Below, piece after piece: positions 1 through 64,000 of a stretch of 64,000 bases of DNA. The stretch comes from Chroococcidiopsis thermalis PCC 7203. GTDB taxonomy: Bacteria; Cyanobacteriota; Cyanobacteriia; Cyanobacteriales; Chroococcidiopsidaceae. The position numbers and the translations under genes are program-made. Each line of letters starts with the position of its first letter. Within the stretch, counting starts at the first letter, position 1. The DNA is taken from the NCBI RefSeq assembly GCF_000317125.1, contig NC_019695.1, positions 3,398,336 through 3,462,335 of the forward strand, given 5' to 3'. The notes beneath the pieces are model-generated. The model saw only the letters and a list, made by a program, of their open reading frames with translations. It made no database searches and was not told where the DNA came from.

Positions 1-729
1 TTGCAAATCAGCTCTACGCAAGCAACTGGGGTGGTGATTGTCGGCTGCAACCCTTTGAGTTTGTTAATTGCTCGTCTTTTCCAAGAACGGGGAGAAGCCG
101 TGTCGATGATCGATACCGATCCCGTAGCGTGTCAGCAAGCCCAGGCACAGAACTTGAAGGTTTTTTCTAGCAGCGCTTTAGATACAACAGTGCTAGAAGA
201 GGCAGGACTAGCTTCTATGGGAACGTTTTTGGCAATGACCAATAATGGAGAAGTTAATTACGTCTTGGCACAAAGGGCTGTAGAAGAATTTCAACCACCA
301 AGAGTGCTGGCTGTTTTTCCCCGCAATCCACAAGCAAGTACCTCAATAAATCGCAATCGGATCGATCGAGCTTTTGGATCGGATATACCGATTAAAACTT
401 GGAACGAGTATATTAACAGCGATCGCGTAAAATTAGGCACGACAACTCTCAGCGAAGCAGGCTTTGCTTTGCAACAAGCCCATCTGCAAGCTTTGATTTG
501 GGCAGGAGAATTAGTCCCGTTACTACTAGAACGCGAAGATCGGTTACTTGTCGTTCCTGCAACAGAACAATGGCAACCAGGCGATCGCTTAATCTACTTA
601 TTACACGATCCCAGACCAAATCTATTGAAACGGCTATCGGGGGCGACACCAGCAAAACGCCTTGCTTTAGAAAAATTGCCCGAAGTCGAAGAAATTCCTC
701 TTCCGAGCCAAAATGTCTCTACAATTTAA
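1..729 (+). CDS. TrkA-N / RCK-type NAD-binding protein, probably 5'-truncated by the window edge
   Basis: The N-terminus has a Rossmann fold typical of TrkA-N (RCK) regulatory domains: a hydrophobic strand VVIVG at residues 12-16, a turn CNPLS in place of the usual GxGxxA, and an acidic end of the second strand (MIDTDP). The last 90 residues, with QWQPGDRLIYLLHDP, look like a TrkA-C domain. Such domains bind NAD(H) and gate K+ channels or cation/proton antiporters at the inner membrane face. The frame is open at base 1 and the first codon is TTG, so this may be the cytoplasmic tail of a longer antiporter or channel whose membrane part lies upstream. A free-standing TrkA protein of 242 residues is the alternative. 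The domain call is firm; the start is not. Confidence 0.75.
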   Translation: MQISSTQATGVVIVGCNPLSLLIARLFQERGEAVSMIDTDPVACQQAQAQNLKVFSSSALDTTVLEEAGLASMGTFLAMTNNGEVNYVLAQRAVEEFQPPRVLAVFPRNPQASTSINRNRIDRAFGSDIPIKTWNEYINSDRVKLGTTTLSEAGFALQQAHLQALIWAGELVPLLLEREDRLLVVPATEQWQPGDRLIYLLHDPRPNLLKRLSGATPAKRLALEKLPEVEEIPLPSQNVSTI

Positions 730-741
730 AGTCAATAAATT

Positions 742-808
742 TGTAGGGGCGGGTTTTTACCAAATACCTCAGACTCCGAGCGAGATTTTAGATAAACCCG
801 CCCGTACA
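742..808. repeat. 67-bp inverted-repeat element with TGTAGGGGCGGGTTT ends
   Basis: The ends TGTAGGGGCGGGTTT and AAACCCGCCCGTACA are near-perfect inverted repeats around about 35 bp of unrelated sequence. Related copies lie at 18650-18714 and 57894-57957. It sits between two convergent genes and could fold into a hairpin. It has no coding capacity and looks like a non-autonomous MITE-like repeat. Confidence 0.7.
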
Positions 809-817
809 AAAGACAAG

Positions 818-1471
818 TTAAGAATTTTTGATGAATTCCCGTGGCGCGTTCGTTTTTGACTGTGCGGATGTGACAGATGCAATAGGTGTTTGCTGTTTTT
901 CTTGCCATAATACGCCCAATAAGTGAACGATCGCTAACATTATGGCGCTACCGGAAATAATGTAGCTGTGGATGGTGTAGAGGTGTTCGACTGTGGTTGT
1001 ATTCACTGCACCACCACCCGTGATGACATCTCGCAGGGTAGAACCAATAAAAGGAATGGCTTCGATGGTACTTAATTCGATCCGAAAGCGCCAGTAACCG
1101 ACTTGACTCCAATCGAGAATCATTGCCGTCCAAGCTAAAGCGATCGCGTTGAGGATCAGTAAAATATTGCTAATCCAACCAGTTAACCAACTACGGCGAA
1201 ACTGCCTACCCAAGAACATCACGACCATTTGAATCAGTGCTACACCAATTAGTAAGGTTCCGGCATAATCGTGTAAGCCATGAATGATTTGACCGTTAGG
1301 AATCTCCGTATCGATCCATTGCAAAGCCTGATTCGCACCACCTGCCACTGGTTCGTAATAAAAAGATAATAAAATGCCAGTCACAGCGGCGATCGCGCAC
1401 AATGTTAACAATGCTACAGATAGTATTGTCGCCGTTCGTTTCAAAACGAATTCATAGGAAAGACTCTTCAT
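818..1471 (-). CDS. Cytochrome b6-like membrane protein (cytochrome b N-terminal domain)
   Basis: This 217-residue protein aligns by eye with the four-helix cytochrome b6 (PetB) family. Helix A carries the TGILLSFYYEP signature. Helix B has H67 and helix D has H168 and H183, 15 residues apart as in b6. The position 14 residues after H67, where b6 has its second helix-B ligand (H100), is Q81. I also see no counterpart of the cysteine that holds heme c in b6. One bis-His heme therefore looks intact while the n-side heme would have His/Gln ligation or be absent. It is a single gene with no petC or petD neighbour, so it is likely a b6 paralogue, not the core b6f subunit. Its electron partner is unknown. 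Confidence 0.8.
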   Translation of the reverse strand: MKSLSYEFVLKRTATILSVALLTLCAIAAVTGILLSFYYEPVAGGANQALQWIDTEIPNGQIIHGLHDYAGTLLIGVALIQMVVMFLGRQFRRSWLTGWISNILLILNAIALAWTAMILDWSQVGYWRFRIELSTIEAIPFIGSTLRDVITGGGAVNTTTVEHLYTIHSYIISGSAIMLAIVHLLGVLWQEKQQTPIASVTSAQSKTNAPREFIKNS

Positions 1472-1661
1472 AACTCCCGCTTCTCAGTACTCTCAAAATG
1501 TGTACTTTCTTTAAGATGCTAACCAAGTCACTCATTTGAAGAGTTCTTTCTAGAGGGGGAGATGGTAAGACATGAAGTCAGGAGTCAGAAGTCAGGAGTT
1601 GTTTAATCTCTTCTCTCCCTCAGCAACCTTGCGCTTCCTCAGCTCTCTTTCCCCTGTTCCC

Positions 1662-2363
1662 TTACTCCAAATACGACACCCAACTCGGTACAACTTGAGG
1701 CGAACCGTACCAAATTCCAGGGGCTTTGGGAGAGTGCTTGACTCCCTCTAAAATTAAATTTTCTGCTCCCTCTAAATGAGCTGCTGCGATTGGGGTAATG
1801 CCATCACCCCAACAATTTCCTTGTCCGCAGGTCAAGCGATAGCTGCTGTATGCCAGCCAACTTCCTCGCCGTCGCTGTCCGAAGATGCTCTTACCAGCAA
1901 CGCAAACGTAGCGCACTCGGGAACTGTAAAAAGCACCAGGATAGTTATTGTTGACAAAATCGAGATTCCAGCGCGTCCAGCGTTCTTGGCTAATGTGGGG
2001 AGTTCCCAGCGTGACTAACGTGGCAACAAAGCGGTAAGCTTCCCAAGGGGGAATTGCGGCGATCGCCGCATTACGAGCCAGGTAAGCTTTTTCACCTAAA
2101 TAAATTCGCGAGATCCAGCCGCCAGCAGAATGACCGATCAAATTCACTTTAGCTGTGTTGTATTGCCGTAAAACTTGCTCGACCGTGCGATGCAGTTGCA
2201 GCAAAATTGGAGTCATTGGTCTACCTCCCAACGTGGGGAACCAATCTTGTCGTTGTAAGGGAACCGTAACGGTAGGAAAGCCTGACTGTTGTAAAAATTT
2301 TTCCAACGGACGGTAGGCGATCGCAGCTTCTAAAAATCCAGGTAAAATGACGGTGGGAAGCAT
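1662..2363 (-). CDS. Alpha/beta hydrolase, lipase/esterase-like
   Basis: From the chosen ATG at 2363 the protein is 233 residues and starts directly with the first beta strand (MLPTVILPGF). The frame opens further upstream, but that extension is only translated 7-bp repeat sequence, so I excluded it. The nucleophile elbow GHSAGG places the catalytic serine near residue 79. A GDGITPI segment and a histidine in GVKHSP near the C-terminus fit the acid and the base of the triad. The fold resembles triacylglycerol lipases and PGAP1-like esterases; the substrate cannot be read from the sequence. It is divergent from cobI across a repeat-filled gap. Confidence 0.75.
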   Translation of the reverse strand: MLPTVILPGFLEAAIAYRPLEKFLQQSGFPTVTVPLQRQDWFPTLGGRPMTPILLQLHRTVEQVLRQYNTAKVNLIGHSAGGWISRIYLGEKAYLARNAAIAAIPPWEAYRFVATLVTLGTPHISQERWTRWNLDFVNNNYPGAFYSSRVRYVCVAGKSIFGQRRRGSWLAYSSYRLTCGQGNCWGDGITPIAAAHLEGAENLILEGVKHSPKAPGIWYGSPQVVPSWVSYLE

Positions 2364-2372
2364 AGACAGTAA

Positions 2373-2402
2373 CCAGTGACCAGTGACCAGTGACCAGTGA
2401 CC
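2373..2402. repeat. Heptanucleotide tandem array (CCAGTGA)n
   Basis: About four head-to-tail copies of the 7-mer CCAGTGA, a short tandemly repeated repetitive (STRR) sequence as known in cyanobacteria. It lies just upstream of the hydrolase gene and creates a false N-terminal extension of that frame. Confidence 0.85.
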
Positions 2403-2471
2403 ACGCACCACTCACCACTCACTCCACCCTACACCCTCGACAAGTAACACGCACTACTCAACTACCAACTA

Positions 2472-2507
2472 CCAATGACCAATGACCAATGACCAATGAC
2501 CAATGAC
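2472..2507. repeat. Heptanucleotide tandem array (CCAATGA)n, ending in the cobI start region
   Basis: Five copies of CCAATGA. Each unit contains an ATG, so the array offers several start-like codons just upstream of, and at, the first ATG of cobI. Confidence 0.85.
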
Positions 2508-3237
2508 GACAAATGACTCCTCAATGGCGAATGGTATTCTCTACGGTGTTAGTGTTGGTCCAGGCGATCCAGAACTGATAACGCTCAAAGGGTTGCGATC
2601 GCTGCAACAAGCTCCCGTAGTTGCTTTTCCTAGAGGAATTCAAGACAAACCAGGCATTGCCCAACAAATAATTGCTCCGTGGCTGCGATCGGATCAACAG
2701 CAGCTACCCTTAGATTTTCCCTACGTGCAAGACATTGAAGTTTTAACAAAAGCATGGCAGCTAGCCGCCAAGCAAGTTTGGGAATATTTACAGAAAGGTC
2801 AAGATGTGGCTTTTGCCTGTGAAGGGGATATTAGTTTCTACAGTACGTTTACCTATTTAGCACAGACGCTGCAACAAATGTATCCCGCAGCCGTCATCAA
2901 CTACGTTCCTGGTGTCTGCTCGCCTATGGCAGCAGCATCGGCGTTAGGGCTGCCCTTAACTGTCCGCCAAGAGCGTTTAGTCGTGCTACCAGCGATTTAT
3001 AACGTCAACGAACTAGAATCTATTTTAGACTGGGCAGAAGTCGTAGTATTGATGAAAGTAAGTTCTGTATACGAACAAGTATGGCAAGTCTTGCAGCGCA
3101 AATCCCTACTGCAACACAGTTGGATAGTAGAACGAGCTACATTACCAAATATGGTGATATATAAAGATTTAAGCGATCGCCCGCACCTACAATTACCCTA
3201 CTTTTCGTTACTCGTCGTCCAAGTCAGTCGTCAGTGA
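2503..3237 (+). CDS. cobI: Precorrin-2 C20-methyltransferase
   Basis: CobI/CbiL transfers a methyl group from S-adenosylmethionine to C20 of precorrin-2 (or the cobalt form) in cobalamin synthesis in the cytoplasm. The N-terminal signature GVSVGPGDPELITLKG is the SAM-binding loop of tetrapyrrole methylases. Further family blocks follow: the acidic CEGDISFYSTF segment and the PGVCSPMAAASALGLPL region typical of C20 enzymes. The length of 244 residues fits. The first ATG (2503) lies in a heptamer array; an in-frame ATG at 2524 just before the first beta strand could be the real start. The stop codon overlaps another heptamer array. No cobalamin riboswitch was evident upstream, and no other cob gene is adjacent. 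Confidence 0.92.
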   Translation: MTTNDSSMANGILYGVSVGPGDPELITLKGLRSLQQAPVVAFPRGIQDKPGIAQQIIAPWLRSDQQQLPLDFPYVQDIEVLTKAWQLAAKQVWEYLQKGQDVAFACEGDISFYSTFTYLAQTLQQMYPAAVINYVPGVCSPMAAASALGLPLTVRQERLVVLPAIYNVNELESILDWAEVVVLMKVSSVYEQVWQVLQRKSLLQHSWIVERATLPNMVIYKDLSDRPHLQLPYFSLLVVQVSRQ

Positions 3238-3276
3238 CTAGCGACTAGTCACTAGTCACTAGTCACTAGTCGCTAG
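3232..3276. repeat. Heptanucleotide array (GTCACTA)n at the cobI 3' end
   Basis: Six imperfect copies of a 7-mer (CAGTGACTAGCGACTAGTCACTA and so on). The cobI stop codon TGA at 3235-3237 lies in the first unit. Confidence 0.8.
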
Positions 3277-3282
3277 AATTAT

Positions 3283-3400
3283 TTGTCCCCCTTGTCCCCC
3301 TTGTCCCCCTTGTCCCCCTTGTCCCCCTTCGCCCCCTAATCCCCCTTGTCCCCCTTGTCCCCCTTGTCCCCCTAATCCCCCTTGTCCCCCTTGTCTCCCC
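3283..3400. repeat. Nine-base tandem array (GTCCCCCTT)n upstream of the tonB-like gene
   Basis: About 13 copies of the 9-mer GTCCCCCTT, a few varied to CGCCCCCTT or AATCCCCCTT. The complementary strand reads G5-ACAA-G5 repeatedly, a sequence able to form G-quadruplexes. It ends about 17 bp before the ATG of the TonB-like gene, so it occupies the place where promoter and ribosome binding site would be expected. The same unit recurs at 8190-8217, 35608-35637, 44765-44812, 49472-49558, 54706-54723, 57241-57290 and inside recJ. Confidence 0.9.
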
Positions 3401-3416
3401 TACTCCCTAATTACTG

Positions 3417-4772
3417 ATGTCTACTTCCTCTCTAGTTCAAGCTTTACCTGAAGCATGGCGATCGACAAATGGACTGGCAATTTTGGGTTCGCTCGGCATT
3501 CACACCCTACTATTGGTAGGGCTGCCTTTTGTCTCGCTAGATCCGCAAGAAGTTGATTTACAGAGTAGTATCGGAGTCGTGGAGTTGTCTCCCGAAGAAC
3601 GCAGCCGCGTACCGCAAGTAGCAGCAGATCCATCTGTCATCCCGCCTGTCAATACTGCTCAACAGCAAGCGCCTGCGCCTGCTCAGGGTTTTCAGTCAGA
3701 AATCTTACCCCCTCTGCCCGCACCATCACCTTTTTTACCACCACCGCCTGGGACTACGCCAATGTACCAAATGCCCAGTAGCGATTCATTACCTCCACCT
3801 GCGCCTATCCCCTTACCACCGCCACCTCAAAATTTACTCTCGCAAAATCCTTTTGGACAGCCCCCAGCACCACAGCCAAACCAAGCAAATCAAAATATCC
3901 AAATGCGGCAATTAGCGCCGCCAGCTAATGCCTTACCACCGATTCCCGATCTGCCTCCAACGCAAAATTTGCAGCCAAGTCCACCAATAGCCCAACCACC
4001 CAAAAATTCACCCGATCGCGCTCAACAAGAAAGGATGGCACGGCAAAATGCCCTGGCGCAACGGTTGGCAGCAAATCGCAGTAAAGCCGATACTTCCCCA
4101 ACGAGCGATCGCGAACGGCTTTTGGACGCAGCAGCGCAACAGCAAGTTCAACGAGCCAAAGAACGCGAGGAACGTGCCTCTCGCTTAGCAGCCTCTTTAC
4201 AACAGCGGCAATCTAATCCCGCACCGACTAATCCTCCAGCCACGAATCCAAATAGCGATCGCGCCTCTCGCCTCGCAGCCATACTCCAACAGCGACAACA
4301 GCAATCTAATCCCACACCGACTACCCCGCCAGCGACAAATCCGAATAGCGATCGCGCCTCCCGTTTGGCAGCACTTCAGCAACGTCTTGCCCGACCGATC
4401 GGCGCTCGACCTGACTTTAAACCCGAATCGGGATCTACGCAGACAATTGCTCAAATTGAAGCCTTGCAGCAACAGTATCAAAAAGTACAACAAGCTTATC
4501 CGCAATTTGTCACGGCTGCGCCAATCCGCAAACGAGTTCCTGTATGTAATAAAAAACTCAATGGCGGCGAAGCGATTATTGCAGCACTAACCGATCCCAC
4601 GGGCAAAATTGTGATTGGACCCGACGTGATTTCTAAAGATAGTCCTAGCGCCGTACAACAAGCTGCGATTCGCTATGTCAAACGCTATCCATTCACCAAG
4701 TCGGCTGCTCCCGTGAATCAAACCTTTCGTCTAGAATTCAGCCACAATCCTAGATTATGTTCTAGAAAGTAG
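3417..4772 (+). CDS. TonB-like energy transducer with proline-rich linker
   Basis: The 451-residue protein has the TonB layout: a short cytoplasmic start, one membrane segment around residues 21-40, a long proline- and glutamine-rich periplasmic linker, and a C-terminal domain of about 90 residues (from VPVCNKKLNGGEA on) resembling a TonB/TolA C-terminus. TonB passes proton-motive energy from ExbB/ExbD to outer-membrane transporters; no exbBD or receptor gene is in this window. Residues about 250-325 hold three copies of a DRASRLAA...LQQRQ unit, partly encoded by HIP1 octamers. The linker composition is low complexity, so only the membrane anchor and the C-terminal domain support the call. 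Confidence 0.7.
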   Translation: MSTSSLVQALPEAWRSTNGLAILGSLGIHTLLLVGLPFVSLDPQEVDLQSSIGVVELSPEERSRVPQVAADPSVIPPVNTAQQQAPAPAQGFQSEILPPLPAPSPFLPPPPGTTPMYQMPSSDSLPPPAPIPLPPPPQNLLSQNPFGQPPAPQPNQANQNIQMRQLAPPANALPPIPDLPPTQNLQPSPPIAQPPKNSPDRAQQERMARQNALAQRLAANRSKADTSPTSDRERLLDAAAQQQVQRAKEREERASRLAASLQQRQSNPAPTNPPATNPNSDRASRLAAILQQRQQQSNPTPTTPPATNPNSDRASRLAALQQRLARPIGARPDFKPESGSTQTIAQIEALQQQYQKVQQAYPQFVTAAPIRKRVPVCNKKLNGGEAIIAALTDPTGKIVIGPDVISKDSPSAVQQAAIRYVKRYPFTKSAAPVNQTFRLEFSHNPRLCSRK

Positions 4773-5269
4773 TGCAACAATTCTGTTTGACTCTGCTGCT
4801 AAAGTTAGCTGCGATCGCTCAGTCATAGCTAACTCATACAATAATTTTTGGTTCAGGCAAGTCTCCCCCTAGTCCCCCTTTTTAAGGAGGGAAATAAAGC
4901 CCCCTTTTTAAGGGGGTTGGGGGATCTTCGATTATTCAAAATTACTATAAGTTACGTCATCTATCACTTGATAATTTCATATACATCTATCTAAAGAGAT
5001 ACTTTTTAATATTTGTAAATTCGCTATTCTTAGCCTCAGACATCAATATAAGACATAAATGAAATTTGAATATTCAAACTTTTTCTGTTAGTTCTCATCT
5101 GATATTGGGAATGATAACTATATCGATCTAGGTTGCAATTTTTATGCATCAAATCAGTATAGTAGGAAGTTCGCAAACTTTTTTGACTCGTAGACCTTAT
5201 TGCTAATAACAGCGATCGCAAAACTGCATCCATTATTATCATCTTTGGTTAGCAATTGGGCAAGAAATC
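4773..5269. other. Intergenic region with a CCCCCTTTTTAAGG hairpin element
   Basis: No gene is evident in these 497 bp. At about 4862-4926 two runs related to AGTCCCCCTTTTTAAGGAGG and CCCCCTTTTTAAGGGGG form inverted repeats ending in GGGGGATCTT, similar in style to the elements at 37147-37440. The rest is AT-rich and probably carries the promoter of the histidine kinase gene. Confidence 0.6.
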
Positions 5270-7348
5270 ATGAATCAAGAGCCAACCCCTGAATCCCTGA
5301 GCGCAACTATTAGTCAACTGAAACAAATCAACGAACAATTACAGCTTCAAGTTGCAGCACACCAGCGGGCAGAGGCAGAAGTTCGATTTTTGCATGGCAT
5401 TACCCAGTTTATTAATGAATCTCACGATTTTCACTCTGCATTAGCGATCGCGCTAGAAAAAATCTGTCAGTTTACTGGCTGGCAATTTGGTGAAGCATGG
5501 ACTCCCAGTTCTGACGATCGAAATTTAACATGTAGCCCTGCTTGGTACAGTGCCGACCCAAGCTTAGAGCAATTTCGCCACAGCAGCGAAGGATATAAAT
5601 TTGCTGCCAATATCGGTTTACCTGGGCGTGTTTGGGTGTCAAAGCGTCCTGAGTGGTTGCACATTTCTCAGGAACCAGAAACCATATTTTTACGCAAATC
5701 CTTTGCAGATCGAGTTGGATTCAAAACGGCGTTGGGTATGCCAATTGTTGATAGTGGCGATCGCGTTCTAGCGGTGTTGGTATTTTTCATGTTTGCATCT
5801 TGCGCAGAAAATACCCATTTAATCGAGTTGGTTGCAACTATTGCTGTTCAGCTAGGCACTTTATTACAACGCCAACAAGCAGAAGCAGCACTATATCAAA
5901 GTCAAGCATGGCTGCAAGCAATTTTAGATAATTCCACAGCACTAATTTATATCAAAGATTTAGATGGAAAATATTTACTCGTCAATGTCTGGTTTAGCCT
6001 TCTATTCTATCCCGATCGCGCTGGGGTAAAAGGAAAAACTGACTACGACATTTTCCCTCCAGAAATTGCTGCTGTTTTACAGCAAAACGATCGAAAAGTT
6101 ATAGCTGCTAAATCTCCAATTGATTGGGAAGAGCTGTTACCACATGAGGATGACGGTTTACATACCTATCTTTCCATTAAATTTTCTCTCTATAACGAAC
6201 GCGGTGAACCTTATGCGATTTGTGGAATTTCTACCGATATTACCGAACGCAAACGCGCTGAAGATGCCCTACGTTCCAGTATGGCGACAAATAGAGCTTT
6301 ACTCAATGCGATCCCAGACTTGATGTTTCGCATCAATCGTTCGGGAGTTTTTGTCAACTTCAAAGCCGCAAAAGGCGATCGCTTGCACCTACCAGCACAT
6401 GAATTTTTAGGTAAACATTTATCTGAAGTATTTCCTACTGAAATTGCCAAAGCATTTGATAGTTGTATAAAACGTACTTTATTTACTAATGAAGTGCAAA
6501 TTTTAGAATGTCAGCTGATTGTAAATGATGAATTCAGAGATTACGAATTACGCATTGCTGTCAGTGCTGAAAATGAAGTCATGGCAATCGTTCGCGATAT
6601 TACCGATCGCAAGCGAACGGAAGCAGAAATTCGCCTTGCTTTAGAAAAAGAGAAAGAGCTAGGAGAACTCAAATCGCGGTTTGTAACGATGGCTTCCCAT
6701 GAATTTCGCACGCCTCTAGCAACGATTTTATCTTCTTCAGAATTGCTCGAACACTACAGTCATAAATGGAGTGAAGATCGAAAACTAAATCATTTACAAA
6801 GAATTCAAACATCTGTAAAACACATGACTCAATTATTAAATGACGTACTCTTAATTGGTAAAGCCGAGGCTGGTAAATTAGAATTTAAACCCCTACTCAT
6901 CGACCTCAAACAATTTTGTCACGAAATTGTTGAAGAAATTCAATTAACGGCTAGCGATCGCCAAATTATTTTTCAGTGTCACGCAGACGAGCGGATTACG
7001 GGAATGATGGATGAGAAATTGCTACGTCATATTTTTATCAATCTCCTTTCCAATGCTGTTAAGTATTCCCCTGCCGACAGTCCAGTTAATTTTGAATTAA
7101 CTAACGAATGCGACACAGTTATTTTTCGGGTTCGAGATCGAGGAATTGGTATTCCCTTAGTAGAGCAAGCAGAAATTTTTAGTAGTTTCCACCGTGCTAG
7201 TAACGTCGGAAATATTTCTGGTACAGGACTCGGTTTAGCGATCGTGAAAAAATCAATCGATTTACACGATGGCAAAATTGCAGTTGAAAGTTCAGTTGGC
7301 TTAGGCACGATTTTCACTGTAGTACTTCCTTTAAACAAGCAGGTATAG
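5270..7348 (+). CDS. Sensor histidine kinase: GAF-PAS-PAS-HisKA-HATPase
   Basis: A short coiled coil (residues about 1-40) is followed by a GAF domain (45-200), a first PAS (from AWLQAILDNSTALIYIKD, about 213-335), a second PAS (340-455), a HisKA dimerisation domain and an HATPase domain. The H-box ASHEFRTPL puts the phosphorylated histidine at 477. The N-box (LLSNAVKYSP), G1 (RDRGIGIP), F-box (FSSFHRA) and G2 (GTGLGLAIVKK) are all intact, so it should be active. No membrane helix is seen, so it is cytoplasmic; the GAF lacks an obvious chromophore cysteine motif. The gene ends 10 bp before the next response regulator gene, which is its likely partner. The signal is unknown. Confidence 0.93.
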   Translation: MNQEPTPESLSATISQLKQINEQLQLQVAAHQRAEAEVRFLHGITQFINESHDFHSALAIALEKICQFTGWQFGEAWTPSSDDRNLTCSPAWYSADPSLEQFRHSSEGYKFAANIGLPGRVWVSKRPEWLHISQEPETIFLRKSFADRVGFKTALGMPIVDSGDRVLAVLVFFMFASCAENTHLIELVATIAVQLGTLLQRQQAEAALYQSQAWLQAILDNSTALIYIKDLDGKYLLVNVWFSLLFYPDRAGVKGKTDYDIFPPEIAAVLQQNDRKVIAAKSPIDWEELLPHEDDGLHTYLSIKFSLYNERGEPYAICGISTDITERKRAEDALRSSMATNRALLNAIPDLMFRINRSGVFVNFKAAKGDRLHLPAHEFLGKHLSEVFPTEIAKAFDSCIKRTLFTNEVQILECQLIVNDEFRDYELRIAVSAENEVMAIVRDITDRKRTEAEIRLALEKEKELGELKSRFVTMASHEFRTPLATILSSSELLEHYSHKWSEDRKLNHLQRIQTSVKHMTQLLNDVLLIGKAEAGKLEFKPLLIDLKQFCHEIVEEIQLTASDRQIIFQCHADERITGMMDEKLLRHIFINLLSNAVKYSPADSPVNFELTNECDTVIFRVRDRGIGIPLVEQAEIFSSFHRASNVGNISGTGLGLAIVKKSIDLHDGKIAVESSVGLGTIFTVVLPLNKQV

Positions 7349-7358
7349 GTACAAAAAC

Positions 7359-8057
7359 ATGGCTAAAATTCTTGTGATTGAAGACGAACCAGATGTTAGA
7401 AATAATCTCGTAGAACTGCTAGAGTCAGAAGACTTTGACGTTGCTAGTTCAGAAAATGGTTTGATGGGAGCGCTGTGGGCGCAGCAGTATTTACCAGACT
7501 TAATTATTTGCGATGTCATGATGCCAGAAATTGACGGCTATGAGGTACTCGCTGCTCTACGGGAAGAAGCAACAACAGCTACAATTCCTTTTGTTTTTCT
7601 CACAGCAATGGCTGATAAAGCAAATGTCCGTCAAGGCATGGAGTTAGGAGCAGATGATTATTTAACTAAACCTTTTACTAGGGAAGAATTATTAGGAGCA
7701 GTTACCACTCGGCTAGCAAAACAGCAAGCGGTGGCACAACAATACCAAGCAGAATACAAAAGAGCAGAAGCGCTTAAACAAAGAGTACAAGAGCTACAAC
7801 AGTATATTGAAACAAAAGATGAAGTCTTGCAGCAATTACAGCAAAATTTGTCTAGTACTGTACCGAAACTGAATATCGCGATTAATATTCTCAAGAATCT
7901 CACACCTGGCGCGCAACGCGATCGCTGTTTAGCAATTATTCAAACAGCCTGTGCTGAGGAAATTTCTATGTTAAGTCAACTTCCCTACTCCAAGATTTTT
8001 ACAGAGGAATTATCAGAGTTGTTACGCCAATGTCAAATTACCAATGAAGAAACTTAG
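7359..8057 (+). CDS. Response regulator with REC domain and DHp-like helical C-terminus
   Basis: Residues 1-122 form a CheY-like receiver with the acidic pair in IEDEPD, the phosphorylatable D52 (CDVMMP), the threonine in FLTA and lysine in TKPF. Then comes a coiled coil rich in Q and E (about 125-165), followed by a segment with AINILKN and QRDRCLAIIQTACAEEISML, which resembles the DHp domain of histidine kinases. The usual phospho-histidine position appears to be Gln, so it is probably a dimerisation or docking module and not a kinase. It follows the histidine kinase gene by 10 bp and is very likely co-transcribed and phosphorylated by it. No DNA-binding domain is present. Confidence 0.9.
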   Translation: MAKILVIEDEPDVRNNLVELLESEDFDVASSENGLMGALWAQQYLPDLIICDVMMPEIDGYEVLAALREEATTATIPFVFLTAMADKANVRQGMELGADDYLTKPFTREELLGAVTTRLAKQQAVAQQYQAEYKRAEALKQRVQELQQYIETKDEVLQQLQQNLSSTVPKLNIAINILKNLTPGAQRDRCLAIIQTACAEEISMLSQLPYSKIFTEELSELLRQCQITNEET

Positions 8058-8294
8058 AATGTAGTGAGGAGCGAGGGGAATTTTGGATTGGTAATGGGTT
8101 GGTAGTTGATGGTTGATGGTTGTTGGTTGATGGTTGTTGGTTGTTGGTTCTTGCTCCCTCCGCTCTCTTCTCTCCCTCAGCTCTCTTCTCCCTTGTCTCC
8201 CTTGTCTCCCTTGTCCCAATTTTGAATTTTGAATGCGCTAATTTTGAATTCTCTTTGTCCCCCCCCTGCTCCCTTTACTATCTTTCTAATTCAA
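8058..8294. repeat. Repeat-filled gap between two response regulator genes
   Basis: The 237 bp contain TTGATGGTTG heptamers (8085-8150), CTCCCTC/AGCTCTCTTCTC runs and three copies of the 9-mer CCTTGTCTC/CCTTGTCCC around 8190-8217. I see no gene or clear promoter. Confidence 0.7.
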
Positions 8295-8933
8295 ATGATC
8301 CAAATCTTAGTGGTAGACGATCAAAGCTTAATTCGCCAAGGATTGAAAGCATTATTGGAATTAGATCCTGAATTAACCGTCGTTGGTGAAGCAGAAAATG
8401 GGCAACTTGCACTTCAATTAGCTCAAGAATTACGTCCAGATGTAATATTAATGGATATTCGGATGCCGTTGATGGATGGCGTTGCAGCAACACGAGAAAT
8501 TTTGCAACAACTACCGCAAACTAAAGTTCTAGTTTTAACAACTTTTGACGATGACGAATACGTAAAAGCAGCGATCGCTCACGGAGCTATGGGTTACTTA
8601 CTCAAAGATACACCTTCAGAGGAATTAGCCATAGCAATTCATGCCGTACATAAAGGATATACGCAATTGGGACCGGGAATTGTGAAAAAACTCCTGGTAT
8701 CTCCTTTATCTGTAACAAAACCTACTCCTCCACCAGTACTGCAAGAACTCACGCCTAGAGAATTAGAAATTTTACAATTAATTGCTTCTGGGGCAAATAA
8801 TCGCGAAATTGCTCAGAAACTATTTATTTCTGAAGGAACCGTAAAAAATCACGTTACGAATATTTTAAATCGACTGAATTTGCGCGATCGCACTCAAGCT
8901 GCCATTTTTGCGAATACTTTTCTATTTAAATAA
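8295..8933 (+). CDS. NarL/FixJ-type response regulator with LuxR HTH
   Basis: From the ATG at 8295 the protein has 212 residues and begins [10 protein letters not shown], the first receiver strand. The frame is open 66 bp further upstream, but that part is encoded by repeat-like sequence and lies before the receiver fold. Phosphorylatable D54 (LMDIRMP), the LTTF threonine and KDTP lysine are present. The LuxR helix-turn-helix is at residues about 145-205 ([20 protein letters not shown] and [11 protein letters not shown]). It is a DNA-binding transcription regulator activated by an unlinked histidine kinase, since none is adjacent in the same unit. Its 3' end overlaps the convergent deaminase gene by 12 bp. 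Confidence 0.92.
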
Positions 8934-9356
8934 TTTCACACACTCCTCTCGCAACACGCCTTTTGTCACTTTAATATTTCTAAAAGACTTAGCAATTATC
9001 TCATCACATGCTAGATCGATCTGCGATTGGTTCACCGAGATCAAATCTTCGATTGAAGCCCCAATTATAATTTCTGATACACCAGCCCATACGCAAACAC
9101 TCGCGCACATCGGGCAAGGTTCACCTGTAGCGTATATCGTATATCCTTCTAAAGACGGAGTTTGAATTTTAGCTGTTAAACTACGAATGACATTCATTTC
9201 TGCATGAGCAGAAGGATCGCAATCTCGCTTGACTGTGTTATACCCTTTAGCTACGACTTCGTTATCTTTGACAATTACAGCACCGTAAGGAGAATCGCCC
9301 TGTTTTGCTTCTGCCAAAGCTAATCGCATAAAATCTTCAGGTGTCATCTGTGTCAT
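8922..9356 (-). CDS. Nucleoside/guanine deaminase family protein
   Basis: The 144-residue protein has the zinc-binding motifs of the cytidine deaminase-like fold: HAE (H51, E53) and PCPMC (C81, C84). The MRLALAEA start and [18 protein letters not shown] segment match the guanine/cytosine/tRNA-adenosine deaminase branch, closest in feel to guanine deaminase GuaD. It would hydrolytically remove the amino group from a purine or pyrimidine base in the cytoplasm. I chose the ATG at 9356; a TTG three codons upstream is also in frame. That ATG overlaps the ATG of the divergent channel gene in the tetramer CATG. Exact substrate is uncertain. Confidence 0.85.
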
Positions 9357-10146
9357 GTTACTCAAACAGCGTGTAGGATTTTATTTAGAAGATATTGAAA
9401 CGCCCGCAGGTCGGACAACCACTTTAATTATTACAGGTTTAGTTCTACTATCTTCTGCTATTTTTGTTGCAGACACTTATTCGATTCCTCCTAAAGTTCG
9501 TAGTCTGCTCGATTTTTTTGACACGATAATCATCTTTATTTTTACTTTGGAATATTTGCTGAGGTTCTGGTGTGCAGAAAACAGAATGCAATACTTTTTC
9601 AGCGTTTATTCTTTTATCGATCTCATGGCGATTTTGCCAGTTTTTTCAGGATTTATAGATATCAATTTTAGCTACGTCCGCTTGCTGCGATGGTTTCGTA
9701 TTTTAAAACTAGTTCGTTTTCTGCAAGGGAGAACTTTATTTGGTCGCATTGGGACGGAAGACAGTGTTATCTTTGCTAGAATATTGTTTACTTTATTTGC
9801 GATCGTTTTTGTTTATTCGGGTTTGATTTATCAAGCCGAGCATGTTATCAATCCAAAAGTATTTCATACTTTTTTGGATGCAGTGTATTTCTCAGTTGTC
9901 ACGATGACAACTGTAGGATTTGGTGACGTAACTCCTATTTCCCAAGCAGGAAGGTTTCTCACAGTTCTGATGATTTTAACCGGAATTGCCCTAATTCCTT
10001 GGCAATTAGGCGATTTAATTAAACAATTAGTCAAAACATCAGATCGCGTAGAGACAAATTGTCCTACTTGTGGGTTAGCATTGCACGATGCTGATGCTCG
10101 GTTTTGTAAAGCTTGCGGTACGAGATTAGAAAAGATTCAGACTTGA
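9355..10146 (+). CDS. Voltage-gated-type K+ channel with C-terminal zinc ribbon
   Basis: This 263-residue protein has the six-helix ion channel layout. The S4-like helix carries regularly spaced arginines and lysines (RLLRWFRILKLVRFL), and the pore loop has the filter TTVGFGDV, a K+ channel signature variant. The last 35 residues have CPTC and, 11 residues on, CKAC, a zinc-ribbon pair in the cytoplasm. It would conduct K+ across the plasma membrane, gated by voltage or by the ribbon domain. The start ATG overlaps the start of the divergent deaminase gene, so its promoter must lie inside that gene. A TM-segment count by software would confirm topology. Confidence 0.88.
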   Translation: MLLKQRVGFYLEDIETPAGRTTTLIITGLVLLSSAIFVADTYSIPPKVRSLLDFFDTIIIFIFTLEYLLRFWCAENRMQYFFSVYSFIDLMAILPVFSGFIDINFSYVRLLRWFRILKLVRFLQGRTLFGRIGTEDSVIFARILFTLFAIVFVYSGLIYQAEHVINPKVFHTFLDAVYFSVVTMTTVGFGDVTPISQAGRFLTVLMILTGIALIPWQLGDLIKQLVKTSDRVETNCPTCGLALHDADARFCKACGTRLEKIQT

Positions 10147-10184
10147 TTCTCTAACAAACCAGTCGCTCTTTCGCAATTCAGCTT

Positions 10185-10214
10185 TGTAGAAACGTTACAT
10201 GTAACGTCTCTACA
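10185..10214. repeat. 30-bp palindrome TGTAGA...TCTACA
   Basis: TGTAGAAACGTTACAT and its near-complement give a 30-bp palindrome with one mismatched pair. Similar hairpins are scattered in cyanobacterial genomes. It lies 39 bp after the channel gene and could also end its transcript, but no T-run follows. Confidence 0.75.
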
Positions 10215-10344
10215 CCGATAACTAATAGAAGTACTACTTTTGGCGTAGGAACATATGCTTGAACCTGAGTATAATAACTCAAGTAAAAAATGTTATTTTT
10301 GTCAAGTTAAGATTTATAGTTCGGTTTCAATTTAGGGTAGTTCT

Positions 10345-11049
10345 ATGGTTTTGTGGGCAGACTACGATAACTTTCCCATCCCTTATAAGGGATGGAATGT
10401 GGCTGTGGGCGAAAAATACGTAGGTAACAGACAACAGCTGGCAACCGCCTTCACGAAGCTATTGGCATGGCTGCGAGAGTATATGTCTGTAGACACTGCT
10501 ACAATCCTACTACCAGATGAAGATCGGGAAAATTTGCTCGTATATGCTACCGTCGGACTTGAAGAAGAAATTACACAAAAAATTCGTATTCCTATAGGTC
10601 GGGGTATTGCAGGTAGAATTGCTGCAAGTAGTAAGTCAATGGTGACTCACAATCTATTGGAGGAGGAGATTGTCAGTCCGATTTTACGGCAGAAAGGACT
10701 GCGATCGCTCGTCGGCGTTCCCCTACCAATGCGAGAAGGTATGGTTGGGGTTCTACACGTTGGTTCGCTTCAACAACGACAATTTACCGAACGCGACATC
10801 CAACAATTGCAAGTCGTCGTTCATCGCCTCAAGTCCATCATGGTGACAGCACAATTTAACTACCTTTCTTGTTCTGCCAGCCAGACAGATATTCATAAAT
10901 ATGTAGAGCGAATTATATCGTTGAAGTATCCCCACAAAGTTCAAAATTTATCATCTGCTCTACAGCAGCCTTTAAACAGCTATTGGTCGATCGCAGCGTG
11001 CAAATGTCTTGACATTTTCCGATGTCAGTATATATTGACATGCAATTGA
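10345..11049 (+). CDS. GAF-domain protein, C-terminus of unknown type
   Basis: Residues about 25-170 look like a GAF domain: TAFTKLLAWLREYMSVDTAT, the IPIGRGIAGRIAAS core and LVGVPLPMREGMVGVLHVGS. GAF domains bind small ligands or serve as dimerisation and signalling modules. The last 60 residues show no motif I recognise, are rich in Cys and do not continue into a phosphatase, kinase or HTH output domain. Proteins with this GAF type often carry such an output, so this gene may be a shortened relative or a stand-alone sensor. It is a single gene; no SD is evident ahead of the ATG. Confidence 0.65.
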   Translation: MVLWADYDNFPIPYKGWNVAVGEKYVGNRQQLATAFTKLLAWLREYMSVDTATILLPDEDRENLLVYATVGLEEEITQKIRIPIGRGIAGRIAASSKSMVTHNLLEEEIVSPILRQKGLRSLVGVPLPMREGMVGVLHVGSLQQRQFTERDIQQLQVVVHRLKSIMVTAQFNYLSCSASQTDIHKYVERIISLKYPHKVQNLSSALQQPLNSYWSIAACKCLDIFRCQYILTCN

Positions 11050-11128
11050 GTCATGTCATAAAGAGTAGGGTAGTTTTTTCACCTTGAGTTAGTTACGAAA
11101 ATTAATATCAGAGGCGATCGCGTTTCCC

Positions 11129-11142
11129 GTAAGAATCGATAC
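11129..11142. promoter_or_regulatory. Possible NtcA binding site (GTA-N8-TAC)
   Basis: GTAAGAATCGATAC matches the NtcA consensus GTA-N8-TAC exactly. It lies about 420 bp before gltB, whose product acts in nitrogen assimilation, which is a fitting target. However, no good TANNNT -10 box follows at the expected 22-23 bp (only GATTTT), and such a match is expected by chance about once per 4 kb. Treat as a weak candidate. Confidence 0.25.
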
Positions 11143-11344
11143 AATAAGCTTCTTGTAGGAGTCGATTTTGCCTGTGAAGTCAAAAATAAAATTAGTCAAT
11201 TAGCGATCGCGCGATCGCGAAGGCTGTCTTCAGAGGGAAATCGGAACCAAAACTGATTTAATTCAAGTGGTTTTGCAATCGTGAAATTTAAAGAATTGAA
11301 ATTTAAAGAATTGAGAGTTTTCGTTAACAAGTGTTTCAGAAATT

Positions 11345-11374
11345 ATTAGGGGCGCATAGCTATGCGCCCCTAAT
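11345..11374. repeat. Perfect 30-bp palindrome (ATTAGGGGCGCATAG and complement)
   Basis: Fifteen-base arms without a loop. It belongs to the same family as the palindromes at 12921-12950 (inside gltB), 37512-37537 and 46439-46468, all built on GGGGCGCA...TGCGCCCC. Confidence 0.9.
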
Positions 11375-11562
11375 ACAACAGATAACTAATAATTTCCTTA
11401 AGAGCCGAACATTTACATCTCTACTCGTTAGAGAATGCAAATTAGAATGCGCCTTTACTATCAGGTGTAAACTTCCTACACCCCATATTCCTGTCAATAA
11501 CTTCCAACTACCGACTGCCAATTTCATCACGACCCTTCATTGCCACGGATAAATCGCCAATT

Positions 11563-14500
11563 ATGAATAGCAATCAACTACCACCAAAACAGGGACTCTA
11601 CGATCCACAGTTCGAGCATGATGCGTGCGGTGTAGGATTCATCGTTCATATGAAGGGCAAACAATCGCACGAAATTGTAGAACAAGCACTCACAATTCTG
11701 TTAAATCTCAATCACCGTGGCGCGTGTGGTAGCGAGATTAATACAGGCGATGGCGCTGGAATTCTCTTGCAAGTTCCGCATAAATTTCTCAAAAAAGTCG
11801 CAGCCGCAGAAAATATTAACCTGCCAGAAGCAGGATGTTATGGCGTTGGTATCATCTATTGCGCGCCAGATGCCGCAGTCAGGGAGCAGAGTCGGCAGAT
11901 ATTTGAGAAAATTGTGGCAGAGGAAGGTCAAAAAGTCCTCGGTTGGCGTGACGTACCGACAGATAACTCCTCATTAGGTAACACCGCTAAAGCTAGCGAA
12001 CCGTTCGTACAGCAAGTTTTTATCCAACGTGCTGACAATTTAATCACTGAAACAGATTTCGATCGCAAACTATACGTCATTCGCAGACGTTCTCAAAATG
12101 AAATTCGCACCGCGCAGATAGATCCGTATTGGTATCCATCGAGTCTTTCGTGTCGGACAATTGTTTATAAAGGAATGTTAATGCCCGTGCAAGTAGGGCA
12201 TTATTATCCCGACTTGCAAGATCCAGATTTAGAAAGCGCTCTAGCACTGGTACACTCTCGTTTTAGTACAAATACATTCCCCAGTTGGGAGCGATCGCAT
12301 CCTTATCGCTACATTGCTCATAATGGTGAAATTAATACCCTGCGCGGTAACATCAACTGGATGCACGCACGGCAATCGTTATTTGAGTCAGAATTATTTG
12401 GCGCAGATTTAGAGAAGCTAAAGCCAGTCATCAATATGGACGGCAGCGACTCGATGATCTTTGACAACGTGCTAGAGTTGCTTACACTGGCAGGGCGATC
12501 GCTCCCTCATGCAGTAATGATGATGATCCCCGAACCGTGGACGGCGCATGAGTCGATGAGCGAGGAGAAAAAGGCATTTTACAAATATCATTCCTGCTTA
12601 ATGGAACCGTGGGATGGTCCCGCCTCAATCGCCTTTACCGATGGAACGACAATCGGCGCAGTACTCGATAGAAATGGCTTGCGTCCGTCACGATATTACG
12701 TCACCAAAGACGACTTGGTAATCATGGCATCCGAAGCGGGTGTATTGCCAATTGAACCAGAACGTGTAGCGTCGAAAGGACGCTTGGAACCAGGAAGAAT
12801 GTTTCTGGTAGATATGGCACAAGGACGGATTATTGCCGACGAAGAAATCAAACACCAAATCGTCACCGCACATCCATATCGGGAATGGTTGGATAAGTAT
12901 ATGGTGGCGTTAGCGGGAATTGTAGGGGCGCACAGCCGTGCGCCCCTACAAGATAATTCAATCCCTTACCCCTCACCCCTCATTCAGCGCCAAATGGCAT
13001 TTGGATATACGTTTGAGGAGTTGCGGCTGTTGTTGACTCCGATGGCAAAAGATGGAGTTGAGGCAGTAGGTGCGATGGGTGCGGATACGCCGTTGGCTGT
13101 TTTATCTGACCGTCCCAAATTGCTTTACGATTACTTCCAACAGCTGTTTGCTCAGGTGACGAACCCGCCGATTGATTCGATTCGCGAAGAAATTATTACT
13201 TCGGCAGAAACTACAATTGGTTCGGAACGAAACTTACTCAAACCAGAACCAGAAAGTTGTCGTTTAATTGAATTGAAAACGCCGATTCTGAGTAATGAAG
13301 AGTTGGCAAAGCTGAAATATATTGATGAAGATAATTTCAGTTCTGTGACGATTCCCATCCTATTCAATCCGAAAGATAAGGTGAAGGGATTAGAAACAGC
13401 TTTGGATGAAATTTGCAGCCAAGCAGACAAAGCAATTGCATCTGGTGTCAATATTATTATCCTGAGCGATCGCGGTGTGGATCGCGATAATGCCCCGATC
13501 CCAGCATTACTCGCAGTATCCGGTTTGCATCACCACCTGATTCGCACGGGAACCCGCACGCGGGTAGGAATTGTCTTAGAATCGGGAGAACCACGGGAGG
13601 TACATCATTACGCCGTTCTTCTCGGTTACGGCTGTGGGGCAATTAATCCTTATCTGGCGTTTGAAACAATTGAAAGTTTAATTCAGCAGGGTTCGCTACT
13701 CGATGTTGATTTCAAAGCTGCGTGTAAGAACTACGTCAAAGCCGCAACTAAGGGTGTGATTAAAGTTGCCTCCAAAATTGGAATTTCTACCCTGCAAAGC
13801 TATCGTGGAGCGCAAATTTTTGAAGGTATCGGCTTAAATCAGTCAGTCATTGACAAATATTTTACCTGGACGGCATCGCGAATTGAAGGTATAGATCTAG
13901 AAGCGATCGCCCAAGAAGCAATTTTACGTCACAATCACGCCTTCCCAGACCGTCCCACCAACGGACATACGCTAGATGTTGGGGGTGAATATCAATGGCG
14001 CAAAGAAGGTGAGGCGCATCTATTTAGTCCGCAGACAATCCACACGTTGCAAAAAGCTGTCCGTGAAGGAAATTATGACAGTTACAAGCAATACGCCACC
14101 CTGGTAAACGAGCAAAATCAGCAGTTTTTTACCCTACGCGGACTATTGCAATTTAAACCACGTCAGCCAGTTCCAATTGAAGAAGTCGAACCAATTGAAG
14201 CAATTATGAAACGCTTCAAAACGGGGGCGATGAGTTATGGCTCAATTTCCAAAGAGGCGCACGAAACCCTGGCGATCGCTATGAACCGGATTGGTGGTAA
14301 ATCTAATACTGGGGAAGGTGGCGAAGATCCAGAAAGATATACTTGGACGAACGATCTCGGTGACTCAAAAAATAGTGCCATCAAACAAGTTGCTTCCGGT
14401 CGTTTTGGCGTAACCAGCTTGTATTTGTCCCAAGCGAAGGAACTTCAAATCAAGATGGCACAAGGGGCAAAACCAGGAGAAGGCGGACAATTGCCCGGAC

Positions 14501-16170
14501 GCAAGGTGTACCCCTCAATTGCCAAAGTGCGTCACTCCACGCCAGGGGTAGGACTGATTTCGCCCCCACCACACCACGATATTTATTCAATTGAAGACCT
14601 TGCCGAGTTAATTCACGATTTGAAAAATGCCAATCGTCAAGCACGAGTCAGCGTCAAATTAGTCTCTGAGGTTGGCGTGGGAACAATTGCCGCAGGGGTT
14701 GCCAAAGCGCACGCTGATGTGGTGTTGATTTCTGGTTTTGATGGTGGTACGGGTGCTTCGCCACAGACTTCAATTAAGCACGCGGGGCTACCTTGGGAAT
14801 TGGGGTTAGCAGAGACGCATCAAACTTTGGTGCTGAATAATCTGCGATCGCGCATCGTTGTCGAAACAGACGGACAGATGAAGACGGGACGCGATGTTGT
14901 TGTCGCAGCACTTTTGGGTGCAGAGGAGTTTGGTTTTTCTACCGCACCCCTCGTTTCCCTCGGCTGTATTATGATGCGCGTTTGCCACCTCAATACCTGT
15001 CCGGTGGGGGTAGCGACACAAGACCCACAACTGCGGCAAAACTTCACGGGCGATCCAGAACACACGGTCAACTTTATGAAGTTTATCGCCCAAGAAGTGC
15101 GAGAAATTATGGCACAACTCGGTTTCCGCAGCTTGAATGAAATGGTCGGTCGCACTGAAGTACTAGAAGCAAAACAAGCGATCGCCCATTGGAAAGCAAA
15201 AGGCATCGACTTATCGAAAATTCTCTACCAACCGCAAGTTGGGGCAGAAGTTGGGCGTTACTGTCAAATTCCTCAAGATCACGGGTTAGAACAGTCTCTC
15301 GACATGACAGTATTACTGGAATTATGTCAAGAGGCGATCGAACACGGTAAACCAATCAAAGCCACTCTACCGATTAAAAATATCAATCGCGTCGTCGGCA
15401 CGATTCTCGGAAACGAAATCAGCAAACGTCATTGGGATGGTTTACCCGAAGACACCGTACACCTACATTTCCAAGGTAGTGCGGGGCAGAGTTTCGGTGC
15501 ATTCGTCCCCAAAGGCGTAACTCTAGAACTCGAAGGTGATGCCAACGATTACCTGGGTAAAGGACTTAGCGGTGGCAAGATTATTGTCTATCCACCTGTA
15601 GAGTCTACGTTTGTCCCAGAAGAAAACATCATCATCGGGAATGTTGCTTTCTACGGTGCAACCAGTGGTGAGGCGTATATTTCCGGTGTTGCCGGAGAAC
15701 GCTTCTGCGTGCGTAACTCTGGTGTCAATACCGTTGTGGAAGGCGTAGGCGATCACGGTTGCGAATACATGACTGGTGGTAAAGTCGTCATCCTGGGTAC
15801 GACCGGACGTAACTTTGCCGCAGGGATGAGTGGTGGTGTTGCCTATATTCTCGACGAGAAAGGCGATTTTGCTACTCGCTGTAATACGCAAATGGTAGGA
15901 CTGGAAAGACTCGAAGATCCAGAAGAAATCGCGATCGTGCGGCAAATGATTCAGAAACACGCCGACTATACCGACAGCCAGAAAGCAAAGCGAGTTCTCG
16001 CCAACTGGGAAGCGACAATCCCGCAATTTGTCAAAGTCATGCCACGGGATTACAAGCGCGTGTTGCAAGCCATAAAACAAGCCCTAGCATCCGGCTTAAG
16101 TGGTGACGACGCACTCACCGCCGCTTTTGAAGAAAACGCCCGCGATGTCTCCCGCATCGGCGGCAGCTAA
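11563..16170 (+). CDS. gltB: Glutamate synthase large subunit (NADPH-type, alpha)
   Basis: The 1535-residue enzyme converts glutamine and 2-oxoglutarate to two glutamates. The class II glutaminase domain begins at C22 (HDACGVGF), the nucleophile after processing of the leader. A central domain and the FMN-binding TIM barrel follow ([46 protein letters not shown]). The 3Fe-4S ligands are C1135, C1141 and C1146 in [15 protein letters not shown]. The C-terminal beta-helix has many GG repeats. The gltD gene follows by 98 bp, so electrons likely come from NADPH through GltD and not from ferredoxin. Residues about 454-463 are encoded by a 30-bp palindromic repeat lying in frame in a linker. It is nitrogen-regulated in relatives. 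Confidence 0.97.
12921..12950. repeat. 30-bp palindromic repeat inside the gltB reading frame
   Basis: TGTAGGGGCGCAC, a 4-base loop and the exact complement GTGCGCCCCTACA. It is read in frame as [10 protein letters not shown] and matches the intergenic palindromes at 11345, 37512 and 46439. It lies between the glutaminase and central domains, in a stretch expected to be a variable linker. Confidence 0.9.
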
Positions 16171-16171
16171 T

Positions 16172-16207
16172 TCAGTGACCAGTGACCAGTGACCAGTTAC
16201 TAGTGAC
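16172..16207. repeat. Heptanucleotide array (CAGTGAC)n between gltB and gltD
   Basis: About five copies of the 7-mer CAGTGAC just after the gltB stop, followed by CGCACCA heptamers up to 16260. It fills the gltB-gltD gap. Confidence 0.8.
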
Positions 16208-16268
16208 TTTTCTCCCTCTGCTCTCTTCTTTTTTTCACGCACCACGCACCACGCACCACCTTTAAACT

Positions 16269-17756
16269 ATGGGCAAACCAACAGGCTTTATCGAATATCT
16301 CCGTGAAGTGGCATCGGAAGTTGCGCCAGTCGATCGCATCCACAACTGGGACGAGTTTCACATCCATATGCCAGAGGAGAAACTGCGAACCCAAGGCGCG
16401 CGCTGTATGGATTGTGGCGTACCGTTTTGCCACACGGGTACAGTTATTAATGGCATGGCAAGCGGTTGTCCGATTAATAATTTAATTCCTGAGTGGAACG
16501 ACCTGATCTATCGCGGACTTTGGCGCGAAGCCCTCGATCGCCTGCATAAAACTAACAACTTCCCCGAATTTACAGGGCGCGTCTGTCCCGCACCGTGTGA
16601 AGGCGCTTGCGTTTTGGGAATTAATAACCCTCCCGTGACAATTAAGAATATTGAAAATGCGATCGCTGATAAAGGTTGGGAAGCAGGTTGGATCGAACCG
16701 CACCCTCCAGAAAAGCGCACGGGGAAAAAAGTTGCCGTTGTCGGTTCGGGTCCGGCGGGGTTGTGTGCCGCAGCACAACTGAATACAGCAGGACATTGGG
16801 TCACGGTATTTGAACGCGCCGATCGCCCAGGCGGATTGTTAATGTATGGTATCCCCAACATGAAACTCGACAAGCGGGAAGTCGTCCAGCGCCGCCTCGA
16901 TATTTTGGAACAGGAAGGCGTAAAATTTGTTTGCAATACCGAAATTGGTAAAGACATCTCTGCGGAAACCCTGCTAAAAGAATTTGATGCTGTAGTTCTC
17001 TGTGTCGGTGCGACCAAACCCCGCGACTTACCTATCGAAGGACGAGAATTGAAGGGAATTCACTTTGCAATGGATTTCCTCACCGCCAACACCCAAGCAA
17101 TTCTAGATAACCGCAGAGGCGATAATTTCATCTCTGCTGCCGATAAAGATGTGGTAATTATTGGCGGTGGCGATACTGGAACTGATTGTGTTGGTACGTC
17201 AATCCGCCACAGTTGCAACAGCATCGTCCAATTGGAAATTATGCCTCAGCCACCCCTCACCCGTGCCGCGAATAACCCGTGGCCCGAATATCCCAAAATC
17301 TACAAAATGGATTACGGACAGGAAGAAGCTGCGGCTAAATTTGGCGCTGACCCCCGCGTATACATCACCACTGCGACCAAATTTGAGGGCGACGAGAACG
17401 GCTGCGTCAAAGCCGTCCACACGGTACAAATAGAGTGGACGAAAAACGACAAAGGGCAGTTTGTTCCGCAGCAAGTCCCAGGTACGGAAAGAGTCATACC
17501 CGCCCAACTCGTCTTGCTGGCGATGGGTTTCCTCGGACCCGAACAACCCCTAATTGATGCCCTGGGACTCGATCGCGACCCCCGCAGCAATATCAAAGCC
17601 GACTATGGTAAGTATGCTACCAGTATCCCTGGAGTTTTCGCCGCTGGCGATTGTCGTCGCGGACAAAGCTTAGTCGTTTGGGCATTCAACGAGGGTCGCG
17701 GTGCAGCCCGCGAGTGCGACCTTTACCTCATGGGTAGCACGGATTTACCTTTTTAA
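16269..17756 (+). CDS. gltD: Glutamate synthase small subunit (beta)
   Basis: GltD takes electrons from NADPH through FAD and two 4Fe-4S clusters to GltB. The N-terminus has the cluster cysteines ([37 protein letters not shown]). The FAD loop is [15 protein letters not shown] and the NADPH loop is [16 protein letters not shown]-terminal [18 protein letters not shown] block completes the FAD site. At 495 residues it is full length. It starts 98 bp after gltB with a heptamer array in the gap, so the two are likely one operon. No promoter was evident in the gap. Confidence 0.97.
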
Positions 17757-17838
17757 CAGTTATCAGTGATTAGTGGCTAGTGACAAGAATTGAGTCCAGC
17801 CACTAGCCACCAGCCACTAGCCACCAGCCACTCACTAT

Positions 17839-18051
17839 ATGACAAAAATTTCACCCAGAACTATCTATCACAACCTCAGACTACTGGAACAGGTTAATGC
17901 TGCTACTAGTGCTGTTTACAGACAACTGGCACAAGAAGTATTGGCAGATCCAGAAGTGGAACTCGTCTGGCGACAGGCGATCGCCAATCGACTCAATCAC
18001 GCCAACCACCTACTAGAAATGCAGATGGCTAACGATAACGATAGCTACTGA
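17839..18051 (+). CDS. Small hypothetical protein, 70 residues
   Basis: The protein is predicted mostly helical and soluble, with no cysteine and no membrane segment. I do not recognise the family. The composition (RLLEQVNAATSAVYRQLAQE, NRLNHANHLLEMQM) looks like a real protein and not a repeat product. It follows gltD after an 82-bp gap filled with 7-bp repeats and is followed by GAATTCG heptamers. Confidence 0.55.
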   Translation: MTKISPRTIYHNLRLLEQVNAATSAVYRQLAQEVLADPEVELVWRQAIANRLNHANHLLEMQMANDNDSY

Positions 18052-18054
18052 GGA

Positions 18055-18088
18055 GAATTCGGAATTCGGAGTTCGGAATTCGGAATTA
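18055..18088. repeat. Heptanucleotide array (GAATTCG)n
   Basis: About four and a half copies of GAATTCG, one varied to GAGTTCG. A similar array is at 51234-51260. Confidence 0.85.
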
Positions 18089-18117
18089 AATCGTTTCCTT
18101 TAGCTGCTTTAGTTCTC

Positions 18118-18600
18118 TTATCCCGACTCCCCACTCCCGACTCCCCACTCCCCAGTTTGCTCGATTTCTCGACACTTAGCCTCAGCGTCTTTGAATGCTG
18201 CGGCATAATCAGCACCACCTAGCATGACATCGCCATAATACTCATAAGGGGCTTCTCCGTAGACTGGTAAGGGGTCGTCTTCTGGGTAATCTTCTTTTGA
18301 CTCTTCTATGGTTGCCTTGAGTTGTGGCACGGTGAGGCGCTGGGCAGGAAAGTAATAGAGTGTTTCAATGTGGCGATCCAGATGGGGAAACGTCGGATCG
18401 ATAATGCGATCGCCTAATTCGAGCCAGCCATACTCTACCATTTCACACGGCGCGCTGGCAAAGACTAAAAAGCCCTGTACGTAGACCGATTCCTCTATCA
18501 ACAGCGCCGCTTTATAGGCGTTATCAAAACACTTAGTTGCTTTACTCTTAATCCGTTTGGCAACTTCCATCGAAAGAGTTACATCTAAAATTTTACTCAT
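18118..18600 (-). CDS. Hypothetical protein, 160 residues, acidic
   Basis: No family is recognised. The protein has an alternating helix/strand look with FLVFASAPCEMVEYGWLELG and an acidic, tyrosine-rich C-terminal third. The last ten residues (EWGVGSGESG) are read from GGGAGTC heptamers, so the original stop may have been displaced by the repeat. No signal peptide or membrane helix. It is single, on the opposite strand to its neighbours. Confidence 0.65.
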   Translation of the reverse strand: MSKILDVTLSMEVAKRIKSKATKCFDNAYKAALLIEESVYVQGFLVFASAPCEMVEYGWLELGDRIIDPTFPHLDRHIETLYYFPAQRLTVPQLKATIEESKEDYPEDDPLPVYGEAPYEYYGDVMLGGADYAAAFKDAEAKCREIEQTGEWGVGSGESG

Positions 18601-18649
18601 ATCAAACTGTTGTTACATCTCAATCCCAATTTTTGAATGTTTTGACTTT

Positions 18650-18714
18650 TGTACGGGCGTGTTTACCAATTATCTCTGACTACGACCAAATATTGCTGGC
18701 AAACCCGCCCCTAC
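18650..18714. repeat. Inverted-repeat element related to 742-808
   Basis: The ends TGTACGGGCGTGTTT and AAACCCGCCCCTACG pair imperfectly around a 35-bp centre. It lies in the gap between an SDR gene and the hypothetical gene at 18118-18600. Confidence 0.65.
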
Positions 18715-18729
18715 GAATGCATGACTTCC

Positions 18730-19413
18730 TCAAACGGGAACAGTCAACGGCATTCCATTATCCTTGGCACTCAATTTAAGTAGAAATGGTACGGCTTGCT
18801 TGACCCAATCTTTGATCGCAGTATAAGCCGCTGCCTCCTCTCCATAACAAATTTCCAACATATCTGTATGAATGATGCCGGGGTTGAGGGGAATCGCTGC
18901 TATTCCCGAGGGTAATTCCTGTGCCAAAGACCTAGTAAGTCCCTCAATTGCCCATTTTGACGCACAGTATGATGCAACCTCTGGAGAAGTGGAACGACCC
19001 CAACCAGAACTTAAGTTAACGATAATGCCCCGGTTTTTCTCCTTCATGGCGGGGACAAAGTGACGGATAACGTTTGCTACTCCTTTGATGTTGACATCAA
19101 TCAGGCGATCGAATTCTTCAACAGGAATCTGCCACAGTGGGGCTAGAGGATTAATTATAGCTGCATTGTTAATTAGTAAATCTGGCACGCCGTGGCGCGA
19201 AAGTACTTGTTCTGCCCAAGTTTTCACCTGCTGGTTATCGGCAACGTCTACTACCATAAAATCGTGCGGCGAATTATACTGCTGAGATAGTTTTGCTACT
19301 GCTGCCTCAGAACGGGCGCAACCTACAACTGTATGTCCAGCTTGAATGAATCCTTCCGTCATGGCAAGCCCCAAACCGCGACTTACCCCCGTGATGACAA
19401 TCAGCTTAGTCAT
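18730..19413 (-). CDS. Short-chain dehydrogenase/reductase (SDR)
   Basis: Classical SDR features are present: the NAD(P) loop TGVSRGLGLA near residue 8, the NNAA motif, the catalytic serine in NLSSGW, and YCASK with the Tyr and Lys of the active site, followed by the PGIIHTDM block. At 227 residues the length fits. It is a soluble NAD(P)-dependent oxidoreductase; the substrate cannot be told. It is divergent from the methyltransferase gene at 19499. Confidence 0.88.
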   Translation of the reverse strand: MTKLIVITGVSRGLGLAMTEGFIQAGHTVVGCARSEAAVAKLSQQYNSPHDFMVVDVADNQQVKTWAEQVLSRHGVPDLLINNAAIINPLAPLWQIPVEEFDRLIDVNIKGVANVIRHFVPAMKEKNRGIIVNLSSGWGRSTSPEVASYCASKWAIEGLTRSLAQELPSGIAAIPLNPGIIHTDMLEICYGEEAAAYTAIKDWVKQAVPFLLKLSAKDNGMPLTVPV

Positions 19414-19498
19414 GATGAAACTTGGCGTAACTTTACTTTACTAAAAAACTAGTTTGCAGGAGTAGAAGGCATATTTCCCTCTCAAATTATCTTACGCA

Positions 19499-20119
19499 AT
19501 GCTTGAAGCTAATGGACTTGCTTCCTGGTTTAAGGAAGAACAGCAAAAAACCGAAAATTGGTATCTTGCATCTAGCAATCCTTACCAACAGTCAGGTTGG
19601 GGAAGTACGCCCGCACGCTGGCGCTGCGTACGAGAGGTAATTTTAACGGCGGTCAACAAGAACGGGAGTTTTTTAGATGTGGGTTGTGCCAATGGTTTAT
19701 TGCTAGAAAGCTTAATACAATGGGCAAGCGAACAAAAAATACAGTTGATTCCCTATGGAATAGATATTTCATCCCGCTTGATAGAACTTGCGTGTCAGAG
19801 ACTACCAGATTTTACTAATAATTTTGCGATCGCTAATGCCTTATACTGGCGATCGACAACTCAATATGATTTTATACATACCTTATTAGAATATGTCCCT
19901 TCTCAGTTACATTCGGATTATATTCAGCAGCTTTTTAATACTGTGAAACAGGGAGGGAGATTAATTATCAGTAGTTACAGTAACCGCAGTCGTCAGCAAC
20001 AAACTTTTGATGTTGTTCAATATCTCAAACAACTTGGCTATCCTGTAGCAGGAAATGCTAGCACTCAAGAGGAAGATGGTTGGATATTAACTCGTGTTGC
20101 ATGGATAGAAAAGCGTTAA
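19499..20119 (+). CDS. Class I SAM-dependent methyltransferase
   Basis: Motif I FLDVGCANGLLLESL (near residue 57) binds S-adenosylmethionine; the acidic end of strand 2 (YGIDIS) and a motif IV-like segment (DFIHTLLEYVP) follow, then GGRLIISSYS. This is the standard Rossmann-like class I methyltransferase. The substrate is not evident. Its 3' end overlaps the convergent GNAT gene by 33 bp. Confidence 0.82.
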   Translation: MLEANGLASWFKEEQQKTENWYLASSNPYQQSGWGSTPARWRCVREVILTAVNKNGSFLDVGCANGLLLESLIQWASEQKIQLIPYGIDISSRLIELACQRLPDFTNNFAIANALYWRSTTQYDFIHTLLEYVPSQLHSDYIQQLFNTVKQGGRLIISSYSNRSRQQQTFDVVQYLKQLGYPVAGNASTQEEDGWILTRVAWIEKR

Positions 20120-20512
20120 ACCTAATTTTAAATACAAAGCTGTTTCGTGCTTGGAACTATTAGGAAAGGTAAACAGACCCGCCTGCTGGATATTCCATGT
20201 ATTGAAGCATTCTACAACTGGTTCGATGAGACGCTGGGCAATTTTTTGGTTCCACCAATCGGGATGAACGCTAAGGGGACCAAAAGAGGCACAACTACCC
20301 CACCGAGTTACTAAATTAGATCCTATAATTCTATCTGCGATCGCGGCAAAAGCTGCTGATGGATTTGCGTGCCAGCGACTTTGGATAAAGTTTGCATCAC
20401 CTCCAAATTCCATTGGATCGGGCAATCCGATAAAAGTGCCAAAAGCTAATCTGAAAACGCGATCTGCTGCGGGTATTTCGCTTTCTTGAAGCTGGCGAAT
20501 TAAGACTTCCAT
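20087..20512 (-). CDS. GNAT-family N-acetyltransferase, C-terminally shortened
   Basis: The acetyl-CoA binding region is visible in FGPLSVHPDWWNQKIAQRLI, followed by LFTFPNSSKHETALYLKLG. Related proteins that I recall with TFIGLP and FGGD near the N-terminus continue for more than 100 further residues after this point. Here the frame ends after KLGLTLFYPCNTS, so the C-terminal half seems lost. It overlaps the convergent methyltransferase gene by 33 bp, which may be the result of that truncation. It may still be functional as a single GNAT domain or be a decaying gene. Confidence 0.65.
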   Translation of the reverse strand: MEVLIRQLQESEIPAADRVFRLAFGTFIGLPDPMEFGGDANFIQSRWHANPSAAFAAIADRIIGSNLVTRWGSCASFGPLSVHPDWWNQKIAQRLIEPVVECFNTWNIQQAGLFTFPNSSKHETALYLKLGLTLFYPCNTS

Positions 20513-20605
20513 TGTTGAGATATTTTCTAAAGATCGGTCGGTTTATATCTTCCTTTATTACCTTTCAATAGCTCATAAAGTCACAAAAAATTTAAATATT
20601 ACAAC

Positions 20606-21046
20606 CTAGCAACATTCTTCTTCGCTGTAATCGCAATCGATATAGTCAATTCGCTGGCAATCGTATTGACCTTTAATATTGTTGTTATAAAATCTTCCTA
20701 GAGAATCGGTGTCTTGTAAAGCTTCCCAAGTTTCCGGTTCCACATCTGCATACTGATATATACTGCCACTGCTAAACTCAACTTGTAAAATGCGATCGTT
20801 GCAGTTATAACCAATTGAAGTTGCCATTGTAGACTGAACTAGTAGCATTTTTAGAGGTTCAGATGCAGCAGGTAATGCATTGGTATTGACCAAAGAATTG
20901 ACGTGTTGCAAACCTTCATAAGCTTCAATCGGGGCGGGAACTTCCACTAACTCAAACTCATCTCCTCGGTCAATTAACAGCCCTAAATAACCATCTGAAT
21001 GACCGACAGCTACAAGATTACCCAGATCGAGTTTAGAGAACTTCAT
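20606..21046 (-). CDS. KTSC-domain protein
   Basis: Residues about 75-135 match the KTSC domain (SIGYNCNDRILQVEFSSGSI, then YNNNIKGQYDCQRI), found as small free-standing proteins and at the C-terminus of some lysyl-tRNA synthetases. The first 70 residues form a separate domain with VAVGHSDGYLGLLIDRGDEF. The C-terminus ends with a Cys/Asp/Glu-rich tail. Molecular function is unknown. Confidence 0.72.
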   Translation of the reverse strand: MKFSKLDLGNLVAVGHSDGYLGLLIDRGDEFELVEVPAPIEAYEGLQHVNSLVNTNALPAASEPLKMLLVQSTMATSIGYNCNDRILQVEFSSGSIYQYADVEPETWEALQDTDSLGRFYNNNIKGQYDCQRIDYIDCDYSEEECC

Positions 21047-21323
21047 CAGGATTCTTAACCTTCTTATTTTTTAGTACAATTGTACTTAAAAACATGCGTT
21101 TTGTATAGTGCTAAGGCAACATACCACCATCTCTTGCTTTCTCCTTGTGAACCAAGGCTGTCTCAAAGCGAGCAGCGCTACCTCAGCTGAAAATCTATGG
21201 ATTAAAGCCTGAGTTATATTTGAACTTTTATTTCTATTAACTAAGTTTGATTACTATTTCGATCCAAATATACAAAAAGGCTTCAGTATTATAAGATACA
21301 TAGTTTCGGAGTATACAAATAAT

Positions 21324-21464
21324 ATGGCAAATTTAAATAGATTGGTACAAGGCGTATCGCAGCAGTTCAACCAAAATTCTTTAAGTTGGGGTTCGCTATT
21401 GGTTTGGATAAGTGGGTTAGTTGTAATAATGATGTTGATGGTAAGATTTTCTCAAATTTATTAA
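21324..21464 (+). CDS. Possible 46-residue single-span membrane protein
   Basis: A short frame from ATG 21324 to TAA 21462-21464. The N-terminal 21 residues are polar (Asn/Gln-rich) and residues about 22-40 form one strongly hydrophobic helix. This is the only coding candidate in the 513-bp gap between two minus-strand genes. There is no clear SD, and no family is recognised, so it could be chance. Confidence 0.35.
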   Translation: MANLNRLVQGVSQQFNQNSLSWGSLLVWISGLVVIMMLMVRFSQIY

Positions 21465-21559
21465 GTTTTTCAGGCTGATTTTTAGAAAAATAATATAGCA
21501 GGGAGCAGATAAGCAAGAGCAATTTACACTTGTAGGATGCTCCCTAACAGCAAGATTTA

Positions 21560-22075
21560 TCATCGACGCTCGATAATATTCCTACCCCAGTTACCGCGAT
21601 CGCCCGTACCAGTCCAGTAGTACCAAAAAAATTTTGGCGTGAGTCTTTTTACTGGATGAGGTTCTAATTGGTATCTTTGGGCTACCATCGCTCCATTAAT
21701 TCCCCTCAACGCCTCGCGGTTAATGTAGCCTAAATGGTCTTTAGAAATCTCAATTTGTTGAGCGCGACGAAAGTTAATTAAAGCCGTATTGTAATCACCT
21801 CTAATTCCCGCCCGAATTCCTGTTTTCATTAAGCGCGTGTAGTCTTTACCATATCCAGGAATAATTGCTAATGGTGGTGGTAAGCAAGTATCATCTTTTG
21901 CTTTGCGGCTAGGGACTGCACCAACTGGAACGGGATAAAAAATTTTACATTCTGATGGGTTGTTTTTATAAAAACTACTGCGAAAATACTTCGGCTCTCT
22001 GGTTGTTTGAGCCTGAGTTGGAAGCGCTGTTGCGATCGCAATTAAGACCGCTAAGGTAGCAGAAATTCTTTTCAT
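21560..22075 (-). CDS. Secreted hypothetical protein
   Basis: A cleavable signal peptide is likely (MKRISATLAVLIAIATALPTQAQ, cut after AQA). The rest has one TPR-like segment (GIRGDYNTALINFRRAQQIE) and a tryptophan/tyrosine-rich, basic C-terminus. Two cysteines before the TPR-like part could form a disulfide. The family is not recognised; it probably acts in the periplasm or outside. Confidence 0.7.
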   Translation of the reverse strand: MKRISATLAVLIAIATALPTQAQTTREPKYFRSSFYKNNPSECKIFYPVPVGAVPSRKAKDDTCLPPPLAIIPGYGKDYTRLMKTGIRAGIRGDYNTALINFRRAQQIEISKDHLGYINREALRGINGAMVAQRYQLEPHPVKRLTPKFFWYYWTGTGDRGNWGRNIIERR

Positions 22076-22136
22076 CAGTTATCAGTTATCAGTTATCAGT
22101 GACAAATGACGAAGGACAAATGACCAATATCTAACT

Positions 22137-23945
22137 TCAAATTCCTTGGACAAACTTTGCTAAATTCGCTTGTCGCCATCGAGCATCAGCTTTTCTATTT
22201 GTCCTCAACTCTAAAACTCGAATGCCGCTTGCTGGTATAAACTCTAGCCTTTGTTGCAAATCTTCCCAAGTCGTAATTAACTCATGTTCTACACCATAAG
22301 TCTGACAAAGGCAAGCGAAATCAATATCTTGTGGCGTAGCAAAAAACTCTTCAAAGGGTGGATCAAACTGAGAAATTGGCAGCATTTCAAAAATTCCGCC
22401 ACCATTGTTATTAATCAGCACAATTGTTAAATGACCCTTAAGTTTTTTACCAATGAGAAAGCCATTAGTATCGTGCAATAAAGCTAAGTCTCCAGTTAGC
22501 ATGACACTGCTTTGATTGTGATGAGCAATTCCTAAAGCAGTAGATAAAGTACCATCAATGCCATTTGCGCCGCGATTCACAAAAGGTCGCACGCCAGAAT
22601 TACTAGGCATCCAAAAAAATTCTACATCGCGCACGGGCATACTATTGGCAATAAACAGTGGCGTACCAGGGGGGAGTATTTGAGAGAGCATCCAAGCTAC
22701 CTTACCTTCAAACGGCTGATTCAGGTTGGCGATCGCCCCATCTACAACACCTCTCACCTTAGTCTCTAAATCGCACCATAGCTGCAGATAGTCGCTAGGT
22801 AACTTTGGCTTTGTAGGGTAGATTTGAGCTAACTGTTCCACACAAAGGCGCAGATGAGTTGTTTTACCATGTAGAGGGTCTAGATTTTGGTCGCTAGGAT
22901 CGACAATCCAACGCTGCGGTTGAGTGCGATCGAGCCAACTACGTAACTCTTTACTTGTAGGCAATTCCCCAATTTGGATTACCAAGTCCGGCTTGAGTTT
23001 ATCTGCTAGCTGCGGCTGCCGAAGAATTAAATCGTAGGTAGAAATGAGATAGGGATTGAGTTCGGCATAATTTCTGGCTGGAGATAACCCCTCTGCTAGA
23101 ACTGGGAATTTCACTGTTTTAGCAAGTTGAGCGATCGCCCCACAATATTCTCGTGGGTTCTGTGGTTGCGCAATACCAGCAATGATGATACCGCGTTCGA
23201 GCTGTTGCCAAAAGACAGGTAGGGGTGGGTTTAACCCAGATATCTCTTGACTCGTCAACAATTTGGACAAACCTACTCGTACGGGAGTTGCAGGGAGGGA
23301 CAGATGCGCGTCCGCACGGGAACCGATTTCGATCCCAGCAAAAAAGTCTTCTAATTCTAGTTGAGAAGAGATAAATTCAGAATTATTGCCATCGGGTATG
23401 GGTGCGAGGGGGTCGCGAAAAGGTATATTGAGATGAATAACTCCAGGGACGGGGTATAGCGCCCGTTCCCACGCATAAATCGCTGTTTGGCGTAAATATC
23501 TTAACGTCGAGATTTCTAAAGATGGTAGAGCTAATTCTGCTTGCCAGTTAGGATAAGAGCCAAATAACTTTAACTGATCGATCGTTTGTCCAGAATGACA
23601 GTGTCTCAATTCAGGAGGTCGATCGGCTGTTAGAACTATTAAAGGCACTCGACTTTCCCTTGCTTCCACGATTGCGGGATAGCAGTTAACTCCAGCCGTA
23701 CCGGAGGTGACGACGACAACTACAGGTTTACTCGTTTGTTTAGCAATTCCCAAGGCGAAAAAGGCAGCAGAACGCTCATCTAACACGGAAATTGCCTCAA
23801 CTTCTGAGGCTTGTAAGAAAGCGATTGTCAGTGGGGTAGAACGCGAACCAGGACAAATGACAGCAGTATTGAGTCCCAACCGTCGCCATGTTTCTACCAA
23901 AATAGAGGCACAAGCAGAATTTGTATTTCTTAAATCGATTGACAT
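22137..23945 (-). CDS. menD: 2-Succinyl-5-enolpyruvyl-6-hydroxy-3-cyclohexene-1-carboxylate synthase
   Basis: MenD is a thiamine diphosphate enzyme that joins isochorismate and 2-oxoglutarate, an early step of phylloquinone (vitamin K1) synthesis needed for photosystem I. The N-terminal Pyr domain shows CPGSRSTPLTIAF and the conserved ERSAAFFALG; the TPP-binding C-terminal domain shows GANGIDGTLSTALGIAH, TGDLALLHDTNGF and VLINNNGGGIFEMLP. The 602-residue length is normal for cyanobacteria. It is transcribed alone here; no other men gene is in the window. Confidence 0.96.
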   Translation of the reverse strand: MSIDLRNTNSACASILVETWRRLGLNTAVICPGSRSTPLTIAFLQASEVEAISVLDERSAAFFALGIAKQTSKPVVVVVTSGTAGVNCYPAIVEARESRVPLIVLTADRPPELRHCHSGQTIDQLKLFGSYPNWQAELALPSLEISTLRYLRQTAIYAWERALYPVPGVIHLNIPFRDPLAPIPDGNNSEFISSQLELEDFFAGIEIGSRADAHLSLPATPVRVGLSKLLTSQEISGLNPPLPVFWQQLERGIIIAGIAQPQNPREYCGAIAQLAKTVKFPVLAEGLSPARNYAELNPYLISTYDLILRQPQLADKLKPDLVIQIGELPTSKELRSWLDRTQPQRWIVDPSDQNLDPLHGKTTHLRLCVEQLAQIYPTKPKLPSDYLQLWCDLETKVRGVVDGAIANLNQPFEGKVAWMLSQILPPGTPLFIANSMPVRDVEFFWMPSNSGVRPFVNRGANGIDGTLSTALGIAHHNQSSVMLTGDLALLHDTNGFLIGKKLKGHLTIVLINNNGGGIFEMLPISQFDPPFEEFFATPQDIDFACLCQTYGVEHELITTWEDLQQRLEFIPASGIRVLELRTNRKADARWRQANLAKFVQGI

Positions 23946-24159
23946 TGCGATCGCACAAACTATTAAGTAGTCATCCGTTATCAGTGGCTAGTGGCTAGTG
24001 GAACCGTTGACAAGAATTGAGTCTAGCCACTTGTCACTCACGACTCACGACTCACTTCCCAACGACCAACAACCAACGAAAAAATGCTTTGTAAAACTAT
24101 CAACACAAAAATTCACGCTCAAACGATAGAGTAAACGATCAGGTATCTAATAACACTTT

Positions 24160-24972
24160 ATGGCGCAACGCTACATTCGAGTTCAATCTCTAGAGGGACG
24201 CATCTACTACGGCATACTCCAACTTAGCTTGGAAGTTCTGCTATTAGATGCTCCGCCTTGGTTACAAGGACAGCCTACGGAGGAAAGCTTAACACCAGAT
24301 GAATATCAGATTCTCGCACCTTGCGCTCCCTCCAAAATCGTAGCAGTGGGTAAAAACTACGTGGAACATGCAGCAGAAATGGGTTCAAGTGTACCGAAGG
24401 AACCTTTGTTGTTTCTGAAGCCACCTTCAGCAGTGATTGCCACGGCGACGGAAATTAAATACCCGCAACAGTCGAGACGGGTAGACTATGAAGGAGAATT
24501 AGCTTTAGTGATTGGCGATCGCACGTCAGATTGCACGCCAGAACAAGCGCAGAAAAAAATTTGGGGCTATACGATCGCTAACGATATCACGGCGCGAGAT
24601 TTACAAAGGCAGGATAGTCAGTGGACGCGAGCCAAAGGATTTGATACCTTTTGCCCCCTTGGTCCCTGGATCGTCCGAGAAATCAATCCATCTGCCCAAC
24701 TACAGACATTTTTAAACGATAATCCCCAACCCGTACAATCTGCCAGCATCGAAGAAATGGTCTATTCTCCATCTGTCCTCGTGTCCTACATCAGTCAAGT
24801 TATGACGCTGTTACCTGGGGATGTCGTCTTGACTGGAACTCCTCCTGGGGTAGGAGTGCTGAATGCAGGCGATCGCATCCGCGTTGAGATTGAAGGGATT
24901 GGTCGCTTAGAAAATACTGTAATTTTAAGGTACGCCAACGAGAATTCTGAATCGACAATTCAAAACTTATGA
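24160..24972 (+). CDS. Fumarylacetoacetate hydrolase (FAH) family protein
   Basis: The C-terminal catalytic fold has the typical start KIVAVGKNYVEHAAEMG, the metal-binding VDYEGELALVIG, and the block GDVVLTGTPPGVG. Such enzymes hydrolyse or decarboxylate acylpyruvates or related oxo acids in the cytoplasm with Mg2+ or Mn2+. The 270-residue size with a short N-terminal domain suits acylpyruvase/oxaloacetate-type members; substrate unknown. Its promoter region carries 7-bp repeats (23980-24080). Confidence 0.88.
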   Translation: MAQRYIRVQSLEGRIYYGILQLSLEVLLLDAPPWLQGQPTEESLTPDEYQILAPCAPSKIVAVGKNYVEHAAEMGSSVPKEPLLFLKPPSAVIATATEIKYPQQSRRVDYEGELALVIGDRTSDCTPEQAQKKIWGYTIANDITARDLQRQDSQWTRAKGFDTFCPLGPWIVREINPSAQLQTFLNDNPQPVQSASIEEMVYSPSVLVSYISQVMTLLPGDVVLTGTPPGVGVLNAGDRIRVEIEGIGRLENTVILRYANENSESTIQNL

Positions 24973-25098
24973 TGTTTTCATGACTAAAGCAACAAGATTG
25001 TTAAAAGTAGTAAAATGTGCAATCGACTTTTAGAAAATAGATAAGTCTCTTGCACTCAGATCGCCAATGACAATGCCTAATGACCGATGACAAAATAT

Positions 25099-25575
25099 CT
25101 ATCTCACCTGCATATGAACTGCATCAGAGAGAGCAGGAATTTCTGCATATTTTCCTCTTAGAGACTGAGTTACAGCAAACGCTACAGCTGCCACTATTCC
25201 AAGGAAAATTGTACTGGCTATAGTCTGCGTGGCAAAACTAGCCCCAGGAATTGGAGCCAAAATTGGCAGCACCAACCCACACAAAAATATTACAATATCA
25301 ATTAAAATTGCTTGCATGGTATTGAAACGAATAAAGTGGCTGATGCTTTCATTTCTAACTACCAATAGATATAAAGCAAAAAAGACGATTAAACTAGCAA
25401 AAGGTATACTACTGTATATTTGCAATAAAGGTATCAGCGGTAGAAATAGATATTGTAGAACTGGAAATTCTCGCAGTAAGAAAACGCCAAATGCAAACCC
25501 ATGCATCAAGGGCAGTAAATATGGTAAACAAGCAAAGATTCGCTCTTGCACCGTAGTAGACCCGCGCCAAGCCAT
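25099..25575 (-). CDS. Tic20-family membrane protein
   Basis: Four hydrophobic segments, with the start TTVQERIFACLPYLLPLMHG and the HFIRFNTMQAILIDI motif, match the cyanobacterial homologues of chloroplast Tic20. In plants Tic20 is part of the inner-envelope import channel; the role in cyanobacteria is unclear. The length of 158 residues is typical. A 140-bp gap separates it from the small Cys-rich gene at 25716-25913 on the same strand. Confidence 0.85.
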   Translation of the reverse strand: MAWRGSTTVQERIFACLPYLLPLMHGFAFGVFLLREFPVLQYLFLPLIPLLQIYSSIPFASLIVFFALYLLVVRNESISHFIRFNTMQAILIDIVIFLCGLVLPILAPIPGASFATQTIASTIFLGIVAAVAFAVTQSLRGKYAEIPALSDAVHMQVR

Positions 25576-25715
25576 TGTTTATTCTCCTAAAAGAATTTAT
25601 TTGAATTTAACTCTTCATATGCACAGGATAGCGCAGGTTTTACAGTTATTCAGTTGTCAGCGACCAGCGACCGATGACCAGTGACTAGTTAATTACGACT
25701 TGCGATGCACTACCA

Positions 25716-25913
25716 TCATTCAACATTGGCAATGCGGAAGCCCATCATACATTCGTACTGATCTGGTTGTCCTGGCGAGAGTTTAGGTACAGCTTGACCA
25801 CAGCGTAATTGTCCTTGTCTCCAACGTGGCTGTCCAGCACGATCGGCAAGCAAACAGCTTTGGCAAACTTGCTGAGGGGCAAGGATTCGATCTTCCATCA
25901 AAATCACTAACAT
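25716..25913 (-). CDS. Small cysteine-rich protein, 65 residues
   Basis: CQSC near residue 17 and two further cysteines (LRCGQ, YECMMGF) could bind a metal as a small zinc-ribbon-like fold. The sequence QQVCQSCLLADRAGQPRWRQ looks like a conserved cyanobacterial protein, but I cannot give it a function. Either the first ATG or the one at residue 6 may be the start. Confidence 0.65.
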   Translation of the reverse strand: MLVILMEDRILAPQQVCQSCLLADRAGQPRWRQGQLRCGQAVPKLSPGQPDQYECMMGFRIANVE

Positions 25914-26282
25914 CCAGATCCCTCCAGAATATCCTACGATCCCTTAAGTCAATTTTATGCTAGTCACTTATAAAGAGTGTTATAAGGCATACAGAGCTTA
26001 ATATCCGCGTTAGTAGTTGGTAAGTTGTAAGTCGGAATTAAATTCTCCCTCAGCTCCCTCAGCTCCCCTGCTCCTCTACTCATTAGGTTGCGGATAACTG
26101 GTCACTGGTCACTGGTTACTGATAACTGCTCGTGCGCTCCCTGCTCCCTATGATTGAGTTAAAGTATCTATGTTGAGTTATGCTGTCCGCAAATTTTGAT
26201 TGATGGTGTGGTTTCGGAAAACGCGATCGCTCCTATTAATCTAGACAGGTACAGTCGTGTAAATTGCTTAAGGTTAACCACA
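25914..26282. other. Intergenic region upstream of glyA, rich in short repeats
   Basis: Between 26020 and 26150 lie AGCTCCCTC and CTGGTCACTGGTTACTG repeats. The rest is AT-rich and holds the expected glyA promoter. No gene is evident; the 29 codons in frame before the GTG start of glyA open with a TTG and are not conserved in look. Confidence 0.55.
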
Positions 26283-27566
26283 GTGTCTTCGACTAACTTA
26301 GATTTACTTGCTTCCTCCGATCCGGTTGTGGCTGAATTAATTAGCGGCGAACTTCAGCGCCAGCGCGACCACTTAGAATTAATTGCTAGTGAAAACTTTA
26401 CCTCGGCTGCTGTTTTAGCCGCCCAGGGTTCGGTATTGACCAATAAATATGCTGAAGGCTTACCTGGAAAGCGTTATTACGGTGGTTGTGAATATATCGA
26501 TCGCGTCGAGCAATTAGCGATCGATCGCGTCAAACAACTGTTTGGTGCGGCTCATGCCAACGTTCAACCCCATTCTGGCGCTCAAGCTAATTTTGCCGTC
26601 TTCATGACTCTGCTAGAGCCAGGAGACGCAATTATGGGGATGGATTTATCCCACGGCGGACACTTAACCCACGGTTCGCCCGTAAATTTCTCTGGGAAGT
26701 GGTTCAAAGTCCACCATTACGGCGTGAATCCCCAGACCGAACAATTAGACTACGACCAAATTCGGGAATTGGCGCTGCAACATCGTCCCAAGCTACTCAT
26801 TTGCGGTTATTCTGCTTATCCACGCATAATTGACTTTGAAAAGTTTAGAGCGATCGCCGATGAAGTTGGTGCTTACTTATTAGCCGATATCGCTCACATT
26901 GCTGGCTTGGTTGCGACTGGCTTGCATCCTAACCCCATTCCCTATTGCGATGTCGTCACGACAACCACACATAAAACTTTGCGCGGACCAAGAGGCGGAT
27001 TAATTCTCACTCGCGATCCCGAACTGGGTAAAAAATTAGATAAATCCGTGTTCCCTGGTAGCCAAGGCGGACCCTTGGAACACGTCATCGCAGCGAAAGC
27101 AGTTGCCTTTGGCGAAGCATTACAGCCTCAATTCAAAACTTATGCAGCCCAAGTCATTGAAAATGCTAAAGCTATGGCTGCTCAATTACAAAACAGAGGC
27201 TTCAAACTCGTATCCAACGGTACAGAAAATCATTTGATGCTGGTTGACTTGCGCTGTATTGGCATGACAGGTAAAGAAGGCGATCGCCTTTTAGGTGAAA
27301 CAAATATCACCGCTAATAAGAATACAGTTCCCTTCGATACAGAATCGCCTTTTGTGACAAGTGGTATCCGATTGGGGTCCCCAGCCATGACCACACGAGG
27401 CATGGGTACGGAAGAATTTACCGAAATTGCCAATATTATCGCCGATCGCCTGCTACATCCTCAAGATGAGACCGTAGCGCAAGACTGTCGCCGCCGAGTC
27501 GCGGCATTGTGCGATCGCTTCCCCCTCTACCCGCATCTCAACGTTCCCGTACCTGCTTTAGCATAA
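26283..27566 (+). CDS. glyA: Serine hydroxymethyltransferase
   Basis: This PLP enzyme interconverts serine and glycine and loads tetrahydrofolate with a one-carbon unit; in cyanobacteria it also links to photorespiration. Conserved blocks include [27 protein letters not shown], and the PLP lysine in [17 protein letters not shown] chose the GTG at 26283, giving 428 residues, the family length, with AAGG about 8 bp before it. The frame continues upstream to a TTG at 26196, giving an unlikely 29-residue extension. A 60-bp gap with an inverted heptamer array follows before cinA. Confidence 0.95.
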
Positions 27567-27572
27567 AATTCT

Positions 27573-27610
27573 GGATTTTGGATTTTGGATTGAATCCAAA
27601 ATCCAAAATC
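27573..27610. repeat. Inverted heptamer array forming an 18-bp-arm hairpin
   Basis: GGATTTTGGATTTTGGATT is followed after one base by its complement. It lies 6 bp after the glyA stop and 16 bp before the cinA start, so it may act as a terminator or hide the cinA ribosome binding site. Confidence 0.85.
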
Positions 27611-27626
27611 TAAAATCTAAAATTCA

Positions 27627-28925
27627 ATGAGTGCCGAAATCATTTGTGTTGGAACTGAATTACTGCTGGGCGATATTCTCAACACCAACGCGCAGTTTTT
27701 AGCTCAGCAATTAGCAAATCTAGGAATTCCTCATTACTATCAAACTGTAGTGGGAGATAATCCTGCAAGAATCAAACATGCGATTCAAGTTGCTCTAGAA
27801 CGAACATCAACTCAGGATAACTCGACTCAAGTTCTCATTTTTACAGGCGGTTTAGGTCCTACGCCTGACGATCTGACCCACGAAACTTTAGCCGATTTCT
27901 TTGGCGTACCGCTGGCAGAACACCAAGAAATTATTGAAGACATTACTCGCAAATATGCTGCACGCGGGCGAAAAATGTCTCCTAGCAATCGCAAGCAAGC
28001 CATACTACCTCAAGGTGCGGCAGTTTTACCCAATCCAGGTGGAACCGCCCCAGGTATTCTCTGGCAACCGCGCCCTGGGGTGGCAATTCTCACCTTTCCT
28101 GGCGTACCGTCAGAAATGCAGCAGATGTGGCAAGAAACCGCCGTCCCTTACCTTAAGACTCTTGGTTACGGTCGAGAAATTATTTACAGCCAAACTTTGA
28201 AATTTTGGGGGATTGCCGAAGCAGCTTTAGCAGAAAAAGCAGCAGCCTTTCTCAATCTGCCTAACCCTACCGTAGCTCCTTATGCCAGCCAAGGAGAAGT
28301 AAAGTTGCGTGTCTCAGCGAAAGCAACTTCTCCAGAAACAGCCCAGCAAATTATTGCTCCAGTGGCTCGACAATTGCAGGAAATTGGAGACTTAAATTAT
28401 TTCGGTTCTGACGAAGAAACTTTAGCCTCGGCAGTCGGTAAATTGTTAACTGCGGCGGGAGAAACTCTCAGTGTGGCGGAATCCTGCACGGGTGGTGGCT
28501 TGGGTCAGATGCTCACGGACATACCAGGTAGTTCTAGATATTTCTGGGGGGGAGTTATCTCCTACGACAACGCAGTAAAAATTTCTGTTTTGGGCGTTAA
28601 TCCTGATGATTTGAGTCAATTTGGCGCTGTCAGCGCGATCGTCGCCGAACAAATGGCAGCAGGAGTGCGATCGCGTCTCGGTACGACTTGGGGTTTGAGC
28701 ATCACGGGAATTGCCGGACCCGATGGTGGTACGGCAAGCAAACCGGTTGGCTTAGTGTACATCGGTTTGGCGGGAGCCGATGGCAAGGTTCAAAGTTTTG
28801 AAAATCATTTCGGAACTGGACGCGATCGCGCTCTGATTCGCCATATCAGCGCCTGCACCGCTCTCGATCTCTTGCGCCGCCTACTAAAAGCTAGGGAGCA
28901 GAGGGGAGAAGAGGGCTGCTCTTGA
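27627..28925 (+). CDS. cinA: CinA-family protein (competence/damage-inducible; NMN deamidase domain)
   Basis: The N-terminal MoCF/COG1058 domain starts MSAEIICVGTELLLGDILNTN with the pyrophosphatase-like FTGGLGPTPDD. The C-terminal PncC domain has the nicotinamide mononucleotide deamidase signature SVAESCTGGGLGQMLTDIPG and GISGIAGPDGGT-like ITGIAGPDGGTASKPVG. Together they recycle pyridine nucleotides. The C-terminal end (AREQRGEEGCS) is read from an AGGGAGCAG repeat, extending the protein by about ten residues over the usual 416. Confidence 0.92.
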   Translation: MSAEIICVGTELLLGDILNTNAQFLAQQLANLGIPHYYQTVVGDNPARIKHAIQVALERTSTQDNSTQVLIFTGGLGPTPDDLTHETLADFFGVPLAEHQEIIEDITRKYAARGRKMSPSNRKQAILPQGAAVLPNPGGTAPGILWQPRPGVAILTFPGVPSEMQQMWQETAVPYLKTLGYGREIIYSQTLKFWGIAEAALAEKAAAFLNLPNPTVAPYASQGEVKLRVSAKATSPETAQQIIAPVARQLQEIGDLNYFGSDEETLASAVGKLLTAAGETLSVAESCTGGGLGQMLTDIPGSSRYFWGGVISYDNAVKISVLGVNPDDLSQFGAVSAIVAEQMAAGVRSRLGTTWGLSITGIAGPDGGTASKPVGLVYIGLAGADGKVQSFENHFGTGRDRALIRHISACTALDLLRRLLKAREQRGEEGCS

Positions 28926-29315
28926 GCTGGGGAGGCTCTCGGGATCTGGGGGAGCAATTCTAGTCACTAGCCACCAGTCACCAGTCACTGATAACTGATA
29001 ACCATTCCCTCAAAAGAGAGATGTGTCTGCTGTTGGAATTTGTGATATCTTTATATTAAATAAAAAGATTAAGCTGTCACCTTCGTTTTCCCAACAAAAT
29101 GTTGGTAGAGCAAAGGAAACAGAAAGTTAAAGCGGTTGAGAATAAGTAGCTAAGCTACATTTTGACTTGAAAAAGTTAAACTTTGTGTGCTAGCAACAGC
29201 AAAAAGCTAAGCAAATATAAAGAATAAGTAGCGGCAAAATCAAGAGCGCACAAAGATAGATTCCAATCGATTATCATCAAGAAATCAAGGTAGTTTTGTA
29301 GGAGTAATCGGTTCG
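28926..29315. other. Intergenic region before the small acidic gene
   Basis: A short heptamer run (CACTAGCCACCAGTCACCAGTCACTG, about 28963-28990) is followed by AT-rich DNA. A small hairpin CCAACA-AAA-TGTTGG lies at 29091-29105 without a T-run. Nothing else supported. Confidence 0.5.
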
Positions 29316-29459
29316 ATGGATTACATAGATCGGGTACTGGAAAAGCTGAAAGAATGGGCGCGCAAGCTAATTGAAGCCTTGCTAGGACCGGAAGCTGAAC
29401 CGGAACCAGAGCCGATCCCAATTCCAGTTGACGATCGCCGCACTCGTCGTCACAGATAG
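29316..29459 (+). CDS. Small acidic/basic protein with amphipathic helix, 47 residues
   Basis: ATG 29316 is preceded by TAGGAG eleven bases upstream, a good ribosome binding site. The first 24 residues form an amphipathic helix (DRVLEKLKEWARKLIEALLG), then an EPEPEPIPIPV stretch and a strongly basic end (DDRRTRRHR). The stop is seven bases before aroQ, suggesting co-transcription. I believe similar small genes occur before aroQ in other cyanobacteria, but the function is unknown to me. Confidence 0.7.
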   Translation: MDYIDRVLEKLKEWARKLIEALLGPEAEPEPEPIPIPVDDRRTRRHR

Positions 29460-29466
29460 ATATTGA

Positions 29467-29943
29467 ATGGGCTTAGCTGGCGTGTCTTCTCATTCGTCAC
29501 TTATTAGGATACTCGTGCTGCATGGACCGAATTTGAACCTGCTGGGAGCAAGAGAACCAGGAATTTACGGTTCAGTGACGTTAGCTGAGATCGACAGCAT
29601 GTTAGTGGCAGAAGGGAATCAACTGCAAGCAGAAGTGAAGGCGATGCAGTCTAACCATGAAGGCGTGCTAGTGGATGCGATCCAAGCAGCTAAGTCAGAA
29701 TACCAGGGAATTGTGATTAATGCGGGTGCTTATACCCATACAAGCGTGGCGCTGCGAGATGCGATCGCTGCGGTAAAAATGCCCACAGTAGAAGTTCATT
29801 TAAGTAATATTTATCAACGAGAATCTTTTCGCCATCACTCCTATATTGCAGGTGTAGCAATCGGGCAAATTAGTGGCTTTGGCGTACAGAGTTATCGCTT
29901 AGGTTTACACGCCTTGATTCACCATATCAGGCACTCCAATTAA
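29467..29943 (+). CDS. aroQ: 3-Dehydroquinate dehydratase, type II
   Basis: AroQ dehydrates 3-dehydroquinate to 3-dehydroshikimate in the shikimate pathway. The signature [19 protein letters not shown] (with the catalytic Tyr) is at residues about 18-36; the conserved [16 protein letters not shown] and [17 protein letters not shown] (catalytic His region) follow. The 158 residues include a 13-residue N-terminal extension. It starts seven bases after the small gene upstream, and its stop overlaps the ATG of the next gene by one base, so the three genes likely form one transcript. Confidence 0.95.
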
Positions 29944-30821
29944 TGAGTTACTCGATTCATAGTCGATTTCGCGGCACGATGCTGGGAATGGCAGTTGGCG
30001 AAGTCGCAAACCACCCTAAACTTAAGGCGATATTATCTGAAAGGGCAATCGATAACTCATCCCAATCGGGGTTGCTTGACTCAGTATTGCAAGGAATAAA
30101 GACTTTGATCGCGCTCGGTAAGTTCGATTACGAAGCATGGCACAAATTCATGACAAAAGAGTTGACTGGTAATCCAATCGCTTCACCTTTAACAACTCTT
30201 CCCATATCAGTATTTTTTCATGAGAATGAGTTGAAGCTGCGGCAAAATTTGCAACTGGCGCTAGTCGCGATCGATCGGGATGAGCCAGAAAGCCGAGATG
30301 GAACCTTAGCAATAGGACAAGCAATCGCCATTGCTTTACAAGCAAAATCGAACCCAATCGAGATAATTTCCCAAGCAATTGCTTTTGTAGGAACATCCCC
30401 AACTGCAACAGCTGCAAAACTCTCACAAGTCAAAGAGCTACTGGACGAACGAGCAGGATTGGAAAGAGCGATTGCTCAGTTAGGACAACCCCATGAATTG
30501 AGCAGTCAAATCGCTTTGGCGTTTTTTTGCTACCTGAGTACTCCAGCAGACTTTCGCTTGACCGTTCAAAGAGCAGCAATAAGCGATCGCTCTGGCGTGA
30601 CGAGCGCGATCGCGGGTGCGCTTTCAGGAGCTTACAATGGCGTGGCAAGCATTCCAGTTACTCAAGCACTAGCAATAGGGGTGACAAATCAGGCTGAAGT
30701 GCTAAGATTGTGTGATGTACTAGTCGCAGTGTGGTCGGGAGTCTATCAGCAGAGCGATCGAGCTACTACCAACAATCAAATAGTTGCAATTGCTGCCCCT
30801 AAAATCGTGCGGAGGCGCTGA
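29943..30821 (+). CDS. ADP-ribosylglycohydrolase-like protein, metal site apparently lost
   Basis: The N-terminus RFRGTMLGMAVGEVAN resembles the ARH/DraG start (FxGaxxGxAxGDalG), and the later AIAGALSGAYNGVASIP matches the family C-terminal block. The usual DDT/DDS aspartates that bind two Mg2+ ions are not apparent, so it may not remove ADP-ribose and may act as a scaffold or regulator. It begins with an ATG that overlaps the aroQ stop (TAATG), which indicates translational coupling. It could be a divergent enzyme with ligands I cannot place by eye. Confidence 0.65.
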   Translation: MSYSIHSRFRGTMLGMAVGEVANHPKLKAILSERAIDNSSQSGLLDSVLQGIKTLIALGKFDYEAWHKFMTKELTGNPIASPLTTLPISVFFHENELKLRQNLQLALVAIDRDEPESRDGTLAIGQAIAIALQAKSNPIEIISQAIAFVGTSPTATAAKLSQVKELLDERAGLERAIAQLGQPHELSSQIALAFFCYLSTPADFRLTVQRAAISDRSGVTSAIAGALSGAYNGVASIPVTQALAIGVTNQAEVLRLCDVLVAVWSGVYQQSDRATTNNQIVAIAAPKIVRRR

Positions 30822-31051
30822 GAATAATCGTTGTCTTTCCTAAATCGATCTGAAAAATTTGATTTCAGGAAAGTTTAGTTTCTAAATACTTGAGTTGTAG
30901 AACAGGCAATAAGCTTAATCGTCAGTTGTGAGCTCTCATTGTGGAAAGATCCATAGACTGGATGTAATTATTGTCATTCAACCTAAGATTACAGATGAGG
31001 CTTTATGCCATTTAACTTTTTGCTCCATGCCGATTGCATGTAATAAGGGTA

Positions 31052-33523
31052 ATGAAAAAGCGCACGCTATTTGAATTGCTCGACCTGCAACTCAAGAAGT
31101 GGTGGCAATTGCTACCAAACCAGCAGCAATTAACTCGTAAAGTATGCCAAGCTCAACCAGGAGTTAAAGCTAAAAAACCTCCTAAAGTGCGCAGAGAACG
31201 CACCTCTGCGCTCCTGATACTGGCAGTGGTATTGCTGACCATAATGTTGGGACATCGCTTTGCCAACCAACCTCGGCTAGATGAAGGCACGATCGCACCA
31301 GAGACAATTCGCGCCCCTAAAGCAGCTCAAATTGTCGATACGAAAACTACAGCCCAAAACCGCCAAATTGCATGGAGAAAAGCAGAGCCAATCTTAGTCA
31401 TTGACTCGACAGTAAATCAAAAAATTTGGCAAAAGTTACAAACTAACTTGACACAGGGAGAGCGACTGCGGCAGCTAGCAGGAAATTTTCCATTTACAAC
31501 CACAACCAACTTATCTACAGCAGCACAAATTTATCTACGCAGCTGCCCAGATTCTCAGTGGCAGAAAGTTTTAGCCTTTTTACGAGACGCGCAAAGTCGA
31601 GAACGCCAGCAAAATGCCGCGACAACGAACTTTGCTTCGGTTAAAATCGAAGGATTTGAAAATGAGGCAATGGCTCAAGCAGCAAGGGAACTGAATGCCT
31701 ATCGCTTGAAAACAGCGAAATCTCACCAGTTCTCGATGTTAATGGCAAAGCTATCTCAAGTTCGCCAGCAATACGCTCAAGCTTTATCGCAACTGGCACA
31801 ATTACAAAAAGCAACTCCGCCAACTCTTTACGAATCTTCCTGGTTGGATTTATCCGATCCTATTTGGTCGAAGACAGTTGCAGGTATCCGCGCCACTACA
31901 CAACGCATTCTCGCCCAAGGAGTTTATCGAGGTATATCATCCGATACTTTGCAAACAGCGGTGAACTTACAAGTGCGATCGCATGTACCACCGCAGATGG
32001 AACCTCTAGCAACCCAAATGCTGTTAACCGTCCTCGAACCAAATCTCAAGGAAGACGAGGCACAAACAAAACTAGCAGCAGCTGAAGCGGTTGCAAAAAT
32101 TGCCCCCCAAATGCTGAATCTAGAGCGAGGCGAGGTCATAGTCAGAAAAGGCGAAACGATCGACCATGCTGCATTTATTACTCTCGACTATTTCGGTCTG
32201 TCGCGACGCGGGATCGGTTGGTCGGGGCTATCAAAATTTGGTGGGATCGTTAGTGTAGCCGTTGGTATTTTTGTCTGGATTGCCTGGAAATTCGAGCGGC
32301 AGAAACTGCGACAGCGTGACTGTGTTTTGATTTTGTTATTAGCTTTGAGTACTCCGCTACTCTTAAGGCTGAATTTACGGTATATTAACTTACCTGCTGT
32401 AGGACTGTTACTAGGTAGCTTCTACGGCTTCCCAATTGGTGGCACAGTTGTAGGGTTGTTGGGGCTGCTCGTACCTGTAGGAATGGATATTAGTGGTAAG
32501 TCTTTGTTAACAGGCTTAGCTGGCGGAATGCTAGCTAGTTGGATGGCTGGGTGGATGCGATCGCGAGAAGAGTTAGCTCTAATCGGAGTCGCGGTTAGTG
32601 TAACGCAAGGATTAGCGTACCTGTTAGGGAAAGTCGTCCTCAGTGCGATCGGGACTGATTCAGTATGGAATTGGTACGATGTTGCCCTTCAAGCTGGCTT
32701 ATTTAGCCTTGCAGGGATTGTCTGGAGCGCGATCGCGATCGGCATTAGCCCCTATTTAGAGCATTTTTTCGATCTAGTTACCCCAATTCGGCTAGCAGAA
32801 CTTGCCAACCCCAACCGACCGTTATTAAAGCGTTTGGCAACGGAAGCCCCCGGAACGTTCCAACACACGCTGTTTGTCTCCACTCTGGCAGAGGCAGCGG
32901 CGAGGGTATTGGGATGCAACGTCGAATTGGTGCGGACGGGAACTTTATATCACGATATTGGCAAACTCCACGATCCCCTCGCTTTTATTGAGAATCAGAT
33001 GGGTGGGGTCAATAAACACGATGAAATTAACGATCCTTGGGAGAGTGCGGCAATTATTAGAAAGCACGTGACTGAAGGGTTAGTCATGGCACGCAAGTGT
33101 CGTTTACCAATGGCAATCCAAGCCTTTATTCCCGAACATCAAGGCACGATGGCGATCGCCTATTTTTACCACCAAGCGCAGCAGATCGCACGACAAGACC
33201 ATAGCATTACAGTAGACGAAAGGGATTTTTGTTACGCGGGTCCAGCGCCCCAGTCGCGAGAAACAGCCTTGGTGATGCTGGCAGATTCCTGTGAAGCAGC
33301 TTTACGCACTCTGCCAGCAGCCGGCAAATCAGGCGGAAAAGAACCGACGCGAGAGGAAGCCCTAGCAATGGTACAAAAAATTCTGCGATCGCGCTGGCAA
33401 GACAATCAATTAGTTGATTCTGGACTAACGCGGGCGGACATGGATACAATTGCTGAAACCTTTGTCAACATTTGGCAACAGTTTCATCACAAGCGGATTG
33501 CTTATCCAAAGAGGAAGGAGTAA
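31052..33523 (+). CDS. PgpH-like 7TM-HD phosphodiesterase (7TMR-HDED)
   Basis: An N-terminal membrane helix (LLILAVVLLTIMLG), a large extracytoplasmic domain (about residues 70-370), then about seven membrane helices (375-560), and a cytoplasmic HD domain with TFQHTLFVSTLAEAA and LYHDIGKLHDP. PgpH proteins with this build hydrolyse cyclic di-AMP; that activity is inferred from the family. The ATG at 31052 is preferred over a TTG six codons upstream. It is convergent with panE and ends 3 bp before that gene's stop. No c-di-AMP cyclase gene is in the window. Confidence 0.9.
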   Translation: MKKRTLFELLDLQLKKWWQLLPNQQQLTRKVCQAQPGVKAKKPPKVRRERTSALLILAVVLLTIMLGHRFANQPRLDEGTIAPETIRAPKAAQIVDTKTTAQNRQIAWRKAEPILVIDSTVNQKIWQKLQTNLTQGERLRQLAGNFPFTTTTNLSTAAQIYLRSCPDSQWQKVLAFLRDAQSRERQQNAATTNFASVKIEGFENEAMAQAARELNAYRLKTAKSHQFSMLMAKLSQVRQQYAQALSQLAQLQKATPPTLYESSWLDLSDPIWSKTVAGIRATTQRILAQGVYRGISSDTLQTAVNLQVRSHVPPQMEPLATQMLLTVLEPNLKEDEAQTKLAAAEAVAKIAPQMLNLERGEVIVRKGETIDHAAFITLDYFGLSRRGIGWSGLSKFGGIVSVAVGIFVWIAWKFERQKLRQRDCVLILLLALSTPLLLRLNLRYINLPAVGLLLGSFYGFPIGGTVVGLLGLLVPVGMDISGKSLLTGLAGGMLASWMAGWMRSREELALIGVAVSVTQGLAYLLGKVVLSAIGTDSVWNWYDVALQAGLFSLAGIVWSAIAIGISPYLEHFFDLVTPIRLAELANPNRPLLKRLATEAPGTFQHTLFVSTLAEAAARVLGCNVELVRTGTLYHDIGKLHDPLAFIENQMGGVNKHDEINDPWESAAIIRKHVTEGLVMARKCRLPMAIQAFIPEHQGTMAIAYFYHQAQQIARQDHSITVDERDFCYAGPAPQSRETALVMLADSCEAALRTLPAAGKSGGKEPTREEALAMVQKILRSRWQDNQLVDSGLTRADMDTIAETFVNIWQQFHHKRIAYPKRKE

Positions 33524-33526
33524 ATT

Positions 33527-34495
33527 CTACCCCTGATTTTTTCTATCTAAAAACTTCAACTGCCGATACAAAGTGCGAATTTGAGGTAAATTTGTCCCAG
33601 CAGCCTCAGCTAGACGTAATGGACTGCCAACGATCGCTTCAACTTCCAAAGGACGCTGCAAATCATAGTCAATTTTCATACTAGTTTTATAGGGCTTCAT
33701 TTTGGCAGTGCGATCGAGCATGTTTTGGACAAAACTACTGGAAATATGGCGATCGAACCTAGCTGCACCCGCTACCACTTCCGCCATCAACTCTTCGACT
33801 AAAGCCCGAGTGGATGCATTTGCCATCAACTCATCGGTTCGAGCATTAAGTATGACAGATAGCCCATTATAGGGAATATTCCATACCAATTTTTGCCAAC
33901 GTGCTAAGAGCAAATCTTCTGATAAGTCAATGGGAATGCCAGCCGATTCAAAATCAGTGGCAATTTGCCGCATTCTTGCCGTAATTCCCGCTGGATGGTA
34001 GTCAGCAGTATATTCTCCCAGGGAGATCGCCTTGTAATCTAAATGGCGAATATGTCCTGGGGCAACTTTATTAGCGCAGACAAAACACATACCACCGATA
34101 ACTCGATGAGAACCGACAATTTCAGCTACCGCGTCTTCTATGCCCAAACCATTTTGCAATACCAAAACTACGCCATCGTCTTTCAGAACTGGAAGTAATA
34201 GATCGGGTAGTAGATGATTCTGCGTCGTTTTTAGCGCGATCGCCACTACATCGCAACGCGGCATATCCTTCACGTCTTGGTAAGCATTGACTTGGGATAG
34301 GGTAAAGTCCCCGTCAGTTGACTCAATAACTAAACCAGATTGAGAAACATGGTTGTAATCGCTGCGAAGCAAAAAATGGACATCTAAACCAGCCTTTTGT
34401 AGACAACCACCATAATAACCACCCAATGCCCCCGTTCCTAACATGGCGTAACTGCGTTCGCTATGACAATTATGGCGATCGGGATACGACTCCAT
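33527..34495 (-). CDS. panE: 2-Dehydropantoate 2-reductase
   Basis: PanE reduces ketopantoate to pantoate with NADPH in coenzyme A synthesis. The cofactor loop MLGTGALGGYYGG near residue 18, the LVLQNGLGIED block and the catalytic-region lysine in WQKLVWNIPYNGLS are visible. The only start that keeps the first strand is the ATG at 34495, which adds 15 residues before it and overlaps the upstream channel gene by 26 bp. A GAGGGAAG ribosome binding site lies inside the channel gene. This fits coupled translation. Confidence 0.9.
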   Translation of the reverse strand: MESYPDRHNCHSERSYAMLGTGALGGYYGGCLQKAGLDVHFLLRSDYNHVSQSGLVIESTDGDFTLSQVNAYQDVKDMPRCDVVAIALKTTQNHLLPDLLLPVLKDDGVVLVLQNGLGIEDAVAEIVGSHRVIGGMCFVCANKVAPGHIRHLDYKAISLGEYTADYHPAGITARMRQIATDFESAGIPIDLSEDLLLARWQKLVWNIPYNGLSVILNARTDELMANASTRALVEELMAEVVAGAARFDRHISSSFVQNMLDRTAKMKPYKTSMKIDYDLQRPLEVEAIVGSPLRLAEAAGTNLPQIRTLYRQLKFLDRKNQG

Positions 34496-35408
34496 TTGTT
34501 TCTTCCCTCTGGCTAGAAACGGGCATTACCTCATGAAAGTGGTTGTAATCGATATAGCGTTGCCCGTCAGACTTCTGGAATAAAATATCAGCAAATCGAT
34601 GATGCCACAACATCTCTGAAGCAATGTATGTATGACGAGCATGTATCATCTGAGATACAGTCTCATCAATGCCAGTCAGCGTCACCACCAACATTGTCTC
34701 TGCTGCTTCTAGATCTGCTAAAGTAGCGCCGTAAAAAGGGCTGTACTCGTCAATCGGATGCATCACCGTCCAAGAGAGAATAAAAATTGGGTTATTAGCA
34801 CGTACTAAAGGCAGGTCATACAATCGGCGCATAAACTGCCCCTCAGCATTCATTTCGTCTCGTACCAGTACAACTCTAATCTGCGCTTCAATAATTTGGT
34901 TGCGACGCTTATTCGCCACGCGAAACATCAAAGTTGGAATCTCATCATAAGCCGTGACCACAGCCACTCGACTAAAAACCACTCGCGCCGTAGGACGAGA
35001 GAAACGAGCAAAAGCGATTCCCGTTCCCATAGCTACGCCCAATAAACCCACCCAAGATTCGATCGCCACTAGGACATTAGCGTAGTCAGTTTGCGGATTC
35101 ATCACGCCATAGCCAATAGTTGCCATTGTTTGAATGCTGAAAAAGAAAGCATCCCAGAAATTGCCAGGTCGAGCGTTAGCTATGCTACCTGGTTGTAATA
35201 AATAGGCAAGAGCAAACAAAGAATTGAGTAATATGTATCCAGAAGCTACGATACCTAAGAACCAAGACCAAGGCATAGTAATCAACAAATGGTATGGATC
35301 GCGCCAGTAGTAATACCATTTATTAATCCCCTGAACGTTTAACCGTCCATTCTGCCTCACAATCGAAATAATTGGTTTACGGGGGAGACGACGCTTTGCT
35401 TTTGTCAT
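34470..35408 (-). CDS. Inward-rectifier K+ channel (KirBac type)
   Basis: Two membrane helices flank the pore loop with filter TIGYG (ATIGYGVMNP). Before them is the slide helix (YYYWRDPYHLLITMPW), and after them the cytoplasmic beta-sandwich with ARFSRPTARVVFS and ATLADLEAAETMLVV, the hallmark of Kir channels. It should pass K+ across the plasma membrane. The 312-residue size is normal. It overlaps panE by 26 bp and is followed upstream by 7-bp repeats (35405-35445: GTCATTT). Confidence 0.95.
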   Translation of the reverse strand: MTKAKRRLPRKPIISIVRQNGRLNVQGINKWYYYWRDPYHLLITMPWSWFLGIVASGYILLNSLFALAYLLQPGSIANARPGNFWDAFFFSIQTMATIGYGVMNPQTDYANVLVAIESWVGLLGVAMGTGIAFARFSRPTARVVFSRVAVVTAYDEIPTLMFRVANKRRNQIIEAQIRVVLVRDEMNAEGQFMRRLYDLPLVRANNPIFILSWTVMHPIDEYSPFYGATLADLEAAETMLVVTLTGIDETVSQMIHARHTYIASEMLWHHRFADILFQKSDGQRYIDYNHFHEVMPVSSQREETNGVVSRSP

Positions 35409-35640
35409 TTGTCATTTGTCATTCGTCATTTGTCATTGGTTGGAGGTGATTCCAACTCATGAATCGCGACTTGTGAGTTAGGCGTTACCAACTACCTCTA
35501 GATAGATATTCTGACTTGATTTGGTAAAAGAAGGGAAACAGTTGTTAATAGGGAGTGACTAGTGGCTAGTGACTGGTGACTAGAATTGCTCCTGAAGTTC
35601 CTCTGCTTCCTTGTCCCCCTTGTCTTCCTTGTCCCGACTT

Positions 35641-36579
35641 CTATCTCGTTTTCCGGCGACGACGATCGCGATCTGTTCTCATTCCTTGCTCGTCACGGTT
35701 TTTTTCCGTTAGCGGTATGGCATTTTTTGTTGGTACGATGCGAGAACCATATCTTCTAGCATAAACTTGAGTAAATTCTGCACCGAAAAAGAGGATTTGG
35801 GCAGCATAGTAAACCCAAACTAAGATAATGACGACTGAACCTGCCGCGCCGTAGGTAGAACCAAAACTACTGTTTCCTAGATACAGTCCCAAAGCAAACC
35901 TACCAATTGAGAATAGCAGCGAAGTAACGATCGCGCCGCTCCAAACATCGCTCCAGGCAATTTTGACATCTGGCAAGACTTTGTAAATCAGTCCGAATAG
36001 TAGTGTCGTCACGGCAAAAGAGAGGACGAAGTTAGCTATCTGTAACAATGCCCCGATTCCTGGTAGCAAGCTGCCCAAAAAATTGACTAATCCTGATAAA
36101 CCTGCACTTAAAACCAGGGAAACGAGTAGCAAAAAGCCTACACCGAGTACCATCGTGAATGACAAAAAGCGATCGCGCAAGATGCCGATTACACCTCGTC
36201 CTGGTTTCGGCTGAACTTCCCAAATCGTATTTAAAGAGTCTTGTAACTGAGCGAATAAACCAGAAGCGCCAAATAGTAAGACAGCAATACTAATCAGGGA
36301 GGCAATGGTTCCTGCTTTAGGTTTACTAGCGCCTTCTATTGCCGTTTCAATAAATTTTGCCCCGTCCCTACCTACCAAACCTTGAATCTGCGTCACAATT
36401 TCGCCTCTGGCTGCTTCTTCACCAAAAACTGCTCCAGCAATCGCGATCGCAATAATCAACATCGGGGCGAGGGAAAATACCGTGTAATATGCCAATGCTG
36501 CGGCTAGTCGCGAAGCTTTATCTTCGTTCCATTCAGTAAATGTCTCTCGCAACAAACTAATAATTGTCTTAATTCTCAC
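35641..36579 (-). CDS. YihY/virulence factor BrkB family membrane protein
   Basis: Six hydrophobic segments and the family landmarks ASRLAAALAYYTVFSLAPM near residue 22, ASGLFAQLQDSLNTIWEV, and WVYYAAQILFFGAEFTQVYA are present. BrkB/YihY proteins are inner-membrane proteins of poorly known transport role. The C-terminal tail is Arg-rich (DRDRRRRKTR). No operon partner. The stop lies next to a 9-bp repeat patch (35608-35637). Confidence 0.9.
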   Translation of the reverse strand: MRIKTIISLLRETFTEWNEDKASRLAAALAYYTVFSLAPMLIIAIAIAGAVFGEEAARGEIVTQIQGLVGRDGAKFIETAIEGASKPKAGTIASLISIAVLLFGASGLFAQLQDSLNTIWEVQPKPGRGVIGILRDRFLSFTMVLGVGFLLLVSLVLSAGLSGLVNFLGSLLPGIGALLQIANFVLSFAVTTLLFGLIYKVLPDVKIAWSDVWSGAIVTSLLFSIGRFALGLYLGNSSFGSTYGAAGSVVIILVWVYYAAQILFFGAEFTQVYARRYGSRIVPTKNAIPLTEKNRDEQGMRTDRDRRRRKTR

Positions 36580-36947
36580 TGCTAAATCTCCTCTTTGCCA
36601 GATGCACGGTCATTTTGATGACTATGACAAAATCGGAAATTTTACACATCTCCAAGGAGATAGAAAAAATTTAAATTTGTCTGATTTGATACTCAAAAAC
36701 TAAATTCTAGTATTGTTAGTCACTATCTCAACTCGGCTAGGTTTATTTCGAGCAAAATTGATGAAGCATCTGCAACATTTTTTTTAAAAAGTTATACACT
36801 CTCGCTCTCTGCAATCGAAATTAATAGATTATTCTGACGCAAACGGTTTTCATCCTCATGGAAGAAGAAAGGCGAATTTGCCATAGTTAGCATTTCAGGG
36901 AAATCACAAATTTTCATAAATTCAAATTAGAACGAGGGAAGTTAGCA
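36580..36947. other. Intergenic region upstream of the DUF2795 gene
   Basis: These 368 bp are AT-rich with no repeat array and no coding frame of interest. It separates two divergent genes and should hold both promoters. I cannot place them with confidence. Confidence 0.45.
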
Positions 36948-37142
36948 ATGGCTAAAGTTAATCCTATCCAGCTGCAAAAGCATCTCAAGGGTATGGAATA
37001 TCCTGCTTCTAAGCAAGATATTGTGGACTATGCCAAACAACAAGGCGCAGATGATAATGCGATCGCTATTTTAGAACAGTTACCAGAAGAAGAATATGAA
37101 ACTCCTACTGATGTCAATAAAGCAGTAGGAGAAGTGCAATAG
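36948..37142 (+). CDS. DUF2795 protein, 64 residues
   Basis: The short sequence with QLQKHLKGMEYPASKQDIVDY and LEQLPEEEYETPTDVNKAVG matches the DUF2795 domain, small helical proteins found in many bacteria. The function is unknown. GAGGGAAG lies about 8 bp before the ATG, a clear ribosome binding site. Confidence 0.85.
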   Translation: MAKVNPIQLQKHLKGMEYPASKQDIVDYAKQQGADDNAIAILEQLPEEEYETPTDVNKAVGEVQ

Positions 37143-37146
37143 TTAG

Positions 37147-37253
37147 TTATACCAATTCTATTTATCCTTGCACTAAATCGGTCGCTCATAGCCCCCCTTG
37201 TTAAGGGGGGTTGGGGGGATCTTCCGTGGCGCAGTCAGATCAAAATGGTATTA
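37147..37253. mobile_element. MITE-like element A, copy 1 (107 bp)
   Basis: TTATACCAATT at one end and AATGGTATTA at the other form imperfect terminal inverted repeats around a central GCCCCCCTTGTTAAGGGGGGTT hairpin and GGGGGGATCTT. A second copy of equal length is at 37334-37440 with a related centre in the other orientation. No coding capacity. Confidence 0.75.
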
Positions 37254-37255
37254 CC

Positions 37256-37328
37256 ATAGCAGCTCTAAATGATTTGTAAAGCAGGCTTCTAGCCTGCTCC
37301 ACGTTTATGAATTAAATAGGATTGCTAT
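37256..37328. mobile_element. MITE-like element B, copy 1 (73 bp)
   Basis: Terminal repeats ATAGCA and TGCTAT flank GCAGGCTTCTAGCCTGCTCCACG and a TTATGAATTAAATAGG segment. A second, 90-bp copy is at 59861-59950. It sits between the two copies of element A. Confidence 0.75.
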
Positions 37329-37333
37329 AGTTG

Positions 37334-37440
37334 TTATACCAATTTACTCTTTGACTACGACAAAAGAGATCCCCCAACCCCCCTTATCAAGGGGGGCTAG
37401 GGGGGATCTTCTGTTGCATAGTTTTAGTGAAATGGTATTA
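37334..37440. mobile_element. MITE-like element A, copy 2 (107 bp)
   Basis: It has the same ends as copy 1 (TTATACCAATT, AATGGTATTA) and the same length. The centre reads GATCCCCCAACCCCCC and CAAGGGGGGCTAG, an inversion of the middle part of copy 1. Confidence 0.75.
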
Positions 37441-37511
37441 ATTGTTGGTTGATAGTGCTGCAATTACAAATAGCTGTAGCTATTTTCAATTGGATGGGGT
37501 ACGAAGATCTT

Positions 37512-37537
37512 TAGGGACGCACATCTGTGCGCCCCTA
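37512..37537. repeat. Palindrome of the GGGGCGCA family, diverged
   Basis: TAGGGACGCACA, two bases, TGTGCGCCCCTA: an imperfect member of the palindrome family found at 11345, 12921 and 46439. Confidence 0.75.
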
Positions 37538-37600
37538 CGAATGTATTTCACTATATAGGAAACGTTATATCAACTAACACCTGTGAAATATTATCGTTTA

Positions 37601-38794
37601 CTAAAGATCGAATAAACCTTGATAAATTTCTAAGTGCTGCTGAGTAATATTTTGCCAGGTAAAATTTTCGCTAAAAGCTCGACTGGCTTTAGCCTGTTGT
37701 CTTCGTTTTTCGGGGCAATCGATCAGTTCTATTAATATAGTTGTCAGGGCAGCAACATCATGCGGCGGGACAAGTAATAATGGATGCGTATCTGGTAAAT
37801 ACGACGGCATATAAGTGGCGATCGCTGGTAAACCGTAAGATAAAAGCGACATCAAAGAACTATTATTGAGACTCACATCGCGATCTAACACTCCGATATC
37901 CGATCCTGCGAGATAGCGAGACACAATTTCCTCGTCCAAATATCCTGTGAAATGGACGAACGAATGTAATTCGAGTGCGTCAATCGTTGTTTGCAGTTGT
38001 GTTAAGTATGTATTATCGTCTTGAATCGTTGATTTTGGGCTATCTTTCCTATCCATCACCAGCAGCCTTGCTTGAGGCTGAGTTGTGAGAACCTGTTTAA
38101 AAGCTAGTAGTAAAGTCGCTAACTCCTTCCCAGAATGGAGAAAGCCTAAATAGGTAATGACGAACGTATCTTCATGCCAATTGCAAGTTTGTCGTAAAAT
38201 CTGGCGTGCTGCACTACTGTCCGTTTCGCTGGCTTGTACGTTAGGAACTTTGGGAACGTGCCACAAACGACGCTCTATATTAGGTAATTTCGCTTGAATT
38301 AAGGTTTTTGCTTCCGGCGCGATCGCAATTGTAGCGTTGCTTAACGTTAGCAAAAATCCCCCTTCTCGATCCCACCACGTATACTGGTGCAACCAACCCG
38401 AAAATCGAGATAGCAATCCTCGTTGCCACTCCCAATTACCATACTCGTGTACTGTCGTCACGATGGGCGATCGCCACCCAGATAAACGCAATAACAACGG
38501 TAGTAACAAGATTGCGGGCTGATGACCGTAAATTTGCGGATGGTACTGAATGTGTACGGCATCCGCACCACTATCCCATACTGCTTTGACCAAAGCCTTT
38601 AGATCGACCCACTGCCATCCATGTACGACTCCTAACGCATGAGGATCGTAAGCCGCTTCTGCCGCGTAGTAAGTTGTCAGTACAATAGATTCCACACCGC
38701 GATCGCGGAGGGAAGTATGTAGGCGAGCAGTGTAGTCTGAAACACTATCGCTTTCTGGTAAGTACGTACCAGCAATGAAAGCAATGCGGCTCAT
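37601..38794 (-). CDS. Glycosyltransferase family 4-like
   Basis: From the ATG at 38794 the protein has 397 residues and starts MSRIAFIAGTYLPESDSVSD, a GT-B N-terminal strand. The frame extends 28 codons upstream to 38878 without clear homology. The C-terminal domain shows ITYLGFLHSGKELATLLLAF, FTGYLDEEIVSRYLAG and a GLPAIATYMPSYLPD loop of GT4 enzymes, though the usual EGFG acidic motif is altered. It likely transfers a sugar from a nucleotide donor during polysaccharide synthesis. It lies at the edge of the polysaccharide region. Confidence 0.82.
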   Translation of the reverse strand: MSRIAFIAGTYLPESDSVSDYTARLHTSLRDRGVESIVLTTYYAAEAAYDPHALGVVHGWQWVDLKALVKAVWDSGADAVHIQYHPQIYGHQPAILLLPLLLRLSGWRSPIVTTVHEYGNWEWQRGLLSRFSGWLHQYTWWDREGGFLLTLSNATIAIAPEAKTLIQAKLPNIERRLWHVPKVPNVQASETDSSAARQILRQTCNWHEDTFVITYLGFLHSGKELATLLLAFKQVLTTQPQARLLVMDRKDSPKSTIQDDNTYLTQLQTTIDALELHSFVHFTGYLDEEIVSRYLAGSDIGVLDRDVSLNNSSLMSLLSYGLPAIATYMPSYLPDTHPLLLVPPHDVAALTTILIELIDCPEKRRQQAKASRAFSENFTWQNITQQHLEIYQGLFDL

Positions 38795-39178
38795 GGCACA
38801 AGACGGCGGGTAGAAGCCAATATCTCCTTCTTGACTCTGGCTTGTACGAGTACGATCACTGCTAACAACTACTATCACGATCGGTAAATAATTTACTATT
38901 CTTCGATGATGAAAATAAAGCTGGCAGAGTTCCTAATTCTACAGTAATAATACTGATTTCAAACACCAGAAAGAGAATAATATCAGCGAAATTACGGTCT
39001 TTACTTCTTCAGGTATATGCGATCGGTCAAAGATTAGTCAACGAAAAAAGGTGAGCATTGCCCACCTTACACTGTTTTAATCATTAATTTTTAATTTTGG
39101 TACGGGAAGGTTTACTCAATAATTCCTACTCAGATAAATATTATGAATTATGAGTCAACCCATTGCTACAAATTTGAC
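38795..39178. other. Gap between glycosyltransferase and fcl with a short palindrome
   Basis: AT-rich. A GTGAGCATTGCCCACC palindrome lies at about 39051-39066, similar to 59431-59448 and 63239-63256. A possible N-terminal extension of the glycosyltransferase covers up to 38878. Nothing else seen. Confidence 0.5.
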
Positions 39179-40123
39179 TTATGCTCCGTGCTTTCGATAC
39201 CAATCAATCGTATTGGTCAATCCCTGTCTGAAACCTACTTGAGTCACAAAACCATAGGCTTGTTTTGCCCTTTCGGTATCTAAACAGCGACGGGGTTGAC
39301 CGTTGGGCTTATCGGTTTGCCAAATAATTTCCCCGTCATATTCCATTAATTCGCAAATTAAATGAATCAAGTCGCGAATTGAAATTTCCTCGCCCGTTCC
39401 CAAATTAACAGGTTCGGGGTCGTTATAAAACTGAGTCCCCATGACAATTCCTCGTGCTGCATCTTCTGAGTAGAGAAATTCGCGGGTGGGAGTACCATCA
39501 CCCCAAACAGGAATTTGCTTGTCTCCCCGTAGTTGAGCTTCATGCACTTTGCGGATCAAAGCTGGGATGACGTGGGAACTCTTAGGGTCGAAGTTATCTT
39601 CAGGACCGTATAAGTTGACTGGCAAGAGATAGATACCATTAAAGTCGTACTGTTGGCGATAAGCTTGCAATTGTACTAATAGGGCTTTTTTGGCAATGCC
39701 ATAGGGGGCGTTGGTTTCCTCTGGGTAGCCATTCCAGAGGTCATCTTCTTTGAATGGAACTGGTGTAAATTTAGGGTAGGCACAGATCGTACCGACACAG
39801 ACAAACTTTTCCACTCCTGCTTGATAAGCCGAGTGGATCAGTTGCGCCCCCATCATCAAGTTATCGTAAAATAGCTCGGCAGGTTTAGCTTGATTCAGCC
39901 CAATACCGCCAACGTGGGCAGCCAGATGAATAATAATATCTTGCTGGTCAACCGCACGCTGGCAGTTTTCTAAGACTCGTAAATCGCAATCGCGCGATCG
40001 CGTTACGGTAATCTTATTTTTATCTGCACCAGCTTGACATAGTTGGTCTATTACCTGACGACCTAAGAACCCAGCACCACCAGTCACGAGAATGCGTTTG
40101 TTGTTTAAATCTAAGGCGGTCAT
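39179..40123 (-). CDS. fcl: GDP-L-fucose synthase
   Basis: It acts as epimerase and reductase converting GDP-4-keto-6-deoxy-mannose to GDP-L-fucose with NADPH. The cofactor loop is [12 protein letters not shown]; the active-site block is [19 protein letters not shown] with the Tyr and Lys of extended SDRs, and [20 protein letters not shown] is characteristic of GDP-fucose synthases. It starts 30 bp after gmd on the same strand, an operon giving both steps of the pathway. Length of 314 residues is normal. Confidence 0.95.
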
Positions 40124-40152
40124 GAGTTCAGCCTCGTAGGTAGGTTTTAGGA

Positions 40153-41232
40153 CTAGGATAGGTAGCTGACCATATCTTGACGGATTGTTGCGATGTCATG
40201 GATGACTGAAGCACCATTTCCATTCGGGGCAGATAGACCGATCGCTTTTAAATCTGCGTCCACCATTAAAGCAACAAGCTGCTCGAATGTCACGCTAGGA
40301 GTCCATCCCAATTTTTGTCGTGCCTTGGTAGAATCTCCAATTAGTAATTCTACCTCTGCTGGTCTGAGGTAGCGATCGTCGAATTCTACGTAGTCTTGCC
40401 AATTTAAATTTACATAGCCAAAAGCTAATTCGAGAAACTCGCGCACGGAATGGGTTTCACCCGTAGAAATTACGTAATCATCAGCTTGAGACTGCTGTAA
40501 CATCAACCACATTGCCCTTACGTAATCTTTCGCATAGCCCCAGTCGCGCTTTGCGTCTAAGTTACCCATGTAGATTTTCTTCTGCTTACCACCCACAATG
40601 CGGGCAACAGCGCGGGTAATTTTGCGCGTCACGAAAGTTTCACCCCGACGCGGGCTTTCGTGGTTAAATAAGATACCGTTACAGGCAAACATCCCATAAG
40701 ATTCGCGATAGTTGATTGTTTGCCAGTGAGCGTAAACTTTAGCACAAGCGTAAGGACTGCGAGGATAGAAAGGAGTTGATTCTTTTTGCGGAATTTCCTG
40801 TACTAATCCATACATTTCTGAAGAACCAGCTTGATAGAACCGAACTTCTATACCCGTCCGGTGTTGGTAATCGCGAATTGCTTCTAATAACCGTAACGTT
40901 CCCATGCCTACAGAGTCCACCGTGTATTCAGGGGAGTCAAAGCTAACGCGGACGTGGGATTGAGAACCTAAATTATAGATTTCTATAGGTTTGACTTCTT
41001 CTAAAATGCGTCGGAGTGTCGTGCCGTCGGTCAAGTCCCCATAGTGCAGAAACATCCGCACTCCTTCTTTGTGCGGGTCTTCATAAATATGATCGATCCG
41101 GTCTGTGTTAAACGTCGAGGTACGGCGAATGATTCCGTGTACCTCATAACCTTGTTCCAACAGAAACTCGCTCAGGTACGAACCGTCTTGACCTGTAATA
41201 CCAGTAATTAAAGCTCTCTTTGTTTGCGTCAT
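40153..41232 (-). CDS. gmd: GDP-mannose 4,6-dehydratase
   Basis: Gmd makes GDP-4-keto-6-deoxy-D-mannose, the precursor of GDP-fucose and GDP-rhamnose. The N-terminal loop is [20 protein letters not shown], and [16 protein letters not shown] carries the Tyr and Lys catalytic pair; [19 protein letters not shown] is the family signature. It lies 30 bp before fcl with the same orientation. 359 residues, full length. Confidence 0.96.
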
Positions 41233-41661
41233 ACTTAATACTATATTTTTCTTTTTCCCTAAAACAATAGAGCGAGAACGCTGCTACAACTTAAGCAAAT
41301 AATGGCAAAATTGCCCTCAGAGAGATCACCTAGTCGTGCAGTTGCCGTCTGGTTGGCGTTAATGCCAGCTTGGCTAAAATACAAATTAACTTAAAGTTTG
41401 CTTTTCATTATTAAGTAATTATTGAGTAATTGCAAAGATTGCGTGGATTGAGAGGGCGATCGCTTCAGGCTGCTCGCTCTCGGCACTGTTTAGAACAGCA
41501 CTAAATATACCGCTCGTAGAAACCGTAGGACAATGGATCGAAAAGAAAAGTAGTGTTTCCGATCGAAAAGGGGCAATTGATGCCCCTAAACGCAAAACTG
41601 ATAATTTTCAGCAAACCATAACAAATCTCAAATGCTGACGGCTACAAGCTAACGGATACAC
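41233..41661. other. Intergenic region upstream of gmd
   Basis: 429 bp without a supported gene. A GGGGCA-ATTGA-TGCCCC hairpin lies at 41570-41586. A 30-codon frame from ATG 41302 has no SD and is probably chance. The gmd promoter is expected within 41233-41300. Confidence 0.45.
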
Positions 41662-42420
41662 TTAATAAGCGCCGTTATTTTTTGGTACAATTACCACAAA
41701 TACCGTCTTTAAAATGACCCACACATCTAGCCACATGCTGTAAGAGCTGGCATAGTGAACGTCTATTTGCACTCTACGATTGTAAGGAATGTCATTTCTG
41801 CCCGACACTTGCCACAAACCAGTAATTCCTGGCTTGATGGTTAAGACCTTATCAATATGACGACCATATCGCGGTAGCTCTTCTGCTACCAAAGGTCGGG
41901 GACCGACGATACTCATATCACCCATAAGCACGTTCCAAAATTGGGGAAATTCATCTAGGCTAGTTAAGCGCAAAAAATGACCGACTTTGGTAATGCGCGG
42001 GTCTTGTTTTAACTTGAAATTATCCTCAAATTCCTGCCGCAATCCTGGCGACGAGGCAATCAATTCTGACAAAATCTCATCAGCATTGGCTACCATAGTA
42101 CGGAATTTAATACAATAAAAAGGCTTGTGATTCCTGCCTACTCGTTCTTGAACGTAAAAGATCGGTCCAGGCGAACTCAAGGCGATCGAGAAGCCTAACA
42201 CCAGATAAACTGGCGCAAATAAAATTAGAACGGAAAGCGAAAATAAAACATCGAACAATCTTTTGGCAAACTCTTTATTGAGTCGAGCGAGCAATAAACC
42301 CTTCGGTTTAGCTCTGGTTCTAAACGGCTCTTGCCCGCGTTTGACAAAAGCCTGTAACCGCTTGCCAAAGAGGAGTGAGCTTTGGGCTGTCATCATACTC
42401 CTAAACCATCCACACCACAC
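41662..42420 (-). CDS. Polyprenyl-phosphate sugar-1-phosphate transferase (WcaJ/WbaP family)
   Basis: One membrane helix (RLFDVLFSLSVLILFAPVYL) precedes the catalytic bacterial sugar transferase domain with SPGPIFYVQERVGRN, FRTMV, the LRLTSLDEFPQFWNVLMGDM block, VGPRP, and KPGITGLWQVSGRN. These enzymes start repeat-unit assembly by moving a sugar-1-phosphate to undecaprenyl phosphate. The 252-residue form lacks the extra N-terminal helices of long members. It is one of two such genes in the region. The first ATG is used; a start at residue 9 or 10 is also possible. Confidence 0.9.
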   Translation of the reverse strand: MWCGWFRSMMTAQSSLLFGKRLQAFVKRGQEPFRTRAKPKGLLLARLNKEFAKRLFDVLFSLSVLILFAPVYLVLGFSIALSSPGPIFYVQERVGRNHKPFYCIKFRTMVANADEILSELIASSPGLRQEFEDNFKLKQDPRITKVGHFLRLTSLDEFPQFWNVLMGDMSIVGPRPLVAEELPRYGRHIDKVLTIKPGITGLWQVSGRNDIPYNRRVQIDVHYASSYSMWLDVWVILKTVFVVIVPKNNGAY

Positions 42421-42502
42421 ATAGTCCCGATCTTAAAGCCAGAAGCACCATTCTGAGGCATATTTAATTTTAGAGGCTGTAAAACCAGCTAAAAATCAAC
42501 TC

Positions 42503-43642
42503 CTAAGAACTAGGGACGAAGAACTCCTGACACGAGCGTTCTAGAAAAGCTAAAAACTGCTCTTCAAAGATTTTAGGGGTAAATTGAGTTGCCTGGGTGC
42601 GAATGCGATCGGAATCGAACGCTACCCAGTTGGCTTCAAATTTTTCCACAGCTGCCACCAATGCGTCTACTGTTTGCTCTAAAAAAAATATTCCCGTCGC
42701 GCTATCGGGGTAGCGGTGCAAGTCTCGCACTGTTTCCAACGCTCCCCCAGCACCCAAGGCGATGACTGGAGTGCCGCAAGCTTGAGCCTCGACGATCGCG
42801 ATGCCAAAATCCTCTAGAGCTGCATAAACAAACGCTTTTGCTTGAGCCATATATTTCTCTACTACATCATTAGGCTGCGCTCCTAAAATTTGAACGTGCG
42901 ACTGTGCCAGTTTGCGAATCTCTGGTAGTTCTGAACCCGTACCGATTACGACTAAAGGTTTTTTGAGTTGATTGAAGGCGCGGACAATGGTTGAGACTTG
43001 CTTGTAGCTGACCAATCGCGAGACCGTGAGGTAAAAATCTTGTTTGTCTTTCACCACGGGGAAGCGATCGATATCTACAGGCGGATAAATTACTGTAGCA
43101 GGACGACGATAGCAGCGCCAAATCCGGCGTGCCGTATGGTGAGAGTTAGCAATGAAATAATCAACACGGTTAGCGGCGATCGCATCCCACTGGCGCAGGT
43201 GATGGAGTAAATACCTAGTGGCAATTCCAGGTAGACCGCGACCCATGCGGCTAGAGCGGAGGTAATCGAACGTCATATCCCAAGCAAAGCGCATCGGACT
43301 GTGACAATAACAAACATGAAGCTGCTGGGGACTGGCAAGTACGGCTTTGGCAACGGTATGAGACGAAGAAACGATCGCATCATAGGCACGCAAATCTAAT
43401 TGTTCGATCGCCAACGGCAACAAAGGGAGATATTTCTGTACGCCATTGCGCGAGAACGGTAAGTGTTGCAAAAATGTCGTACCAATTTTGCGTCCGAACA
43501 AATAACTTTGGGAATTTGTAGATTCAAAGTCAATCAGTGCATAGAGATCGGCATTGATGCATCTGAGAATTTCTCGCACGACTAATTCCGAACCGCCAGT
43601 AGCTTGAGGCGTTAACCACTCATGGACAAGGGCATATTTCAA
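42503..43642 (-). CDS. Glycosyltransferase family 4
   Basis: A GT-B protein: N-terminal MKYALVHEWLTPQATGGSE, a middle VIYPPVDIDRF, the donor-binding YLTVSRLVSYKQVSTIVRA, VYAALEDFGIAIVEAQACG (an EDFGI variant of the acidic motif) and PVIALGAGGALETV. It should add a sugar to the lipid-linked repeat. It lies 82 bp upstream of the sugar transferase on the same strand, likely one unit with it. Confidence 0.92.
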   Translation of the reverse strand: MKYALVHEWLTPQATGGSELVVREILRCINADLYALIDFESTNSQSYLFGRKIGTTFLQHLPFSRNGVQKYLPLLPLAIEQLDLRAYDAIVSSSHTVAKAVLASPQQLHVCYCHSPMRFAWDMTFDYLRSSRMGRGLPGIATRYLLHHLRQWDAIAANRVDYFIANSHHTARRIWRCYRRPATVIYPPVDIDRFPVVKDKQDFYLTVSRLVSYKQVSTIVRAFNQLKKPLVVIGTGSELPEIRKLAQSHVQILGAQPNDVVEKYMAQAKAFVYAALEDFGIAIVEAQACGTPVIALGAGGALETVRDLHRYPDSATGIFFLEQTVDALVAAVEKFEANWVAFDSDRIRTQATQFTPKIFEEQFLAFLERSCQEFFVPSS

Positions 43643-43774
43643 GGTTACACTTAGCTGAATTTTGACTCTATGAGAATTTATAGCTTAAAAGAGAGTGACT
43701 AGTGACTAGAAAAACATCTAGCCACTAGCCACTCACCCCTAAACTGAGAGTAGACGAATTGGGGTTGGGTAATT

Positions 43775-44704
43775 ATGCGAATTTTGATTATGGGTGGTAC
43801 GCGCTTTATTGGTGTTTACCTAACCAAAATCCTAGTGGCGCAGGGTCATGAAGTGGTGTTGTTTAATCGCGGTAATCGCCCTATTCCAGTTGAGGGGATA
43901 ACTCAGATTCAAGGCGATCGCACTTCTCCAGAACAATTAAAGGCAAAGCTATCTCAAGAACATTTTGATGCCATTTATGACAATAACGGCAGGGAACTGA
44001 GCGATACTCAACCGCTAGCTGAGATCTTTCACGACCGGGTGCAGCACTTTGTCTATATGAGTTCGGCTGGCGTGTACCTCCGCTCCGACCAAATGCCTCA
44101 CGTAGAAGGCGATCCAGTCGATCCTAAGAGCCGCCACCGAGGAAAATACGAAACAGAGGCATACTTAGCTCAGGTAGGCTTGCCCTTCACGGCAATTCGT
44201 CCTACGTATATCTACGGAGCTAGTAACTACAACGATTTGGAAAGCTGGTTTTTCGATCGCATCGTCCGCGATCGACCTATTCCTATTCCCGCTAACGGGC
44301 TACATATAACTCAAATGGGTCATGTTGAAGATCTAGCTCAAGCTATGGCTCGGGTATTAGGCAACGAGAGAGCCATAGGGCAGGTTTATAACGTCTCTGG
44401 CGATCGCTACGTTACTTTTGATGGTTTAGCTCGCGCTTGCGCTGTAGCTGCCGGAAAATCGCCGGAGGAGCTAGCGATCGTACACTACGAGCCGAAAAAT
44501 TTCGATTTTGGCAAGCGCAAAGCTTTCCCCTTGCGAATACAGCATTTTTTCGCCAGTGTCAATAAAGCCATTACAGAACTAAACTGGCAGCCAAAATACG
44601 ACTTAATTTCTGGGTTAAAAGACTCTTTCCAAAATGACTACATAGCTACTGGACGAGACAAAGCCGAGGTAGATTTTTCTGTAGACGAAGAGATTTTGAA
44701 GTGA
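43775..44704 (+). CDS. NAD-dependent epimerase/dehydratase, CSP41-like
   Basis: An atypical SDR with MRILIMGGTRFIGVYLTKIL at the start and VYMSSAGVYLRSDQ in the middle. The layout and RPTYIYGASNYNDLESWFFD block match the chloroplast stem-loop binding protein CSP41/epimerase group. In chloroplasts CSP41 binds RNA; in cyanobacteria it is usually called an epimerase. Length 309 fits. Its 3' end runs into a heptamer array (GTGAGGA)n shared with the convergent pgsA gene. Confidence 0.88.
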   Translation: MRILIMGGTRFIGVYLTKILVAQGHEVVLFNRGNRPIPVEGITQIQGDRTSPEQLKAKLSQEHFDAIYDNNGRELSDTQPLAEIFHDRVQHFVYMSSAGVYLRSDQMPHVEGDPVDPKSRHRGKYETEAYLAQVGLPFTAIRPTYIYGASNYNDLESWFFDRIVRDRPIPIPANGLHITQMGHVEDLAQAMARVLGNERAIGQVYNVSGDRYVTFDGLARACAVAAGKSPEELAIVHYEPKNFDFGKRKAFPLRIQHFFASVNKAITELNWQPKYDLISGLKDSFQNDYIATGRDKAEVDFSVDEEILK

Positions 44705-44860
44705 GGAGTGAGGAGCGAGGAGTGAGGAGTGAGGGAATTTTAGATTTTGAATTGCAATTCTTCCTCGTCCCCCTCGTCCCTCTTGTCCCCCTTGTCTCCC
44801 CTGTCCCCCTCAGCTCTCTTGTATTCCCCTCGCTCCTCGCTCCTCGCTCCTCGCTCCTAA
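44702..44860. repeat. Compound repeat patch between the epimerase gene and pgsA
   Basis: (GTGAGGA)n heptamers at 44702-44735, the 9-mer CCCTTGTCC at about 44765-44812, and (CGCTCCT)n heptamers at 44826-44860. The last group is in the coding end of pgsA. Confidence 0.85.
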
Positions 44861-45364
44861 AAAGTAAATCAACCCCGAAATCAAAGTCAAAGCGACAGAA
44901 AGCCAAAAAACTCCTAGTGCAGGGAGATGCCAAGTTGGGGGTAAGGGAGCGATCAATAAGGCGATCGCGGTAATTTGACTGACTGTTTTGAGTTTGCCCC
45001 AAAGATTTGCTCCCGCGATCGCATTTGTGCCTGTCAAGCTAGGAGAAACGCGCCAGCCTGCTATACCCAATTCTCGCGCCAAAATCAAAAATACTCCCCA
45101 AGCAGGAAGTTGTCCTAGCTGAATCAGCGATAACAGTGGAGCCAGTACCAGCAATTTGTCTACCAAAGGATCGAGGAATTTCCCCAGTTCAGTGATAGCG
45201 TTCAGTTTCCGGGCTAAATAACCATCCAGCCAATCCGTCAAAGCTGCAACCAAAAATACTGTTAAGCAAAACCAACGTGCGGTTGTTGTCGGTACTGGCA
45301 AAAGATAAAGCAGCAAAGGCAGGGCTAGAAGTCGAGAGAGAGTGACCCAGTTAGGTATATTCAT
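44810..45364 (-). CDS. pgsA: CDP-diacylglycerol-glycerol-3-phosphate 3-phosphatidyltransferase
   Basis: PgsA makes phosphatidylglycerol phosphate, the precursor of phosphatidylglycerol, essential for cyanobacterial photosystems. The CDP-alcohol phosphotransferase motif D-x2-DG-x2-AR-x8-G-x3-D-x3-D is complete with D44, D47, G48, A51, R52, G61, D65 and D69. Four to five membrane helices. The last 15 residues (GARSEERGARG...) are encoded by GAGGAGC heptamers, so the natural C-terminus seems replaced by repeat sequence. Confidence 0.93.
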   Translation of the reverse strand: MNIPNWVTLSRLLALPLLLYLLPVPTTTARWFCLTVFLVAALTDWLDGYLARKLNAITELGKFLDPLVDKLLVLAPLLSLIQLGQLPAWGVFLILARELGIAGWRVSPSLTGTNAIAGANLWGKLKTVSQITAIALLIAPLPPTWHLPALGVFWLSVALTLISGLIYFLGARSEERGARGIQES

Positions 45365-45660
45365 CTATGCGAATGTAAGGAAATCATGAAGTTTAGATGA
45401 AGCTCAAGTCAGTAATTTGAAGAGAAATTGACTGCTGGACAGCTCTATTTCTTGAGTAAAATCTTTGAAGGAGCCAACTTTATATTATCTTTACAAAGTC
45501 CGAGTGGAACCAGGTTCTTGATAAAGATTCGGCAAAATGTAAGTTAAAGTACTGTCATTCTAGCCAAGAGAGAGATTATATTCGGGATACAAGTTCAGTA
45601 AATCTACTTCGGTAAATCTACCTCAGTAATACTACGATCTATCCGATCCAGGTTTTAGTC

Positions 45661-46344
45661 GTGACAATGTACCAAGCACCGTTCCCCACCGCCATCAAAA
45701 CTGTCGAACTTAAGTCTCCCCAGACACTAGATGCAGTTCATCCATCAGCCAGATCGGCTTTTAAGAGATGTTTGGACATCGTTGGCAGCTTAGTCGGACT
45801 GTCGATCTTGGCAGTTATCTTCATCCCTTTAGCGATCGCCATTAAGTTAGACAGCCCAGGACCAATTTTTTACGGACAAGAGCGCTACGGACTGCAAGGA
45901 AAAACATTCCGTATGTGGAAGTTTCGTTCAATGGTTCCCAACGCAGACGCACTGAAGTCTCAAGTGCAAAATGAAGCATCGGGACTAATTTTCAAAAACA
46001 CGCAAGACCCAAGAATTACGAGAGTGGGTCGTTTCTTAAGAAGCACCAGCCTAGACGAACTACCCCAATTTTGGAACGTATTAGTTGGAGACATGAGTTT
46101 AGTGGGTACTCGTCCACCAACTGCTGACGAAGTTGCTCAGTACAACGATCGCCACTGGCAAAGATTAAACGTGAAGCCGGGATTAACAGGAGAGTGGCAA
46201 GTCAGCGGACGCTCTAGCATCAAAGATTTTGAAGAGATTGTCAATCTCGACCTGCGCTACCAAAAAATGTGGCATCCCTTCTACGACTTGTTTATTATTG
46301 CTAAGACTGTGTACGTAATTTTTGCTAAAGTAGGTGCTTGCTAA
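45661..46344 (+). CDS. Polyprenyl-phosphate sugar-1-phosphate transferase, second copy
   Basis: A 227-residue transferase with one membrane helix (RCLDIVGSLVGLSILAVIFI), SPGPIFYGQERYG, KFRSMVPNADAL, LRSTSLDELPQFWNVLVGDM, GTRPPTADE and KPGLTGEWQVSGRSS. The function is the same as the copy at 41662-42420. The start is GTG at 45661 or the ATG two codons later. A strong terminator follows at 46395-46422. Confidence 0.9.
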   Translation: MTMYQAPFPTAIKTVELKSPQTLDAVHPSARSAFKRCLDIVGSLVGLSILAVIFIPLAIAIKLDSPGPIFYGQERYGLQGKTFRMWKFRSMVPNADALKSQVQNEASGLIFKNTQDPRITRVGRFLRSTSLDELPQFWNVLVGDMSLVGTRPPTADEVAQYNDRHWQRLNVKPGLTGEWQVSGRSSIKDFEEIVNLDLRYQKMWHPFYDLFIIAKTVYVIFAKVGAC

Positions 46345-46394
46345 GCAGCGGTTAACGATCGGCAACCAGTTGATATAGAATTCCTTGGGGGACG

Positions 46395-46422
46395 ACCAGC
46401 CTGTATACGGCTGGTTTTTATT
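46395..46422 (+). terminator. Rho-independent terminator after the sugar transferase gene
   Basis: ACCAGCC-TGTATAC-GGCTGGT gives a GC-rich stem followed by TTTTTATT. It is 51 bp after the stop codon. Confidence 0.85.
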
Positions 46423-46438
46423 ATGTCTAAATTATAAA

Positions 46439-46468
46439 TGTAGGGGCGCATAGCTATGCGCCCCTACA
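46439..46468. repeat. Perfect 30-bp palindrome of the GGGGCGCA family
   Basis: TGTAGGGGCGCATAG and its exact complement. It lies between the ends of two convergent genes; the same core lies in gltB. Confidence 0.9.
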
Positions 46469-46475
46469 AACATTA

Positions 46476-47663
46476 TTACCACGAGATTTGCGATCGCTCT
46501 CGTACGACTTGTTGATACACTGCTTGGGTTTGTCGGGCTAACTTGCTCCAATTAAAGCGGCGATCTAAATCCTCATATGCATTGTCAACTAACCATTGCC
46601 GATAACCAGGATTTTTCAAAACCTCTAAAATTCCCCATGCCAGGGAGTCAGAGTTATTCGTCCAAGTCACAACTCCAGTCTTAGTATGCTGCACGACTTC
46701 TGGAAATCCGCCAGTATCGGAGACAACGACGGGTACGCGGGCAGCAAAGCTTTCTAGGGCAACAATACCAAACGGTTCGTAAAGGCTAGGAAACACGGCA
46801 CAATCAGCTACCGCTTGGAATTTATCAAGAAAGTCATCGTACATAAAGCCCGTGAAATAGCATTTGTGCCAAATACCTAGATCCCAAGCTTGCCGCTTCA
46901 AAGCTTCGGTATTACCACCACCAACGAGTACGAATTTAGCACGACCTCCCATTTCCCACAGCACTTTGGGAGCTGCATTCAGCATTACGGATACGCCTTT
47001 TTCGTAAGTCATACGACCGACGTAGTAAACGATCTTCTCATCATCGTCAGCATATTGACGGCGGAAGTGCCAATAATCAAAATCTTGCCGTCTGTGCTTC
47101 TTTTCAGGACGGATACCGTTATAGATTACGTCGATTTTGTCCCAAGGACTCGCTAGCGCCCGTTCTACTTCGCGCCGCATGTAGTCGGTACAGACGATAA
47201 TTCGCCAAGCATCATAAGCGAGTAATTGCTCTTTGCCATTGATGTAGCGCTGTTCTTCGGTATAGATACCGTTGTAACGACCGTGTTCTGTAGCGTGAAT
47301 GGTGGCAATCAGCGGGATTTTAAAATTATGCTTGAGGGCGATCGCCGCATCTGCTACCAACCAGTCATGGGCGTGGATTAGATCGAACGGTTCTTCTTCT
47401 AAGATCAACTTTGCACCGTGGCTACCCATGCTCTCATTCATGTTCGCCACCCAATGGAAAAAGTCATTTCCCCAGGCAACGGGAACCCGGTGTACGTGGA
47501 TTCCCTCAAAAAGCTCGTACATTGGTGCATGACCGAATTCCACTGTCACCATGTGGACTTCATGTCCTAGTTTGACGAGTTCGGGGTATAATTCCCCAAC
47601 ATGACGAGCAATGCCTCCTACAATGCGCGGCGGAAATTCCCAGCTTAATACGAGTATTTTCAT
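46476..47663 (-). CDS. GT4 glycosyltransferase, glycogen synthase-like
   Basis: The 395-residue protein begins MKILVLSWEFPPRIVGGIAR with the KxGG-like loop, has DLIHAHDWLVADAA, and the C-terminal GRMTYEKGVSVMLNAAPKVL and FPSLYEPFGIVALESFAA. It resembles archaeal/bacterial glycogen synthase-related GT4 enzymes. The actual donor and acceptor are not shown. ATG 47663 is chosen over a TTG three codons upstream. It is convergent with the sugar transferase gene across the terminator and palindrome. Confidence 0.9.
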   Translation of the reverse strand: MKILVLSWEFPPRIVGGIARHVGELYPELVKLGHEVHMVTVEFGHAPMYELFEGIHVHRVPVAWGNDFFHWVANMNESMGSHGAKLILEEEPFDLIHAHDWLVADAAIALKHNFKIPLIATIHATEHGRYNGIYTEEQRYINGKEQLLAYDAWRIIVCTDYMRREVERALASPWDKIDVIYNGIRPEKKHRRQDFDYWHFRRQYADDDEKIVYYVGRMTYEKGVSVMLNAAPKVLWEMGGRAKFVLVGGGNTEALKRQAWDLGIWHKCYFTGFMYDDFLDKFQAVADCAVFPSLYEPFGIVALESFAARVPVVVSDTGGFPEVVQHTKTGVVTWTNNSDSLAWGILEVLKNPGYRQWLVDNAYEDLDRRFNWSKLARQTQAVYQQVVRERSQISW

Positions 47664-47843
47664 CGACCCCAATCCCTGCGACTTACTTGCTGCTTACCTA
47701 AATCTATCAATCTATCTAAATGTATAGGATTGGGAATTGAATGAGTATTATCACTCAATTCTTCACAAAAATTAACTGTGTTGGTTTAGATTATAAGACT
47801 GCGATCGCCCCCCATTAACGATTACCAATTACCAATTACCAAA

Positions 47844-49442
47844 TCACAAATTTTGCCGAAAAGCTAACCAAGCAGATGTGGCTTCGGGAAGTGAAGTGAC
47901 ACCTTTATGCAGCAAAATGACCCCATCTTGAAAGCCGACGATTCCATATTCGCCAGTATTAAAGAGCCGATCGATCAGTTTTACATTGTCTTGTAACTGC
48001 TGGCGATCGCCCGTGAAAGCTACTTGATATTGTTGCAGTTGCCAGAGGTCGGCAATTATATACTCTACCTGAATGACTTCCCTGGCATCGTTACGCAATT
48101 GCAATCCTGGTAGACGCAGAATCTCGCGACGGCTGGAAAGGTGAGGCACGATATGGGTCGTTGCCGATACACTCGCTTGTGGGGGAATTTGTGCTAGCAG
48201 CGATCGCATTTGGTTGACGTGTTGCCATTGACGCGGGAGGGAAATATGTACCCAAGGTTGAATCGAGTCGGGAATTAAAAAGTAAAGCGTCCGATTGGGA
48301 TTGTAGGCAATTGTAATTACTAGGGAAAGACAAATACATCCAATCCAGAAGCGCTGAAACTTGGGCTTAAAGACTTTAGGATGCACTGACCACCACAAAA
48401 TCGCGCCGTAAAATAATCCTGGAACGACGCTCATGGCATAGCGAATCGTAATTGCTAGAACGGATTCACCTTGACCTAAGAATAGTTTCAAAAGAGGGAA
48501 ACCCGCGATCGCCCAAGCCGTGCCAGAAAGTGCGGGAACGAAAGCCAAAGGCAACCACTGCCCTAGTAAATACAAAAATGTCCCAGGAAAAGGAGCGATC
48601 AATTCTACGAGCAATCGCCAAGGATTACTGACAATTCCCCAAATAATCTCAACGGTAGAAGCATCTTCCCCAGTGGCATACTGTCCGAATCGCTCCATCA
48701 TGAAACGCTTGGAAATATCTTCTGAAAATAGCGGCATGATCAGATTTGTCAAAGCCAGCATGTAGCCAAAACTAAGAATGCAAGTCGCTAAACCAGTACG
48801 GGGAAAGCGCCGACTTAAAACCATATAAGCGCCTACCCCAAATAACCCAATGCCGCTATCTTCTCTTACAGCTAAAAGCAACACTGCCAACAACCAAAAT
48901 ACCCACCACTTGCGCTTTTCCATTGCCAGCAGAATACCAAACGTCAATAAAGGTATTTGGCTGATGTCGTGGAAATTGGTTAAAGTTGGAGCAACAACAG
49001 CGATCGCGCCATAAAAACTGACGCTAATCATCGCTGCTAAGAGTGGTTCGAGATACAAGCGAGCCAAGAAGTATAAAACAATCCCAGCAGCGGTTACTAG
49101 AGCGACCTGTAACACGCTCAAAGTCGCCGGGGAGGGGAAAAGGGCATATAGCGGTAGCCAAACGAGTAAGGCAGGGGTAAAATGCTGTCCTAGACGATGG
49201 TAGTAAACTTCTGGGATTTCTCCAGCATGGACGACATTCGTGGAGAGGCTGGAAGAAAGAGAACTCTGGAAAAATCTACCGTGAATCCCATTCCAGAAAA
49301 CTTGATTAAATATGCCCTGGTCGAAAGTAGCATAGAAGCTATAGTACCGATGTAAGACCAGAATTAATCCCACGAGCAAAAAAGCGATCGCACCACTGAG
49401 GAATAAATGGGTTCCTGGCTGCTTTTGCCATTTCAATAACAT
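47844..49442 (-). CDS. DUF2079 multi-pass membrane protein
   Basis: About ten hydrophobic segments and the family features: YYSFYATFDQGIFNQVFWN near residue 32, RLGQHFTPALLVWLPLYALF, and ANFHDI-like TLTNFHDISQIPLL. DUF2079 proteins resemble GT-C glycosyltransferases. The enzyme role is an inference from this resemblance. The C-terminal domain (about 400-532) is soluble. Its promoter side faces the 9-bp repeat array at 49472-49558. Confidence 0.88.
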   Translation of the reverse strand: MLLKWQKQPGTHLFLSGAIAFLLVGLILVLHRYYSFYATFDQGIFNQVFWNGIHGRFFQSSLSSSLSTNVVHAGEIPEVYYHRLGQHFTPALLVWLPLYALFPSPATLSVLQVALVTAAGIVLYFLARLYLEPLLAAMISVSFYGAIAVVAPTLTNFHDISQIPLLTFGILLAMEKRKWWVFWLLAVLLLAVREDSGIGLFGVGAYMVLSRRFPRTGLATCILSFGYMLALTNLIMPLFSEDISKRFMMERFGQYATGEDASTVEIIWGIVSNPWRLLVELIAPFPGTFLYLLGQWLPLAFVPALSGTAWAIAGFPLLKLFLGQGESVLAITIRYAMSVVPGLFYGAILWWSVHPKVFKPKFQRFWIGCICLSLVITIAYNPNRTLYFLIPDSIQPWVHISLPRQWQHVNQMRSLLAQIPPQASVSATTHIVPHLSSRREILRLPGLQLRNDAREVIQVEYIIADLWQLQQYQVAFTGDRQQLQDNVKLIDRLFNTGEYGIVGFQDGVILLHKGVTSLPEATSAWLAFRQNL

Positions 49443-49837
49443 GACTCACTCACACTTAAATTAGAGAGATAAAGGGGACAAGGAGGACAAGGGGGACAAG
49501 GGGGACAAGGAGGACAAGGAGGACAAGGAGGACAAGGGGGACAAGGGGGACAAGGGAGAATTAATTGCAAATCGCTTGCTACTCGCTAATCACCAGTCAA
49601 GCAAGGATCTATCAAGCTCAAGCGACATCTCGGTATTTAGAATATAGTCTTTTGACACGCTCCTCACATCCCTGGCAGAGAAACACCTACAATCGAATAG
49701 TGACGACTTGAAGCCAAGATTGATTTTCACTAGGTCGATCTACATTAATTTGTATGCGCTGTAGTTATCAGAACTGCTCGTAAGAACAATTTTGCTATTT
49801 TTGACTTTTAATTTTTGACTTTTGACTTTTCTTTCCC
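49443..49837. other. Intergenic region before tldD with a 9-bp repeat array
   Basis: 395 bp between divergent genes. Apart from the 9-bp array (49472-49558) it has mixed AT-rich sequence and a run of TTTTGACTTT repeats (49798-49832) close to the tldD ATG. No gene. Confidence 0.6.
49472..49558. repeat. Nine-base array (GGGGGACAA)n on the plus strand
   Basis: About nine copies, some with GGAGGACAA. The plus strand is G-rich here, so if tldD is transcribed from above it the 5' leader would carry G-quadruplex-forming sequence. Confidence 0.9.
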
Positions 49838-51235
49838 ATGCCTACTGCGCTTGCCGATACCAAAAACTTGCTCGCTGATGCGATCGCAAAATACTCTCAC
49901 AAAGTCGATTATTTACTCATTCGCCTCGAAGAGTCCCAGGGAACAGATATTATGCTGCGGGGGAATAAGATAGAAACATTGAGCGAAGGAATTTCTATCG
50001 GCGGACAAGTTCGCGCGTGCTACAAAGGCGGTTGGGGATTGAGTAGTTTTAATCAGTTATCCGAGTTCAACTCTCGCATCGAAGAAGCGATCGCGGCAGC
50101 ACGAATAGTAGGTAATGATGAAACCCTGCTAGCAGATATAGAACCAGTGCAAGCCACCTGCTTTGTCCCGTTGACAGGAACCGATCCGCGTCACGTTCCG
50201 CTAGCACAAAAAAAGGAATTGTGCGATCGCTATGGCGAAATTCTCAAAAGCGCCAGCGATCGAATTACGACTACGTCAGTCCGCTACGGTGATATTTGCC
50301 AGCGAGTCATCATCGCCAGTTCGGAAGGAACGTTAATCGATCAATCTTGGGTGGATATGGAAATGCGCTTTGCTGCAACTGCACGCGATGGCGATACAGT
50401 CCAGACAGGTAGAGAAACCACTGGTTCTCGCAAGGCTTATGAGGATTTAGTGAGTTTGGATGCCCAAGTTCAAAGTGCAGCTCGAAGGGCTGTAGCGGCT
50501 CTTTCTCTACCTTCAGTTAAAGGCAACACCTATACTGTCGTGATCGATCCGATCCTCTCTGGTTTATTCGTTCACGAAGCCTTCGGGCATCTTTCTGAAG
50601 CAGATATGGCGTATGAAAACCCCGATCTGCTAGAAGTTATGAGCATGGGACGGAGATTTGGACCCAAGGAGCTACAAATTTTTGATGGTGCAGCACCCCA
50701 AGGACATCGTGGTAGTTACTTCTACGACGATGAAGGAACCCCGGCGACAACGACGCAATTAATTCAAGATGGTGTTTTGGTTGGTAGGCTCCATTCACGC
50801 GAAACCGCTGGCAAGTTGGGAGAAACACCTACGGGAAACGCCCGTTGTCTCAGCTATCACTACGCGCCCATCGTCCGCATGACAAATACGTGGATCGAGC
50901 GGGGAACGACACCAGTAGCAGATTTATTTACTGATATTAAAGACGGAGTATACGCCCGCAACTGGTTGGGAGGGATGACTAATGGTGAAATGTTTACCTT
51001 CAGCGCGGGAGAAGCTTGGATAATCCGCAATGGTAAACTTGCCGAACCCGTGCGCGATGTCACACTCTCAGGAAATGTCTTTCAAACCCTAGCAGATATC
51101 GAGGCGATCGGAGATGATTTCTACTGGGATGAATCTGGTGGCTGCGGTAAAGGTGGGCAAAATGGTTTACCCGTTGGTTGCGGTGGTCCCAGCTTGAGAA
51201 TTCGGAATGTGGTTGTAGGTGGAGAAGCGTATTGA
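49838..51235 (+). CDS. tldD: TldD-family metalloprotease
   Basis: TldD partners with PmbA/TldE as a zinc protease that trims unfolded peptides; no pmbA is in this window. The active-site motif HEAFGHLSEAD (H246, E247, H251) is present. The family start and end blocks are found (DYLLIRLEESQGTDIMLRG, GKGGQNGLPVGCGGPSLRI). 465 residues, full length. The stop is followed directly by a GAATTCG heptamer array. Confidence 0.94.
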   Translation: MPTALADTKNLLADAIAKYSHKVDYLLIRLEESQGTDIMLRGNKIETLSEGISIGGQVRACYKGGWGLSSFNQLSEFNSRIEEAIAAARIVGNDETLLADIEPVQATCFVPLTGTDPRHVPLAQKKELCDRYGEILKSASDRITTTSVRYGDICQRVIIASSEGTLIDQSWVDMEMRFAATARDGDTVQTGRETTGSRKAYEDLVSLDAQVQSAARRAVAALSLPSVKGNTYTVVIDPILSGLFVHEAFGHLSEADMAYENPDLLEVMSMGRRFGPKELQIFDGAAPQGHRGSYFYDDEGTPATTTQLIQDGVLVGRLHSRETAGKLGETPTGNARCLSYHYAPIVRMTNTWIERGTTPVADLFTDIKDGVYARNWLGGMTNGEMFTFSAGEAWIIRNGKLAEPVRDVTLSGNVFQTLADIEAIGDDFYWDESGGCGKGGQNGLPVGCGGPSLRIRNVVVGGEAY

Positions 51236-51260
51236 ATTCGGAATTCGGAATTCGGAATTA
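51234..51260. repeat. Heptanucleotide array (GAATTCG)n at the tldD 3' end
   Basis: Almost four copies of GAATTCG, starting inside the tldD stop codon and running towards the convergent gene. Confidence 0.85.
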
Positions 51261-51674
51261 AATGTTTACTTCTCGTTCTTTGCGCCATTCTTTTAGAATT
51301 AAAGCCGATTGTAGGATAAAAATTAGTAGAGAGATACCCGCGATCGCGTCCATCCAAATTAATAAATGCATTTTCCCAGAAAATACATGTTGAGCTGAAT
51401 AAAAGTAATGTCCTGGACTAGAAATTCCAGTTAGAGAATAAATCCCTAAACATGCATACGCAGCCAAAAACATGTCTTTAACGTACAATAAATAGCCAAT
51501 AAAGCCAAATATTGTTAGTACACTCCACGCAAGATAAATACTATCTGGAGTAATCCAAGTAGGTTGGGGATATTTGTCATAGTTTACAAAATTATCAATG
51601 TAGTGAAGAATAGTTGAGATTCCATTAACAATGAGTAGAGCAAGTAGTAAAGTTTGGTTTTTCTGATTCTTCAT
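51258..51674 (-). CDS. Hypothetical four-helix membrane protein
   Basis: Four hydrophobic helices with a histidine-containing first loop (LHYIDNFVNYDKYPQP) and HYFYSAQHVFSGKMHLLIWMDA. It resembles small bacterial membrane proteins of unknown function. Not recognised with certainty. It is convergent with tldD. Confidence 0.65.
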   Translation of the reverse strand: MKNQKNQTLLLALLIVNGISTILHYIDNFVNYDKYPQPTWITPDSIYLAWSVLTIFGFIGYLLYVKDMFLAAYACLGIYSLTGISSPGHYFYSAQHVFSGKMHLLIWMDAIAGISLLIFILQSALILKEWRKEREVNI

Positions 51675-51710
51675 CTTGCTATTTGTCCTAATTCTTCATC
51701 TTTTATTAGT

Positions 51711-51764
51711 CGCACAAAGACGCGAAGGCGCAAAGCTTTCTTTGTGTCTTTGCGGCTTTGCGTG
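51711..51764. repeat. Large hairpin repeat (GCACAAAGACGCGAAGGCGC)
   Basis: An imperfect inverted repeat of the type CGCAAAGACGCGAAGGCGCAAAG and its complement with CTTTGTGTCTTTGCGGC. Similar text TTTGCATCTTTGCGTC is at 63785-63805. A REP-like element. Confidence 0.7.
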
Positions 51765-51844
51765 ACAATTTTAATACAACTTACTTTACAAGGCAAAAAC
51801 AACAGCCGTCTTGTCAAATCTTCTTAAAAATGGTCAAATCTTGC

Positions 51845-52738
51845 TCAAATGCGATCGCGATACTTTTTGGGGGTAAAGCCTGTATGCTTACGAAAAATAC
51901 TCGTAAAACGACTTTGATCGTGAAAGCCAACTTGTAAAGCAATATCAGCAATAGATAAGTCTTGCTTTGCTAGTAAAGATTTTGCTGCTTGAATGCGACA
52001 ATTAAGTAAATACTGATGTGGAGAAAAACCAGTTGATTGCTTGAATAATCTAGCAAAATGATGGGGACTGATTTGTGCTAACGCGGCTAATTCAACTAAA
52101 CTTAAATTTTTCTCTAAATGAGTTTGAATATAATCAATGACTTTTCTTAGTTTTGATTTAGGTAAACCTCCAGAAACTTCTTTTAGAGTAGAGGTTTGGG
52201 TAGAATAATGACGAACAATATGAGCAGCTAACATTGTGGTTGCTGACTCAGCGTAAAGGCGATCGCCCCCTCCACTAGATTCTAATTCTGTTTTCAGCGC
52301 CATGCCAATACTATAAATTAGCGGATCGTTAATAGCAGATTGAGGAATAATTTTATAGCAATCAATATTTATAGAATTATCTACAAAACGGCTTAATGTT
52401 TGCGGATCGAGATCGATTTCAATAAATTCAATTTCATCATTCCAATTTACTATATGCGGGGCAAATGCTGGGTAAATTCCAACTACACCTTTGGTATAAG
52501 TTTTTTGTTGCCAGCGCCCCTCTGCTTGCAATTCTACGTTTACAGGTTGCCCTGTATAAATCGTAATTGTATGTTGTAAAAAAGTTGCTTCAGGCGTTTC
52601 CCAAGCAGGCTGACGATAATACCCGACGTGAATGCCATCCCAATCTCGATTGGCGCTAGAAAGAATGGGCGCGACTGGTAGTATGGGAAAAATTGTCCCT
52701 TGCTGAAACGTGTCAACGACTAAAGGGCTTGTTGTCAT
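51845..52738 (-). CDS. AraC-family transcription regulator
   Basis: The C-terminal 100 residues carry two helix-turn-helix motifs (LSLVELAALAQISPHHFARL and LSIADIALQVGFHDQSRFTS) ending in FRKHTGFTPKKYR, the AraC signature. The N-terminal 170 residues are a cupin-like sensing domain of no obvious ligand. It would control nearby or distant genes on a small-molecule signal. It is transcribed alone. Confidence 0.93.
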   Translation of the reverse strand: MTTSPLVVDTFQQGTIFPILPVAPILSSANRDWDGIHVGYYRQPAWETPEATFLQHTITIYTGQPVNVELQAEGRWQQKTYTKGVVGIYPAFAPHIVNWNDEIEFIEIDLDPQTLSRFVDNSINIDCYKIIPQSAINDPLIYSIGMALKTELESSGGGDRLYAESATTMLAAHIVRHYSTQTSTLKEVSGGLPKSKLRKVIDYIQTHLEKNLSLVELAALAQISPHHFARLFKQSTGFSPHQYLLNCRIQAAKSLLAKQDLSIADIALQVGFHDQSRFTSIFRKHTGFTPKKYRDRI

Positions 52739-52802
52739 TGGTCATTAGTCATCGGTTATTGATAGTGATTCTATTTAAATTATCAGAGTGAAAATGTAAT
52801 AA

Positions 52803-52822
52803 GGGCATACAAATGTATGCCC
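52803..52822. repeat. Short palindrome GGGCATAC-AAAT-GTATGCCC
   Basis: Eight-base arms with a 4-base loop between the AraC and ctp genes; a small cousin of the GGGGCGCA palindromes. Confidence 0.7.
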
Positions 52823-52860
52823 CTGCTCGCGAATGTGAATGAAAATTGTTTGTGACTGTT

Positions 52861-54195
52861 TTATATCTGGTTCCGCTCTACGACTCGTTTGGAGATTTGC
52901 GGTTTTTTCAGCGGTTTTTTAAATTGGGCAAAACTGTTATTAGTAATTACAGAAATTGCCCGTGCATACTGCGGGTCTTGCCGCGTTGCAATTGAAGAAG
53001 GATTGGCAGCTAGCTGGCGTTTTTGAGTCTCGCTCAAGTCGATTTTAATATCTGGTGTAATGCCTTTATGACTAATATCCGTACCTTTAGGCGTGTAGTA
53101 ATGGGCAACTGTTACTGCTAGTCCCGAACCATCGGACAGAGAATGGACTGATTGGACTAAAGCCTTACCAAAGGTTTGGCTACCAACTACGACAGCGCGT
53201 TGATGATCTTGCAATGCTCCCGCTAAAATTTCACTGGCACTGGCAGAATTACCATTGACCAAAACAACTAGAGGGCGCTGAGTCAGTGCGGTTTGATTGG
53301 CTGGTATTTCTTGACTAGCTCCCTGTCGGTCTACTGTTTTGACGATAGAGCCTTTATTCAGCCACATCCGTGAGATTTCTACCCCTGCTTGCAGCAAGCC
53401 ACCTGGATTATCACGTAAATCCAGAACGAAGGCATTCACATTCTGGCGATTCAGGTCTTGAATTGCTTTTTGCATCTGCTCTGAAGCATGAGCGCTAAAT
53501 TCCCGCAAGCTAATATAACCAACCCGCTTATTGCCCTCCCGCTTGAGGGTGTGTGTAACTGTAGGCAGCTCAATTTTCGCCCGCGTTAGCTTGAGGTCGA
53601 AGGCACTTTTGCCTTGCCGCTCGATTTTCAATGTGACAGGCGTACCTGCTTTGCCCCGAATTAGGCTTGAGGCAGCCTGCACGTCCATTTGTTGAGTTGG
53701 TTTACCATCAATTGCAACTATTTTGTCCCCGGCTTTAACTCCCGCTTTGACAGCAGGGGAATTTTGAATAGTCTCAACTACAGTTAAACGCTTAGTTTGT
53801 TTATTTAATTCCATCCGAATCCCCACTCCAGTAACTTCTCCTGAAGTTTGGCTCGTCAATGCCTCATACTGCTTGGGGTCGAGAAAGCGAGTATATGGGT
53901 CGTTCAGCTTAGCCAGCGCGACTCGGACAGCGGCGTAAGCTTGTTCGCGGTTAGTATATTCTCTACTTAATAAATCTTGTCTCGTTGCTTGCCAGTCTGT
54001 CTTGTTGAACGTGCCATCCACATATTCTCTAGTAACGAGTTGCCAAACTTCGTCAACTAAAGCTTTAGGGCTATTTTGCATCAGTGCGGCACGGACAGAA
54101 CCACACCAGGGAGATAGCGCCAGAAACGATGTAGTGGCGATCGCTCCACCAAACAGAGCAAGTTGTAGGGAGGAGAGGCGTTTAATATATTGCAT
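52861..54195 (-). CDS. ctp: C-terminal processing protease, S41 family (CtpA/CtpB type)
   Basis: Cyanobacterial Ctp enzymes trim proteins such as D1 of photosystem II. A signal/anchor helix (ALFGGAIATTSFLALSPW) leads to the periplasm or lumen. A PDZ domain at about residues 115-200 (TGVGIRMEL, AGVKAGDKIVAIDG) and the S41 catalytic domain follow. The Ser-Lys dyad is S319 and K344, 25 residues apart as in spinach D1 protease. The 444-residue length fits. Which of the CtpA, B, C paralogues this is cannot be told. Confidence 0.93.
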   Translation of the reverse strand: MQYIKRLSSLQLALFGGAIATTSFLALSPWCGSVRAALMQNSPKALVDEVWQLVTREYVDGTFNKTDWQATRQDLLSREYTNREQAYAAVRVALAKLNDPYTRFLDPKQYEALTSQTSGEVTGVGIRMELNKQTKRLTVVETIQNSPAVKAGVKAGDKIVAIDGKPTQQMDVQAASSLIRGKAGTPVTLKIERQGKSAFDLKLTRAKIELPTVTHTLKREGNKRVGYISLREFSAHASEQMQKAIQDLNRQNVNAFVLDLRDNPGGLLQAGVEISRMWLNKGSIVKTVDRQGASQEIPANQTALTQRPLVVLVNGNSASASEILAGALQDHQRAVVVGSQTFGKALVQSVHSLSDGSGLAVTVAHYYTPKGTDISHKGITPDIKIDLSETQKRQLAANPSSIATRQDPQYARAISVITNNSFAQFKKPLKKPQISKRVVERNQI

Positions 54196-54732
54196 GAGGT
54201 TAGCAAGCAGAGGTTAGCAAATCGAAAGCTATATTGCTCATTACCCAACGGGTTGAGACAGAGTAGATTTCTTTTGAATATACACCCAGATAGCGTGTGA
54301 TGGCAGCGAAATCGCAATTGCGATCGCCCTTTTATCTCTTTGTTCAAGCCATTATTCCCAACATACTCAGACAGATTAGGTTCGTCACAAACACTCTGTG
54401 ACAGTTTACCTATTGTCCGAAGAAATATAAAGTTTAGATTTTGTCTAGATTTGCACTGCTATTTGTAAGATTAGCAACTATTGGTCAATTATATCTATTT
54501 CATTTTTGACGAGCGATTAATGTATTTTAGTAAAGTTTTTCACATATTTATTAAATCAATTTTCAGTTATTTAGTTATTAGTGAAGAAAGGGAATTGGGA
54601 ATTGGGAATTAGGAATTGGTAGTTGGTAATTGGTTGTCTTGCTCCCTCAGCAACCTTGCGCTCCCGATCGCTCCCTCAGCTCTCTTCTCCCCTGCTCCTC
54701 TGCTTCCTTGTCCCCCTTGTCCTCCTCACCCC
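54196..54732. other. Intergenic region upstream of ctp and at the recJ 3' end
   Basis: The first 380 bp are AT-rich, with no gene. From about 54580 come repeats: GGAATTG/GGAATTA heptamers (54588-54635), CTCCCTCAG runs and the 9-mer CTTGTCCCC (54706-54723), then GTGAGGA-type units up to the recJ stop. Confidence 0.6.
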
Positions 54733-57240
54733 TCACTCCTCACTCCTCACTCCTAATTGAGCGGCATGGGCTTGAATGGTAGAGAGAGGAACCGTAGAAA
54801 AATACTGGCGTTGGAATTGTTCTTCTCGGACAGCTTGGGCAAATTTGTCTATTGCTTGCATGTAAGCGGCATCGGTAGCATAGAGATTTGTAGATGCGGC
54901 AACGTGCCACGGTACTTCTTGAGAAATATGAAAATAGCGGTCTTGAAAGCTAACATAAAAGCCCAAGTAGGAAAGAGCAGTAAATCCTAATCCTAAAAGG
55001 CGATCGCTAATTCCAAGCTTTTGACTGAGTTGCACGCGAGTCACCGTTTGTCCGGTACGGCAAAGGTATTTAGCAATTCCGACTAACTGTTGCCAGACTT
55101 GTGGTGGTGAGACTGGTTCGGGTGTAGTCCATGCCAAAACTAAAGACTTATTTTCAAACTGCGATCGCCGCATCCAGACACGTAACTCGTCCCAACAAGT
55201 GGGACAGGTACGCACGACAAGCGAGGATGGATCGCCTGTGAATGTATCGTCAACTGGGGCGATCGCCATACCACGGCAGTCGAGAATTTGAGGAGCGAGG
55301 GGCGTTAGCGAAGCGGGACGAAGTCCGGAGTGAGGAGTGAGAGATAAAGAGTCGGAAGTACGGACGGCAATGAGGCGGACTTCGTAACGTTGTTTATTTT
55401 TGAACGAGTTGTAGTCGAGTTCTACAATACAGTCACAGCGTCCAGTCGGGATCTCGTCTTTATAATGTCCCCACCACACACCAGGAAAACTAGTTTTAGT
55501 CGAGTCATCCCGCAAATTAAAATCTGTTTTGATATATTGCACTTTGTTTCCCCGCCAATCTTGTTGGTTGCGATGCCAAGTGTTTTCAAACCAGCAATTT
55601 TGAATCAGCAGTTTTGGCACGGGATTACCCATACCACAGGGTTCGAGTAGTTTCAGTTCTAAAAACAAATCTCTCCCTAAATCGGCTACTGTCACCACCA
55701 GATCTGCTTGTACGGACGGTACAGCGATCGCGCTTCCCTGCTGTCGGAGTTTTTGGTTAATCGCTGCGGTAAATAGCGGTATATTCTCAACGGGTATGCT
55801 TAATCCAGCCGCAAAAGGATGTCCGCCAAACCTATGCAGTAAATGCGCTTGATCTTTCACTAACTGGTACAAATCGATATTACCGACAGACCGAGCTGAA
55901 CCGCGAGCAAGTGCGGGAGTTGGGAGAGTGGCTAGTGGCTGGTGACTAGTGGCTAGAATTGCTCCCTCAGCTTCCTCAGCTCTCTTATCCCCCTTGTCTC
56001 CCTTGTCTACCTTGTCCTCCTTGTCCCTTTGTTCCCCTTCCGTACTCAACAAAATCGTAGGACGACCCGTTTCTTGAGCAATTTGTCCGGCGACGAGTCC
56101 TAAGACTCCAGGCGACCATTGGGAATCTACGAGAACGATAACGCTAGTGGTGGAGAGATCGATTTCTGACTTGAGTTTTTGGGCAACTTGCTGGGAAACT
56201 TCTTTTTGTAAAGACTTGCGACGAGTGTTTGCCAATTCGGTTTCTTGGGCAAGGCGCTCGACTAAGTTGAGATCGTCGCTGGTCAGTAATTGAACGCAAA
56301 AGCTTGCGTCACCTTGAATTCGGCTCACAGCGTTGATGCGGGGACCCAAGCCGAAAGAAATATCTGTGGGGCGATCGCCACTTTTCTGACACATTTCTAA
56401 TAATCGCCCTACTCCTGGTCGCCGTCGCTGTTGAACTGGTTGTTTATAATCCTGTTGCATCCGTTCAATACCCAATTGAGCTAAATAACGGCAATCTCCA
56501 CTCAGTTGTACTAAATCGGAAATTAACCCAATAGCGACGAGATCGAGTAAATCCTCTAATGGTTGTCGCGGTACATTTGGTAAAAATTGATATAAGGCTT
56601 CGACAAGTTTGTAGGCAACTGCAACCCCAGATAGATGAAATAATTGATGCTCTGAAGGAAAGTAACGCGGATTAATTATTGCAGTCACAGGTGGACGTTC
56701 TGCGGGTAAAGTGTGGTGATCGGTGACAATCGCATCAACGCCCAAAGATTTCGCATAGAGAATTTCTGCAACATTCGTGCTACCAGTGTCGCAAGTCACG
56801 ATTAACTTACAGTTATCGCGGGCAAGCAGATCGATTCCAGGGCAGTTCAACCCGTGCGACTCGGTAAGGCGGTTGGGGATGTAATAGGAAAGTTGGGTAT
56901 GTTGACAGAAAAATTGTCCCAATCCATCCCATAAAACCGCTGTAGAAGTGATACCATCAGCATCAAAATCACCCCAAATTGCCACTTTTTCTTGGCGATC
57001 GCGAGCAATTTGCAATCTTTCTACTGCTAAGTGCATTTCTTGCCCAAATTCAAATGGGCTAGCAGGTTGATAGCAGCGAGGATTGAGATATCCAGGTAAC
57101 TCCTCTCGCGCTTGAACTCCCCTTTGCCATAACAGTTGTGCCGCAAATCCTGCGCTAGGGGCATATTCCCTAACTGCTTGCACGAACCACTCTGGGGGCT
57201 GTTCTGTTGGGACGATCCATTGTGGCTGGGAGACGTTCAT
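54733..57240 (-). CDS. recJ: Single-stranded-DNA exonuclease RecJ with repeat-derived insertions
   Basis: RecJ digests single-stranded DNA 5' to 3' in recombination and repair. DHH-type motifs: WGDFDADGITST (D91, D93, D95), VTCDTG (D151), VTDHH (D174, H175, H176). The DHHA1 domain has ARGSARSVGNIDLYQLVKD and HLLHRFGGHPFAAGLS. Length is 835, longer than usual. Residues about 403-442 (DKEDKVDKGDKGDK and following) are encoded by 9-bp and 7-bp repeats that are otherwise intergenic; residues about 631-649 are another repeat patch. Both are in frame and lie between conserved blocks, so the enzyme may still work. A 9-bp array is also immediately before its ATG. Confidence 0.95.
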   Translation of the reverse strand: MNVSQPQWIVPTEQPPEWFVQAVREYAPSAGFAAQLLWQRGVQAREELPGYLNPRCYQPASPFEFGQEMHLAVERLQIARDRQEKVAIWGDFDADGITSTAVLWDGLGQFFCQHTQLSYYIPNRLTESHGLNCPGIDLLARDNCKLIVTCDTGSTNVAEILYAKSLGVDAIVTDHHTLPAERPPVTAIINPRYFPSEHQLFHLSGVAVAYKLVEALYQFLPNVPRQPLEDLLDLVAIGLISDLVQLSGDCRYLAQLGIERMQQDYKQPVQQRRRPGVGRLLEMCQKSGDRPTDISFGLGPRINAVSRIQGDASFCVQLLTSDDLNLVERLAQETELANTRRKSLQKEVSQQVAQKLKSEIDLSTTSVIVLVDSQWSPGVLGLVAGQIAQETGRPTILLSTEGEQRDKEDKVDKGDKGDKRAEEAEGAILATSHQPLATLPTPALARGSARSVGNIDLYQLVKDQAHLLHRFGGHPFAAGLSIPVENIPLFTAAINQKLRQQGSAIAVPSVQADLVVTVADLGRDLFLELKLLEPCGMGNPVPKLLIQNCWFENTWHRNQQDWRGNKVQYIKTDFNLRDDSTKTSFPGVWWGHYKDEIPTGRCDCIVELDYNSFKNKQRYEVRLIAVRTSDSLSLTPHSGLRPASLTPLAPQILDCRGMAIAPVDDTFTGDPSSLVVRTCPTCWDELRVWMRRSQFENKSLVLAWTTPEPVSPPQVWQQLVGIAKYLCRTGQTVTRVQLSQKLGISDRLLGLGFTALSYLGFYVSFQDRYFHISQEVPWHVAASTNLYATDAAYMQAIDKFAQAVREEQFQRQYFSTVPLSTIQAHAAQLGVRSEE
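55291..55345. repeat. Repeat patch inside recJ, second site
   Basis: GAGGAGCGAGG and GGAGTGAGGAGTGAGAG heptamer-like units flank GCGTTAGCGAAGCGGGACG. The stretch is read as SLTPHSGLRPASLTPLAP in the recJ frame. Confidence 0.75.
55915..56034. repeat. 120-bp compound repeat inserted in the recJ reading frame
   Basis: Plus-strand reading shows GGCTAGTGGCTGGTGACTAG heptamers, CTCCCTCAGCTTCCTCAGC, and then five 9-mers of the CCTTGTCTC/CCTTGTCCT family. This is the same succession that fills intergenic gaps such as 8085-8217. Its size is 40 codons, preserving frame. Confidence 0.88.
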
Positions 57241-57405
57241 AGGGAGGGGACAAGGGGGACAAGGGGGACAAGGGGGGACAAGGGGGAACTCGCTCTTCCC
57301 CGCGACCGAAGGGAGTGGGGATTAGGGGGCGAAGGGGGACAAGGAAGTAATTCCAGCCACCAGCCACCAGCCACCAGCCACCAACCACCAGCCACTCACC
57401 AATTA
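57241..57405. repeat. 9-bp and 7-bp repeats directly upstream of recJ
   Basis: GGGGGACAA units run from 57241 to 57290, right up to the recJ start codon, then GGCGAAGGGGGACAAGG and (CCAGCCA)n heptamers at about 57352-57400. No ribosome binding site for recJ is visible in this C-rich leader. Confidence 0.85.
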
Positions 57406-57477
57406 CCAATTACCAATTACCAATTCCATTTGCGATCGCAGGCATAATCGCTTTATGACTATTTGAAGTGTAGCGAC

Positions 57478-57858
57478 ATGACTACTAAGCGCGTACTCGT
57501 TATTGATGATGAAGATGGTGTCAGAGAAATTATCCAATTCAGTCTCGAAGCAGTAGCAGGGTGGGAGGTTTTGCCAGCAGCTTCTGGTAGTGAAGGCATA
57601 GACATAGCTCAAGCTCAACAACCTGATGCGATTCTACTAGATGTGATGATGCCAGACTTAGATGGACCCGCAACATTTCAGCAACTACAGGCAAATACTA
57701 CTACTTGTCATATTCCCACAATCTTTCTCACTGCCAAAGTCAGAACCAGCGAACAACAGCAATTACTTGATTTAGGCGTAGCGGGTACGATCGCCAAACC
57801 TTTCAAAGCCCAGGAATTGGTAGCACAAATCTGCGATATCCTGCAATGGAGTGAATAA
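57478..57858 (+). CDS. CheY-like single-domain response regulator
   Basis: A 126-residue receiver only: acidic pair in VIDDEDG, phosphorylatable D55 (LLDVMMP), threonine/serine in FLTAK and the Lys in AKPF. The ATG at 57478 is chosen over a TTG five codons upstream, because the protein then begins MTTKRVLVIDDED. It lacks an output domain, so it signals by protein contact. No histidine kinase is adjacent. Confidence 0.93.
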   Translation: MTTKRVLVIDDEDGVREIIQFSLEAVAGWEVLPAASGSEGIDIAQAQQPDAILLDVMMPDLDGPATFQQLQANTTTCHIPTIFLTAKVRTSEQQQLLDLGVAGTIAKPFKAQELVAQICDILQWSE

Positions 57859-58282
57859 GGAAAGATGGGAGTCGGGAGTCGAGAGTTGGGAATTGTAGGG
57901 GCGGGTTTAGCCAAAGATTTACAACTAAAGCAATCTCCCCTCAAAACCCGCCCGTACCAGAATCGGGGGAAGGTAGCAGAGGAGGCTAGGAGCAGAGGGG
58001 CAACAACCAAAAAACCATCAACCGTCAACAGTTCACAAATTATTCACATTAATATCCTAATTTCAAATTGTCGGTCACGAGTTGACTCTTTCCCGACTTG
58101 AGCAAGGCAGAATCTTCTATTTTCTTCCGATTGTTAAGACCGCTTCTTTCTTCTCCCTTGCCTTCCCTACCCGCTTACCGAGCATGGTAGAGCTGGAGCG
58201 AGAGATCGAGACTGCCTCAGCTAGCTTCCATCTTGCCAGACTAGATACTCCTACTTGAAGCGAAGCATAATTGGAATACATC
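57859..58282. other. Intergenic region with a GGGGCGGG inverted-repeat element
   Basis: An element related to 742-808 lies at 57894-57957 (TGTAGGGGCGGGTTT ... AAAACCCGCCCGTAC). The remaining 300 bp hold no supported gene. Confidence 0.6.
57894..57957. repeat. Inverted-repeat element, third copy of the 742-808 family
   Basis: TGTAGGGGCGGGTTTAGCC and AAAACCCGCCCGTAC form the arms around about 30 bp. It starts 36 bp after the response regulator stop. Confidence 0.75.
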
Positions 58283-58630
58283 ATGAAATTCAAACACTCT
58301 CAACTGCTTTCTACTAAATTCGTAGCTGGATATTTGTTGTTTCCTCCTAAAAACAAAAGCAAGAGAGTCAGGATAGGAAGACAAAGATCGCTTCAACAAG
58401 CGGAAGGGCAATTGCCCGTTCAAGTTACTTTAATTAAGCAGCAAGTAAAAACTGTAGCACCTCGAAATCATCTTCAGCAGCAATCGAAACCAGCTAAACG
58501 ACGAGTTTTTACTATTAAAGAGTTGTTTGAGAAATATGAAGAATCTTATCAAAACGCTCTATATTTGGAAGCAATCAAGTTTATTCTAGAGCAGATTTTT
58601 TGGGATAGCTCTAGTTATCTAGAGGAATAA
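58283..58630 (+). CDS. Hypothetical basic protein, 115 residues
   Basis: No family is recognised. The N-terminal 70 residues are basic (KNKSKRVRIGRQR, KPAKRRVF) and the C-terminal 40 are helical and acidic (IKELFEKYEESYQNALYLEA). The ATG at 58283 is preferred to a TTG four codons upstream. A terminator-like hairpin follows at 58663-58689. Confidence 0.55.
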   Translation: MKFKHSQLLSTKFVAGYLLFPPKNKSKRVRIGRQRSLQQAEGQLPVQVTLIKQQVKTVAPRNHLQQQSKPAKRRVFTIKELFEKYEESYQNALYLEAIKFILEQIFWDSSSYLEE

Positions 58631-58662
58631 GTTTAGCCAACAAGGTTAGTACGATAAATATG

Positions 58663-58689
58663 CGATCGCCTGGGTAGCGATCGTTTTTT
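58663..58689 (+). terminator. Terminator-like hairpin with HIP1-type arms
   Basis: CGATCGC-CTGGGTA-GCGATCG followed by TTTTTT, 33 bp after the stop of the 115-residue gene. The arms are HIP1-like sequence. Confidence 0.8.
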
Positions 58690-58825
58690 GCACTCAGTTA
58701 ACGTATCATGTGTTATCTAAGCAATCGGGATGATACTATGGCAGCAGGCTGGAGAACATAAATTCACTAGCAGACGATTTCACTAAATAAACTCCGATCT
58801 CCTTTCTTTTTCAGAGGTATTTAGC

Positions 58826-59368
58826 ATGATAGATTTTCAATTGCAGGGTATCAATCATATTGCCTTGGTCTGCAAAGATATGGCGCGTACAGTAGATTTT
58901 TATACTAATACTTTAGGGCTAAAACTGGTTAAAACAATTGCCCTCCCTGATGGTGGGCAGCATTTCTTCTTTGATGTTGGTAACGGCGACGCGATCGCAT
59001 TTTTTTGGTTTCCTCAAGCACCAGCTGCTGCGCCTGGAATTGCATCAGTTAATCCTGAAGGATTGCAAAATGGTAATTTCACAACCGCCCATGCTTCGAT
59101 GAATCATCTTGCTTTTAACGTACCTCTAGAAAAACTAGAAGAGTACAGAGAAAAGTTAGCTGCTAAAGGTGTAACAGCTACACCTGTATTACATCATGCA
59201 GATGTTCCATCTGGTTTTGTTAACGAACTCGATGAAAATACATTTATTTCATCCTTTTATTTCTTCGATCCCGATGGAATTTTGCTTGAATTTGCTGCTA
59301 ATGTTCGCACTTTAGGCGATCCTGCAAGAGATGTTTCACATATACCTGCAACAGTAAATAGTAATTAA
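58826..59368 (+). CDS. VOC-family (glyoxalase-like) protein
   Basis: The beta-alpha-beta-beta-beta folds are marked by INHIALVCKDMARTVDFYTN at the start and FYFFDPDGILLEFAA at the end, with likely metal ligands His near residue 10, a second His in MNHLAF and the Glu of LLEFAA. These enzymes are metal-dependent dioxygenases, glyoxalases or isomerases. Function not determined. 180 residues, one domain pair. Confidence 0.85.
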   Translation: MIDFQLQGINHIALVCKDMARTVDFYTNTLGLKLVKTIALPDGGQHFFFDVGNGDAIAFFWFPQAPAAAPGIASVNPEGLQNGNFTTAHASMNHLAFNVPLEKLEEYREKLAAKGVTATPVLHHADVPSGFVNELDENTFISSFYFFDPDGILLEFAANVRTLGDPARDVSHIPATVNSN

Positions 59369-59430
59369 AGAGGAAACTGACAACGGGCAAAAAGAAACAG
59401 TGAAATTTAAGTTTAGAAATGAAAGTTTAG

Positions 59431-59448
59431 GGTGGGCATTGCCCACTG
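59431..59448. repeat. GGTGGGCATTGCCCACTG palindrome
   Basis: Imperfect palindrome GTGGGCATTGCCCAC, similar to 39051-39066 and 63239-63256. It lies between the two VOC genes. Confidence 0.65.
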
Positions 59449-59502
59449 TATTACAAAATATCTGTTGTTCGTAAACGAGCTAGAAGTGATAGACGGACAA
59501 AC

Positions 59503-59877
59503 ATGGTATTAAATTGCACGAATTCATTAGTCACGTTAGCAACTCAAGATTTTGAATTGCTAGTCAATTTTTATCAGCAACTTCTAGAGCAAACTCCGCT
59601 CGATCGAATTCCTAATATTTATGCAGAATTTCAGGTGACTGGTTTGCGTTTGGGCATATTTAAACCTAAAGCATCAAACCAAGCAGAATTTATGAACTCA
59701 ACTCAAAGCAGCATGAGTTTGTGTTTAGAAGTAAAAGATCTAGAAGCAGCGATCGCCCATCTCACTAAAATCGGCTGTCCACCACCAGGGCAAATTGTTA
59801 CAGCCTCCCACGGCAGAGAAATTTACGCATACGATCCTGATGGTAATCGGATTATATTACATAGCAGTTCTAAATGA
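59503..59877 (+). CDS. VOC-family protein whose 3' end comes from a repeat element
   Basis: A 124-residue single VOC module: VTLATQDFELLVNFYQQLLE at the start and REIYAYDPDGNRIILHSS at the end. The metal ligands of typical enzymes are only partly present, so it may be a non-catalytic binding protein. The last codons (AGC AGT TCT AAA TGA) lie inside the MITE-like element at 59861-59950, so this element provides the stop codon. Confidence 0.78.
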   Translation: MVLNCTNSLVTLATQDFELLVNFYQQLLEQTPLDRIPNIYAEFQVTGLRLGIFKPKASNQAEFMNSTQSSMSLCLEVKDLEAAIAHLTKIGCPPPGQIVTASHGREIYAYDPDGNRIILHSSSK

Positions 59878-59950
59878 TTTGTAAAGTAGGCTTCTAATCT
59901 GCGGCAGGCTAGAAGCCTGCTCCACGCTTATGAATCAAATAGGTTGCTAT
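59861..59950. mobile_element. MITE-like element B, copy 2 (90 bp)
   Basis: Ends ATAGCA and TGCTAT enclose TCTAAATGATTTGTAAAG, a hairpin of AGGCTTCTAATCTG with GCAGGCTAGAAGCCTG, and CCACGCTTATGAATCAAAT. The 73-bp copy is at 37256-37328. It overlaps the VOC gene by 17 bp. Confidence 0.75.
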
Positions 59951-60092
59951 ATCAGGCAAAAAACTAGGCTGTAATAGTAGTATGCAATAGAGGTGCTCGC
60001 GAAAGAATTTTGAGTACATCTGCTGAGAGAAAAAATTTTATGACATAATTTGCGATCGATACCAATACGATCGCACGACTTCTGTTTTTTTT

Positions 60093-60551
60093 ATGAGTTT
60101 CAAAAAATCTCTGTTTAGATGGTTGCCGCAGCATTCGTCACACTTCGCGATCGCGCTCTTTTTTGTAGGCTTGTTGTTGACAGCGATCGCTCTATTCAGT
60201 CAACCTAGCTTTAGTAGTTCAATTTCTGCCATGCAGCCAGCGATTCAGGAGTATGCTATGAGTAACTCTCAACTATCTGAAGCAGAATTAAAAAAAGCTT
60301 TGGGAGAATTGAGCGGCTGGAGTATAGAAGCAGGAAAACTCCACCGTCAGTATCAGTTCAAGTCTTTTGTAGAAGCCTTTGGTTTTATGTCGAGTCTGGC
60401 ACTAGTTGCCGAATCGATGGGTCATCATCCAGAGTGGTTTAACGTCTACAATCGCGTTACGATCGATCTAACGACTCACGATGCTGGCGGAATTACAGCC
60501 AAAGATGTAGAACTTGCCCGTAAAGCCAACCAACTCGCGCCATCTAAGTGA
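60093..60551 (+). CDS. phhB: Pterin-4a-carbinolamine dehydratase-like protein with N-terminal membrane segment
   Basis: The C-terminal 95 residues are a pterin carbinolamine dehydratase: [39 protein letters not shown] (the His pair) and [16 protein letters not shown]. The enzyme recycles pterin cofactors or acts as a dimerisation cofactor. The first 47 residues add a hydrophobic helix ([18 protein letters not shown]), a signal anchor. An in-frame ATG at 60258 has AGGAG six bases before it and would give the usual cytosolic enzyme. Both forms could be made; I keep the long frame. Confidence 0.85.
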
Positions 60552-60632
60552 GTAGTGAAGAGTGACTAGTGGCTAGCGATCGAAAAGATTCAAGCCACTA
60601 GCCGCCAGCCACTAGCCACCTACTCATAACCA

Positions 60633-60920
60633 ATGACTAAGGAAAAACCTTTATCAGAAGCAGCACTCATCAAAGAGGTTTGTCGGCGAATTCGCGTTGC
60701 TAGAAGCTACTGGGATGCTCATAATAATGCTGCTTGTCGTGGCGAACGCGATCGCGCTTTAGCGCTCTACAATACTCTTACGCCGGAGCAAAAAGACCAA
60801 ATTCCCCAAGTTTTAAGAGTTTGGCTGCGTTATCGCAGTGAAAAGTATTTCGGTTCCCACAGAACCCCACCCCGCTCGCAAGTCAAAAGTCAAAAGTCAG
60901 AAATCAAAAGTCGCAATTAA
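60633..60920 (+). CDS. Small conserved-looking hypothetical protein, 95 residues
   Basis: Helical protein with LIKEVCRRIRVARSYWDAHN and DQIPQVLRVWLRYRSEKYFG; I believe this is a conserved cyanobacterial family without a known role. The last 15 residues (SQVKSQKSEIKSRN) are encoded by AAAAGTC heptamers. It follows the pterin dehydratase gene after an 81-bp gap containing 7-bp repeats. Confidence 0.6.
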   Translation: MTKEKPLSEAALIKEVCRRIRVARSYWDAHNNAACRGERDRALALYNTLTPEQKDQIPQVLRVWLRYRSEKYFGSHRTPPRSQVKSQKSEIKSRN

Positions 60921-60973
60921 CTGGTAACAGGTCACTGGTCACTAGCCACTAGCCACTAGCCACTAGTCACTGG

Positions 60974-61258
60974 TCACTGATGCCGCTGTTCTAGCCAAGT
61001 TAAAACTTCCTGATGCGATTCGAGTTGAAAGGTGCGATCGCTAGTTGGCTCGTAGATTTTCCATCGCGTCTGTCCGGTAGAATCTGTTATCTCGCTAATC
61101 TGCGGCTCGTTGTTGCTACACCACAAATTTTGCCAGGAACCCCAAATGTCTCGAAACAAAGACAGTATTTGGACTTCTAGTAACTCTTTGGCTGGTGGAT
61201 GTCTTCTGATTAGTTCCAGCTCTCTGTAGTTGCGCCATTGTTCGTAAGTTCTCATCAT
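60974..61258 (-). CDS. Hypothetical protein, 94 residues
   Basis: A small soluble protein with several tryptophans (YEQWRNYRELELIRR, LFRDIWGSWQNLWC). Not recognised. It is divergent from the LacI-type gene, and the two operator-like palindromes (61293-61308 and 61334-61347) lie in the shared upstream region, so it may be co-regulated. Confidence 0.6.
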   Translation of the reverse strand: MMRTYEQWRNYRELELIRRHPPAKELLEVQILSLFRDIWGSWQNLWCSNNEPQISEITDSTGQTRWKIYEPTSDRTFQLESHQEVLTWLEQRHQ

Positions 61259-61292
61259 ATATCTTCCTCACACTTTGTTACGTTTGTTGTCT

Positions 61293-61308
61293 ACTGAATC
61301 GATTCAGT
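61293..61308. promoter_or_regulatory. Operator-like 16-bp perfect palindrome
   Basis: ACTGAATCGATTCAGT has the central CG and half-sites expected for LacI-family operators (AANCGNTT type core AATCGATT). It lies 93 bp before the LacI-type gene. Confidence 0.65.
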
Positions 61309-61333
61309 TTCCATTTCATGCTAAACAATTTTT

Positions 61334-61347
61334 CTGAATCGATCAAG
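61334..61347. promoter_or_regulatory. Second, imperfect operator-like site
   Basis: CTGAATCGATCAAG shares the left half CTGAATCGAT with the first site. The centres are 40 bp apart, close to four DNA turns, fitting looping or cooperative binding. Confidence 0.5.
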
Positions 61348-61389
61348 TTCCCTAAAATCGTATTTATAGGGAAAATTGGAGGAAGATAG

Positions 61390-61404
61390 ATGTTAAAGGC
61401 ATGA
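61390..61404 (+). CDS. Possible four-codon leader ORF before the LacI-type gene
   Basis: ATG TTA AAG GCA TGA. GGAGG lies seven bases before its ATG. Its stop TGA overlaps the start ATG of the LacI-type gene (ATGA). The larger gene itself has no well-placed ribosome binding site, so its translation may depend on this mini-ORF. Confidence 0.4.
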   Translation: MLKA

Positions 61405-62480
61405 AGCAGAGTAAAGCTAGAAAATCCATCACGCTACTGGATGTTGCTAGAGCAGCAGGGGTATCTCGTACAACGGTATCAAATGCGTTTAATCGACCCG
61501 ATCAACTTTCTCCAGAAGTTCAACAGAAGGTGTTGGCGGTGGCGAAGGAGATGGGTTATGCGGGTCCAAACCCAATGGCAAGAATGCTGCGGACAGGACA
61601 AACAGGTGCAATCGGCTTGATATTTTCGGAAGCACTACCCTATGCTTTTAACGATCCGGTATCGATCGCCTTTTTACAGGGAGTATCGAAAGTATGCGAG
61701 CAGGCAAAGGCTAGTTTATTGATCGTTCCAGCTTTAGACTCCGACGTTGCTCAGCAGACGATTCAACAAGCAGCAGTAGACGGCTTCATCCTTTACTGTA
61801 TTCCCGATGAGAGTGAGGCAATCGTGCGTGTTTTGGAACGACAGATGCCAGTAGTAGCAGTCGATCAACCCGTACTAAAAGGTATACCATTCATTGGCAT
61901 TGACGATCGCCAAGCTGCTCGTACCGCAGCATTACATTTACTCAGTCTCAATCGCAGGGACTTAGGCATCATTGCGATGGATTTACACAACGACTCCTAT
62001 GCAGGACCAGTTGATGCCCAACGACTCAAAAGCGCCATTTTTCGCAATGCATTGCACCGTTGGCGCGGTTATGCTGATGCCATCCAAGCGGCAGGTATCG
62101 ATCCTACTCTAGTGCCAATCGAAGAGACTCCCAACAGCCACGGTGTAGAGGGGGCTTTTGCTGCGGCGATCGCTTTATTGCAGCGTCATCCCAGACCGAC
62201 AGGAATTCTTGCTATGAGCGACATGTTAGCACTGGGGGCATTACGGGCAGCAGAAAATCTAGGGTTAAAAGTTCCCGAAGATGTGGCAATCGTTGGCTTT
62301 GATGGTATTCCCCTTGCCGCTCAAGTGCGACCCTCGTTGACAACTATACAACAACCTTTAGTCGAAAAAGGCGCGATCGCGGCGGAAATTCTCTTAGGTA
62401 TTCCCAATAAAAAAACAACTCTTATCTTAGAGACAAAACTCATCGTCAGGCAATCTTCTGTAAAAGGGAGCGGGGAGTAG
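61401..62480 (+). CDS. LacI-family transcription regulator
   Basis: The N-terminal helix-turn-helix (SITLLDVARAAGVSRTTVSN, then LSPEVQQKVLAVAKEMGY) is of the LacI type. The rest is a periplasmic-binding-like sugar-sensing domain with TGAIGLIFSEALPY and the C-terminal ILAMSDMLALGALRAA, DVAIVGFDGIPLAA. It probably represses itself and the divergent gene by the palindromes upstream. The inducer is unknown. 359 residues; full length. Confidence 0.93.
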   Translation: MKQSKARKSITLLDVARAAGVSRTTVSNAFNRPDQLSPEVQQKVLAVAKEMGYAGPNPMARMLRTGQTGAIGLIFSEALPYAFNDPVSIAFLQGVSKVCEQAKASLLIVPALDSDVAQQTIQQAAVDGFILYCIPDESEAIVRVLERQMPVVAVDQPVLKGIPFIGIDDRQAARTAALHLLSLNRRDLGIIAMDLHNDSYAGPVDAQRLKSAIFRNALHRWRGYADAIQAAGIDPTLVPIEETPNSHGVEGAFAAAIALLQRHPRPTGILAMSDMLALGALRAAENLGLKVPEDVAIVGFDGIPLAAQVRPSLTTIQQPLVEKGAIAAEILLGIPNKKTTLILETKLIVRQSSVKGSGE

Positions 62481-62517
62481 GGAGCGCACGAGCAGGGAGC
62501 TGAGAAACTGAGAGGCT

Positions 62518-63210
62518 TCAGTCTCCTGCCGCAATCTCTTCTAGCTTATGGCGATCGCGCAGCACGATTTGACCACCGCGATGATAGCTGACAATTGGTT
62601 GCAACTGTTTGAACAAACGCACGCATTCTTCATAGGTAATGCCGATGCTGCGGGCAATTTGATAATAGGGAAGACGCGATCGCAAACATAGACCCGCTGT
62701 CGTTGTCTCCGTGCCTTCTTCCACCACAGAAGTATGAATTAACCGTGCCAGCCGCACGATCGCTCGTTCTGATGCCAATCCATGAACGGTATTGTGCAAA
62801 TGTTGTAGGCGATCGTTCATCACAACTAAAATCCGCAAGGCAACTTCTGGATTTTGACGAATCATTTCTAAGAGTACAGCGCGATCGACGGTGAGAATTT
62901 GGCAGTCGCGATCGCTCACCACTGTTGCAGGTGAAATTCCATTACCAAATAGGGAAGGTGCGGCAAATAATTCTCCTGCTGACAAGGTTCGCAGAATGGT
63001 TTCTTTCCCCGTAGAAGCGGTTTTCTTGACCTGAATTGTGCCACTTAGAACTGAAAAGAGTTTCGCAGGTAGGCGATCGCTCTCATGTAAAATAATTTCT
63101 CCGCGCCGATAGTTTTTGATTACAGTATGAGGTTCTAGATCTGCCAGTTGTTCTGGTTCCAAACCTGAAAAAATTGAAATTTGCTGCAATTGTTCGGTTG
63201 TTGCCTGCAT
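62518..63210 (-). CDS. Crp/Fnr-family transcription regulator
   Basis: N-terminal cyclic-nucleotide-binding domain (FSGLEPEQLADLEPHTV, LFSVLSGTIQVKK) and a C-terminal helix-turn-helix (IARSIGITYEECVRLFKQ). The cyclic-nucleotide phosphate-binding R and S of true CRP are not clear, and no Fe-S cysteines of FNR type are seen, so the effector is unknown. 230 residues, normal for the family. It faces the PPC gene divergently across a short repeat. Confidence 0.9.
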   Translation of the reverse strand: MQATTEQLQQISIFSGLEPEQLADLEPHTVIKNYRRGEIILHESDRLPAKLFSVLSGTIQVKKTASTGKETILRTLSAGELFAAPSLFGNGISPATVVSDRDCQILTVDRAVLLEMIRQNPEVALRILVVMNDRLQHLHNTVHGLASERAIVRLARLIHTSVVEEGTETTTAGLCLRSRLPYYQIARSIGITYEECVRLFKQLQPIVSYHRGGQIVLRDRHKLEEIAAGD

Positions 63211-63238
63211 AACTAACAGTTATCAGTTATCAGTTCTC

Positions 63239-63256
63239 AGAGCATTGCCCACCTTA
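63239..63256. repeat. Short GAGCATTGCCCACC repeat
   Basis: Resembles the right half of the palindromes at 39051-39066 and 59431-59448. Confidence 0.5.
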
Positions 63257-63297
63257 CCATAATAGGTGGCATCTAACGAATTTACAATTAATAATTA

Positions 63298-63696
63298 ATG
63301 AAGATTCTTCCTCTCAGACTCAAGCCCAGCCAAGATTTAAGACAAAGTTTAAAAGACTTCGTTCAGACACAGAATATCGAAGCAGGGTTTATTTTAACTG
63401 CAATTGGGAGTTTGAAGCAAGCAGCGATTCGCTTTGCCGATCGCGAGGAAATTACAATATTGCACGATAAATTTGAAATTCTTTCTCTGAATGGCACGGT
63501 TGCTAATACAGGCGTTCATTTACATATTGCCATTAGCGATCGCAATGGCAAAACAATTGGTGGACATTTAGTTGATGGTTGCATCATCTACACCACTGCT
63601 GAAATAGTTATTGGTGTGAGTGAAGAATTTCGTTTTCTTAGAACCACAGATCCAGAAACGGGTTATCTAGAATTAGAAATTGATTTTAATAAATAG
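63298..63696 (+). CDS. PPC/DUF296-domain protein
   Basis: The whole 132 residues form a PPC (DUF296) domain: LRLKPSQDLRQSLKDFVQTQ, AGFILTAIGSLKQAAIRFAD, LNGTVANTGVHLHIAISDRN and GHLVDGCIIYTTAEIVI. The same domain occurs in plant AT-hook proteins and in small bacterial proteins that form trimers. Function in bacteria is unknown. No AT-hook is present here. Confidence 0.88.
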   Translation: MKILPLRLKPSQDLRQSLKDFVQTQNIEAGFILTAIGSLKQAAIRFADREEITILHDKFEILSLNGTVANTGVHLHIAISDRNGKTIGGHLVDGCIIYTTAEIVIGVSEEFRFLRTTDPETGYLELEIDFNK

Positions 63697-63954
63697 CAAA
63701 TCTACTTTCATCATTAGTTTTTGATAACTTTCCTTTGAACAACGACACATGAATAAAAAAGATAAACTACCTTTTGCGCTCTTCTTTGCATCTTTGCGTC
63801 TAACGCTACGCTTCGCCTACGGCTGATGCGCGAAATAAAAACATTTCTTTAAACGCACTAGGTACTGTTGTGTTTTAAAACATGAGCTACCTTAAAGAAA
63901 TTCTTGCTAGGAATTGTCAGGATGTGAATAGCACGAGTACAAGCAGAGAACGAT
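63697..63954. other. Intergenic tail with a REP-like fragment
   Basis: TTTGCATCTTTGCGTC and GCTACGCTTCGCCTACGG at 63785-63825 resemble the hairpin at 51711-51764. No gene seen before 63955. Confidence 0.5.
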
Positions 63955-64000
63955 ATGGTAGCCGCTCAAAAAAACACTATTGCGTCTCAAGTCGAAACCC
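63955..64000 (+). CDS. Possible 5' end of a gene cut by the window edge
   Basis: ATG at 63955 opens a frame (MVAAQKNTIASQVET) that runs to the last base. AGAG lies about 8 bp before it. Only 15 codons are visible, so no product can be named. Confidence 0.35.
   Translation, partial: MVAAQKNTIASQVET

Follow-up and report, generated by a model that had tools for sequence, protein, structure and literature searches.

The window considered here is a 64,000-nucleotide stretch of the genome of Chroococcidiopsis thermalis PCC 7203 and forms part of a 6,315,792-bp contig in a genome of 6.69 Mb. A recJ gene is encoded towards its end on the reverse strand, and the product contains all of the DHH, DHHA1 and OB domains (Table 1). 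A Foldseek search with the structural model of this protein returns solved RecJ structures as the top matches; superposition of the whole model onto them is poor (best TMq 0.48). A second recJ is present in the same genome, which leaves little weight to an earlier description of the gene as essential-looking. According to the available portions of two previous reports, many cyanobacteria contain two recJ genes (PMC5101192; PMC10653904).

Within the gene lies a block of short tandem repeats. Its 120 bp correspond exactly to residues 403–442 of RecJ, translated as EQRDKEDKVDKGDKGDKRAEEAEGAILATSHQPLATLPTP, as the preliminary description of this DNA had correctly placed and read it. The block was there taken to consist of 7-mers followed by 9-mers. 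Both unit types are present, but they are parts of a single composite: on the forward strand approximately four AGTGGCT-type 7-mers are followed by CTAGAATTG, two CTCCCTCAGC-type 9-mers and finally the CCTTGTC-type 9-mers. Counted on the forward strand only, CCTTGTC occurs in recJ at positions 55992, 56001, 56010 and 56019 and nowhere else. The self-match of the loop at 7 and 9 bases is 0.42 and 0.57, values reached by none of the segments of equal length elsewhere in the gene; the 7- and 9-base periodicity of the RecJ loop exceeds chance. The gene also has a second length-variable region (Table 1), where the confidence of the model is low at residues 627–649 and 661–670.

Table 1. Features of the window discussed in the text (residue numbers refer to RecJ)
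Feature	Position	Strand	Basis or remark
Intergenic composite like the recJ block (7-mers, CTAGAATT, CCTTGTCCC 9-mers)	3226..3401		TRF array 3233-3401 and sequence reading
Intergenic composite (GGTTGAT 7-mers, CTCCCTCAGCTC, TCTCCCTTG 9-mers)	8097..8217		TRF and sequence reading
Intergenic composite with the CTAGAATTG junction in common	35554..35635		TRF and junction search
Period-7 array spanning the recJ stop codon	54722..54754		TRF
recJ, 835 aa	54733..57240	-	DHH 85-238, DHHA1 365-499, OB 513-623 (Pfam DHH, DHHA1, RecJ_OB)
Second length-variable RecJ region, residues 637-670	55231..55332	-	Heptamer-like SALST/STQHSAL text in many Nostocales
In-frame repeat block, residues 403-442	55915..56034	-	Turn between strands 395-400 and 444-450
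Period-7 array (AGTGGCT on +)	55927..55956		TRF
Junction CTAGAATTG of dispersed composite repeat	55953..55961	+	25 distinct genome sites with CCTTGTC within 30 bases after
Two CTCCCTCAGC/CTTCCTCAGC 9-mers	55962..55982	+	Read from sequence
Period-9 array	55980..56036		CCTTGTC-type on +; coding strand GACAAGG-type = Asp-Lys-Gly/Glu/Val; TRF

In structure-based terms the block falls in a turn. Alignments show that the stretch between the strand ending in PTILLS and the K/RGS motif comprises 46 residues in the window RecJ, about 8 in the Staphylococcus protein (8y30) and 2 in 5f54, which we take to be the Deinococcus RecJ. In an AlphaFold2 model residues 402–440 have a pLDDT below 50 and no secondary structure, and are flanked by the strands listed in Table 1. 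The model was built from 31 sequences (that of the window and 30 of 80 named loci) and, with a mean pLDDT of 68 and a pTM of 0.49, is useful locally only. At this local level the block is predicted to sit in a β-hairpin turn of the DHHA1 domain. When 104 cyanobacterial RecJs are aligned, this turn varies in length more than any other segment, with a standard deviation of 14.5 aa against 5.1 for the next, and across 109 cyanobacterial loci the loop ranges from 8 to 96 aa with a median of 28. The corresponding turn of the RecJ paralog is equally short and free of repeats in all three genomes of the genus. That the insert occurs in any RecJ was rejected on this ground.

Repeats of the same kind are found outside the gene, and the earlier statement that such units fill non-coding gaps is correct for the TRF arrays at 3233–3401 and 8097–8217. 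Two tandem CCTTGTCYC units give 513 and 527 matches in the genome, against none in the reversed control. The pattern CTAGAATTG-N0-30-CCTTGTC gives 42 matches, equivalent to 25 distinct sites after overlapping matches were merged by hand, and the related pattern CTCCCTCAGCTC-N0-30-CCTTGTC gives 21; the reversed control gives none for either. Heptamers of the AGTGGCT/TGGTGAC type directly precede CTAGAATTG in 19 of the 19 distinct sites inspected, these being the ones, out of 25, that lie within 30 fetched loci. Read by eye, the 19 copies have a fairly steady start in the heptamers and a ragged far end, and neither the terminal inverted repeats nor the target-site duplications of a MITE were seen in them. 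In a survey of 60 genomes (the C. thermalis genome and 59 relatives) the junction pattern has 42, 46 and 19 matches in the three members of the genus, with none in the reversed control there. Six of the other 57 genomes have 1–2 matches, close to the level of the control, which has one match in each of four. Only in the genus is the pattern frequent, so that the recJ block represents a single copy of a dispersed composite belonging to the genus within this sample.

It is very probable that the block is a copy of this genus-specific composite (AGTGGCT-type heptamers, CTAGAATTG junction, CCTTGTC-type nonamers) that entered the DHHA1 domain at an exposed hairpin turn and was kept because the turn tolerates varied, stop-free text. 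The preliminary description had likewise suggested that repeats move into a gene in frame and become a low-complexity linker, and this core reading is supported. The block has very low model confidence and no modelled secondary structure.

Arrays in general are unevenly placed in the genome. A survey of 464 kb, made up of twenty evenly spaced 20-kb stretches and the window, contains 176 clusters of arrays with periods of 7, 9, 14, 18, 21 or 27. Seventeen of these are located within a predicted coding core, 90 bp or more from its edge, although 63.5% of bases lie that deep; the cores were called with a simple codon model, and p-values for the depletion are too small as rows are related. Genes are strongly avoided by arrays, and free invasion of genes by repeats was rejected for this reason. 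By eye, about 11 of the 17 in-gene clusters are true short-repeat text, the rest looking like ordinary protein repeats, helices or short chance runs. Pfam names nine of ten array-bearing ORFs and finds no match for one (L131). The nine are a ketoacyl synthase, an HI0933-type flavoprotein, a hybrid histidine kinase, AroE, a WD40 protein, a PEP-utilising enzyme, a Mur-ligase type, a CheA type and UvrA.

Two of these genes were compared in 30 genomes each. In the HI0933-type gene long and mutually different texts occur in the C. thermalis genome (G000) and in both others of the genus (G001 and G002), and another in G019 (L244); the other 26 sequences mostly have a turn of a few residues, somewhat longer in L262 and L268. 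In the AroE-type gene the array is short in G000, a longer one is common to G001 and G002, and another stands at the neighbouring place in G019 (L208); the turn is short in the remaining sequences. The PpsA-type gene has an array region that varies in many relatives. Arrays within genes are not specific to RecJ. The proposed tie to the action of RecJ on single-stranded DNA found no counterpart in the data, and a special position of RecJ as a single-stranded-DNA nuclease was rejected, given that AroE-, PpsA-, CheA-, UvrA- and HI0933-type genes hold arrays too.

The same loop was followed across cyanobacteria. A RecJ match is present in all 60 genomes (that of C. thermalis included), from which the best 30 loci were fetched, and a second set comprises 80 of 211 loci; one of its six seed peptides, DKEDKVDK, favours loops with that text. 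Among the resulting 110 loci the loop pattern failed to pick up L079, and five loops were dropped as identical, leaving 104 distinct loops. Many loci are from closely related Nostoc, and the counts given are of sequences, not of events. Among the three genomes of the genus recJ is 95.5–96.3% identical outside the loop. Inside it, G000 has GACAAGG 9-mers and then AGCCACT 7-mers, G001 has GACAAGG 9-mers and then CCGAATT 7-mers, and G002 has GGAGTCG 7-mers followed by an AGCCACT tail in common with G000. The comparison with relatives at residues 403–442 that had been proposed earlier finds a short turn (e.g. EGQTAFA), other variable text or other repeats at this place. An exact 7- or 9-mer array of at least two copies is present in 40 of the 104 distinct loops against 35 of 3230 segments of the same length elsewhere in the genes, in a scan that misses the imperfect arrays of the window itself and whose 35 control matches may include the second variable region. 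Among loops of at least 36 nt, 31 of 95 reach the 1% level of same-gene segments for 7-base periodicity and 24 of 95 for 9-base periodicity. The 9-mer in the 5′ half of the loops reads Asp-Lys-Gly/Glu, Gly-Gln-Gly or Thr-Arg-Gly; its complement in the 3′ half of the L024 loop reads Leu-Val-Ser. A turn of variable length predates the insert in the window and is reused across the order.

The loops have a common polarity. In 50 of the 63 loops of at least 60 nt, GC skew changes from positive in the 5′ half to negative in the 3′ half, against 21% of same-gene segments. The exact-match scan gives 60 arrays. Of these, 25 lie in the 5′ half, 24 of them being G-rich on the coding strand, and the 35 in the 3′ half are all C-rich, so that an order of G-rich first and C-rich second holds for 59 of the 60. 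Intergenic clusters of at least 60 bp in G000 (n = 54) are G-first in 32 cases and C-first in 4 (binomial p 2e-6, a value that is too small as clusters may be mutual copies); a further 7 are positive in both halves, 8 are negative in both and 3 have a zero half. By symmetry the order is identical on both strands and therefore independent of gene direction. It is not predicted by mere tolerance.

Folding offers a different account, in which the loops are kept as nucleic-acid hairpins and the stem formed by inverted arrays in DNA or mRNA is the mobile or selected unit. Besides the polarity, a fold z-score below −2 in 22 of 60 loops against 9 of 120 flanking segments argues for it, as do long near-perfect stems in the loops of L102, L074, L087, L051 and L072; in G000 17 of 54 intergenic clusters, scored without control segments, fall below the same value. 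However, 38 of the 60 loops do not, the window loop has no long stem, and neither it nor the other two loops of the genus are among the 25 lowest z-scores of the 60. Pairing alone would equally allow a C-first order: it accounts for the inverted arms but not for the G-first arrangement. Hairpins as the reason for which the loops are kept are considered unlikely.

Entry of a copied composite into the turn must also be weighed against a segment that is itself old: a functional linker, charged or of low complexity, with which RecJ would bind a partner or DNA and whose resemblance to repeats is secondary. All 109 loops retain at least 8 residues at the site, often Gly/Asp/Glu-rich first and Ser/Pro-rich last, which is consistent with such a linker; lengths of 8–96 aa, and a content that differs even between species of one genus, are not. 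Nor is a 7-base periodicity expected from protein selection or constraint. On a loop-free tree the presence of an array requires at least 20 changes against a shuffled mean of 32.5, and this phylogenetic signal indicates that it is in part inherited. The repeat family, in contrast, requires at least 24 changes among the 41 carriers, of which the window was included by hand, against a shuffled mean of 26.9 and minimum of 23, and has almost no phylogenetic signal; both counts come from one quick tree and the exact-match scan, and the family classes are hand-made. The preliminary description had held that the same charged segment in a distant RecJ, encoded by unrelated codons, would speak against a repeat insertion. 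No such case was found in 109 loops, and an old Asp-Lys-Gly text in RecJ was rejected, the loops of relatives being short, variable or differently repeated. We judge an ancient linker to be quite improbable.

The content of the loop was then set beside the repeats of each host. Four unit families were counted as three tandem units, both strands summed, in nine genomes (Table 2); the loop family of G002, GGGAGTC, lies outside these four.

Table 2. Matches to four repeat families in nine genomes, with the loops that carry each family
Unit	G000	G001	G002	L102 host	L074 host	L072 host	L087 host	L051 host	L076 host	Loop carriers	Reversed control
GGGAGTR	28	70	96	124	180	0	379	481	3	L087, L051	0 except G001 7, G002 7, L076 host 1
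GGGGAYTG	0	0	0	41	33	1272	7	9	95	L072	0-4
GACAAGGRG	423	39	27	0	2	0	4	234	62	G000, G001, L051, L076	0
GGGAGATGR	0	0	0	47	122	5	16	9	2	L074 and, as variant, L102	0

The top count falls in a carrier for 4 of the 4 families in these nine genomes, and the RecJ loop tends to follow the repeats of its host. Genomes other than the carriers reach 0–180 for GGGAGTR, 0–95 for GGGGAYTG, 0–27 for GACAAGGRG and 0–16 for GGGAGATGR. The match is not strict. G002 has 27 GACAAGGRG matches and the L102 and L074 hosts each have more than 100 of GGGAGTR, yet these families are not in their loops. In the L076 host GGGGAYTG (95) exceeds the family of its own loop (62), and in G001 GGGAGTR (70) exceeds the loop 9-mer (39). 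This tendency bears on a rival view, in which replication slippage within a tolerant loop of low complexity produced the arrays locally, with no copying of repeats from elsewhere. That slippage has a part in shaping them is clear, and unit numbers differ among relatives. Against an origin in place, the four counted families peak in genomes that carry them in the loop, and the recJ block has a non-repetitive junction and an order of parts in common with 24 other sites. Within the genus this origin is largely refuted, as a combination of 7-mers, CTAGAATTG and 9-mers at 25 sites is beyond slippage alone, and overall we give it only a small chance.

The reading frame places its own limits on the arrays. 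As worked out from the sequence, the 9-mer of the block is free of stop codons in all six frames and a perfect AGTGGCT array of more than 22 bases contains TAG in every frame of both strands. The 7-mer unit of recJ that would yield an in-frame TAG carries CAG instead, and this variant of the AGTGGCT-type unit is present at other genome sites too. The earlier claim that 7-mers cannot change in copy number holds for single units, but three units amount to 21 bp, and arrays of 7-mers are present in this loop in many relatives. Selection for a total of 120 bp, also claimed, goes further than the length allows, as a multiple of three says only that the gene is intact. A contingency switch, in which gain or loss of one 7-mer would shift the frame of recJ and turn recombination or repair on or off in a subpopulation, is highly improbable: 7-mer arrays inside the gene would permit it and one metagenome-assembled genome (L024, the same record as L054) has TAG within its loop, but 103 of the 104 distinct loops (one record per species) are stop-free, the window array has few and imperfect 7-mers, and the genome has a second RecJ.

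On the favoured reading, a genus composite tolerated in the DHHA1 turn, entry would have occurred by copying, with template switching or ectopic recombination wherever two sequences have a short stretch in common. Once in the turn the array may change further, both through slippage and through the same two kinds of exchange with the many copies elsewhere in the genome, so that the loop would tend to follow host-abundant families. Selection would prune frameshifts, stops and harmful reading frames, keeping frame and solubility. Most inserts are expected to be tolerated, with a nil or slight effect on RecJ activity. We infer the copying mechanism from these comparisons, and some pieces of the loops may have grown in place by slippage. 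A wider and distinctly tentative proposal is that cyanobacteria possess a class of protein-coding repeat elements, G-rich-first and C-rich-second composites on either strand that in many cases form true hairpins and would use hairpin-templated repair to copy themselves into intergenic gaps and into turns on the surface of enzymes. The DHHA1 turn of RecJ might then be a standing landing site, refilled by each genome with its current common repeats.

Vioque reportedly described in 1997 short tandemly repeated repetitive (STRR) heptamers inside the RNase P RNA gene of heterocyst formers. The likeness to these repeats lies in 7-mer tandem arrays found between genes and inside a structured gene, and the repeats studied here similarly have 7-bp tandem units and many dispersed, mainly intergenic arrays per genome. 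STRR units are 7 bp long; the recJ block is part 7-mer and part 9-mer. Here, in contrast to the RNase P RNA case, the arrays lie within protein-coding genes and are joined to 9-mers as a composite with a conserved junction.

Rickettsia palindromic elements (RPE) are described, in the accessible text of two reports, in frame in conserved genes and also in RNA genes (PMC10969869; PMC2229807), and a guanylate kinase bearing one is active with a changed substrate affinity (PMC2229807). Set beside these descriptions, the present repeats are alike in being dispersed and tolerated, and in their placement both in intergenic DNA and, in frame, within conserved enzymes; a palindrome or long stem-loop of the RPE type is absent from the window loop and found in the loops of some relatives. 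As far as the sources extend, RPE are units of approximately 105–150 bp with terminal inverted repeats, whereas the repeats here are tandem composites of 7- and 9-mers of ragged length, and one turn of one enzyme is reused with different repeat families.

Other heptamers have been reported, each source being available in part. In Nostoc/Anabaena 7120, 68% of 89 arrays of the G-quadruplex heptamer GGGGAYT are intergenic and a notable fraction is intragenic (PMC4692102); the unit of the L072-type loop belongs to this family. According to the same account GGGGAYT is under-represented on the coding strand of ORFs and forms few inverted pairs (PMC4692102), whereas RecJ loops carry these heptamers with the G-rich sequence on the coding strand in the 5′ half and in the opposite orientation in the 3′ half. 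TAACTGA repeats of Beggiatoaceae and cyanobacteria are heptamers of sporadic distribution, translatable in one orientation (PMC4679880), and resemble the RecJ-loop repeats in these respects. In Beggiatoaceae, however, they are described mostly before start codons, and the cases inside ORFs mostly in hypothetical proteins, not in loops of conserved enzymes (PMC4679880). The coding palindromes of nematomorph mitochondria are long inverted repeats inside genes (PMC6649704); on that description both arms encode conserved protein, whereas the arms in RecJ encode a variable loop. A search of mainly non-subscription literature on RecJ with repeats and on Chroococcidiopsis repeats yielded nothing on this insert. 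Repeats in frame in conserved genes are already established for RPE, the closest known kind. What is new here is the repeated use of one turn, the folding of some loops as coding hairpins, and the G-rich-first, C-rich-second order.

The recJ block illustrates clearly, in a free-living organism, how intergenic repeats turn into protein within conserved enzymes, and close relatives have short or differently filled versions of the site. With one conserved gene that is comparable across dozens of species, and the reading frame as a filter, the spread of repeats becomes testable. The order rule, which holds in 59 of 60 exact arrays, is a pattern that any copying mechanism must account for. If the wider proposal is true, the turnover of repeats across the whole order would be recorded at one locus, the DHHA1 turn of RecJ.

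The recJ loop of the relative L051 is formed from arrays of GGGAGTG and GGACAAGGA together with inverted C-rich arrays. The 225 nt of coding sequence that make up this loop have a predicted fold of -132.5 kcal/mol, which reaches -137.9 kcal/mol when a slightly longer flank is included. The intergenic composite arrays of the C. thermalis genome, counted in the window and in twenty evenly spaced 20-kb stretches (L131-L150), place the G-rich half first and the C-rich half second in 32 cases, vs 4 of opposite polarity.

RecJ contains a second variable region, which in many Nostocales carries text that derives from heptamers (STQHSAL), as well as further peptides that look dispersed. Arrays are also observed inside other genes of the C. 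thermalis genome. The PEP-utilising enzyme, HI0933-type flavoprotein and CheA-type genes share with recJ the order of 9-mer text followed by 7-mer text, and in UvrA a short array adjoins the C-terminal side of the UvrA interaction domain.

Second variable region of RecJ and arrays within other genes
Feature	Location	Strand	Residues	Description
Second variable RecJ region	window 55231-55332		637-670	also in Nostocales RecJ loci
PEP-utilising enzyme gene	L142:18261-20000	-		9-mer text then 7-mer text
HI0933-type flavoprotein gene	L136:888-2291	-		9-mer text then 7-mer text
CheA-type gene	L146:5802-8903	+		9-mer text then 7-mer text
UvrA gene	L149:3150-6233	-	288-299	short CTCCTCG 7-mer array

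Stops are present within recJ of two relatives. RecJ of Nostoc sp. T09 (L060), read over 810 residues, has an in-frame stop at position 800, close to the C-terminus and near the 3' end of the gene. In a MAG from the same family as C. thermalis (L024 and L054, a single record) the repeat loop itself is interrupted by a TAG stop. This stop could be an error of the assembly, or it could mark a pseudogene or an allele in the OFF state.
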